Below, piece after piece: positions 1 to 35,108 of a stretch of 35,108 nucleotides of DNA. Position 1 is the first letter of the stretch. Each line of letters begins with the position of its first letter. Both the position numbers and the translations under genes were made by a program. Source of the DNA: a virus; IMG/VR virus record IMGVR_UViG_3300044568_000301, positions 1 to 35,108 of that record; one strand, given 5' to 3'. The notes beneath the pieces are model-generated. The model worked only from the letters and a program-made list of their open reading frames with translations. It did no database searches and was not told where the DNA came from.

Positions 1-29
1 TTTTTCCTGTTTGGGCATTGGGCGTACGA
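1..29 (+). repeat. Left copy of the terminal overlap
   Basis: Bases 2-29 repeat 35081-35108 with one mismatch at base 8 (CTG here, CAG at the right edge). The mismatch would change Leu to Gln in the glycosyltransferase-like protein and may be a sequencing error or a population variant at a read end. See the right copy for the frame evidence. Confidence 0.82.
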
Positions 30-84
30 ACAAGGTTACATCCAAACTGACGTATTCCCAGAAGATGAGTTATTCGCCGTATGA
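1..84 (+). CDS. C-terminal end of glycosyltransferase-like protein (continues from the right edge)
   Basis: This is an open frame from base 1 to a TGA at 82-84, without its start. Its residues FGHWAY (bases 10-27) are the same six codons found at the very end of the window, so it is the tail of the gene that begins at 34369. Joined over the shared bases, the protein is 264 aa, with the last 18 codons coming from this edge. The stop overlaps the ATG of the next gene as ATGA (81-84), the same coupling used elsewhere in this operon. I see no domain in the fragment alone. The partial state is an artefact of where the circle was opened, not a truncation. Confidence 0.85.
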   Translation, partial: FFLFGHWAYEQGYIQTDVFPEDELFAV

Positions 85-698
85 CATTCCTTGTAGACAC
101 TCCGTATGTATCCGCTTACGTCCGTAACGAGCATTTGTTTGACGAGCAGGAAGGGCATGGAGACTTTACCGCCTGCACCGTCTTTGGGTTTCGTGCGGAA
201 CCCGGCAGAGTCCCCATGTTTCAAGTCATGTTGGAGTCAGGGGCGCAATGGGCGCGTGTACCGATTCACATGATCTGCTCAAAGCCGTGCGACCCGCTGC
301 CGCTAGATGTTTGCGTGTGGTGGGACAGTTTTTCCCGTCATTGCACGGTTCATGAATTTAGTTTCCTGCGTAATCACGCCGTGGATTGCATGGGACGAGA
401 TAAGAAGATTCGACACGGCAATTACCTGTTCACAGTTGATTGGTGCAACGGTGGATGGTCAGAAATCCCCGATCAGCACAAGAATCATCACATCATCGTG
501 GAGGAATCAGGACAATGGTTAGCGTATCCGAACAATCGACTAATCTGGAAAGACCCGTCATGGATTCGCACGGACTTCCCACTACCAAAATGGAAATCTC
601 CCTCGCGGACTTATTCAGCCGAGTTTTCGGCACAGCAGACTACAAGCTCTACCGCCCCGACGACCCCGAAACCAGCAAAGAAGCTGCTCGATCTATAG
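81..698 (+). CDS. Conserved phage protein of unknown function, 205 aa
   Basis: The start overlaps the upstream stop as ATGA, which fixes the ATG at 81. The N-terminal half (about residues 1-65), starting MTFLVDTPYVSAY and containing HGDFTACTVFGFR, resembles from memory a family of hypothetical proteins in phages of proteobacteria. I know no function for it. The middle has several Trp and Cys residues and no clear catalytic motif. The last 40 residues are Ser/Thr/Pro-rich, ending in a Lys-rich AKKLL, and look disordered. It has no signal peptide or membrane segment, so it is likely cytoplasmic. It lies late in the rightward recombination operon and overlaps the next gene by about 110 bases. 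Confidence 0.75.
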   Translation: MTFLVDTPYVSAYVRNEHLFDEQEGHGDFTACTVFGFRAEPGRVPMFQVMLESGAQWARVPIHMICSKPCDPLPLDVCVWWDSFSRHCTVHEFSFLRNHAVDCMGRDKKIRHGNYLFTVDWCNGGWSEIPDQHKNHHIIVEESGQWLAYPNNRLIWKDPSWIRTDFPLPKWKSPSRTYSAEFSAQQTTSSTAPTTPKPAKKLLDL

Positions 699-913
699 AC
701 ACTAGCCGGCTGGAGCAACTTGTTTATGAAACTATTAAAGGCTATGGCGCGACAGGTTGCATTAGCGATGATGTTAGAGCCGCCCATTCCTCACTTGCTT
801 ACAGCAGCGTTACGGCAAGATTTAAGGCGCTGGCTGAAAAGGGACTGATACGATACGAAGGAAAGCGCAAAGGCTCCTCTAACCGCTCACAGCGCGTTAT
901 GGTGGCCGTATGA
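590..913 (+). CDS. Winged-helix DNA-binding protein, 107 aa
   Basis: The protein has the sequence DPETSKEAARS (about residues 25-35), followed by a predicted winged helix in which GCISDDVRAAHSSLAYSSVTARF looks like the helix-turn-helix (long motif at about residues 55-77). A basic wing, KGLIRYEGKRKGSSNRSQR, comes next. Small phage proteins with a D-P-x-T-S-x-E-A-A start and a wHTH are common and are presumed regulators. I chose the ATG at 590, because an upstream extension to 440 would lie wholly inside the preceding gene and reads as out-of-frame coding. The 3' end overlaps the next small gene as ATGA. Its targets are unknown; it may control late steps of this operon or the switch to the leftward one. 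Confidence 0.7.
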   Translation: MEISLADLFSRVFGTADYKLYRPDDPETSKEAARSIDTSRLEQLVYETIKGYGATGCISDDVRAAHSSLAYSSVTARFKALAEKGLIRYEGKRKGSSNRSQRVMVAV

Positions 914-1017
914 AATGGGTTATCGACCTCTGCATTAAGGTGTTCCGTGACGCGGAACGGGTGCACGTACCCCCGCCTAATTGGGCCTGTAAGCGTGGAG
1001 GGGTCGAGATATGGTAG
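910..1017 (+). CDS. Small unknown protein, 35 aa
   Basis: The ATG at 910 overlaps the stop of the winged-helix gene (ATGA), and the frame runs 35 codons to a TAG at 1015-1017. It begins MKWVIDLCIKVFRD and contains a short hydrophobic stretch, two Cys and a Pro-rich segment VPPPNWACK. No family is recognised. The reason to call it is translational coupling on both sides, since its end overlaps the following ATG at 1011. It may be only a coupling leader for the next gene, so confidence is modest. Confidence 0.45.
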   Translation: MKWVIDLCIKVFRDAERVHVPPPNWACKRGGVEIW

Positions 1018-1178
1018 ACGACGAGGATGAAGCCTTTGAGCAAGAGCTAAAGGCAGCCCCATGGGGGTATGGTCAGCCGATTGATATATTTTTCGTTATC
1101 GCCCAACTCAAACGCCACGGTCTACACCGAGAGGCGAAATGGTTGCTAGATGAGTGGGCAATACTGACGCATAGGTGA
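1011..1178 (+). CDS. Small acidic unknown protein, 55 aa
   Basis: A strong ribosome binding site (GGAGGGG near 997-1003) precedes the ATG at 1011. The product is acidic at the N-terminus (MVDDEDEAFEQE) and predicted helical at the C-terminus, with RHGLHREAKWLLDEWA suggesting an amphipathic helix. No known family is recognised. It is the last protein gene of the rightward operon. Its stop codon TGA (1176-1178) is also the first three bases of the tRNA gene, so mRNA and tRNA must be separated by processing and cannot both come intact from one transcript. Confidence 0.6.
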   Translation: MVDDEDEAFEQELKAAPWGYGQPIDIFFVIAQLKRHGLHREAKWLLDEWAILTHR

Positions 1179-1249
1179 GGGATCGTCTAAAGGCAGGACA
1201 TCGGGTTTTGATCCCGAGTATCTAGGTTCGAGTCCTAGTCCCTCAACCA
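1176..1249 (+). tRNA. tRNA-Gln, anticodon UUG
   Basis: The cloverleaf folds fully. The acceptor stem is TGAGGGA (1176-1182) with TCCCTCA (1239-1245), and the D stem is GTC/GAC. The anticodon stem TCGGG/CCCGA surrounds the loop TTTTGAT, giving anticodon TTG at 1208-1210. A four-base variable loop follows, then the T stem CTAGG/CCTAG with loop TTCGAGT. The discriminator is A1246 and CCA is encoded at 1247-1249. The weak U1-A72 pair is a known glutaminyl-tRNA synthetase identity feature, which supports the call. It is the last gene of the rightward operon and overlaps a protein gene at its 5' end. Its 3' end overlaps the stop of the converging gene on the other strand. Confidence 0.93.
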
Positions 1250-1437
1250 TCCCCTTCGGGAGGCCACTTAAAGGAACGGGTCTGTAGGAAGTAACGACCG
1301 TTGCACTTACAGACCCCTTTTAGGTAATCCTTTACCTCGGGGTGCGAGCAGTAATACCCCTGCCCATTAGCGGGACAGAAGAACACGCATAGCTGGCACG
1401 GATCAAACTTTTGCCAATCTACCGGCTTCTCATCCAT
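1243..1437 (-). CDS. Small Cys-rich, probably zinc-binding protein, 64 aa
   Basis: The protein starts MDEKPVDWQKFDPCQLC and has Cys residues arranged as C-x2-C-x3-C, then YYCSH, then GVCKC, so it could bind one zinc or form a small redox knuckle. I chose the ATG at 1437, because the longer frame begins with TTG at 1473 and reads as low-complexity shadow of the upstream gene. It overlaps the end of the metallophosphoesterase gene by 19 bases. It is the last gene of the leftward operon, and its stop lies within the tRNA acceptor stem. The rightward terminator hairpin is embedded in its coding region. No family name can be given. Confidence 0.6.
   Translation of the reverse strand: MDEKPVDWQKFDPCQLCVFFCPANGQGYYCSHPEVKDYLKGVCKCNGRYFLQTRSFKWPPEGDG
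1278..1321 (+). terminator. Hairpin terminator of the rightward operon
   Basis: GGGTCTGTAGG (1278-1288) can pair with CTTACAGACCC (1306-1316) over 11 bp, with one G-U pair. The loop has an inner AACG/CGTT pairing. C and TTTT follow (1317-1321). It lies 28 bases after the tRNA, where a rightward intrinsic terminator would be expected. It is inside the coding region of the converging Cys-rich gene on the minus strand. The leftward side has only a weak T run. Confidence 0.72.
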
Positions 1438-2486
1438 CGCAGGTATTCCGCGCCTTCCTCGGGTTCCCACCAAACTTTAATTAAATCGGGATGGTTGGGC
1501 GGTAAATCAGGATTAATTGTTGTCAGGGCGCACGGAGACAGCGAATTGTCTCTGAAGCCCCTCTCCTTGGCGTAGCGGTCATATACCTTGTAGCTCGCTA
1601 CTTTCATCGTGTGCATCGTAATGCCCGCTATAGGGTCTTTAAGGACGCTGTAGGCGCTTTCGTGCTTGTGGCCTGCCACGTACAGGTGGTCGCGCGTACC
1701 CATCAGAGCAGCCTTCATAGGCCCGTGGGCAGGGTTCCATATGCTAGACCCCGCATGATCGTGGCGAGCATTAACGCGCACCTCTAGCCCGTTAGGGAAT
1801 CGAAGCGCTATACGGGCTTCTGAGGACTTGTATAACGCGTTCTGCTGCTTGGCTATCCATTTGAGCGGATCGCCCGAGCCTGACCACAAATCGTGATTGC
1901 CGCCAATCATGTATAGCCAGTCGCAGCGGTTGACGAACCACTCGGCCAGCTTCCACGCCTGCGCCGCTGACGTACTCTGGTCGGCGTAAAGCCTTGCTAA
2001 ACGCCCCGTCCAGTTGTTCGTGGTGTCGCCCACATTGCAGGCAAACAAGCCATCTGTGGCGTTAACGAGGGCGGTATGACGCTCAATGGCCTCTATATCG
2101 CAGCCGTCGTCATCTACGTGCGGATCGCCAAAGTGCAGCAAGCCGATAGCGCCGGACAGCTTGACCCGAATCGGGATAAGCTTGGACGCTTCCTCATGCT
2201 CGCGCTTGTGGGCAAACTTGCGCTTACGCTGGGCAATCAGTTCTTCAATCGAAACGTCGTCATCCGGTAGCGGGGTAAATTCAAACTGTTTGTCAGCAGC
2301 GGGCGTTTGTTTACCGGGCTGATAGGTTGAGTCAGGAATCAGCATACCCTGCGCTTTCATTCGCTTTAAGCGATGCAGGAATGTCCGTTCGTTAATGCCA
2401 ATTTCGGAGGCGGCTGCCGACCGAACACCATTGTGCTTTCGTAACGTATCAACTATTTTCTCATCAGTCGCTTTTTTCGCTACCAC
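1419..2486 (-). CDS. HTH-metallophosphoesterase fusion, 355 aa
   Basis: Residues about 8-48 look like a helix-turn-helix (ASEIGINERTFLHRLKRM). After a charged linker comes a calcineurin-type metallophosphoesterase domain with its motifs in order: GDPH at about 120-123, VGDTTNNW at 152-159, GNHDLW at 196-201, RHDHAGSS at about 241-248 and GHKHES at 272-277. These bind two metal ions and hydrolyse phosphoester bonds. The substrate could be DNA, RNA or a nucleotide. The start is GTG at 2486, inside the end of the upstream gene. It lies after the lysis genes, an unusual spot for a phage MPE. The HTH suggests action on nucleic acid, which is inference. Confidence 0.85.
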   Translation of the reverse strand: MVAKKATDEKIVDTLRKHNGVRSAAASEIGINERTFLHRLKRMKAQGMLIPDSTYQPGKQTPAADKQFEFTPLPDDDVSIEELIAQRKRKFAHKREHEEASKLIPIRVKLSGAIGLLHFGDPHVDDDGCDIEAIERHTALVNATDGLFACNVGDTTNNWTGRLARLYADQSTSAAQAWKLAEWFVNRCDWLYMIGGNHDLWSGSGDPLKWIAKQQNALYKSSEARIALRFPNGLEVRVNARHDHAGSSIWNPAHGPMKAALMGTRDHLYVAGHKHESAYSVLKDPIAGITMHTMKVASYKVYDRYAKERGFRDNSLSPCALTTINPDLPPNHPDLIKVWWEPEEGAEYLRWMRSR

Positions 2487-2700
2487 GATTTGTTTTCCGT
2501 TTTACCGTGATGCCGAGTTCCTTCCGGCGCTTCTCGGTTCTGTCCGGGGCTAACACGGCTCTCCATTCCAGATGGCCGTCAACAAGTCGATATTCCTCTT
2601 TGTGCGTCAGCGCACAATCGCAGCACTCGGTATAGGTGTAGCCCTTTACCCGATACCAAGTTCCCTCGTTCATCTGCACAACAGGGATTTTCTTAGGCAT
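2464..2700 (-). CDS. Small unknown protein, 78 aa
   Basis: I chose the ATG at 2700 because GAGG sits five bases upstream on the minus strand and only one base separates it from the lysozyme stop; a start at 2730 would overlap lysozyme by 29 bases. The protein has a TECCDCALTHKEEYRL segment with three clustered Cys and one His, possibly a metal knuckle, and a strongly basic tail (EKRRKELGITVKRK). This pattern fits a small nucleic-acid-binding protein, but no family is recognised. Its end overlaps the GTG start of the MPE gene by 23 bases, so the two are probably co-translated. Confidence 0.6.
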   Translation of the reverse strand: MPKKIPVVQMNEGTWYRVKGYTYTECCDCALTHKEEYRLVDGHLEWRAVLAPDRTEKRRKELGITVKRKTNRGSEKSD

Positions 2701-2701
2701 A

Positions 2702-3184
2702 TCAACCTCGCAGATACAATCTTTGCTCATCTAGCCTGCGATTTACAAGCCCTTTCAATACTTTACCGCCAGCTTTTGACCATTTCATGAACTCATCAGC
2801 GGCTTCGTCAAAGTCTCCACGGTTGTGTTTCATGCGGAGACTTGAGCGTTGAAGGTTTCCAAGGCCGACGTTAAAGGCAAAACTAACTAAAGCGTCAAAT
2901 TGGCCTTGGCTATTAACAGCAGAAGGGCAAAGTCGGGCCACGCCACGCTCAAACCGGCCAAGGTCTTTAGCAAGGATATCGTCCACCTCTCCCATAGTGA
3001 GGCTGCGATCCCAGCCATCGGGTACCGGTAAACTCCGTCGTTCATCAAATTTCACCGTTGCGTGGGTAGGGTCAATAACGTGTCCGACCCCAACCGTCCA
3101 TAGCAGGGCCGGACACCGGTAAGGGCGCATCCTTACGCCCTCGTGATGCTTAATCATCGCCTTTGCGGCGTCAGAAACCTTCAT
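2702..3184 (-). CDS. Endolysin, T4-type lysozyme (GH24), 160 aa
   Basis: This is a phage muramidase that cleaves the MurNAc-GlcNAc bonds of peptidoglycan at the end of infection. The active-site region HHEGVRMRPYRC...WTVGVGH holds Glu15, Cys24 and Thr30, with the same spacing as Glu11, Asp20 and Thr26 of T4 lysozyme. Cys at the Asp position is seen in many phage GH24 enzymes. The length is normal for the family, and conserved FDALVSFAFNVG and LVNRRLDEQRLY blocks follow. The N-terminus has no signal or anchor segment, so it needs a holin. The start overlaps the holin gene stop as ATGA. Confidence 0.93.
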   Translation of the reverse strand: MKVSDAAKAMIKHHEGVRMRPYRCPALLWTVGVGHVIDPTHATVKFDERRSLPVPDGWDRSLTMGEVDDILAKDLGRFERGVARLCPSAVNSQGQFDALVSFAFNVGLGNLQRSSLRMKHNRGDFDEAADEFMKWSKAGGKVLKGLVNRRLDEQRLYLRG

Positions 3185-3666
3185 TTCTGGCTAAAAGCGC
3201 GACCACCAAAATGAAAGGCAATGATGCTGGCAAGAATTGCCATTTCATCCTCGGAAAACACGTTTTCCAGCGCAATCGCAAACGGTACGCTTTGATTCCA
3301 CGCGTACCACATTCCAGCAATGTTGATGATGACTAGTTCTAACACAAAGATGTAGGTGACGACCGGACGCACCGAGGCGCGTAGGTTAATCATCCATTGG
3401 CTTGCACCCTCGCCAATCTTCATGTCGTGTTCGTAGAGCGCCACACGTTCCTCGGTAGCGGTCTGCGTCTGGATTTGCTCCAGCTTAATTTCCTCAACCC
3501 GTGCCTGCGCGATAAACCCACGTTCTGCGAGGGCTAGTTCACGCTCTTTTTGGGCCGAAATAATGGCAAGTTCGTGTTTCTTGTCCTGACGGTCTTGGAA
3601 GATTTGCAGAATCTTGGGCAGACCACCCGCAAGGAACGACAAGAACGTGCTAACCATTGTCATCAT
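3181..3666 (-). CDS. Holin-like 3-TM membrane protein, 161 aa
   Basis: A short hydrophobic N-terminus (FLSFLAGGLPKILQIF) is followed by a long charged helical region rich in Lys, Glu and Gln (about residues 25-90). Then come RASVRPVVTY, a clear membrane helix VLELVIINIAGMWYA, and a C-terminal segment ILASIIAFHFGGRAF. This order matches the 3-TM holins first named from gene transfer agents. A holin forms holes in the inner membrane and sets the time of lysis. Its place directly before the lysozyme, with ATGA overlaps on both sides, supports the role. Confidence 0.78.
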   Translation of the reverse strand: MMTMVSTFLSFLAGGLPKILQIFQDRQDKKHELAIISAQKERELALAERGFIAQARVEEIKLEQIQTQTATEERVALYEHDMKIGEGASQWMINLRASVRPVVTYIFVLELVIINIAGMWYAWNQSVPFAIALENVFSEDEMAILASIIAFHFGGRAFSQK

Positions 3667-3908
3667 TTGTCTTTCTCCACATCGTGCTTCGTTCCAATCA
3701 TAATCCCCGACAAAGTGCCAACCAAAAAGGTCGCAATCGGGTTGATCAATTTAAAGAACTCCGCATCATTCGGTGCTTGCGCGTCAATCGGTTGAGTTAC
3801 AAAAATAAGCGCATAAAGCACCGCAACAATAATAATTAACAACGTAATTGCGAGCGTAACCCCAACGATAAACCGAAGTAACGTATCTAATTGAGGATCT
3901 ACTCGCAC
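3663..3908 (-). CDS. Small two-TM membrane protein of the lysis cassette, 81 aa
   Basis: There are two hydrophobic helices, FIVGVTLAITLLIIIVAVLY (about residues 12-34) and ATFLVGTLSGIMIG (about 59-72), with a polar link between them and a charged end HDVEKDK. The start appears to be GTG at 3908. It overlaps the lipoprotein gene upstream and the 3-TM protein downstream (ATGA). The small size and neighbours suggest a holin, antiholin or accessory lysis protein. I cannot tell which. Confidence 0.65.
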   Translation of the reverse strand: MRVDPQLDTLLRFIVGVTLAITLLIIIVAVLYALIFVTQPIDAQAPNDAEFFKLINPIATFLVGTLSGIMIGTKHDVEKDK

Positions 3909-4072
3909 TTTGTTTGCCTCAGCGTCATTTCAGTACAAGTGCCGCTTGCCGAACAGATTGGTGGGTTACACTCTGTGTTGTTCCAGTTGGCTGGATCTTG
4001 GCACGGGTAGCGGTAACGATCCGCACAACCCACCGTTGTTAGCACAACCATCAGCATCATCACCCGTTTCAT
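3899..4072 (-). CDS. Small lipoprotein, lysis-cassette, 57 aa
   Basis: From the ATG at 4072 the protein has a short signal MKRVMMLMVVLTTVGC with a lipobox ending at Cys16. A mature region of about 40 residues follows, with four further paired Cys and a WNNTECNPPIC motif. It should be exported and lipid-anchored. I recall similar CADRYRYPCQDP-type lipoproteins near lysis genes of other phages. Small lipoproteins there often are Rz1-like outer-membrane spanins, but this one lacks the usual Pro-rich stretch and no clear Rz partner is adjacent. A start at 4087 is possible but puts six extra residues before the signal. Confidence 0.68.
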   Translation of the reverse strand: MKRVMMLMVVLTTVGCADRYRYPCQDPANWNNTECNPPICSASGTCTEMTLRQTKCE

Positions 4073-4120
4073 TTGATGACCGGCCATGCTCGAGTAAACA
4101 TCTCGAAAATGTCCATGGGT

Positions 4121-4327
4121 TTACTTCCAGAGCCAGTCAAGAACCTTAACGAACAATCCACCTACAACAGCCGCAAAGCCGCCCACAGCCATCAAGGTGC
4201 GCCAACCGCCTTTAGCCTCGGCCAGCATTAGCTTGATTTCGTGTACGTCCTTTTTCATTTCGGCCATATCCGCTTGCAGAGTCTCAATCTGTGCATCGTG
4301 GCGGCCAATGTCCCGTGCCATTTCCAT
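4121..4327 (-). CDS. Coiled coil plus C-terminal TM protein, 68 aa
   Basis: A good ribosome binding site (GGAG, eight bases upstream on the minus strand) precedes the ATG at 4327. Residues about 8-38 form heptads (IETLQADMAEMKKDVHEIKL), then GGWRTLMAVGGFAAVVGGLF is a membrane helix close to the C-terminus. The layout resembles XhlA-type hemolysin proteins that help phage holins. Together with the next three genes it makes a membrane-acting lysis group upstream of the endolysin. Holin partner or spanin-like roles are possible. Confidence 0.65.
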   Translation of the reverse strand: MEMARDIGRHDAQIETLQADMAEMKKDVHEIKLMLAEAKGGWRTLMAVGGFAAVVGGLFVKVLDWLWK

Positions 4328-4337
4328 CGTCTAGCTC

Positions 4338-5654
4338 CTACGGGTGGGTGGCCTTGTATGCGTCAAATTCGGCTTTAAGTTCTTGGATGGCTTTGATCAG
4401 CGGGGCAATAAACTGGATGTATTCCAGCCCCATCTGGGCATCACCACCGTTGACTTCGCTATCGCGGAACCCGCCAAAATCAATACCCATGCCGTCTATG
4501 ACGGCCTTAACTTCTTGCGCCACTAAACCTTGATGGAAACGACTACGTTTGTGGGTGCCGTCATGCGTCAAATTGGAAAGTTTGTTTACCTCGCGCCATG
4601 CGTCCCATTCTTCTTTCGGGGCATCTGCGGCAGGTTTTAACGAACGGTATGATTCGCGGAAATCCCAACGGTACATACGTGGCTGAAGCTGCATGATAAA
4701 GCTTAAGCCAAGGTTGGTATCTTGAATGTCAGCCTTGTCCCGAGCGTCCGAAGTATTGTTAAAGCTCTTGGCGTAAACGTCTACGCTAGTGTCGCCAATT
4801 CTGCCGTAATTTGCGCCGGTTACTTGGGCGTCAAATCCAACTGCTAACGAGTTGGTGTAGTTGCCAGTTAAAAACGCTTCAAGGCCAACGGCTGTTGAGT
4901 AGTTTGCAGTTGATAAAGCACTACCCGCGTTATCACCCACAATGGTGTGGCCTTGACCTGATGTAATGGAGTCACCGGCAGCAGTTCCAACGCAAACGTT
5001 TTCGCCGCCAGATGTAATTGCCGTTCCGGCGTTATAACCGATAGTGACGTTGTCAACGCCGCTAGTAATACTATCGCCTGCATTGACGCCAAAAAGGGTA
5101 GCGGTTGTGCTGGTCGTTCCCGTCAACCCAATAACAACCGGATTGACGATTTGAAATCGTGTGCCGTCGTAAATAACCGTAACAGTCTGCCCAGACTTAA
5201 TTTCACCAGCCACCAAGGCGGTAGTACCGTTCTTGGTGACGTTTTTGGCGCCAAGGCTGTTGATGTTTAGCGTGACAGCGCCGGTATTGTCACCAGCGGC
5301 TACAAAGTAAAACATCTGGCCTGCGGCATAGGCAGCAAGCGAGGGCGTCAGGGAGCCTGTAATCGTGTTCGTGCCGCTAACCGAGCCGATCAGCTTGGTT
5401 ACCGTGCTTTGCACTTGGGACAGCGTAGGCGCGTCCGTGGCATCCGTGCCAAGGGCAAGACCCGTGATCTTGTTGCTGCCCATCGGAATGTTGGCGGTCG
5501 GGGTGGTCTGACCGTCCTTGGTAAGGCAGGTGGAAAGACCCGTAGCAAGGTCAGCGGTCAGGGCGTTAAACGCCGTGCTGCTAATGACGGTGCCTGATAC
5601 GACAGGCTGACCTGCCGTGTTGATTACAAATGTGCCGGAACCGTTAAAACTCAC
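4338..5654 (-). CDS. Tail fibre with S74 intramolecular chaperone, 438 aa
   Basis: The N-terminus (MSFNGSGTFVINTAGQPV...) and the block GSNKITGLA at about 60 are typical of phage fibres that attach to a tail. Residues about 185-275 hold repeats of the type NAGDSITSG...NVTIGYNAG, likely a trimeric beta structure. The C-terminal domain begins at SDARDK, with Ser302 and Lys307 in the dyad spacing of the S74 intramolecular chaperone that cleaves itself off after folding. The GTG start overlaps the upstream stop as GTGA. It is separated from the other three fibre genes by more than 13 kb and directly precedes lysis. Receptor binding is inferred from the family. Confidence 0.87.
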   Translation of the reverse strand: MSFNGSGTFVINTAGQPVVSGTVISSTAFNALTADLATGLSTCLTKDGQTTPTANIPMGSNKITGLALGTDATDAPTLSQVQSTVTKLIGSVSGTNTITGSLTPSLAAYAAGQMFYFVAAGDNTGAVTLNINSLGAKNVTKNGTTALVAGEIKSGQTVTVIYDGTRFQIVNPVVIGLTGTTSTTATLFGVNAGDSITSGVDNVTIGYNAGTAITSGGENVCVGTAAGDSITSGQGHTIVGDNAGSALSTANYSTAVGLEAFLTGNYTNSLAVGFDAQVTGANYGRIGDTSVDVYAKSFNNTSDARDKADIQDTNLGLSFIMQLQPRMYRWDFRESYRSLKPAADAPKEEWDAWREVNKLSNLTHDGTHKRSRFHQGLVAQEVKAVIDGMGIDFGGFRDSEVNGGDAQMGLEYIQFIAPLIKAIQELKAEFDAYKATHP

Positions 5655-7312
5655 TTTCCTTCCTCCTCTGACGCACGATCAAGTTGCGCCAGTTGATATG
5701 CCAACATTCTTGCCGTCTGTGGGTTGACCTTGCCGCCAGCCCGTTTTGCCATGTCTACCGCCATCGCCATTTCTGGGTTGCGGCGCACCAATTCATCGCC
5801 ACGCTGGGCAAGCAATTTGGCAAGCTGGGCGGGTTTGCCGACAGCTTTACCTGCGGCATATACCGTTTCGCCCACAATGCGTGGCGAAGTACTAGCAAGC
5901 TGTAATGCGCCTGTCGGGGTAACGCCTTGGGCAATGGCAGGGATGGTGCTGTATATCGCACCGGCTCCCGACAGCGCGCCAGACAAACCGCGTGGCGTCC
6001 ATGAACTCATTGCCTGACCAGCAAGCTGCGGGAACAACTCGGTTGCCCCACGCTCTGCCAGCATTTCGCCAAGCTCTGCGCGACGGCCATAATTGGTATT
6101 AGCGTTGTTTCGCAGGATGGATTGCAGCTTACGCACCTGCGTATCAATGCTGGCTCGCGGGTTTTGCGAAAGCGTTGTTTCAATTTCATCCAGCAAATCG
6201 CTGGCAGTTTCGTAGTCTTTCATTACCCGCGAGTATTCGGGGGCTTGTTTGGTAATTTCGCCTCTAACGGCGTTGTACGCCTTGTCTGCGGCTAACCGCG
6301 CTGGAGAACCAAAAGCGTATGATTCTTTAATGTCTTTCAACGACTTTTTGAGGGCATCTAATCCTTCTGGCGTGTGGAACTCTGCCGGATCAAGCCCTTT
6401 CCACTCGTTTACTTGGTCATTGATCTTTTGCCATGCCTCTGCGGCAGATTTGTCAATAACTTGACCCTTGTACATTCCCGTCTGACGGGCATTTCCAATG
6501 GCTTTATCAATGTCATCAAACTTCAGTACGGTTTTGTCTTTGGCGACGTTAGCCATGCCCTGCCGATACGCAGTAGACCGATCTTGACGCAATGCGCTAA
6601 TAGCAGGTTTGATGGATTCCACAACATCAGCAATAGGTGCGGCACCGCGCATTTGCGATACAAACGCTTCGCCCTGATCGCCGCCGCGATAGCCCGCCTT
6701 GGCGGCTTCTTCTACAGCGCGAGTGCCTGTGCCGGTGGTAAACCCAAGAACCGCCGCCGTGCCTTTGCCAGCGCCTTTAACAGCTTTAGTAGCAACTGAC
6801 AAAGGATCAACAATGTCTGCGGCTTTTTGCACCGCTTTGCCTGCGCTTTTAACGCCAGCTTGGGGAACGGCGCGTAACGCACCGCCAGCGCCCGTCAAAA
6901 TAGTGGCGGCATCTGCCAAAAATCCGGCGGGGTCGTCTGCAAACGTGCGCTTGGCGTTTTCAATGCCGCCATATCGGTTCTTGTAGAACTCACCAACGCG
7001 GTTAGCCATTGCTGGGTCGGCATCGGTAACACCCATTTTGCCCAACACGCTGCTTCCCAATGCGGCAATGTTCTTGCCCGTCTCAATAGGGCTAGTTACC
7101 GCCTCAAACGTGGACTTGCCAAGCTCAAAGGCGCTACCGGGGAAGTTAGTAAGGGCTTGGGCAAACATCTGCCCTGTGCCTAGGCTGTCCTCGCGCTTTG
7201 GCATTGCGGGAGCGGCAGGCGGCTTTGCGCCTTTCGCTTTGTCGTGCTTGGCGTAAGCCTCATCTGGTGACGCTGCTTCGTAGATTTGCCCATCAATGCG
7301 GTAAGTAGGCAT
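5651..7312 (-). CDS. Putative ejection (internal virion) protein, 553 aa
   Basis: This is a large Ala/Gly/Lys-rich protein with little recognisable motif. The N-terminus MPTYRIDGQIYEAASPDEA is a short conserved-looking start. Residues about 90-230 have Gly/Ala-rich helices that may be membrane-active, and the middle (about 235-420) has helical charged repeats. I call it an ejection-type protein from its composition and its place after the other Ala/Gln-rich virion genes and before a fibre. In P22-like phages such proteins leave the virion and form the DNA channel across the cell envelope. No lytic transglycosylase motif is visible. Confidence 0.55.
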   Translation of the reverse strand: MPTYRIDGQIYEAASPDEAYAKHDKAKGAKPPAAPAMPKREDSLGTGQMFAQALTNFPGSAFELGKSTFEAVTSPIETGKNIAALGSSVLGKMGVTDADPAMANRVGEFYKNRYGGIENAKRTFADDPAGFLADAATILTGAGGALRAVPQAGVKSAGKAVQKAADIVDPLSVATKAVKGAGKGTAAVLGFTTGTGTRAVEEAAKAGYRGGDQGEAFVSQMRGAAPIADVVESIKPAISALRQDRSTAYRQGMANVAKDKTVLKFDDIDKAIGNARQTGMYKGQVIDKSAAEAWQKINDQVNEWKGLDPAEFHTPEGLDALKKSLKDIKESYAFGSPARLAADKAYNAVRGEITKQAPEYSRVMKDYETASDLLDEIETTLSQNPRASIDTQVRKLQSILRNNANTNYGRRAELGEMLAERGATELFPQLAGQAMSSWTPRGLSGALSGAGAIYSTIPAIAQGVTPTGALQLASTSPRIVGETVYAAGKAVGKPAQLAKLLAQRGDELVRRNPEMAMAVDMAKRAGGKVNPQTARMLAYQLAQLDRASEEEGK

Positions 7313-7318
7313 TTCTGA

Positions 7319-8530
7319 TTACCTCGACGGCAGGTCAATAACGGGCTGATACGATGGGCCTGCGTCGCGCCCGATTGATCGCAAAACCGTTTCGCGGTTA
7401 CGACGCTTTTGCTCCAACACTTGTGCGCTATCGCCCGGCTGCGGGATGTATTGCTTTCGAGCGTTATCAAACTCTGGATCGCTAATAACCGCGCCGGATT
7501 CACGGCGCAACACGGCGTTGATAAAGTTGCGTTCTGCTTGGAAAAACATTTGCTGGTTTGGATCAAGACCAAAATTGCCACCCGGCAAACCCGACAAAAT
7601 TGACGCGCCAACACTTTGCGGGGCCGTATCCAAAATTGGATTTGCTTCTGAAATACGGTCAGCAAAACCAGCAGCTTTGGCCTGACTTTCGTTCATGCCT
7701 TTTGGAGACGGTCGAACACCCGACACAATAGATGGGGCGCCGCCCGTTCTGCTAGTTTGGAAAAACACGGGATTACCTTGTTCATCAACGCCAGCTTCTA
7801 CGCCCGTGCCGTAAATGTTCGTAACTGGCGCAGCAGCGCGAGTGGTTTCTTTTTCAATAGCCGCATCATAAATTTTAATGGCGGGGTCGCCCGGCTTAAG
7901 GCTGTTACGTTCCACAATTAACTGCGATAACGGACTGCCTTTTACCTCATCCTTTTTTGCAGTAACAGTTGAGGTTTTGGTGCCGCCACGTTTGCCAAAC
8001 TGTACATATTGACCTTTTTCGCCAACTACCGGGGCGTAGAATTCTTCGGCTTCGGCAGGCGTTATGGAGCGTTCCAAAGCAGCGGCCAACATCGGTGCGC
8101 GGCGCAATGCAGCCGTACCCACCGGGGTCATCGCCACATTCATTGCGTCCTCTGGATCGCGTCGATACTGCGAGGTCGGCTGGAATTCTTCCAGCGTGGT
8201 TTGTTCTGGAATAGCAGCAGGGGTAGCGGCTTTCGGGTCGTACACGTACCCACCGCGCAATCGACCGGCGATCTGCCGTCCTGCGGTGCTTTCCATTTCC
8301 TCGGCCTTGGTTGCCGCTTCACCCGCTTTCTTGCGCTGACGGGCGCTTATGAACGATTGCAGCGCCATAACAAGCGGTGCAGCGGAAGGGGTGGGAGCGT
8401 CGGAGCCAGACAGCGGGCGGTAAGTTTGCGATTCTAAGGCTTCCGCCATTGCCTGCCGACGACGAGCTTCGGCCATCTGGCGTTCGTATTCGGTAGGCTC
8501 CGCAAAGCTTGATACATAATTAATCGGCAT
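7319..8530 (-). CDS. Putative ejection-type virion protein, 403 aa
   Basis: The N-terminal part (about residues 1-100) is Ala-rich and helical. The C-terminal block FINAVLRRESGAVISDPEFD...QYIPQPGDS...LEQKRRNRETVLRSI resembles the end of internal or DNA-transfer proteins in many podoviruses. I chose the ATG at 8530; a TTG at 8536 is also possible because GAGGGG lies just upstream of it. The gene overlaps the 85-aa gene upstream by 11 bases. It sits between two other large low-complexity virion proteins, consistent with a three-part ejectosome. Confidence 0.65.
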   Translation of the reverse strand: MPINYVSSFAEPTEYERQMAEARRRQAMAEALESQTYRPLSGSDAPTPSAAPLVMALQSFISARQRKKAGEAATKAEEMESTAGRQIAGRLRGGYVYDPKAATPAAIPEQTTLEEFQPTSQYRRDPEDAMNVAMTPVGTAALRRAPMLAAALERSITPAEAEEFYAPVVGEKGQYVQFGKRGGTKTSTVTAKKDEVKGSPLSQLIVERNSLKPGDPAIKIYDAAIEKETTRAAAPVTNIYGTGVEAGVDEQGNPVFFQTSRTGGAPSIVSGVRPSPKGMNESQAKAAGFADRISEANPILDTAPQSVGASILSGLPGGNFGLDPNQQMFFQAERNFINAVLRRESGAVISDPEFDNARKQYIPQPGDSAQVLEQKRRNRETVLRSIGRDAGPSYQPVIDLPSR

Positions 8531-8777
8531 TTTCAAAGTCCCCTCTGTACGCGCCGCCTTGCGGTGTCGTCATGCCCGGTGATGCTGGCTTAATCATGCC
8601 TTTTGGCACAGCCCGTCCGTATTGGGGACGAGCCGGAACCATCGTCATCGGGTTTGGCGAATACTGCATATCTTGGGCGGGCGTGAAGTTATCCATGCTG
8701 CCGCGCTGCTGAAGGGCGTTAGCCAACTTCTGCTGTCTGCTCATGGGGCCACTAAAGGTTTGGTATTTACCGTTCAT
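8520..8777 (-). CDS. Small Gln/Met/Pro-rich virion-associated protein, 85 aa
   Basis: The ATG at 8777 lies one base beyond the stop of the large Gln-rich gene, so I chose it over the longer frame reaching into that gene. The product begins MNGKYQTFSGPMSRQQKL and is rich in Gln, Met and Pro with a basic GRAVPKGMIKPASPG patch; it looks disordered. It has no known domain. Placement between two ejection-type genes, with overlaps, suggests a minor virion or assembly component. This is inference only. Confidence 0.6.
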   Translation of the reverse strand: MNGKYQTFSGPMSRQQKLANALQQRGSMDNFTPAQDMQYSPNPMTMVPARPQYGRAVPKGMIKPASPGMTTPQGGAYRGDFENAD

Positions 8778-8778
8778 A

Positions 8779-10524
8779 TTATTTACCGAATGGGCTGCCA
8801 AAGAAGCCGCCGCCTGCTGCTGATCCTGCCGCGCCAGCAAGACCGCTTAACAAGCCCATTTTGGCATTGTATGCAGCGGTCTGGTTGGCGTAGTTACGCT
8901 GTGCAAAGTCGCCTGCTGCCTGCGTTCCGGCAAACACCGGAGCCGCCGCGACGTTTGCGCCTTGGTAGCCTTGGAACTGCGGCATATTGACCTGTACGCC
9001 TGACATAAGCGCCGCGATTTCGTTAATTGGCTGATTGCGTAGCGCCAACTGCTGCTGCAACGACTGTTGCAACGCGGTGTTGCCAAACTGGGCGTTTTGC
9101 AGGGCTTGGTTGTACTGCTGCAACTGCGCGGCGTTTGCCATCTGCTGCTGTTGGGCGGCGATGTTTTGGTTCTGGGCAAGTGCCGCATTGCGGGCTGCCT
9201 GCACATCCATCTGCTGACCGAACGCTTGACCCTGACCGGACAGCAGCGCCTGATAGGCTCGTAGCGCAGCGTCTTGGTTCTGCGCGATGGCCTGATTCCC
9301 CATCTGCTGTGCGGCTTGGCTTTGCGCGAAGTTCTGCCCGAGGGCGGCATTGCGGGCTTGTTGTTGCGCCAATGCCGTATTCACGTTTTGCTGCAATGCG
9401 CGGTTGTAAACGTCTAGGCCGGTCGTACCCATGCCAAACTGCCCAAGGGCAGCCTGATTGGCAAATTGGGCAGCTGCCTGCTGTTCGCCAAAGCCTTGTG
9501 CGCGAGCAGACATATCCAGCTGCAAGCCTTGAAGGGCGGCCTGCTGAACGGCGTCGTTTTCTTGCTGCTGTTGCTCGGTGATCGCCTCGTTATAGGCTTC
9601 CGAGCCACGCGGAATGCCTTGGTTAGCAAGCTGCGTTTCAAGAGCTTGACGACGGCGCTGCAACTCGGGAGCAACACGCGACAGAATTGCCTGCTGACCC
9701 GTTGTACCCGCCTGCACCGGCATTTCAGCCAAATTGGAAGTATCAATACCGCGTTGCAACCGCTCCACCGGTACCCGGCCTTGAGCAACGCCAAACCGCG
9801 TTACGTCGCGTCCACCACCTTGCGCCAAGCCAAACAACCCACCGGCAGGGCCACCGCCAGCGGAACCGTAACCAAAAAGGTCAGGCGCACCGCCAAACTC
9901 GTAGGCGTTAACGTCAGCACCGGCTTGACCCATGCCCATAAGGTCAGGTGCGCCCTGCACGTTACCGTAGCCACCAAGCTCGGTTTGCAGGTTACGCAGG
10001 TTAGGCTGAAAAGGCTGCCCTATAACGCGCTGTGCGGTTCCTAGGGCGGTTTCGCCAAGACCCGAAAGGCCGATGTCAACCCGCTGCTGCGCCTCCAGAA
10101 TTTTCTGTTGTTCGGGCGAAAGGAATTGCTCAATGAACGGCGTATCCTGATCCGTCATTGTGGTAAATTGTTCGCGGGTCGGGGCAGTCGGCTTTCCAAC
10201 GCCTCCAACGCGGTTTACGCCTCCACCAAACACCCCAAACGCATAAGGATCGTTTCCGCTGCGATCAATGGCTCCAGCGCCTTCGATTTCTTGCTGGCTA
10301 TAGGCTTGGAGTTGCTTGTTGTAGTCCTCCATCGCCTTGTTGTAGCCAGATTCGTCAAACACGCTTTTGCCAAACGTGACGCGCTGACCGCCATAAGGGG
10401 TGGAGACATTCGGGTTAGAAATACGGGCGGTTAGCCGCGCCGCATCCAAATTAGCCTGCCCTTGCTGCTGTGCCGCAGCGGCGTAATCAGGTGCCGGAGG
10501 TGGTTTCGGTGAACTTTTGCCCAT
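8779..10524 (-). CDS. Gln/Ala-rich ejection or tail-associated protein, 581 aa
   Basis: The protein begins MGKSSPKPPPAPDYAAAAQQQ, a start I know from large phage structural proteins that precede ejection genes. Residues about 180-250 are Gly-rich. A conserved block QLANQGIPRGSEAYNEA at about 305-321 is seen in many phage proteins of this kind. From about 320 to 500 it has long helices extremely rich in Gln and Ala, likely a coiled-coil bundle, ending in a Gly/Ala membrane-like tail GLLSGLAGAAGSAAGGGFF. The best guess is an internal core or ejection protein. The only tRNA of the phage is for Gln, which may fit this composition. Confidence 0.7.
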   Translation of the reverse strand: MGKSSPKPPPAPDYAAAAQQQGQANLDAARLTARISNPNVSTPYGGQRVTFGKSVFDESGYNKAMEDYNKQLQAYSQQEIEGAGAIDRSGNDPYAFGVFGGGVNRVGGVGKPTAPTREQFTTMTDQDTPFIEQFLSPEQQKILEAQQRVDIGLSGLGETALGTAQRVIGQPFQPNLRNLQTELGGYGNVQGAPDLMGMGQAGADVNAYEFGGAPDLFGYGSAGGGPAGGLFGLAQGGGRDVTRFGVAQGRVPVERLQRGIDTSNLAEMPVQAGTTGQQAILSRVAPELQRRRQALETQLANQGIPRGSEAYNEAITEQQQQENDAVQQAALQGLQLDMSARAQGFGEQQAAAQFANQAALGQFGMGTTGLDVYNRALQQNVNTALAQQQARNAALGQNFAQSQAAQQMGNQAIAQNQDAALRAYQALLSGQGQAFGQQMDVQAARNAALAQNQNIAAQQQQMANAAQLQQYNQALQNAQFGNTALQQSLQQQLALRNQPINEIAALMSGVQVNMPQFQGYQGANVAAAPVFAGTQAAGDFAQRNYANQTAAYNAKMGLLSGLAGAAGSAAGGGFFGSPFGK

Positions 10525-10930
10525 AACGCCTTCCTAAGAACCGGCACGAGTCTCGTGCCATAGTTAAAAACACGATGTCCCCGTTGGTGTCGGCGTTATG
10601 GATACGCGCTTCCTCGGTGAACCCCATTTTACCCACTAATCGCAATGCTTTGCTATTCCCGCTTGACACAGGGACAACAATTTTGTCAACCCCGCATACA
10701 TTGAACGGGTAATCGAATATGGCGGCCAGATATGTCGGGGTCATGCGGCCTTCAATGGCAATGTGGCAAAACACGGAACGACCGTTCCAGTTCTCGTACA
10801 CCACGCCAGCGACAAGCTCCCCGTCCTTGCGTAACCCAAGGGCGTTAGAACGAGCTTCGTGGTATCCACCCCCAGTCTGGGAGCAGACCCACTCGCCCAC
10901 CTCTGTGCTGCTTTCTATATTCCAGCCCAT
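10487..10930 (-). CDS. GNAT-like acetyltransferase domain protein, 147 aa
   Basis: The fold pattern is a GNAT one: DGELVAGVVYENWNG (strand, turn, strand), then CHIAIEGRMT, and a later helix NSKALRLVGKMGFTEEARI, which matches the region binding acetyl-CoA in family members. The conserved VCSQTGGGYHEARSNALGL start is common to phage GNAT-like proteins near tail genes. I chose the ATG at 10930 because a longer start at 10963 would overlap the previous gene by 49 bases. The end overlaps the next gene by 38 bases. A substrate cannot be named; it could modify a virion protein or a host target. Confidence 0.72.
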   Translation of the reverse strand: MGWNIESSTEVGEWVCSQTGGGYHEARSNALGLRKDGELVAGVVYENWNGRSVFCHIAIEGRMTPTYLAAIFDYPFNVCGVDKIVVPVSSGNSKALRLVGKMGFTEEARIHNADTNGDIVFLTMARDSCRFLGRRYGQKFTETTSGT

Positions 10931-12480
10931 CCGATTTGATACACGATGTCGGTTGATGCCCATTGCAGCGACAAATTGCGGCTGCTGCTATTTAACTGGA
11001 TGCCAGCGCAGTACCCAATGCCAGTAACGCCCTGCCAGTTGTTGCTAATCACCGAGTCCTGACCCCAAATACCCACATCCCATGTGGAAACGTCCCAAGT
11101 GCCATACGTTGACGGTGAATACGCCAACGCTGAAGTGCTTGGGGCAAGGTCAAAGTCCACGTTGATGTCGATGTTGATAGCCGGTTGGCCGTTGCTGAAC
11201 AGGCTTGGACGCGCACGGGTAAAGTATTTCTTTACGCCACGCGAATCAAAGTAGTTAAACGCCTGTAGCGCCCGAGCATCAATGTTGCTGGTGTCGTCTT
11301 TGTAGCCAGCCGTACCGCTAACCGTCCACGCTTTAGCGACGTATTGGTTGCCGCCAAAATACAGTTCATCGCCTAGCAGGTTGAAACAGTTGGCGTACCA
11401 GTTTGTAAACCGACACCACGCCTTTGTGATGTTGTTCATTACAAACTGCTCTTGACCGCCCGTCGCAACCGGCACGTTGACGATCAAAGCGTTGTTGAGA
11501 GAGTTGTAAATCATCCCCCAACCAAAGTTGTTCTTGTAGTTCTGCGCGGCTAGTGCAAACGCACCCTGTATCTTGTCCGACAGCGCCACGTTGGGATCAA
11601 GCCGTGATGACTGCAACGCTGAGGCAAGCGGGAACAGCCCGTCAAGCGTCAACAGCAACAAGTCACCGCCGTACTTCATCATGCAACGCTTGGAGATAGG
11701 CGAACCCACCATCCAAACGCCAATCAACGCCCATGTAGAGGCGCTAGAGGGGTCGGTGCCGCGATAGACGATGACCTCGCCCTTGTCCGTAACAAATACG
11801 AGGTTGTCGTCTACACCGTAACCGGCGTCGATTGTCCATGTACCAAGTGCTACTAAGGTGCCACCCAGCCTTGCAACGGCAGACAGGTCGAGTTCCTGCG
11901 CTACACCGCCTACCGATAGGGTCGGCAGATACCATGCTTTTAGGGTGTCCTTTTGGATAAACCACAGCCGGTTCTTAAACAGCGTGATGTTGGACAGCGT
12001 AGTAGTCGTGACGCCCGTAATGGCAGGGCTAGATACACCGTCAATGGCCGTCCACGTTGACCCGTTGTACAGCTGCGGCTTGTTTGTGCCGTTAACGCAC
12101 ATCATGTAGTTGCCGCCGGGGGTCGTGATGTTCACGTATTCCCAACGCGCATTAGCAAGACCGCTAACAACTGCTGCGCCTACCGCACCGGCTGACGTTA
12201 CGTCGTAAAAAGCCGTACCCGAGGCTGCAAACAACTTGTTGCTGGCAGCACCGGCATAGCTAAACAGGCTTTCTACCTGCCCCGGTAACCCCGTCGCGTG
12301 TTTGCTATACCCGCCTCGTAGATTGACGTTAGAGACGCCGGGGAAAAGGTTATCCAGCGAGACGGCATCCGTGGCTGCCATGTTGGCGAGCGAATCGCGG
12401 GCGTTCCAGCCGCCGATAGGGGCGGGCAAGGATGCCACGTTGGCGTTGGCTCGCTGGACGAGACGACGCACCCGAGCCAT
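10915..12480 (-). CDS. Tail stabilisation-type protein (P22 gp10 position), 521 aa
   Basis: The N-terminus MARVRRLVQRANANVASLPAP is followed by IGGWNARDSLANMAATDAV, which I recall as the start of conserved podovirus tail proteins sometimes compared with P22 gp10. The body is a succession of beta-strand blocks with repeated Gly-Asp and Trp residues, suggesting a beta-propeller or related fold. It follows the adaptor gene with no gap (stop and ATG are adjacent), as gp4-gp10 type pairs do. It would close the tail end and hold the fibres. The sequence match to gp10 itself is not shown, so the role is inferred from order and fold pattern. Confidence 0.68.
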   Translation of the reverse strand: MARVRRLVQRANANVASLPAPIGGWNARDSLANMAATDAVSLDNLFPGVSNVNLRGGYSKHATGLPGQVESLFSYAGAASNKLFAASGTAFYDVTSAGAVGAAVVSGLANARWEYVNITTPGGNYMMCVNGTNKPQLYNGSTWTAIDGVSSPAITGVTTTTLSNITLFKNRLWFIQKDTLKAWYLPTLSVGGVAQELDLSAVARLGGTLVALGTWTIDAGYGVDDNLVFVTDKGEVIVYRGTDPSSASTWALIGVWMVGSPISKRCMMKYGGDLLLLTLDGLFPLASALQSSRLDPNVALSDKIQGAFALAAQNYKNNFGWGMIYNSLNNALIVNVPVATGGQEQFVMNNITKAWCRFTNWYANCFNLLGDELYFGGNQYVAKAWTVSGTAGYKDDTSNIDARALQAFNYFDSRGVKKYFTRARPSLFSNGQPAINIDINVDFDLAPSTSALAYSPSTYGTWDVSTWDVGIWGQDSVISNNWQGVTGIGYCAGIQLNSSSRNLSLQWASTDIVYQIGWAGI

Positions 12481-13398
12481 TTATTGGCTCTCCGTGCCAT
12501 AGCCGCTGTCAGGGATGTTGTCGTAGCCGATCAGCACCGTACCCGGTCGCGGCGCAAACGACAGGTTGGCCGAGGCCACATCCTGTGCAATGGCCGTCTC
12601 CAACTCCATCAAATAGTCACGGTATAGCGCCGTGGTATCAAAGCCCTTGGCCTCAAAATACTTGAGCTTGGTAGACAGCACCATTACGCGATCTGGGTAG
12701 ATGCACGTATCGCTATCAGCGGTAAAGCTGGTTTTCGGATTGCCGTTAGCGGCCTGCGCCCAACCGTTGCTGCGGTACTCAAAGCCGAGCAACTCGCCTG
12801 CGTTCATACCCGGCCAAATCTGGAAGTACGCACCGAGCAGACGCCAGCGGATACGTGGGCCGGTTGAGATATAACCCGACAACAACCATTCCCATTGTTG
12901 CGGGGACTCGGGGCCAAGCATTTCCCAACGCTTGCTCTTGTCCCAATGAGTACGATTGACCGTGCTGTAGTAGTCCGAGGGAAGGTTGTATTTAACCTTC
13001 TGGAATATCAGTTCACCGTTAATCTGGCCTTCGGTCGGCTCGTAGTTGAGCGTGACCTGCGTGGCGCTATCTACGCTTGTGACGTAGGTGGCGTTAGGGA
13101 TGCCTACGCCCTGCACTTGGTAGGACGTAGACAACCCTGCCGTTGAGGGGATGCCGGTGATGGTATAGGCGCTATCCGTCCACGTTCCCGTGGTCGAAAT
13201 AGCCTCGGTGTAGAACGTATGCTGCTTCGTTAGCTCACGCCAATCCGCACGACGCATCAACTCGTAGCCGGAGGCGTTCATCAGCGCCAAGATTTGAATA
13301 ACATCTTGGTTGCTGTTGCCTGCTACGCTTGCCGGTGTCGCAATACCCAACTCGTTAGTAACTTGCTGGACGAGTTGAAGCATCGTGGTTGTGGACAT
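12481..13398 (-). CDS. Head-tail adaptor / tail accessory protein (P22 gp4-like), 305 aa
   Basis: The N-terminus is helical (MSTTTMLQLVQQVTNELGI), then has NASGYELMRRADWREL, a pattern typical of P22 gp4-type and related head-tail adaptors that bind under the portal. A beta-rich insert (about 65-150) is followed by LPSDYYSTVNRTHWDKSK and a C-terminal helix WAQAANGNPK...RDYLMELETAIAQD. The length is longer than P22 gp4 (166 aa), so it is a relative rather than an equivalent. It is flanked by the stabilisation-type gene downstream and the 185-aa gene upstream. Confidence 0.72.
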   Translation of the reverse strand: MSTTTMLQLVQQVTNELGIATPASVAGNSNQDVIQILALMNASGYELMRRADWRELTKQHTFYTEAISTTGTWTDSAYTITGIPSTAGLSTSYQVQGVGIPNATYVTSVDSATQVTLNYEPTEGQINGELIFQKVKYNLPSDYYSTVNRTHWDKSKRWEMLGPESPQQWEWLLSGYISTGPRIRWRLLGAYFQIWPGMNAGELLGFEYRSNGWAQAANGNPKTSFTADSDTCIYPDRVMVLSTKLKYFEAKGFDTTALYRDYLMELETAIAQDVASANLSFAPRPGTVLIGYDNIPDSGYGTESQ

Positions 13399-13401
13399 GG
13401 T

Positions 13402-13959
13402 TTATCCCTCTGCAATAAGTTCTTTAGGCGGCCGACCGCGACGCTTTTGCTCGTTCTGAGCAGCCATAAACTCGGCCATCTGCGCCTGCAATTCAGCCAA
13501 CTGCTTCTTGGTATCTTCCAACTCTGCGCTGGCGTCTGAACGGTTCTTGCGGTTGAGGTACAGGCGGGCGCGTTCACGCAAACCCACACCGCCCATGCCA
13601 ACACGCTGCAACTGCGAGTCAGAGGCCAAGGCCAGCTGCTCCACAGTCAAGAATTTTAGGATGGCAAGCTCTGCGATCTGATCCCGGTTGATTTCCTCGG
13701 GGTAGTCCTTGTGCCATTGCGATAGCGCGGTGCCGATTTCGTTTGCCGCCCCCTCATTCTGCTGCATCTGAAAATACAGCCATTGGCGGGGAAATCGCTC
13801 CTTGTGATCGTCGCGTACCGGTTGGTCGATGATGTTGGTCTTGTCACCGGGAGCCATAATACGAACGTAAGGTCTGCCTTCGTTTGCACCAGAATCCTTA
13901 ACGTAAAACTCTACGTGCAACTGTGAGTCGGCGTTGTTGATGTCGCTATCTAGGGCCAT
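13402..13959 (-). CDS. Conserved phage protein with basic tail, 185 aa
   Basis: A strong purine-rich ribosome binding site (AGGAGAAAGGAAA) precedes the ATG. The N-terminal half includes HVEFYVKDSGANEGRPYVRI and FPRQWLYFQMQQ, which look like a small folded domain. The rest is a helical, charged region (LEDTKKQLAELQAQMAEF) ending in RRGRPPK, an AT-hook-like motif that may bind DNA. Proteins of this size occur between coat and tail genes of related phages, with unknown function. I would guess a minor head component; nothing proves this. Confidence 0.62.
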   Translation of the reverse strand: MALDSDINNADSQLHVEFYVKDSGANEGRPYVRIMAPGDKTNIIDQPVRDDHKERFPRQWLYFQMQQNEGAANEIGTALSQWHKDYPEEINRDQIAELAILKFLTVEQLALASDSQLQRVGMGGVGLRERARLYLNRKNRSDASAELEDTKKQLAELQAQMAEFMAAQNEQKRRGRPPKELIAEG

Positions 13960-13985
13960 TTTCCTTTCTCCTGTGGGGATTGGGG

Positions 13986-14813
13986 TTAAAGGTTATTGAC
14001 TTGGGTCAAAGTACAAATAACCGAGGGAATCGCAGGCCACACGCTTGTCGCGCTGGCTGCAAGAATTCTAACGCTTGTGTCATCAACTGCCCACATCAAC
14101 TCAACGTAGTTGGTAGGCTCAAGTTGGATGATGAAGTTCCACGCTGCAACGGTACGTGCAGCAGAGCCTTGAACGGCGATTGTAGTGGTGGTATTCGCCA
14201 CATTGGTGCCGTTCTTACGCAACCAAATATAGATGTTTCCTGTAGCGCCCGACGTTTTGTCTAATTGCGCCGAAAACTGGACGTTATAGACGCCTTGGTA
14301 GTCCACGACAACGCGGGAAGTGGGCGATCCGATAGACACGCCATTGCTGCTATCGGTGGTATTAAACTTCATGCCGTAAGCGGTGTTAGTGGCCGCTGCC
14401 GTCTGCGTCGTAGTGTCCGAAAACGCACCATAATGCAGGATGGGGACTGCTCGCCCAAACCCCTGCAATTCTTCCCAAACCGTGTTGCTGACGGCAAAAA
14501 ACAAAGCCGAGCAACCCGTGTTGATTAGTCCAGAACCTACGCTGTTGATGCTGCTGTTGGCGTCATAAGGATACACCAGCAACGGGTTTGCACCGCCATT
14601 ACGCACAATAATGGTTTCGCCCATTTCGGTCTGCGGGAGTTTGACCCCTGCGCCCGATCCCACCGTCGTGACGTTGTTGTAGACGTAAGTTAGCTGTGTG
14701 GCATTACCGGCTGACGTACCGGCTGCCGTGACTGAGGCTGTGCCGTCACCGCAAATGGAGACGGTCGATAGCTGGCTAATGCCGCTACCAAGTACGCGGG
14801 AGGGAATTGCCAT
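13986..14813 (-). CDS. Beta-rich structural protein with C1q/TNF-like pattern, 275 aa
   Basis: The first half is beta-rich with many Thr, Ser and Gly residues. The second half reads HYGAFSDTTTQTAAA..., then GVYNVQFSAQLDK, then TGNIYIWLRKNGTNV and a closing PTNYVELMWAVDD; this is the strand order of trimeric C1q/TNF-like domains found in phage head fibres and decoration proteins. It starts adjacent to the DUF115-like gene (TAATG overlap). I infer a surface trimer on the head or collar. A role as a receptor or glycan binding protein is possible. Confidence 0.62.
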   Translation of the reverse strand: MAIPSRVLGSGISQLSTVSICGDGTASVTAAGTSAGNATQLTYVYNNVTTVGSGAGVKLPQTEMGETIIVRNGGANPLLVYPYDANSSINSVGSGLINTGCSALFFAVSNTVWEELQGFGRAVPILHYGAFSDTTTQTAAATNTAYGMKFNTTDSSNGVSIGSPTSRVVVDYQGVYNVQFSAQLDKTSGATGNIYIWLRKNGTNVANTTTTIAVQGSAARTVAAWNFIIQLEPTNYVELMWAVDDTSVRILAASATSVWPAIPSVICTLTQVNNL

Positions 14814-15583
14814 TAGGCTGCCCTCGCTTCACGTACCCGCATGATTTCGGCAATCAGTCCCGGCCCTTTAACGTCCAGCTTGATGTCGCCCATAACGTCA
14901 AACAGCTTTTGGAATTCGTTAGCTTGCTGCGCCATAGCAGCGTTGCAGTTGAATTTGCGACCACCGGGGCCGCCTACATATACGTCAACTGACGGGCCTG
15001 TTGTTTCACCCGTGAAACGCTTAACGCCGTCAGCGCGATTGCAAGAGTCGTAGCCGTACAGCGTGAAATGACGGAATCCAAGAACGTAACCAATGTTGAT
15101 GGCTCGCAGACCCGAGGTCGTGCCACCACCAATAGCAATTCGGTTGGGGCCAATGGCCTCCATTTCTGGGCCTTCTGCCCATGAGTGCCACAGCAACACG
15201 TTGCGCCCTTTAAGGTGGTCAAATGTCGAGGGCGGGCAACGAGAAGCGGGCATATAGGTGGTGTGGTCGTTAAGCCGCTGTATACCGCTTGTGCGGTCAC
15301 GCGGGTCAAGATTAACCCACAGGTCGGGGGCTACCCCGTTTTCCACCAAAAAGTCGTGTGCGGCCTTTACAGCCACAATCGGGCGACCGGCTCGGCGGTG
15401 CGCCTTAATCTCATCAATGTAGTCCGGCATAGACCACCCGCTCGCCACCAATACGATGTTGCCATCGTGCTTGATGGGAGCGAGGGTCAGTTCTGGCAGA
15501 CCACGGGCGAGAGCAGAGCGGATATTGGAACAAAGTTCCTCTTCCGTACCTGCTGCTACGACCGTGATCTCCAGAGGCTGCAT
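14813..15583 (-). CDS. DUF115/Maf-like (MptE-type) domain protein, 256 aa
   Basis: The start at 15583 is two bases past the stop of the decoration-type gene. A longer frame starting at 15631 lies inside that gene. The protein has a Rossmann-like NIVLVASGWSMPDYIDE block, then APDLWVNLDPRDRTSG, GGGTTSGLRAINIGYVLGF and a later LYGYDSCNRAD. These are the landmarks of DUF115, which includes bacterial Maf proteins that help transfer nonulosonic acid sugars to flagellin, and archaeal MptE. A phage copy between coat and tail genes suggests modification of a virion protein, or use of a nucleotide-sugar. The exact reaction is unknown. Confidence 0.72.
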   Translation of the reverse strand: MQPLEITVVAAGTEEELCSNIRSALARGLPELTLAPIKHDGNIVLVASGWSMPDYIDEIKAHRRAGRPIVAVKAAHDFLVENGVAPDLWVNLDPRDRTSGIQRLNDHTTYMPASRCPPSTFDHLKGRNVLLWHSWAEGPEMEAIGPNRIAIGGGTTSGLRAINIGYVLGFRHFTLYGYDSCNRADGVKRFTGETTGPSVDVYVGGPGGRKFNCNAAMAQQANEFQKLFDVMGDIKLDVKGPGLIAEIMRVREARAA

Positions 15584-15585
15584 GG

Positions 15586-16059
15586 TTAGCCAGCCACACC
15601 CGACAGAACGTGCGGGTAACCCGCAACGCAAGTCAGGGCAGTAGCGCCAGAGGCCGTGGTGAGGGCAACGATGCCCGCCACCAAACCGCCGCTGACCACC
15701 GCATCGTCAAGCGTTCCCGCCGTTGCCGTCGTATAGAGCGGCACAGCCGGGAGGCACGACGCTGCGAGCTTGACGACAGGCTTGCCGCCGATCTGCACCC
15801 AGCCGTAGTAGGCCGAGGCAATCGACGCTTGAGCAAAACCCACCACCTTGCTGTTAGCAGAGTTGGTCGTCGTAATCGGAACAACCGTGTTATCAACGCG
15901 AACGGAAACCGCGCTGTACTGGGCGACGTCCGAGGACGCACGCACATACACAGCTTGGCCGCCGTCGCTCAAGTTAACGGTCGTACCGACTGCAAACGAG
16001 GGCGAAGCATCGGTGTATTCAAGCGAAACACCAATCATGTTTGAAACGGAAATAGACAT
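15586..16059 (-). CDS. Capsid decoration-type protein, 157 aa
   Basis: A strong ribosome binding site (AAGGAGGG, eight bases upstream) precedes the ATG at 16059, as for abundant virion proteins. The protein is beta-rich and Ala/Val/Thr-rich with almost no charged clusters (GTTVNLSDGGQAVYVRAS, VQIGGKPVVKLAAS). Size, composition and its place right after the coat match head decoration proteins of other phages. No specific family is identified. Confidence 0.65.
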   Translation of the reverse strand: MSISVSNMIGVSLEYTDASPSFAVGTTVNLSDGGQAVYVRASSDVAQYSAVSVRVDNTVVPITTTNSANSKVVGFAQASIASAYYGWVQIGGKPVVKLAASCLPAVPLYTTATAGTLDDAVVSGGLVAGIVALTTASGATALTCVAGYPHVLSGVAG

Positions 16060-16072
16060 TTTCGTGCCCTCC

Positions 16073-17092
16073 TTAAGCGATCAACACGCCTTGGAACTGG
16101 CTGCCCGAGCAGGTAAGGTTACCGGCCCAGCCAATCAGTTTCACAATGGCGTCTTGGTTGACGGCCTGACGCTCACCACCGATCGGAACAAAGTTGCGAT
16201 CCTTGTGGGGGCGGAACATCAGGTACTTGGTGTTCAGGAACCACATGTGGTTTGCGTTGCCCGAACCGCTGTTGTAGGTGGACGAACCGATACCACCGTC
16301 CAGCACAACGTCGGAGGCCATGCCCGCGCCGTAGTACTTGAGGGAGGCAAAGCCCGCGCCCGCCATGCCCGAACCAGCGTCCGTGATGCGCTGGATGGCC
16401 TGCAACGACTGCAAATACAACCGATAGTAGTTGTTGTCTGCAACGATGAGGTCAGGCTTGTCGGTTCCACGAACCAGCTGCACAGCCAAGGCGTCCATAT
16501 AGCCTTGGATGTTCGTCGACGAAACAGCCGCGAGACCATCGGTCAAGCCGCTGTATTTCTTCGACTGCCAGAACGACCACACGGCGCGATTGATGCCACC
16601 GTAGGTGCCAACAGTCGGGTCATCCGGCACAGCAGCAGCAAGACCCGTGAGGTTCTTACCCGCGTTGCCGGTGCCGTCGCCATACAGGTCACCGCTGATG
16701 CGGTTAGCCAGCTGGGCTTCGGCCACTTCCATGCGACCGTCAAGAAGGTCGATGATCGCCTCCTTGCCCGAGTTCTGGATCATTTCCAGACCCGAGATGG
16801 TCACCGCAGAAGCGTACTGCGTGATGGAGAACTGCGCCGAGCTAATCGGGCTGTTCTGACCCACGTTCAGCACTTCGTAACCGGAGTAGCTGTTCGTGTT
16901 GTTCGTGGTCGGATCGGTGTACATGATTTCCTGCAAAATCACGTTACCGCCCGAGAACGTCTTGACGTTCCCACGCTCCTTAAGACGACGAAGCAACGCG
17001 TTGTTGTTCGTCACGTTGTCAGCGAGTGCACCGCTACGGCTCTGGATTGTAGTAGCGATGATGTCGCTGATACTTGAGTTGGCAAATGCCAT
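16073..17092 (-). CDS. Major capsid protein, 339 aa
   Basis: A clear ribosome binding site (TAGGAG, eight bases upstream) precedes the ATG. The protein begins MAFANSSISDIIATTIQSR with a following GNVKTFSGGNVILQE and SGYEVLNVGQNSPI. This is the pattern of HK97-fold coats of small podoviruses and BPP-1-like phages: an N-arm, then an E-loop. The middle has SGLEMIQNSGKEAIIDLLDGR, and the C-terminal part has a P-domain-like beta block GSGNANHMWFLNTKYLMF. It lies directly after the scaffold, in the usual scaffold-coat order. The length is a little shorter than P22 coat (430 aa), so it lacks the P22 insertion domain. Confidence 0.87.
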   Translation of the reverse strand: MAFANSSISDIIATTIQSRSGALADNVTNNNALLRRLKERGNVKTFSGGNVILQEIMYTDPTTNNTNSYSGYEVLNVGQNSPISSAQFSITQYASAVTISGLEMIQNSGKEAIIDLLDGRMEVAEAQLANRISGDLYGDGTGNAGKNLTGLAAAVPDDPTVGTYGGINRAVWSFWQSKKYSGLTDGLAAVSSTNIQGYMDALAVQLVRGTDKPDLIVADNNYYRLYLQSLQAIQRITDAGSGMAGAGFASLKYYGAGMASDVVLDGGIGSSTYNSGSGNANHMWFLNTKYLMFRPHKDRNFVPIGGERQAVNQDAIVKLIGWAGNLTCSGSQFQGVLIA

Positions 17093-17115
17093 TTTGATGC
17101 TCCTATATCAGTTGG

Positions 17116-18093
17116 TTACAACCGGGCTGTTGTTTCTTCGAAGGCTTCTTCGATCAACGCCCGACGACTTTGCGCTTTGGGAGCCGTGTTAGCACCGGGT
17201 GTGGCGCTTCTGACACTCACAGCAGCGGCCCGAGCGGCTTTCGCTGCTCGGTTCTTTTCTGCGGCCATTTTCGCGTTTTGCTCTGCCTGTTGGGCTGACA
17301 AAACCTTTTCCCGCAGCTCTCGATTGCCATAAACCGCTCTATCATAAGCGTCTTCCAATGTCTCGGCTACACCGCTTTGGAGGAGCTTAATCATCTCGGG
17401 TCTGGCTTCTTCGAAAAACTCTGCCTTTTGGGCAAAGCCTTCAATTTCGTTAGAAAGGACAGCCTGTTCTGCGGCTTCCTGTTGTTGCTTCCACGTTGTG
17501 ACTTCGCCACGCACGCTGGCAAGCTCGTTTTTCAACGCAAAAATAGTCGGATCGACCGCTTGCTGCTGACCTTGCGGCATACCTTGAAGGTTAATTCCGT
17601 ATTCACCCGCTAACTGCATAAAATAGTTCAGTCGGGTCTGCGGGTCAGACGTACGCAGCGTGTGGTCAGCCTTCAGCAACGCCGAAATGGCCTGCTCTGG
17701 CTTCATGCCAAGGCCGTTTAGCGTCGTCATGTAGGGGCTGATGACCTCCTGCATGGAATCGGCAAACTGCTTGGCTTGGAGCAGGGGTTCCACGCCACGG
17801 CGCATCTGTTCTTCGCGCTGGAAAGCGTATTCCTGCAAGCGAGGGTCGGCTTTCTGCCAAACCTCGTGATAATCCTTTTTCCACGACAGCGGAGGGCGCT
17901 TCCACACGGGTTCCTCGACGGGTTCCGGTGCGGGGGCTTCCTCTTGTACAATGGTTTTGGCGAATCGGCCTGATTCGTCACGGCCATTATTGGCTTCGGC
18001 TTCCTCAAACTGCTGGGACAGCAATTCCTTGCGGTCTAGCGTCTCATTAGCCTCTGTGGGGGCTTGGTCAACGGTATTGTCGCTCATCGTCAT
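17116..18093 (-). CDS. Scaffolding protein, 325 aa
   Basis: The protein is strongly charged and helical, with no fixed-fold core. It has an acidic N-terminus (TLDRKELLSQQFEEAEANNG), a Pro/Glu spacer (about 45-65) and a Gln-rich middle (LQGMPQGQQQAVDP). The end is a coiled coil with AEQNAKMAAEKNRAAKAARA and a basic tail SRRALIEEAFEETTARL, the kind of C-terminal helix by which scaffolds bind coat. It is the gene immediately before the coat. The ATG at 18093 overlaps the preceding stop as ATGA; a second ATG at 18087 has better spacing from AGGAG, so either may be used. Confidence 0.78.
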   Translation of the reverse strand: MTMSDNTVDQAPTEANETLDRKELLSQQFEEAEANNGRDESGRFAKTIVQEEAPAPEPVEEPVWKRPPLSWKKDYHEVWQKADPRLQEYAFQREEQMRRGVEPLLQAKQFADSMQEVISPYMTTLNGLGMKPEQAISALLKADHTLRTSDPQTRLNYFMQLAGEYGINLQGMPQGQQQAVDPTIFALKNELASVRGEVTTWKQQQEAAEQAVLSNEIEGFAQKAEFFEEARPEMIKLLQSGVAETLEDAYDRAVYGNRELREKVLSAQQAEQNAKMAAEKNRAAKAARAAAVSVRSATPGANTAPKAQSRRALIEEAFEETTARL

Positions 18094-18437
18094 CCTCTCC
18101 TGTGGGGATTGGTAAAGTTGGCGTGTTGACGCAGGTCGCGCAGCAGACGATCAGCTTGATCGTTGGTCAGTCGATTGTTGACCTCCCATTTAAGGCGCTC
18201 TAACCGCGAATTGTCAGGCTTCTCCCTCGCCATGTGTTTAGAGGGGTCTTCGTTGCCAACCTCAATGCAGTTGTTCGCCTTGAGGTGGCGTCGATGCTCT
18301 GACCTAGACGTAACCATTTGGCCGTCAATCATGGATTTGTATGGCGTGATGTCGGGGACGACGTAGTGGTAATGCCCCTTGGCGTCCTTCTTGCGCTCAA
18401 CAAACTCACCGTCAACCAATATGTACGTTCGTTTCAT
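18090..18437 (-). CDS. Conserved phage head-region protein, 115 aa
   Basis: It begins MKRTYILVDGEFVERKKD and has YHYVVPDITPYKSMIDGQMVT and SRSEHRRHLKANNCIEVGN. These blocks recur in small proteins located between portal and coat genes of other proteobacterial phages, where they have no known function. The C-terminal half is helical and basic (RLTNDQADRLLRDLRQH), so it may touch DNA or scaffold. Both ends are coupled to neighbours by ATGA overlaps. Confidence 0.66.
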   Translation of the reverse strand: MKRTYILVDGEFVERKKDAKGHYHYVVPDITPYKSMIDGQMVTSRSEHRRHLKANNCIEVGNEDPSKHMAREKPDNSRLERLKWEVNNRLTNDQADRLLRDLRQHANFTNPHRRG

Positions 18438-18823
18438 AGGAGCAACAATACTTCTTCATCGTCCATTTCTTCAAGTTCCCGATGCAGCGCCTCAACCCGA
18501 GCCACATCTGCAAGGAGGGCGTCAAAGTCGATGGCATTGACCGGGGGTATATCAAACCGGGTCTGTTCTTCAACAAACGGGGCAACGATCTCGGCCACCA
18601 CACGCGGTCGACCCTCAACCAGTTCCTCGTAGATTGCGATGACTTCCTTGCGCCGCGCCTCACGCAGCTTGGAATCCTCGTCATATCGCGGCTCTTTGCG
18701 CTTCTTGTGCGTGTTCTTGCCACCGTCGTGCGTGTCAATAACGACGACAGGCGGTGGCGGCGGCGGTACCGTGACCTCGGCAACCGCAAACGGCAGAACG
18801 CAAAATGGCGCGATAGCGAACAT
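18434..18823 (-). CDS. Small protein with hydrophobic N-terminus and Pro run, 129 aa
   Basis: The N-terminus MFAIAPFCVLPFAVAEV is hydrophobic with Pro residues, followed by PPPPPP (about 20-25), VVVIDTHDGG, and a basic stretch KNTHKKRKEPRYD. The remainder is helical and acidic, ending EEMDDEEVLLLL. I recall similar MFAxAPF starts in small hypothetical phage proteins near head genes. It is not a clear signal peptide, since it lacks a basic n-region. It overlaps the 100-aa gene by one base (TAATG). Role unknown. Confidence 0.6.
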   Translation of the reverse strand: MFAIAPFCVLPFAVAEVTVPPPPPPVVVIDTHDGGKNTHKKRKEPRYDEDSKLREARRKEVIAIYEELVEGRPRVVAEIVAPFVEEQTRFDIPPVNAIDFDALLADVARVEALHRELEEMDDEEVLLLL

Positions 18824-19125
18824 TAGAGGGTGCTAACCGCCGACATAGCTGACATAGAGGACACTTCGCCAATCGGCTCAATAACGGGTAGCTCGGAGTC
18901 AGTTACCAAATACACGCACTCGACCCAATCCTTTGCGTCATGGTTCCAATTCCATTGAAAGCCCGGACGATCCTCTGGCTTCGGGTCACGCACAACCCAC
19001 TCGCCATTTAGCCACGAAACTTCCTTGCCCTCTACCGCTTCCGGCTTGGCGGGAACCTCGTACCAACCCTTATTGTTGTCGATCTGCTCGACGGGGTAGT
19101 GGCCTTTGAAACTATAAAGCGTCAT
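18823..19125 (-). CDS. Small unknown protein, 100 aa
   Basis: MTLYSFKGHYPVEQIDNNKGW opens the protein, followed by LNGEWVVRDPKPEDRPGFQWNWNHDAKDWVE, a short Trp-rich beta pattern of the kind found in tail-fibre-linked accessory proteins. The C-terminus is simple (VSSMSAMSAVSTL). It lies directly after the LamG-type fibre gene, so it may assist folding or attachment of that fibre. This is inferred from position only. Confidence 0.58.
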   Translation of the reverse strand: MTLYSFKGHYPVEQIDNNKGWYEVPAKPEAVEGKEVSWLNGEWVVRDPKPEDRPGFQWNWNHDAKDWVECVYLVTDSELPVIEPIGEVSSMSAMSAVSTL

Positions 19126-19133
19126 GGGTTATC

Positions 19134-21146
19134 TCACAGAAGCGGGAACGCCGCAGTTGGGGCGGTAAAGTTAGCGGTGTAGCGGGCAACGCCTTTGGTA
19201 ATGCGGAAGTCTTGAATGTATCCGTTCCATACGCCGGGGACGCCGCTGCCGGTTGAAAACCACCATTTAGCAATGGACTTGGCAGAAGTTGCTCTATTAA
19301 CAATAGACCCGGAAATGCCGGTTAAGTTTAGGTCGCGCGTTCCATTGATATACGTTTGCCAAGTAGTGCCAGAGCGAACGAACGCAACATGAGTCCATGT
19401 GTTTGTGGCGATTGTGATCGTGCCAATTCCATTACCGCCGCCGTCTGCGTTAATCAAATTCCAAGTGGTTCCGTTACTACTTGCCCAAATGCAGAATTTT
19501 TGACTTTGGTAATCAATACCAATACTCCAATCGGTTCCCGAACTTCCGTGATACAGCGCCATTCGAGTTGTAACGGTTGGGTAAATCCACCCTTCAATAG
19601 TAAAGTCGCCGCTGCCAAACTCCAGATTTATTGTCGGAGCAGTATTAGCAAAGTCCCCCGTCCCATCGAAATACATCGACGAGCCGCCGAACTTGCTCTG
19701 CGTCGTGCTGATCTGCGCGTTGCCGACCGTCTCAAGATCGTTCTTGGACGTAGCGTCGTAGATGCCTGCGTTGGTGTAGTTGAGCAGGAGCGAGGTATCG
19801 GTGATGGCCGTAAGCGGGGCGGTTGGGACTGCGGTGTTAGCCGTTCCCTTAAGAATCCGAATATCCGCAAAGTACCCTTGGAATACTGCGGCACCCGCAT
19901 CTGATCCGAGGTTAACGCTTTTGTTAGACGACGTTGGAACAGATGTAGTAGTTCCAAGAGAAACGCCGTTCAGATACAGGGTCGTTGTACTTCCGCTCTT
20001 GACCAAAGCAAAGAATGACCAAGCATTAAGCGGTGCCTTTGTTGAGGATGTAATAACGGGTGAACCATTCAGCAAATAGTACAGTCCGCTGCCGCCAGTT
20101 GAAATATCCGCAATGACAATTTTATCTCCCGCCGACGTTCCTACATAAATAAGTACGTTGTTTCCGGCAGAGTAGGCCGTTGGGTAATACCAACCTTGAA
20201 TCGTCCAATCTCCGCTTGAAAGGTCAAACGCGGAAGAAGTCGTGGTGGTCAGGTAATCCCCACTCCCATCGAAATACCCGCTGCCGCCATTCGTCGAGGC
20301 AGACCAAGCAGCCGTGGGGTTGAACGGGGAGAAGGCTTGGACGGAGGGGGAACCGTTTACGGTAATGGCAAAAGCATTTGTACTGCTATCCGCAAATCTG
20401 CTGGATTGGCAAGTTAAAAGCGAGGTGCCGCTGATGGCCGTGAGTGGGGTAGTGCTGGGCGTGAAGTTGGAGGTGTAGACGGCGGTGCCTTTGACGATAC
20501 GAATATTTGAAATATATCCAATCCATATTTCGCCAGCAGTTGTTGAGCCTGCAATCTTCGGCCCGGTCGTGCCGCCGTCACTTTGCGTTGAAGAATTGGT
20601 AAATGACCCGCTTGATGTGCCGTTAATGTAATACGTCCAAGTATTTCCGCTTCTTACTAATGCAACGTGATTCCATTGATTAGTGGCAATAGAGCCGGTT
20701 GACGCTCCTGCAAATCCGCCATTTGTGTACACGTTCAGCGTAGTTGCGCCGGACTGACTTAAAAGTGCAAATCCGGTTGAATTTGCGGCAGACGTACGAA
20801 TTTCAACAATAGGTCGGGTTCCAGATGTGGATGTGGGATATACCCATCCTTCAACGGTAAAGTCGCCGGTTCCAAAATTAAATGCTGTATTTGCGACGGT
20901 GTTTAAGAACTGCCCGCTTGTCCCATCAAAGTAGTTCCCCCACCCCGTCTGCGAGAATGGCGAGAACGTACCCTGCGTCGTGTTGCCGTTGCGGGTGATC
21001 GAGAAGTTGTTGGTACTGCTATCGAGGAACGTGTTGTTCTGTGCGCCGTTCGTGCCGTTACCGGGCAGCAACAGAGTCGTGTACTCAAAGTTTGGGTCAG
21101 AGACGACCTGCGAACCACCCAACAGCAACTGCTGAATACCGCTCAT
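19134..21146 (-). CDS. Fibre or adhesin with three LamG-type domains, 670 aa
   Basis: After a short N-terminus (MSGIQQLLLGGSQVV) the protein has three concanavalin/LamG-type (Laminin_G_3) domains, at about 20-235, 245-435 and 450-670. Each holds the same landmarks: YFDG with a hydrophobic strand, GDFT(V/I)EGW(V/I)YPT or a close variant, NxWxxxALVRSG-type, YINGT, and a final GYI-x-x-(I/F)RI-x-KG. LamG domains bind sugars, so it is a candidate receptor binding protein. The domains look like tandem duplicates. The ATG overlaps the stop of the 266-aa fibre gene (TAATG). Confidence 0.85.
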   Translation of the reverse strand: MSGIQQLLLGGSQVVSDPNFEYTTLLLPGNGTNGAQNNTFLDSSTNNFSITRNGNTTQGTFSPFSQTGWGNYFDGTSGQFLNTVANTAFNFGTGDFTVEGWVYPTSTSGTRPIVEIRTSAANSTGFALLSQSGATTLNVYTNGGFAGASTGSIATNQWNHVALVRSGNTWTYYINGTSSGSFTNSSTQSDGGTTGPKIAGSTTAGEIWIGYISNIRIVKGTAVYTSNFTPSTTPLTAISGTSLLTCQSSRFADSSTNAFAITVNGSPSVQAFSPFNPTAAWSASTNGGSGYFDGSGDYLTTTTSSAFDLSSGDWTIQGWYYPTAYSAGNNVLIYVGTSAGDKIVIADISTGGSGLYYLLNGSPVITSSTKAPLNAWSFFALVKSGSTTTLYLNGVSLGTTTSVPTSSNKSVNLGSDAGAAVFQGYFADIRILKGTANTAVPTAPLTAITDTSLLLNYTNAGIYDATSKNDLETVGNAQISTTQSKFGGSSMYFDGTGDFANTAPTINLEFGSGDFTIEGWIYPTVTTRMALYHGSSGTDWSIGIDYQSQKFCIWASSNGTTWNLINADGGGNGIGTITIATNTWTHVAFVRSGTTWQTYINGTRDLNLTGISGSIVNRATSAKSIAKWWFSTGSGVPGVWNGYIQDFRITKGVARYTANFTAPTAAFPLL

Positions 21147-21946
21147 TAGCTAACGTTTCCGTTGACTACGCAAACCGTACCGGAAATAAACAAGATGGTT
21201 GCAACGCCACGGGTGGCAAGCGTCATCGTTGCTTTATCTGAGTCCGTTCCTGCGATATAGGCCGTGGTAATGGTGCAGGTAATTGTAATGTTGCCAGAGG
21301 TGTTGTTAAACACCGAAACAACATCGCCTGCTGCGAACGTAGCGTCAGGGATCGTCACCGACCCACCTGACCCAACGTTGATAAACTCGCCTACATCGCC
21401 CGTGACTAGCGTGTAGCTCGTCGTCTTGGCCGAGCCTGACTGCGGGATGTTGCGGTAACCGACTGGGTTGGTGCCGTCGACCGTGCAGTTGGCTAATGAT
21501 CCGGTCGATGATCCGGTGCCGCCGTTAGCAACCGCCAACGTGCCGGTGACTTGCGTGGCAAGATTGACGTTACCAACAACCTGTTTCAGCGATCCGGTTG
21601 TGTCGAAGGTGCCGTCTGTCGTCCACGTATCGCCAACCTGCAACGTGACCTTGGCGATAGTTCGCAGGGTGCTGTTGTTGTTGTACGAAACGGTGACCGT
21701 AACCGCTGCCGTATCGCGGTTCTGGATCGTGATGGTCTTGATTGCACGGCGCGTAGAGGAAGCCGGAGCGGCTACCAGCGTCACGCTGCTTGTGCCGTTT
21801 AGCGCGCCATCAGTAGCGCCCTCGGTAAAGGCCGAGCCGGTGTTATCCGCCCATGCAGCCGTAAAGTCAGGGTTGGTCGTTGCCGCCGCCCCCGACATGG
21901 TGCAGACGATGGATTTGGTAGTTGCGTCGAGTACAAGTAATGCCAT
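21146..21946 (-). CDS. Fibre-like virion protein, 266 aa
   Basis: MALLVLDATTKSIVCTMSGA opens the protein; the first 130 residues look like a beta domain (TTNPDFTAAWAD, ITIQNRDTAAVTVTVSY). ATQVTGTLAVANGGTGSST at about 131-149 is the ANGGTG motif common in fibre shafts. The rest is beta-rich with YTLVTGDVGEFINVGSGGSV, a pattern seen in phage fibres that fold around a trimeric axis. It sits between two other fibre-type genes and so probably forms part of one multi-protein fibre. No enzymatic residues are visible. Confidence 0.72.
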   Translation of the reverse strand: MALLVLDATTKSIVCTMSGAAATTNPDFTAAWADNTGSAFTEGATDGALNGTSSVTLVAAPASSTRRAIKTITIQNRDTAAVTVTVSYNNNSTLRTIAKVTLQVGDTWTTDGTFDTTGSLKQVVGNVNLATQVTGTLAVANGGTGSSTGSLANCTVDGTNPVGYRNIPQSGSAKTTSYTLVTGDVGEFINVGSGGSVTIPDATFAAGDVVSVFNNTSGNITITCTITTAYIAGTDSDKATMTLATRGVATILFISGTVCVVNGNVS

Positions 21947-21955
21947 GGTGATGTC

Positions 21956-23803
21956 CTACGAAATGAACCACGCATAAGCTTCAACAACGCCGCCACCTGT
22001 GGCTGCAATCGTGATGCTTCCCGCGCCATTGGTGACAGAAATGCCGCTGCCTGCGGTCAAGGATGCAAGGGTATAGCCGCTACCGTTACCAACCAAAAGC
22101 TGGCCGTTTGTCGGGGTAGAAGTTAGCGCAGTACCGCCGTTAGCAACGGATACGGGCGCTGTTAGCGAGAACGTAAGGTTGGTGAGGGTAAGGCCGTTGC
22201 CTGCCGAGTAAATCTGTGCCGATGAAATCTGCACAAAATTAATGGCAGTTGTGCCAAACGTAATCGTGCCTTGGGTGTTACAGACGTAGGTTTCGCCTGC
22301 ACCCGTGTTGCCCGAGGTAACGAAGAACGCATCTCCCTCGCCCAAGCTGTTTGGGGTTTTTAGCGCGTACGTGTCAGCGTCCGTCGCACGGGTCAGCACC
22401 CACGCCGTAGACCCGTCGCCTACGGTTGTGACGGTGTACACGCCGTTTTGCAGCGCGCTAGCCTGATTGTAGATAAGGATGCGGTCGCCAATCGAAGCTG
22501 TCGGGCCGTCAGGGGCAAATGCCGCCAGCGTACCTGCGTTAGTCAGCGTAGCGCCTACACCAACGCCGGGGCCGCCCGGTTGGTTGTAGTTCGCGGTATA
22601 TGCGTTGGGGGCTTCGTACTTAACCGGGGCGTGATACGTGATGCCGGTGGCAACCAGCGTATCCACGTACAACTTGTTTGCTGCGTCGTTGTTGTTTGTC
22701 GGGGTCGCAAGGTTAATGACCTTTGCCGACGATACGTCAACCGCACCCGTGCCGTTGGGGTCAAGGACAACATTGCCGTCCGTGTTTGTGGACGAAAGCG
22801 AGTTGCCGTTGAGGTTGAGGTTATCAACGTTAACTTCGGTGAACTTACCCGTAGATGGCGTCGTTGCGCCGATTGCAACATTGTTCATCGTTCCAGCTGT
22901 TGCTGGATTGATGGTTACCGTTCCCGTGCCAGTTGGTGCAATTGATACGTTGCCATTGGCAGGGTTGATGTTTGTTGGTACCTCAAGCGACAAGTTATTG
23001 CCGCCGCCAGCGCCCCAAAGTAATTGACTTATGCCGCTTGCGTTACGCAGTTGACCGCCACCAGAACCAACGGCATCAACAAATGGGGTAACTACTTTTG
23101 TTATGACATTTGCAACGCCAATGTTTGCAGACGTTATTGACGCGCCCGTTGCCGTTAGCGTTGTGAACGCACCAGAGCTAGGCGTGACCAAGCCCACCGT
23201 TGTGCCGTTAATCGACCCGCCCGTGATGGCAACGCTATTGGCGTTTTGGGTCGCCATCGTGCCAAGGCCGGTGATGTCACCAGCGGGGATGGCGGCAACG
23301 GCAGTAAAGGCGGACGTTCCTGACGCTTTAACGTATCCCGTTAAGGAGTTGGCACCTGTACCACCGTTGCCGACCGGAAGCGTACCTGTTACGCCAGTCG
23401 TAAGCGGCAATCCCGTGCCATTGGTCAGCACGATCGCAGTCGGGGTGCCGAGGTCGGCGCTGGAAAGCGTTTTGTTCGACAGCGTTTGTGCGGTATCTAA
23501 CGTAACGGCCTTTTCGGCTGGATACGCTACAAATACGTCTTTGCTGCCTGCCGCAAACGGGACTTTGTTACCCGAATTGCTAGAGGCTAGCACCGTATCG
23601 CGGGTCAGCGTACTGACGTTGTACGTACCGATACCCACTTCCCAGTCGCCCGTGGCGCTGTCTACGGCGGTGTAGTACGTCTCGTTGCCGTTACCAATGA
23701 CCGAGAACGGCACAAAGCCGGTGGACGTACCATCAAGGGTGAACGTGCCAAGCCCTGTGGTGGCGGTCGTCTCTTTGACGCGATCCTGTAGTACGAAAGC
23801 CAC
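21956..23803 (-). CDS. Tail fibre protein, 615 aa
   Basis: The N-terminus reads LQDRVKETTATTGLGTFTLDGTSTGF, a conserved start of phage tail fibres whose short beta domain attaches to the tail. VGNGGTGANSLTG and SVANGGTALTSTPTNGQ are shaft repeats. LVATGITYHAPVKYEAP and DAANKLYVDTL are further fibre landmarks, and the sequence ends in a Gly/Ser-rich tail GVVEAYAWFIS. The start codon is GTG at 23803, three bases past the portal stop. It is the first of three fibre genes placed between portal and scaffold, an uncommon order in podoviruses. The receptor is unknown. Confidence 0.84.
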   Translation of the reverse strand: MAFVLQDRVKETTATTGLGTFTLDGTSTGFVPFSVIGNGNETYYTAVDSATGDWEVGIGTYNVSTLTRDTVLASSNSGNKVPFAAGSKDVFVAYPAEKAVTLDTAQTLSNKTLSSADLGTPTAIVLTNGTGLPLTTGVTGTLPVGNGGTGANSLTGYVKASGTSAFTAVAAIPAGDITGLGTMATQNANSVAITGGSINGTTVGLVTPSSGAFTTLTATGASITSANIGVANVITKVVTPFVDAVGSGGGQLRNASGISQLLWGAGGGNNLSLEVPTNINPANGNVSIAPTGTGTVTINPATAGTMNNVAIGATTPSTGKFTEVNVDNLNLNGNSLSSTNTDGNVVLDPNGTGAVDVSSAKVINLATPTNNNDAANKLYVDTLVATGITYHAPVKYEAPNAYTANYNQPGGPGVGVGATLTNAGTLAAFAPDGPTASIGDRILIYNQASALQNGVYTVTTVGDGSTAWVLTRATDADTYALKTPNSLGEGDAFFVTSGNTGAGETYVCNTQGTITFGTTAINFVQISSAQIYSAGNGLTLTNLTFSLTAPVSVANGGTALTSTPTNGQLLVGNGSGYTLASLTAGSGISVTNGAGSITIAATGGGVVEAYAWFIS

Positions 23804-23806
23804 GGC

Positions 23807-26011
23807 TTACTGCCTCGTCATCGGCATGGGCGGCTGCGGCTGACCAAGCGGGAGCGGCTGTTGCACCAACTCCACACCGGCTGCGCGGCCATCGGGGCCA
23901 CGGATAATGCGCTTGGGCGCTGTCATTGCGCGCAACGCTGCCTCTAGCTTCGCCATCATCTCGCCGTACAGCTGCGTCGTCTGCTGCTGCATCTGGATTA
24001 CCGCTTGCGTGGAAGCGGTGACGTTGTTTTCCACGTTTTCCATCATGCGCTCGGTGTTGGCCTTGGTGACCTCCAGCATAGGGATGTCTACGCCGGGGTT
24101 TGCACCAATGCGAGCCACGTTGATCTTGGTCTGCGCGTCCAAGTCGGCCTTGTACTTGTCCATTTGCGCTTGCATTTCCAGTTCACGCTGCTTCAGCTGC
24201 GCCTCTACCTGCGCCTCCTGCTGCTTCATCTGGAGTTCCATTTGCATACGCTCTTGGTCGGCTTGCATTCGGGCGCTCTCCGCTTCGGCTGCAGGATTCG
24301 GGCGAGGCTGTTGGGCGGCTTGTTTCATCTGCTCCATTGCAGCGTCAATCTGACCCTCAATCGGGCGAGACGCCTTAAACGCCTGCACACCAAACTTCAT
24401 CAATTCCATCATCACCGGCACTAACTCTGGCGATGCCTGACCCACCGGCAGGGCTTGTTGCAGGAAGCCACCAAAGGCTTGAATAAACTGCAAGCGATCC
24501 TGCTTCATCTGCGCTTCGTCGATCTGGACGAGGCTATCGGCAGCGATGTCTACGCGGAAGTTACGCAGCGGGCGGTCGGTCAGCAGTTCCAAGGCTTGCG
24601 GGATCATCTGCTGATCCACTTCTGCCATCTGCTGTGCGGCAGCATACGAAAGGATCGTCTGCGGTTGGAACTTGGCGCACATCACCTGCGCCTTCAATCG
24701 AATTAACTCAGATGCAAAGAGGGCTACGTCCTCTTGCATCGAACGCAGTCTTAGTCCGGCGTATTGGCCTTTGATTTGTTGGGCCGTGGCCGTCTCAGAT
24801 GCGGAGCTTTGACCACGGATAATGTCTGCGATACCCGTGATTTCGTAGATTTGGTTCTTGATGTCCGCTCGGGCTTGATAGCATTGGAGGAGGGCTTGCG
24901 AAAGCGTATCCAATGGGAGCAGGTCGATACTGCCCTTAAGGCCGCCCTTTTCAGAGAAGCCCATCCATTTATCAATCGGGATAAGAGCATTGTTGTCGCC
25001 TTCCGTCAGTAACCGTTGCAGGGCAGGTTGGCTGGCGTCGTAGACACCACGCACTCGCAGCGCCTTTACCAACCCGTCGATGCGGTCGGAGAGGATGTCC
25101 AACTCCATCGCCTGATCTTGGTAAAGGATGAAGTCAGGGACGGGAACCAGCGTGTCGCTTGTCGTCGTGGCGTACAGCGGCTTTGCGCAGGGGAAGAAAC
25201 CCTCCAGCCCCAATGGGTCATCCCGCACATCAATCATCTGCGGCATACCCTTACAGAACCAGTAGACCTTTAGCGTCTCCTTGTCCCAGAGTTCACAAAT
25301 CTTCGCACGGTTATACGAACGCTTGGACTCGTTGTAGGCGTTAAGCGGTTCCGGGCCTTGGTCTAGCGGTATCTTGCGGGCTACATCCTCGCCAAAACGC
25401 TCTGCAAGGGCTTCCTTGCTCATGTAGACCCAGCGCCATACCTGACTCACTTCTTCCCATGTGCGGGCCTGTGAGTGGCCGAAATCGCGCCAATGGACGT
25501 AATCCACCGGGGCGCGTTCGTAATCAACTTCTTCGGGAACCTCGGCGAGTTCGCCTGCTTCTACGTCCTCAGTAACCTGTAAGCCGTCATCTTCAATGCC
25601 TTGCGGTCGTACGTGCGGTTCATAACGCACCCATGCCGTGCCGCGTCCACCGAGGAACCGATCTTCCACGCAATAACGCATCGTGTTGCGGAAGTCGGGG
25701 TAATGCTCAATCTCAAAGTCAATGGAACGTTCCAGAATTTGCGACGCCACGCGGCCTACTTGGTCGTTGTCACCAAATCGGCGGGAAATGTCAGCTTTCG
25801 GGAGTTTGGCGTAAACAGCCGGGATCAACGTCTGGACGTTTGACCAGAGGATGTTGAACTTAGCCGTCTCGTTGCCTGACTGCCCACGAGTGTCATCGCG
25901 GTATCGCTTGATGATCTTCTTAGTACGGGCCTGCCACTTGGCAAACTCGTTGTCATACGCTCCGATTGTGCGGAGGTACTTGTCCAACTCGGGGCTGGTG
26001 AGGTTTTCCAT
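23807..26011 (-). CDS. Portal protein, P22-type, 734 aa
   Basis: This forms the dodecameric ring at the head vertex through which DNA enters. Length and layout match P22 gp1 (725 aa): an alpha/beta body beginning YLRTIGAYDNEFAKWQARTKK, NILWSNVQTLIPAVYAKLPK, a middle domain with WRDFGHSQARTWEE and LDILSDRIDGLVKAL, and GIADIIRGQSSASETATAQQ, a known portal block. From about 560 it has a long Gln/Met/Glu coiled coil (QADQERMQMELQMKQQEAQ) that would form the barrel. It lies between terminase and fibre genes. The ATG overlaps the previous stop by one base (TAATG). Confidence 0.9.
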   Translation of the reverse strand: MENLTSPELDKYLRTIGAYDNEFAKWQARTKKIIKRYRDDTRGQSGNETAKFNILWSNVQTLIPAVYAKLPKADISRRFGDNDQVGRVASQILERSIDFEIEHYPDFRNTMRYCVEDRFLGGRGTAWVRYEPHVRPQGIEDDGLQVTEDVEAGELAEVPEEVDYERAPVDYVHWRDFGHSQARTWEEVSQVWRWVYMSKEALAERFGEDVARKIPLDQGPEPLNAYNESKRSYNRAKICELWDKETLKVYWFCKGMPQMIDVRDDPLGLEGFFPCAKPLYATTTSDTLVPVPDFILYQDQAMELDILSDRIDGLVKALRVRGVYDASQPALQRLLTEGDNNALIPIDKWMGFSEKGGLKGSIDLLPLDTLSQALLQCYQARADIKNQIYEITGIADIIRGQSSASETATAQQIKGQYAGLRLRSMQEDVALFASELIRLKAQVMCAKFQPQTILSYAAAQQMAEVDQQMIPQALELLTDRPLRNFRVDIAADSLVQIDEAQMKQDRLQFIQAFGGFLQQALPVGQASPELVPVMMELMKFGVQAFKASRPIEGQIDAAMEQMKQAAQQPRPNPAAEAESARMQADQERMQMELQMKQQEAQVEAQLKQRELEMQAQMDKYKADLDAQTKINVARIGANPGVDIPMLEVTKANTERMMENVENNVTASTQAVIQMQQQTTQLYGEMMAKLEAALRAMTAPKRIIRGPDGRAAGVELVQQPLPLGQPQPPMPMTRQ

Positions 26012-26310
26012 TAGTCCTTACCCTTATTGCGGGAGCTGATCGCCTTGGCTTTTGCCTTGGCATCTTCCTTCGATGATGCGCCCCATGCGCGTAGGGCAAG
26101 CGCCAAACGGCTTGGCTTACCGCTATCGTCTTTCATCGGCCCTGACATATTGCCCATGCGAGCGAGGAATGATGCGCGGCGCGGATTGTCACCAGCCTTA
26201 ACTGGCGGCTTAAGGGTTCCACCCGTCTCACGCTTGTAAGACGCACGACCCTCGGCATTTAACCCGCCTTTCGGGTTCTTGCCCTCTTTCCGCTGCCACG
26301 CTGCACTCAT
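26011..26310 (-). CDS. DUF6321-type small basic protein, 99 aa
   Basis: WQRKEGKNPKGGLNAEGRASYKRETGG, then LKPPVKAGDNPRRASFLARMGNMSGP and a C-terminal WGASSKEDAKAKAKA match what I recall of DUF6321, found in many phages next to portal genes. The protein is very basic, so it may contact DNA inside the head or neck. Both ends overlap neighbours (ATGA at 26310 and TAATG at 26011), consistent with coupled translation. Confidence 0.78.
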   Translation of the reverse strand: MSAAWQRKEGKNPKGGLNAEGRASYKRETGGTLKPPVKAGDNPRRASFLARMGNMSGPMKDDSGKPSRLALALRAWGASSKEDAKAKAKAISSRNKGKD

Positions 26311-26468
26311 CGCTTCTTCTCGGGTTTGGCGGTCTTTGCAGACTCTCTAAACGCCGACGCGGTCGGTGCGCCCTTCTCACCGGGCTTACGCATCCGCTCG
26401 CCGGAGCCAGCCGCTATCCGTTCGCGTTTAGCGAGGATATTGGCGTACAGCCCCGCCTTTCGGCTCAC
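26307..26468 (-). CDS. Small conserved basic phage protein, 53 aa
   Basis: From a GTG at 26468 the product reads SRKAGLYANILAKRERIAA, then GSGERMRKPGEKGAPTAS and ends in KTAKPEKKR. The GLYANI-x-AKR-x-RI and KPG-x-KGAPT blocks are a widespread small phage protein, mostly unnamed. It is strongly basic. It is coupled at both ends: GTGA with the previous gene and ATGA with the DUF6321-type gene. It was missed by a 60-aa ORF cut-off but is supported by frame, coupling and the family-like sequence. Confidence 0.72.
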   Translation of the reverse strand: MSRKAGLYANILAKRERIAAGSGERMRKPGEKGAPTASAFRESAKTAKPEKKR

Positions 26469-26728
26469 GACCAGAACACCGTGCAGTCAACCGTGCCGCC
26501 GATAGTCACGACAAGGCTGGTGCTAAAGTTAGCCGGGATCGTGTAGAACGTCGCGCCTGCCGGGGTGAAGGTGTTTACCACCGTAACCGCGCCATCGCTG
26601 ACCTTAATGGTCGGGGTGCTAGATGCTGAAGCCACGAAAATGCCAAACATTCCGCCCGTTCCCGTTTTCACGGTCGTGGTGCTGGTGATGTTTTTGTAGT
26701 TCTGGCTCTGTGTAACCGGGAGACTCAT
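26465..26728 (-). CDS. Small beta-rich unknown protein, 87 aa
   Basis: The ATG at 26728 has an excellent ribosome binding site (AGGAGGG, seven bases upstream) and overlaps the terminase stop as ATGA; the longer frame from 26770 reads as shadow of the terminase end. The product is a short beta-sandwich-like chain (TGTGGMFGIFVASASSTPT, GTVDCTVFWS) without charged surface motifs. Its function is unknown. Position between terminase and portal and the strong ribosome binding site suggest a small structural or decoration-like protein. Confidence 0.65.
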   Translation of the reverse strand: MSLPVTQSQNYKNITSTTTVKTGTGGMFGIFVASASSTPTIKVSDGAVTVVNTFTPAGATFYTIPANFSTSLVVTIGGTVDCTVFWS

Positions 26729-28062
26729 ATTCTCGCCCTCCTGCTCACCGTGCGGTCGTGCACTTGCCACATATCGTTGAGCGTAACTGTGTTCTCAGGG
26801 CCGACCATGAGCGGTTTAGGCTCTACTGTGGTCGGGGACTTGTCACTTTGCTCCTGCCATGATACCGCAAGCATTCGGAATGCGTCACTAGGGTGTGATG
26901 TCCAATCGTGCCGTGGACTCTGCCGATAGGCTTTCTTGTCCTCGTCGTACTCACGTTGGTACTGGCGCAAAGCCTCAATACCGTCGTGGCACTTCTCAGC
27001 GTCAAAGTACACCCGTGGCAGCATCATGCGGACTGCTTGAATACCCGACTGCAAGCCAATGTCAGGCACTACAGCTAGTTTCTTGATGTCTAGGTAGCTC
27101 GCCAACTGCTCCACGATGCTGCGCCCGGTCTGCAAGCTTTTGGCTCTGGCGTCATGCGGCAGGTAATGTCTGGCGTAGTCGTAAGGTTTTTTCCTTACCG
27201 CTTCGGCAATGTAGTGGATGTCAGCGCCCGATACGGCAAAGAAGTCGATAACCCTGACCTCGCCACGTAGCACTTGGTAGAACCAGATGGCCGTGTCGTC
27301 TCGGTATCCCAAGTCCCACGCCGTGTAGACGGGCAGGTTGGCGTCGTAACTGATTTGCCCAATACGGCCTTGGTCTTGCGCTTGGCGCATCTCCGTGCCG
27401 TAAAAAGCTCCGAGGATGGCAGCCTCAAAACTGCACTCGTACTCCTGCAAGTACTGATCCTCGGACAACTGCGCTTTAGCGGCGGCTAGCTCTGACGCCG
27501 GGAGAAGCCCGCTGGATGAGGCGGGTAAGCGCAGCAGGAACCACTCGCTAGGGATTCGAGTGGCTGTATCGTAAATTTCCCAAAACTGATTGCGTCCCTT
27601 TGGCGTCCCCGCCATGACGCACCAACCGTTCTTGTCAGACAGGGCTGGCCGAATAATGTTCCCGAATACCGAGGGCTTAAAATCTCCATATTCGTCAAGG
27701 TAAATACCCGAGAATCCCAAGCCTCTTATCTGCCCATCCGCGTTGTCAGCCCCAAACAACCCGATCTTGACGCCGTTTAGCAGCGTTAGGGTCATTTGGA
27801 CTTCGTTAGCTTCTTTTAGTACAGGCTGGGCGTAGTACTTGAAGTAGTCCCAAGCAATGCGTCGTGCTTGGTTCATGTAGGGCGCGACGTAGCCAAATAG
27901 CCCATTAGGCCCTTGGTAAGTAATGCCAGCCCGGATAATGTCGTTTACGGCTGCGACCGTTTTACCGGCTCGGCGGTGAGCAACGATGCAAGCCCACCGT
28001 TTCGTGCGGTTGTGGAATGGCATGAACGCCCTACGTGGTTGGTAAGGCATTTCGATTTCCAC
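26725..28062 (-). CDS. terL: Terminase large subunit, 445 aa
   Basis: This is the ATPase-nuclease motor that packs DNA into the head. A Walker A motif AHRRAGKT is at about 28-35, Walker B IYLDE at about 120-124 and the coupling motif MAGTPKG at about 150-156. The nuclease domain starts with AWDLGYRDDTAIW (metal-binding Asp at about 250), followed by YLPHDA near 297 and HPSDAFR near the C-terminus. All are in the usual order and the length is normal. The start is GTG at 28062, with AAGGAG eight bases upstream and a one-base overlap with the small subunit stop. An ATG at 28050 is an alternative. Confidence 0.94.
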   Translation of the reverse strand: MEIEMPYQPRRAFMPFHNRTKRWACIVAHRRAGKTVAAVNDIIRAGITYQGPNGLFGYVAPYMNQARRIAWDYFKYYAQPVLKEANEVQMTLTLLNGVKIGLFGADNADGQIRGLGFSGIYLDEYGDFKPSVFGNIIRPALSDKNGWCVMAGTPKGRNQFWEIYDTATRIPSEWFLLRLPASSSGLLPASELAAAKAQLSEDQYLQEYECSFEAAILGAFYGTEMRQAQDQGRIGQISYDANLPVYTAWDLGYRDDTAIWFYQVLRGEVRVIDFFAVSGADIHYIAEAVRKKPYDYARHYLPHDARAKSLQTGRSIVEQLASYLDIKKLAVVPDIGLQSGIQAVRMMLPRVYFDAEKCHDGIEALRQYQREYDEDKKAYRQSPRHDWTSHPSDAFRMLAVSWQEQSDKSPTTVEPKPLMVGPENTVTLNDMWQVHDRTVSRRARI

Positions 28063-28301
28063 TAGGTCGGCTCCTTCCAGCGGATAACCAGTTCCTGTGG
28101 GCCACCCTCGTCACCCGTCACTTCGGTGCGGGCAAGGTCGGGCAGGGTCTTGCGTAGGACTATCTCGGCTGCTTTGAGTGCTGCCGGGGTCATTTCAATC
28201 TCACCAAGGGCAGCTTGCTCTAGCCTAGACAGGATTACTCCTGACTTAATGCGTTCTCGCCACTCGTTGGATAGACGGGGTGTGTTTTTCCGTGCGGCCA
28301 T
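28062..28301 (-). CDS. Terminase small subunit, 79 aa
   Basis: The pattern RLSNEWRERIKSGVILSRLEQ, then ALGEIEMTPAALKAAEIVLRKTLPDLARTE, matches phage small terminase proteins, which recognise the packaging site by a helical N-terminus and form a ring that binds the large subunit. It is shorter than P22 gp3 (162 aa). It lies immediately before terL with a one-base overlap. No HTH is obvious in the short N-terminal part, so packaging specificity is not visible. Confidence 0.78.
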   Translation of the reverse strand: MAARKNTPRLSNEWRERIKSGVILSRLEQAALGEIEMTPAALKAAEIVLRKTLPDLARTEVTGDEGGPQELVIRWKEPT

Positions 28302-28342
28302 GGCTTTGATTGTAAACGACTATTGGCGCATACCTGCAACAA

Positions 28343-28510
28343 TCATTCGCGCTTGGGCATCCGTTTCATGGCTTCGGCCAGCTTCTTGCCTTTGTCGGCT
28401 TGGTTGAAGTCCTTGGCTACGCTCTGCGGGATGCCTACACGTTGCGCGAAAGCCGGGTCGTGTGCGGCGGCAGCCATAAAACGGCGCTGCTTATCAGATG
28501 TGCTGGGCAT
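28343..28510 (-). CDS. Small conserved basic phage protein, 55 aa
   Basis: From the ATG at 28510 the product reads MPSTSDKQRRFMAAAAHDPA, FAQRVGIPQSVAKDFNQAD, and KGKKLAEAMKRMPKRE. The S-x-KQ-x-x-FMAA start and VGIPQSVAKDF block are a small family found in many phages near terminase, with no known function. It is basic and helical. Its ATG overlaps the stop of the GIY-YIG gene (TAATG). It is separated from the terminase small subunit by 41 bases with no clear signal. Confidence 0.7.
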   Translation of the reverse strand: MPSTSDKQRRFMAAAAHDPAFAQRVGIPQSVAKDFNQADKGKKLAEAMKRMPKRE

Positions 28511-29124
28511 TACGACACCTTTACAAATTTTCCGTTGATCAATTTCGTGCCGATTCGTCGTTCGGCAATGGATTGTCGGGCTTCTAATGACATCGGTGGG
28601 CGTTTTGGGCGATTCAATGCGATTTGCCGCATACGCTCCTTGAACTCGTCTGATCTTTTTTTGCCACGCAATTTTATTGCGGCTAATGCGTAGGATTCCG
28701 CAGTTCGTTTAATTGGGCCACGCCGTTTGGCTGCTTCGCTCATGCGTTGTCGCGCTTCTAAGGTGTTTCGCTTACCTAATCTTGCGCGCCCAATGTTTCG
28801 TTTATGTTCTTCGGATTTAGGAAGCAGTCCGACATTGTTTGCCACAGGGTTGATGTTGTACCCCTTGGCGGTCAATTCAGCCTCATCTAACAGAAACTGT
28901 TCTAATTCCAACATTTCCGCTTTACATGGCAAATTGGCTATTAATTGGAACGTGAAAGCGTTAGCGCCGTATTTATTCCATGCGTTTTGCAGCTTTGCTG
29001 AATGATGGCTGTTGCTTTCTAACAACTTTATGTGTTGTCCATGTCGGCGCTCAAGATCAATCGTTGAACCGACATAACGCTTGTCGTTCGCCTTATTACG
29101 AATTTCGTAAACGGCAAAATCCAT
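28510..29124 (-). CDS. GIY-YIG homing endonuclease with NUMOD3-like repeats, 204 aa
   Basis: The GIY-YIG core is YEIRNKANDKRYVGST at about 6-21, followed by the conserved basic RHGQH and a later Glu in LELEQFLLDE with GYNINP. A DNA-binding C-terminus has NUMOD3-like units (SEEHKRNIGRARLGK, LEARQRMSEAAKR). Such free-standing genes cut DNA that lacks them and copy themselves by repair. I chose the ATG at 29124; an upstream start at 29163 would overlap the previous gene. It sits in the early part of the leftward operon between a DUF5856-like gene and the packaging genes. No ribosome binding site is clear. Confidence 0.87.
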   Translation of the reverse strand: MDFAVYEIRNKANDKRYVGSTIDLERRHGQHIKLLESNSHHSAKLQNAWNKYGANAFTFQLIANLPCKAEMLELEQFLLDEAELTAKGYNINPVANNVGLLPKSEEHKRNIGRARLGKRNTLEARQRMSEAAKRRGPIKRTAESYALAAIKLRGKKRSDEFKERMRQIALNRPKRPPMSLEARQSIAERRIGTKLINGKFVKVS

Positions 29125-29125
29125 G

Positions 29126-29494
29126 TCAACTAAGCTGTTCAAGCTTATATAGCGTAGACGCAATCAACCCCACGATCTCGTCGTGGATGTTCTGCAAGTC
29201 GGGTTCGTCGGGTAACTGGTCGCGCATGCTCTTGGCAAAGTCCAGCAAGCCGCTGACGTAAGCCTTGGCGTCCTTCTGCACCTTGAAGTCGTCGATGTAG
29301 GCGGTCATCGGGATGATGCCGAAATGCCCCTGATACGCCTCGGCGTACTTGTCGGCAAGGTCAAGGATGTCGTCGTAATACCCGCCCAGCGCCTTATGTT
29401 CCGCGTAGGACTTGGTGGACAAGTGCAGGAAATGGGTAATAGTGCTGCTGTGAAGCAGGGCTGAAACGAAGATTCCGGCTTGTTGATGTTTCAT
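29126..29494 (-). CDS. DUF5856-like protein, 122 aa
   Basis: The protein has HFLHLSTKSYAEHKALGGYYDDILDLADKYAEAYQG, the signature I recall for DUF5856, followed by FGIIPMTAYIDDF and a helical C-terminus ending LIASTLYKLEQLS. The His/Glu spacing around helix pairs (H-x6-Y-x2-H-x4-Y) resembles ferritin/Dps-like helical bundles, so it may bind a metal, but the match is from memory. It is in the early part of the leftward operon and ends one base before the homing endonuclease start. Confidence 0.7.
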   Translation of the reverse strand: MKHQQAGIFVSALLHSSTITHFLHLSTKSYAEHKALGGYYDDILDLADKYAEAYQGHFGIIPMTAYIDDFKVQKDAKAYVSGLLDFAKSMRDQLPDEPDLQNIHDEIVGLIASTLYKLEQLS

Positions 29495-29542
29495 GATTAA
29501 CCCATTTTGCGGTATGTGGGCGAGGGTACTACCTACGGTATT

Positions 29543-29863
29543 TTACCGCAACTGCTCGGGTTTTATAGCGGAAATGTAGCGATCCATCAGTTCCCGTACC
29601 GTTATTTCGGGGTCACGGGCAACGTAGAACTCACCGCGTGGCTCAAACACTTGGCGGAACGCTTCCTGACTCGGGGTAAGTTTGCCTTTTGGGGTTTTGA
29701 TTTCGACCCAGCAGACCCACGCCGTGCCGTTTGGAAGTGCTTTCGTGGCAAGTTTGTCGGGGACTTGGCCCACTTGAGCGTAATCGTAGACCACAAAACC
29801 CGCTTTCCGTAGAGCTTCAGTAATGGGTGCGTCGTTGGCGTCTCGTCTGGCAGCGTGTCGCAT
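29543..29863 (-). CDS. VRR-NUC-type PD-(D/E)xK nuclease, 106 aa
   Basis: The core reads LRKAGFVVYDY, QVPDKLA, then WVCWVEIKTPKGKLTPSQEAF. Asp36, Glu54 and Lys56 make the PD-(D/E)xK active site, and the LTPSQ-x-x-F block is typical of VRR-NUC and Holliday-junction resolvase-type enzymes. At 106 aa it is close to the minimal catalytic domain. GAGG sits eight bases upstream of the ATG at 29863. It likely resolves branched DNA made during replication or before packaging, which is inference from family. Confidence 0.82.
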   Translation of the reverse strand: MRHAARRDANDAPITEALRKAGFVVYDYAQVGQVPDKLATKALPNGTAWVCWVEIKTPKGKLTPSQEAFRQVFEPRGEFYVARDPEITVRELMDRYISAIKPEQLR

Positions 29864-29911
29864 ACTCTAGCCTCGTTGATGCAGCGGGTTAGCCATATTT
29901 GCCACCAAACT

Positions 29912-30271
29912 TTATTGGCTTTCTTTAGCGTTGGTACGCGCACGTTCTCTCAACCTCAATACACCTTTCTCGCCAAACAACTCTCTGACTAACCCAATAA
30001 CGCCCGGATCGGTCAGTACGTCAGATGCCCCGATTTCGCGGATCAATTCGCCAACGCGAATCTTAATCTTCTCCCGCTCGCCCGCGTCTCCCGAAAACGC
30101 GGTGCGAGCCAGCAACGCATCGTAATACCGCAGACGGTTCAGCGGGCTGTTACGCACGGCTTCATCCCAACCGGAAACACTACGCTCTACCGCTCGCGCC
30201 ACTCGCTCGTCCGGCAGTCCCTTCGGGCCGGACTTCGCGGCGCTCGGTAAATAACCGTGTTCGTCACCCAT
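29912..30271 (-). CDS. Unknown charged protein, 119 aa
   Basis: I chose the ATG at 30271, overlapping the preceding TGA by one base (TGATG); the frame could also begin with a GTG three bases upstream. The product has KSGPKGLPDERVARAVERS, then SPLNRLRYYDALLARTAF and ELIREIGASDVLTDPGV, mostly helical and basic. I do not recognise a family. It lies between a DUF1376-type gene and the VRR-NUC gene, and so is probably part of the replication set. A role as loader or partner of the DUF1376 protein is possible. Confidence 0.58.
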   Translation of the reverse strand: MGDEHGYLPSAAKSGPKGLPDERVARAVERSVSGWDEAVRNSPLNRLRYYDALLARTAFSGDAGEREKIKIRVGELIREIGASDVLTDPGVIGLVRELFGEKGVLRLRERARTNAKESQ

Positions 30272-30717
30272 CACTCAACCCTCCGACCAACAACGCTCAA
30301 CACAGCGGCGGTGCTAACTTTGGCAATACCAATCGGCTTCTGGTTATTGGTTATTGGATTATGGTTATTGGTTAGCATACCGTTTGCATTGCGTTCGCTA
30401 TGCGTTCGCATCCATCTTTGTTGGGCGCTCTGTTTAGCTTTTGCCTGTTTTTCCTGCACTTTTTCCATTTCCTTCATCGCCCGAGCATTGACGTAACCGG
30501 ACGCAGTAAGAATAAAAAAATCGTTTAGGATGCGACGGATTCTGTCTCGTTCCCTTCCGTTGATTGGGCGGCAAAGCTGCATAGCTTCACGCTCGCCAAA
30601 CGGTTTTTCGGTAGCGTAAAAGCGATCTAACAAAAGGGTATAAACGCCATGCTCGTAGGTGGTGAGATGGCCGGTATCTCGGGCGTAATCCCCGAGATGA
30701 CGAGTGTAAAAAAGCAT
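30271..30717 (-). CDS. DUF1376 (YdaU-like) replication protein, 148 aa
   Basis: The N-terminus YTRHLGDYARDTGHLTTYEHGVYTLLLDRFYATEKPF is the DUF1376 signature, found in phage and prophage proteins that sit where the lambda O replication gene does. The C-terminal half is a Lys/Gln-rich linker (VQEKQAKAKQSAQQR) and a simple tail. Many DUF1376 proteins are longer with a second C-terminal region, which is absent here. GGAG lies six bases upstream of the ATG. It is the first gene of the leftward operon, immediately downstream of a nested inverted repeat, in a place suited to an initiator that acts on a nearby origin. Confidence 0.78.
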   Translation of the reverse strand: MLFYTRHLGDYARDTGHLTTYEHGVYTLLLDRFYATEKPFGEREAMQLCRPINGRERDRIRRILNDFFILTASGYVNARAMKEMEKVQEKQAKAKQSAQQRWMRTHSERNANGMLTNNHNPITNNQKPIGIAKVSTAAVLSVVGRRVE

Positions 30718-30743
30718 ATTGTCTCCGCACAGTTAAAAACCAT

Positions 30744-30792
30744 GCGTAGCGGTTGACAGGTTAAGTGTTCCCCCCTTAACCTTCCGCTACGC
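30744..30792. repeat. Nested inverted repeat in the control region
   Basis: The outer arms GCGTAGCGG (30744-30752) and CCGCTACGC (30784-30792) match perfectly over 9 bp. The inner arms AGGTTAAG (30758-30765) and CTTAACCT (30775-30782) match over 8 bp around a loop TGTTCCCCC. Five bases on the left and one on the right separate the two stems. It lies just upstream of the DUF1376 gene and outside any reading frame I accept. It could be an origin element, an operator or an RNA leader structure. Confidence 0.72.
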
Positions 30793-30813
30793 TCTGCAAC
30801 CTCGAAAGCGTAT

Positions 30814-30829
30814 GGCAGCCCCCCCTGCC
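30814..30829. repeat. Short hairpin with C-rich loop
   Basis: GGCAG (30814-30818) pairs with CTGCC (30825-30829) around six C bases. It adds to the group of palindromes in this non-coding stretch between the DUF1376 gene and the Cro-like gene. No T run follows on either strand, so it is not a good terminator on its own. Confidence 0.4.
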
Positions 30830-30834
30830 GCGTC

Positions 30835-30854
30835 AACCCCCTTAATCGGGGGTT
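30835..30854. terminator. Possible terminator hairpin between the leftward operon and the Cro-like gene
   Basis: AACCCCC (30835-30841) pairs with GGGGGTT (30848-30854) over 7 bp with loop TTAATC. On the plus strand it is followed by only a broken T run (TGTCGTTT), and on the minus strand by none. It lies just past the end of the Cro-like gene and could terminate or attenuate its transcript. I cannot separate this from a structural role. Confidence 0.4.
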
Positions 30855-30881
30855 TGTCGTTTCTGGGTTCCGTAGAACGCA

Positions 30882-31049
30882 TTAGCGCCCCTGTGGGGGC
30901 TTTACCTGCCCAGCCTTGAGCTGCCACGCCCGAGCCGCTGGGATCGCCCCAGCTTTAACCCATTGGCTAACAGCACCTTTCGTGACGCCAAATGCCTCGG
31001 CTAACGCCTGCTGGCTACCGTATCGCTTAATAAGCTTCTGAATGTCCAT
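30882..31049 (-). CDS. Cro-like HTH repressor, 55 aa
   Basis: From the ATG at 31049 the protein reads MDIQKLIKRYGSQQALAEAF, GVTKGAVSQWVKAGAIPAAR, then AWQLKAG. This is the lambda Cro/YdaS-type helix-turn-helix, with the turn Gly in AEAFGVTKGAVSQW. It is the only gene in the divergent region and is read leftward, so it would bind and control the two flanking promoters. A TATATT lies about nine bases upstream of the ATG without a ribosome binding site, suggesting a leaderless transcript, as for lambda cI from PRM. It was missed by a 60-aa cut-off. No CI-type second repressor or integrase was found. Confidence 0.85.
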   Translation of the reverse strand: MDIQKLIKRYGSQQALAEAFGVTKGAVSQWVKAGAIPAARAWQLKAGQVKPPQGR

Positions 31050-31160
31050 GCTGCGGAATATAGCCGCCTAAACTTTTTTTTGCTAGGGGTATTGCAATCT
31101 GCGTTTAGGTTGCTAAACTTACAACCGTTGACAGACACAACCCACAGAAAGGAATTTGTT
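31050..31160. promoter_or_regulatory. Divergent promoter region of the rightward operon and the Cro-like gene
   Basis: This non-coding interval separates the Cro-like gene from the first rightward gene. A candidate rightward promoter is TTGCAA (31092-31097) with TAAACT (31114-31119), 16 bases apart, and a candidate leftward -10 is TATATT on the minus strand near 31056-31061. Half-site CTAAAC occurs at 31068-31073 and the full palindrome at 31103-31118. The hexamers are imperfect, so the exact promoters are uncertain. Confidence 0.5.
31103..31118. promoter_or_regulatory. Candidate operator palindrome
   Basis: GTTTAG GTTG CTAAAC is a perfect inverted repeat with 6-bp arms and a 4-base spacer. 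It overlaps the proposed -10 of the rightward promoter. A further copy of the half-site, CTAAAC, lies at 31068-31073 next to the Cro-like start. This spacing and placement fit binding of a Cro-like dimer to repress the rightward operon and its own gene. Binding is inferred, not shown. Confidence 0.6.
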
Positions 31161-31364
31161 ATGACCACAAAGTACGTCGCAGATGTTCACCAAGGTTTTG
31201 ACCTAAACCCTTTCACGGTTACCGGAAATGTCAGTTCAATGTACTGGCGCGGTACGATACGGTGCGGCACAAAGACGGTAGCGCGAACTAACAGATACAA
31301 AACTCGCAAAGCAGCCGAACGCGCAGCCGCTAAATTGTTAAAAGTATTTGAGGTGGCGGCGTAA
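31161..31364 (+). CDS. Small basic unknown protein, 67 aa
   Basis: AAGGA lies about seven bases before the ATG at 31161, so I chose this start over one at 31080 that would cross the promoter. The product is basic at the C-terminus (NRYKTRKAAERAAAKLLKVF), with a small beta part before it (FTVTGNVSSMYWRGTIRCGTK). It is the first gene of the rightward operon. A DNA- or RNA-binding role is possible; no family is recognised. Confidence 0.6.
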   Translation: MTTKYVADVHQGFDLNPFTVTGNVSSMYWRGTIRCGTKTVARTNRYKTRKAAERAAAKLLKVFEVAA

Positions 31365-31393
31365 GCCGCCCCTCCCACACAGGAGCAACAGAT

Positions 31394-31657
31394 ATGCACG
31401 ACAAGTATTCAGCCCTCGGCACATTCGTAGCCTACGGCAACAAGTTCCAGATTGACGTTGAGTATTCGCAGGACATGGACGGCGAGATTACCGTTGACCG
31501 TGCCACCCTTATCGGCATCTACCTTGATGGCGACAAGAAGCCCTCATCGCTTAACCACGGCATTGTCCTAGACCTTGGCTACCTCTCACCTGACGAGGAG
31601 TTTGAGATTGAGGAAATTGCCACGCGTGATGCGTTCTACAACGCGGGGTTGGAATGA
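31394..31657 (+). CDS. Small acidic unknown protein, 87 aa
   Basis: CAGGAG lies ten bases before the ATG at 31394. The product begins MHDKYSALGTFVAYGNKFQI and is strongly acidic towards the end (LSPDEEFEIEEIATRD), with a beta pattern in the first half. It overlaps the next small gene as ATGA. It resembles small early phage proteins whose roles are unknown, and could act as a DNA mimic, but no motif supports this. Confidence 0.6.
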   Translation: MHDKYSALGTFVAYGNKFQIDVEYSQDMDGEITVDRATLIGIYLDGDKKPSSLNHGIVLDLGYLSPDEEFEIEEIATRDAFYNAGLE

Positions 31658-31776
31658 AAAGTCCTTGGCCGCAATTTATTGCCATCGCCATCCTGTTCCT
31701 AATTGCTGCCGCCTGTGACCCCTGCGGTGACGGCGGTTGCACCGCAGCTGAGGAGCGAGCTTCCCATGCACGATGA
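31654..31776 (+). CDS. Short exported or lipoprotein-like peptide, 40 aa
   Basis: The ATG at 31654 overlaps the previous stop as ATGA. The product has a signal-like N-terminus (MKSPWPQFIAIAILFLIAAAC), in which AAAC is a possible lipobox with Cys21. CDPCGDGGC follows, giving three close Cys in the mature part. It is too short for a standard ORF cut-off. The 3' end overlaps the next gene by 11 bases. A role at the envelope, for example in superinfection exclusion, is possible but not shown. Confidence 0.55.
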   Translation: MKSPWPQFIAIAILFLIAAACDPCGDGGCTAAEERASHAR

Positions 31777-31894
31777 TGACCTGACTTGGTGGCATCACCA
31801 AGACGAAATGATGCAGCAGCTTGAAGAACAAGAACGCATTGAAGCCTGTAACCGGGCAATAGACGAACTGAAAGGAGAAGAAGATGCAGAGTGA
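31766..31894 (+). CDS. Small acidic helical protein, 42 aa
   Basis: I chose the ATG at 31766, with GAGGAG about nine bases upstream, over an upstream start at 31703 that would overlap the peptide gene almost completely. The product has MHDDDLTWWHHQDEMMQQLEEQ then IDELKGEEDAE, an acidic helix. It overlaps the Erf gene start by 11 bases. No family is recognised. It may be a small partner of the recombination proteins that follow it. Confidence 0.55.
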   Translation: MHDDDLTWWHHQDEMMQQLEEQERIEACNRAIDELKGEEDAE

Positions 31895-32528
31895 AACCAT
31901 TGGCGCATTGGCCGCCGCGTTAAGCAAAGCCCAAGCCGACATCACGGGTGCGCTGAAAGACAGTAGCAACCCGTTCTTTAAAAGCAAGTACGCCGATCTA
32001 GCGTCGTGTTGGGATGCCTGCCGTAAGCAGCTCGCTGCAAACGGTTTGTCGGTAATACAGACCACGCAGATGACCGAGCAGGGCTTGATGCTCGTCACCA
32101 CGCTTGCTCATTCCAGCGGTGAGTGGATCGCAGGGCAGATGCCCGTGCTGACCAAGGACAACAGCCCACAGGGTCAGGGCAGCGGCATTACCTACGCCCG
32201 TCGCTACGCCCTCGCCGCCATCGTGGGGCTGGCACAGATTGACGACGACGCCGAGGCTGCACAGGGTCGAGCGTTCACCAACGACCCGCGTGGCGATCTG
32301 GGCAAGAAGGTTGACCAGACCAAGCGTGACCAGTTTGTGCAGCAGTTCCGTGGTGCGTTCGATTTAGACGCCGAGGAAAAGGACATCGCCCTTGCGGTGA
32401 TGGCCGTACATGAAGCATTGAACCCAGACCATGACCTTTACATTGCCGTCGCAGACGTACTGACAGCAAAGGAACGGTCAGCAATCAAGAAGTACATTCA
32501 AATGGCAAAGGAGCAGAACCGTGGATAA
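31884..32528 (+). CDS. erf: Erf-family single-strand annealing protein, 214 aa
   Basis: The protein has the Erf landmarks: NPFFKSKYADLASCWDA near residue 30, then GSGITYARRYALAAIVGL and QIDDDAEAA near 105-130. Erf proteins anneal complementary single strands and circularise or repair phage DNA, as in P22. The C-terminal part is charged and helical. It is followed by an SSB-like protein and later NinB, so the group forms a recombination module. AAAGGAG lies about six bases before the ATG. The gene length is typical. Confidence 0.9.
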   Translation: MQSETIGALAAALSKAQADITGALKDSSNPFFKSKYADLASCWDACRKQLAANGLSVIQTTQMTEQGLMLVTTLAHSSGEWIAGQMPVLTKDNSPQGQGSGITYARRYALAAIVGLAQIDDDAEAAQGRAFTNDPRGDLGKKVDQTKRDQFVQQFRGAFDLDAEEKDIALAVMAVHEALNPDHDLYIAVADVLTAKERSAIKKYIQMAKEQNRG

Positions 32529-32805
32529 GTTTGACCCAAATATGCGTGGCGTATTGTTCAAGAACGAAAAGGGCGAGAACGCCAAGCGACCTGATTACCG
32601 TGGATCGTGTGTGATTAACAACATTGATTTCAACGTGTCAGGCTGGAAGAAGGTAAGCCAGAAAACGGGTGATACGTTCTTGTCGCTTAAGTTTGAAGCC
32701 AAGGGCGAGGGCAAGCTGTCCCGTACTGGCGAACCGCAGCAACAACCGACCAAGAAGCCGCAAGTGACGGAGGCTAACTGGGACGATCTGGACACCCCGT
32801 TTTGA
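32521..32805 (+). CDS. Small SSB-like protein with acidic tail, 94 aa
   Basis: The start is GTG at 32521, overlapping the end of erf by eight bases. The core DYRGSCVINNIDFNVSGWKK, then GDTFLSLKFEAKGEG, is a short beta pattern like small OB-fold proteins of phages that begin GVLFKNEKG. The end EANWDDLDTPF has the acidic D-x-D-x-P-F form of SSB C-terminal tails, which bind partner proteins. Together with its place after erf, this suggests a phage single-strand DNA-binding protein. The fold is inferred from pattern only. Confidence 0.68.
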   Translation: MDKFDPNMRGVLFKNEKGENAKRPDYRGSCVINNIDFNVSGWKKVSQKTGDTFLSLKFEAKGEGKLSRTGEPQQQPTKKPQVTEANWDDLDTPF

Positions 32806-33035
32806 AGCCATCCCGATACAACCCCCGCTTGTCGTTTGAGCAGTACTTAGTAGTGCTTGAGCGCAAGCGGGATGCCGCAGCGGAGTGCGAGCGTGTGCGA
32901 TACAGCGATCTCGTAAAGACTTGGGGCATCCGTCAAAGCGTCATTGGCACGGCGCTGCGACGGGGTATCAAGCAGTACGACTATTTGCTGCGTAAGCAGG
33001 GTTACACCCACGCATTGCCAGAGTATCAACGATGA
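32802..33035 (+). CDS. Small HTH-like basic protein, 77 aa
   Basis: The frame begins with a TTG at 32802 overlapping the previous stop (TTGA), the only plausible start because no ATG or GTG lies early in the frame with a ribosome binding site. The product is basic and helical: SFEQYLVVLERKRDAAAEC, then DLVKTWGIRQSVIGTALRRGIKQY, which resembles a helix-turn-helix. It ends four bases inside the glycosyltransferase start (ATGA). A DNA-binding role is likely; its target is unknown. Confidence 0.6.
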   Translation: MKPSRYNPRLSFEQYLVVLERKRDAAAECERVRYSDLVKTWGIRQSVIGTALRRGIKQYDYLLRKQGYTHALPEYQR

Positions 33036-33691
33036 AAGTGTTTATCGGTTGGGATAGCCGCGAGGACATTGCGTATCAGGTATGCAGAGCGTCCATCCTG
33101 CGGCACACCAGCATCCCGGTGGACATTCAGCCTGTCGTGCAGTCAGAGCTTCGGCAGCGTGGCGTGTATACCCGAGAGAGTGATCCGTTTTCGTCTACGG
33201 AGTTTTCGTTTACCCGGTTCTTGACCCCGTATCTGGCTGGATACACCGGTTGGGCGGTATTTGTGGACTGCGATTTTCTTTTCCGGGGGGACATTGCGGG
33301 ACTGATGGACTACGCCGACGGGGCAAAGGCTTGCCTTACGGTACAGCACGACTACAGGCCGAGCGAAACGGTCAAAATGGACAACAAGGCGCAGCATCTT
33401 TATCCACGTAAGAATTGGTCAAGTCTTATGTTTATCAACTGCGCCCACCCGCAAGTCAAGACGTTGACACCCGAGGTTGTAAACCGCGAAAGTGGAATGT
33501 TCTTGCACCGTTTCCAATGGTTAACGGATGACGTTATAGGCTCCTTGCCGATAGCGTGGAACTACCTTGAAGGTTGGTATACCCGTGACCATTGCCCCAA
33601 CCCTATTGCCGTTCACTACACCCGTGGCGGGCCGTGGTTTCCCAATTATCAAGATGTGGAATACGCCGAGGAATGGAAAGCGTACACATGA
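33032..33691 (+). CDS. Glycosyltransferase, GT8-like with DxD motif, 219 aa
   Basis: The protein begins MKVFIGWDSREDIAYQVCRAS, the first strand and nucleotide-sugar loop of GT-A enzymes. FVDCDFLFRGD carries the metal-binding DxD at about 83-85. Later blocks FINCAHPQVKTL and AVHYTRGGPWFPNY fit the acceptor and C-terminal metal-ligand region of GT8-type enzymes. It would move a sugar from a nucleotide-sugar to DNA, a virion protein or a host glycan. It lies between recombination genes and is coupled by ATGA to both neighbours. The acceptor is unknown. Confidence 0.8.
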   Translation: MKVFIGWDSREDIAYQVCRASILRHTSIPVDIQPVVQSELRQRGVYTRESDPFSSTEFSFTRFLTPYLAGYTGWAVFVDCDFLFRGDIAGLMDYADGAKACLTVQHDYRPSETVKMDNKAQHLYPRKNWSSLMFINCAHPQVKTLTPEVVNRESGMFLHRFQWLTDDVIGSLPIAWNYLEGWYTRDHCPNPIAVHYTRGGPWFPNYQDVEYAEEWKAYT

Positions 33692-34095
33692 AACGCATTT
33701 TCCCTGCCAACACCCCGCCTGACCAAGTAGCCACTTCGGTGCTACGCATGATGCAAGAGCTGCCCAACAAGCCGATTAGCGTAACGGTGGAGTTGTGGAA
33801 GAAACCCCGCAGCAACCAACAGAACGCTTATCTTTGGGGCGTGGTGTATCCAGCCATCATAGAGGGCGGTGGAGAAGCGTTAGGCGGATTTACCCGTGAC
33901 GATGTGCATGAGTGGATGTTGGGCGAGTGTTTTGGTTGGGAGACGCTAGAGGGCTTTGGGCGCAAACGCTTACGTCCATTACGTCGATCCTCCACGCTCA
34001 ATAAACAAGAATTCACCGATTACCTGACGTTTATAGATACCAAGTGTGCCGAGTTTGGCATCGTAATACCGGAGCCAACGTATGAACCTGCGTAA
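33688..34095 (+). CDS. ninB: NinB-type recombination protein, 135 aa
   Basis: The sequence has VTVELWKKPRSNQQNAYLWGVVYPAI, which is the NinB signature (RS-x-QQNAYLW), then GGFTRDDVHEWMLGECFG and QEFTDYLTFIDTKCAEFGI. NinB of lambda binds single-strand DNA and helps Red-type recombination, in place of host RecFOR. The ATG at 33688 overlaps the previous stop (ATGA); longer frames upstream are shadow of the glycosyltransferase. It matches the presence of Erf and the SSB-like protein. Confidence 0.88.
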   Translation: MKRIFPANTPPDQVATSVLRMMQELPNKPISVTVELWKKPRSNQQNAYLWGVVYPAIIEGGGEALGGFTRDDVHEWMLGECFGWETLEGFGRKRLRPLRRSSTLNKQEFTDYLTFIDTKCAEFGIVIPEPTYEPA

Positions 34096-34369
34096 AGAGG
34101 CCAGAGGTCGGGCGTGTACGGTGCGACTGCCCGGCATCTGCAACCACAACAGCGAGACGGTGGTGCTGGCGCATATCCGTATGCCCGGCATTTCAGGGAT
34201 GGGCATCAAGGCCCCTTCAGACCTTCTGGGCGCGTGGTCATGTAGCGCCTGCCACGACGCCATTGACCGACGCTCTAACGCCGACCTAGACCGAGACTAT
34301 GTGCGATTAGCGCACTTTGAGGGGATGGCTCGCACCATCGCCCAGTTACGCAAAGAGGGGAAGGTCTAA
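34082..34369 (+). CDS. YbcO/DUF1364-type putative nuclease, 95 aa
   Basis: The protein begins MNLRKEARGRACTVRLPGIC, then VVLAHIRMPGISGMGIKAP and GAWSCSACHDAIDRR. This is the DUF1364/YbcO pattern, with Cys12, Cys20, Cys54 and Cys57 as likely zinc ligands and His31 and His58 as candidate catalytic or metal residues. YbcO of E. coli is described as an HNH-type DNA or RNA nuclease. It overlaps ninB by 14 bases and fits recombination. Its activity here is inferred. Confidence 0.86.
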   Translation: MNLRKEARGRACTVRLPGICNHNSETVVLAHIRMPGISGMGIKAPSDLLGAWSCSACHDAIDRRSNADLDRDYVRLAHFEGMARTIAQLRKEGKV

Positions 34370-35108
34370 TGCGTCTTATCATGTGCTGTCAGAAAATTGA
34401 CGGCAGAGACTTTCGTAGCGATCTGCGGTTTTCGGTCATTGCTGCGGCTTTCTGGAAGCGCATATACCCTGACGGGGAGGTGTGGCTAGGCACAAACACT
34501 AGCGACGTTCCAGAGGCTTATAAGCGCCATATAACGGTCGTTGAGTTCCCGTTTGGCGAATACCCTGCCTTTGGGCGCACCAACTTTATGACCAACTACC
34601 TCCACTCGCCCATGTTTGACCGGGATACGGTCTTTACCGGGCACGATGTGGTGTTCCTCAAGCCATTACCGGCGTTTGAGGCTAAGGGCGTTACGAACTA
34701 CCGTTATCACCCTTCCCAACCGTATTGCAGCGATCTGTTTATCGCCAAAGACAAGGCGTATTGCTCGGAGTTGTTCCGCGAAATTCTGCAAGCGCACCAA
34801 TGGATGCCGCGCCCCATCGTTAATGGCGCTGGCGATCAGTTAGCGTATACCGTGACGCTTGGTATGCCAGAGGCGCATATGTTTAACGGCCAGTCGTTTT
34901 GTACACCGCGTAGGCCTGACATCTTGGCTGTCCCGGCGCATGAATACTTGTTTACGCACAACGATGGCTTTCCGCCTAACTACCGTGACTTTCTGCGTAT
35001 GTCAGCCGAAACCATATCGTTTGAAGATATGTTGACGGCCAAGACTGCCGTGCATTTTAAAGGCAACCGCAAAAAAGAACTTTTCCAGTTTGGGCATTGG
35101 GCGTACGA
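34369..35108 (+). CDS. Glycosyltransferase-like protein, N-terminal 246 aa (continues at base 1)
   Basis: The ATG at 34369 overlaps the previous stop by one base (TAATG). The protein reads MRLIMCCQKIDGRDFRSD, then DTVFTGHDVVFLKPLP, where the usual DxD is replaced by HDVV. GAGDQLAYTVTLGMPE and AVHFKGNRKKELFQFGHWAY follow, which are the acceptor-loop and H-x-G-type ends of GT-A enzymes. I read it as a diverged glycosyltransferase. The frame continues from base 10 and ends at 84, giving 264 aa in all. Loss of the second Asp makes activity uncertain. Confidence 0.68.
   Translation, partial: MRLIMCCQKIDGRDFRSDLRFSVIAAAFWKRIYPDGEVWLGTNTSDVPEAYKRHITVVEFPFGEYPAFGRTNFMTNYLHSPMFDRDTVFTGHDVVFLKPLPAFEAKGVTNYRYHPSQPYCSDLFIAKDKAYCSELFREILQAHQWMPRPIVNGAGDQLAYTVTLGMPEAHMFNGQSFCTPRRPDILAVPAHEYLFTHNDGFPPNYRDFLRMSAETISFEDMLTAKTAVHFKGNRKKELFQFGHWAY
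35081..35108 (+). repeat. Terminal overlap with the start of the window (circular closure)
   Basis: Bases 35089-35108 are identical to bases 10-29 (TTTGGGCATTGGGCGTACGA). Extending left, 35081-35088 match 2-9 except for one A/T difference. The coding frame is the same on both sides. I read this as an assembly overlap of a circular or circularly permuted molecule. Confidence 0.85.

Follow-up and report, generated by a model that had tools for sequence, protein, structure and literature searches.

Upstream of a gene for a DUF1376 protein, the window analysed here (the whole 35,108-nucleotide stretch of viral record IMGVR_UViG_3300044568_000301) carries a nested inverted repeat in non-coding DNA, and the question is what this structure does. 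The initial annotation had proposed a replication origin or an RNA switch. The reading favored here, with a probability of about 0.68, is that the repeat belongs to a conserved control unit of facing promoters, leader hairpins and a predicted terminated antisense small RNA, in which the antisense promoter and its RNA would hold down the replication operon. The genes and hairpins at the center of the question are as follows.

30271 to 30717, minus strand: DUF1376 gene, primosomal/replication-type protein (Pfam PF07120, E=2.3e-18; PHROG 'primosomal protein', E=3e-25)
30727 to 30745, minus strand: hairpin P4, adjoining the DUF1376 ribosome-binding site, its first bases common to P3
30744 to 30792, minus strand: nested hairpin P3 in the DUF1376 mRNA leader, the feature under study, with an outer stem of 9 bp and an inner stem of 8 bp
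30882 to 31049, minus strand: gene for a Cro/YdaS-like DNA-binding protein, upstream of DUF1376 (P22_Cro, E=4.3e-12; YdaS, E=1.1e-10)

The nested hairpin and the DUF1376 leader

Reading of the sequence confirmed both stems exactly. The outer stem pairs 30744-30752 with 30784-30792 and the inner stem pairs 30758-30765 with 30775-30782; an asymmetric 5/1 loop lies between them, in which TTGAC (30753-30757) faces a single T (30783). The segment is non-coding and is located between the Cro/YdaS-like and DUF1376 open reading frames (ORFs). Taken on the minus strand, it does lie directly upstream of DUF1376, as described. The DUF1376 ORF scored 66.8 bits against PF07120, above the curated cut-off of 30.1. 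The minimum free energy of the P3 segment was -23.3 kcal/mol on the plus strand (z = -5.37) and -24.8 kcal/mol on the minus strand (z = -5.44), and none of 200 shuffled sequences was equally stable.

DUF1376 loci in viral contigs were gathered by protein search, which found many. The upstream regions of the close relatives share one layout, the same as that of the window: a C5/G5 hairpin, TTGACG, 17 to 18 bp, TACGCT, and about 20 nt, followed by the nested hairpin, a second hairpin and the ribosome-binding site. A pattern consisting only of the first hairpin and TTGACGCGG was found in 68 contigs, most of them without DUF1376 behind it. The comparison set comprised, among the matches listed, 109 distinct elements after filtering, of which 20 precede DUF1376. 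Some of the regular expressions fixed part of what was later counted in this set, and a less biased set of 39 unique sequences was obtained with a search pattern ending at TTGACGCGG. Nearly all relatives bearing the unit are metagenome contigs, some of them near-identical, and are not independent of one another. A scan of viral contigs for the P3 pattern also gave matches away from DUF1376, which were read as chance.

Among the DUF1376 relatives, the outer stem of P3 was 98.7% paired, with double changes in six of nine pairs, and 98.6% of the P4 cells were paired. The covariation signal of P3 and P4 was lost in a control in which the pairing partners were slid. By alignment column the inner stem of P3 was poorly kept (61.5% paired); in 101 of the 109 relatives the minus (mRNA) strand gave its better fold, and a strand-neutral count gave 25 G-T against 4 A-C. 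In the elements without DUF1376, the minus-strand bias of the outer stem was the reverse of the inner stem's, with 38 A-C against 15 G-T; one mismatch fixed in a large lineage may be the cause of this A-C excess. RNAalifold found no consensus for the non-DUF1376 P3 set, the alignment of which is too diverse. The specific fold that the initial annotation had proposed is thus upheld by compensatory changes in the outer stem and by the strand preference of the inner stem, and the structural claims for this region are regarded as firm.

These results bear on the proposed RNA switch, in which P3 and P4 would form a translational leader gating the DUF1376 ribosome-binding site, perhaps when bound by the DUF1376 protein or by a small RNA. 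Both hairpins are conserved on the mRNA strand, and P4 abuts the ribosome-binding site GGAG. GGAG, however, is unpaired in the minimum-energy fold, which therefore lacks the sequestered ribosome-binding site of a translational riboswitch, and in most relatives the unit precedes hundreds of non-coding bases rather than this site. A switch of this kind, which in many relatives would have no DUF1376 gene to act on, is unlikely. A loop-loop pairing between P3 and the small RNA described below, sought by eye, suited one relative and not the others and was dropped.

Two predicted facing promoters and a predicted small RNA

Comparison of the relatives revealed, in the stretch that separates the Cro-like gene from DUF1376, the boxes of two predicted sigma-70-type promoters together with the elements of a predicted small RNA. 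The two promoters point toward each other, and their cores overlap.

30753 to 30758, plus strand: -35 box TTGACA of the plus promoter, its first five bases being the 5-nt bulge of P3
30777 to 30782, plus strand: -10 box TAACCT of the plus promoter, 18-bp spacer
30788 to 30812, plus strand: stem-loop SL1 at the predicted +1, TACGCT (30788-30793) with AGCGTA (30807-30812)
30789 to 30863, plus strand: predicted small RNA of about 75 nt with three stem-loops (model R1, E=3.6e-16)
30807 to 30812, minus strand: -10 box TACGCT of the minus promoter, 18-bp spacer, predicted start at about 30800
30814 to 30829, plus strand: stem-loop SL2, GGCAG/CTGCC, its half-sites kept complementary; also a palindrome in the spacer of the minus promoter
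30831 to 30836, minus strand: -35 box TTGACG of the minus promoter, from reading of the sequence and comparison of relatives
30835 to 30863, plus strand: intrinsic terminator, CCCCC/GGGGG with the tail TTTGTCGTTT, T-rich on the plus strand

The plus promoter is embedded in P3, with its -10 box in the inner stem. The importance that the initial annotation had attached to the 5/1 bulge is superseded, because the bulge holds the -35 box of this antisense promoter. The exact TTGACA box was present in 100 of the 109 distinct relatives, and a -10 box whose second and sixth bases are A and T (.A...T) followed at a spacer of 16 to 18 in 107; no search pattern had fixed these -10 positions. On the minus strand all 109 elements have TTGACG or TTGCGC with TA...T at 17 to 18 bp, as the filter demanded. 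In the 39-sequence set, GTCAA was found in every sequence, 76 to 85 nt beyond TTGACGCGG;.A...T stood at a spacer of 16 to 18 on the plus strand in 35 to 37 of the 39. On the minus strand TA...T, nearly absent at other spacings, stood at a spacer of 17 to 18 in every one of the 39. The plus -35 box is only 36 nt from the start of DUF1376, which places the antisense promoter directly upstream of the replication gene. An automatic promoter scan of the window called neither promoter; each -10 box agrees with the consensus at just three positions, and that consensus, of the sigma-70 type, may not be the one used by the host. That both promoters fire is an inference.

The predicted small RNA begins within P3. 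In 104 of the 109 relatives the 5' arm of SL1, which occurs in 13 types, starts 5 to 8 nt past the plus -10 box, compared to about 13 of 109 expected from shuffling. SL2 has about 30 types of half-site, which are nearly always complementary, with double changes in all four pairs and almost no wobble pairs on either strand. The hairpins that had been noted near 30814 and 30835 are real, the former being SL2 and the latter the terminator. Wobble counts of SL1 and of the terminator were not used as evidence because they come largely from single columns. The mean z of the small RNA was -4.25 versus -1.95 for its complement (105 relatives), and in a 54-sequence alignment double changes occurred in 9 of 14 pairs, a value that none of 500 shuffles reached.

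The covariance model R1, in which the window's own sequence is included, gave one strong site in the window. It also gave sites antisense upstream of DUF1376 (E from 2e-6 to 2e-3) in loci L104-L107, L109, L110 and L133, which are distant (42 to 50% identity), were found by protein only and are absent from the model. When read individually, L104, L106 and L133 were seen to keep the plus promoter as TTGACC-17-TACCCT, and no minus promoter was recognizable in them. Six cultured DUF1376 phages yielded no clear equivalent of the small RNA with R1, and a BLAST search of the right end of the window against cultured phages gave no match over the P3 site. In genome contigs no DUF1376 relative was found; matches to the terminator pattern there are probably unrelated terminators, and the one that was opened (L405) is host-type sequence. 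Among Rfam families only tRNAs passed at gathering and relaxed thresholds, and weak sub-threshold matches were taken as chance. The analysis adds a family of predicted phage small RNAs that has no Rfam entry. A tRNA-Gln gene (anticodon TTG) is located at 1176-1249 on the plus strand, near the left end of the record.

The palindromes might instead be double-stranded repressor operators, that is, protein sites controlling the promoters. Their position within the promoter spacers and the near absence of wobble pairs from SL2 on both strands would fit this reading. The diversity of the half-sites speaks against it, as does the occurrence of an identical Cro recognition helix upstream of differing half-sites, and the inner stem of P3 is strand-biased. 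An operator function is improbable on this evidence; as a Cro operator in particular it was rejected, the type of palindrome not tracking the Cro recognition helix.

In the control unit proposed here, the minus promoter would drive DUF1376 and the genes behind it, and the first 70 or so bases of its transcript would fold at once, into P3 and then P4. The plus promoter would send polymerase in the opposite direction as far as the terminator, just short of the Cro-like gene, and its RNA would be complementary to any mRNA reading through from the Cro-like gene into DUF1376. Since the promoter cores, and with them the polymerase footprints, overlap, only one polymerase could be engaged at a time, and the two promoters would exclude each other. 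By analogy with pO-oop-tO of phage lambda, the plus promoter and the small RNA would hold down expression of the replication operon. What the comparison of sequences itself demonstrates is the boxes of both promoters at their spacings, the terminator, the fold of the small RNA, covariation within P3 and an unvarying location of the unit. The result is a promoter map, open to checking, of the region that controls replication in an abundant group of uncultured phages.

Sequences behind the unit and the origin question

Across the loci the upstream gene is mosaic while the control unit stays, which indicates that the unit is inherited as a block. Each of 13 large relative records contains exactly one copy. 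A structured RNA of about 220 nt comes after the leader in many of the relatives that lack DUF1376 there (for example, L137:2692-2909 on the minus strand and L154:2012-2223 on the plus strand, and many other loci). Of its 49 predicted pairs, 18 had double changes in 25 sequences, and a wider set of 33 sequences gave 143 G-U against 7 A-C on the minus strand. Its core motif was found in at least 120 viral-contig stretches, and no match was obtained in Rfam, phages or plasmids. The RNA was present in none of the loci of the 20 DUF1376 elements and in most other loci. A third kind of following sequence, non-coding and possibly structured, was observed behind the leader in L135, L183 and L201. Eleven records without DUF1376 behind the unit (29 to 37 kb, possibly fragments), some with the RNA and some with the third kind of sequence, gave no match to DUF1376 anywhere.

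The exchange of DUF1376 for a structured RNA behind one and the same unit raises the question of how these phages start replication. It is conceivable, at a low probability, that the unit precedes a swappable replication module, either DUF1376 with its iteron-like repeats or the RNA of about 220 nt, and that the RNA may replace the initiator. If it does the job of the initiator, the origin would be RNA based and the antisense RNA of about 75 nt would be its regulator.

The persistence of P3 in front of different genes would also suit an antiterminator RNA of the put kind, placed where the long leftward operon begins, which would modify polymerase so that it passes later terminators. P3 and P4 lie at the predicted 5' end of a transcript as two adjacent stem-loops, like those of HK022 putL (PMC9378689). 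The HK022 put RNAs, however, are alike in sequence (PMC9378689), whereas the loops and stems here vary widely, a comparison made with the published description; we give this reading little credence.

With regard to the proposed origin, the following feature is the more relevant one.

30336 to 30425, minus strand: iteron-like repeats within DUF1376, of the ACGCAATGC type and the CCAATAACC type, origin candidate

A 16-mer built from CCAATAACC matched the whole window five times with up to three mismatches, compared to 0.13 expected, and four of these matches fall within the repeats. Similar repeat words occur at the same place in distant phages, including Methylophilaceae phage P19250A and Acinetobacter phage phiAC-1. 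For a Vibrio phage with 37% identity in the protein, the DNA match was confined to the repeat site (81.5% over 65 bp). By analogy with lambda O, these iteron-like repeats, conserved at the DNA level in distant phages, are preferred over 30744 as the origin candidate.

The hairpin itself might be the origin or a part of it, as an initiator-binding or single-strand initiation site. Its stems are strong, it adjoins a replication-type gene, and in some cultured phages a helicase or helicase loader is the neighbor of DUF1376. Roughly 30 ORFs checked in the window gave no polymerase, helicase or primase. The conserved signals at the site are the opposed promoters and the terminated small RNA, the constraint on it is accounted for by the promoters and the leader, the typical repeats are located inside DUF1376, no tandem direct repeats were apparent at 30744-30792 by reading, and GC skew had no clear turning point there; an origin at P3 is thus unsupported and very unlikely. 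Among the rightward genes of the window, Erf-like annealing, single-strand binding, NinB/Orf-like and HNH proteins are encoded at 31884-32805 and 33592-34369 (plus strand). A GIY-YIG homing-endonuclease-like gene is located on the minus strand at 28510-29163.

Comparison with known systems

In ColE1, the small, structured and terminated RNAI acts against a structured RNA, RNAII, at the replication control region. The unit described here likewise sets a small structured terminated RNA against a structured one. It differs from ColE1 in that the RNAs overlap at their 5' ends only (about 11 nt) and in that DUF1376 is a protein-coding replication gene.

HK022 putL forms a pair of adjacent stem-loops where an early phage transcript begins; putL and putR are similar in sequence to each other and act on RNA polymerase (PMC9378689). 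The likeness to putL is a two-stem RNA, here P3 and P4, at the start of a predicted transcript. Unlike those of put, the stems here show unrestricted covariation, and they enclose a second promoter.

The lambda oop RNA is about 77 nt long. Activity of the convergent promoter pO reduces the pR transcription that reaches the origin region, and the target of OOP RNA is cII mRNA (PMC3985674, PMC5869508). As in lambda pO-oop-tO, a short terminated RNA is predicted whose promoter lies close upstream of the replication initiator gene; it is directed from that gene toward the gene of a small DNA-binding regulator and is convergent with transcription of the replication operon (PMC3985674, PMC5869508). 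The two differ in that lambda oop overlaps the 3' end of cII, whereas the small RNA here ends at 30863, before the stop codon of the Cro-like gene at 30882, and so has no antisense overlap with the 3' end of that upstream regulator. The neighboring gene here is Cro-like rather than CII, and the antisense promoter is overlapped by an opposing one dedicated to the replication gene. The unit has the antisense-oriented promoter upstream of a replication gene and the predicted short RNA with an intrinsic terminator that are typical of oop, and the likeness seen is one of geometry and inferred action. The unit was not assigned to oop, homology being undemonstrated and the RNA stopping short of the gene upstream. 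If expression tests agree with the proposed unit, a lambda-style antisense promoter beside a replication gene would recur in sequences with no evident homology, and this recurrence would hint at a general solution.
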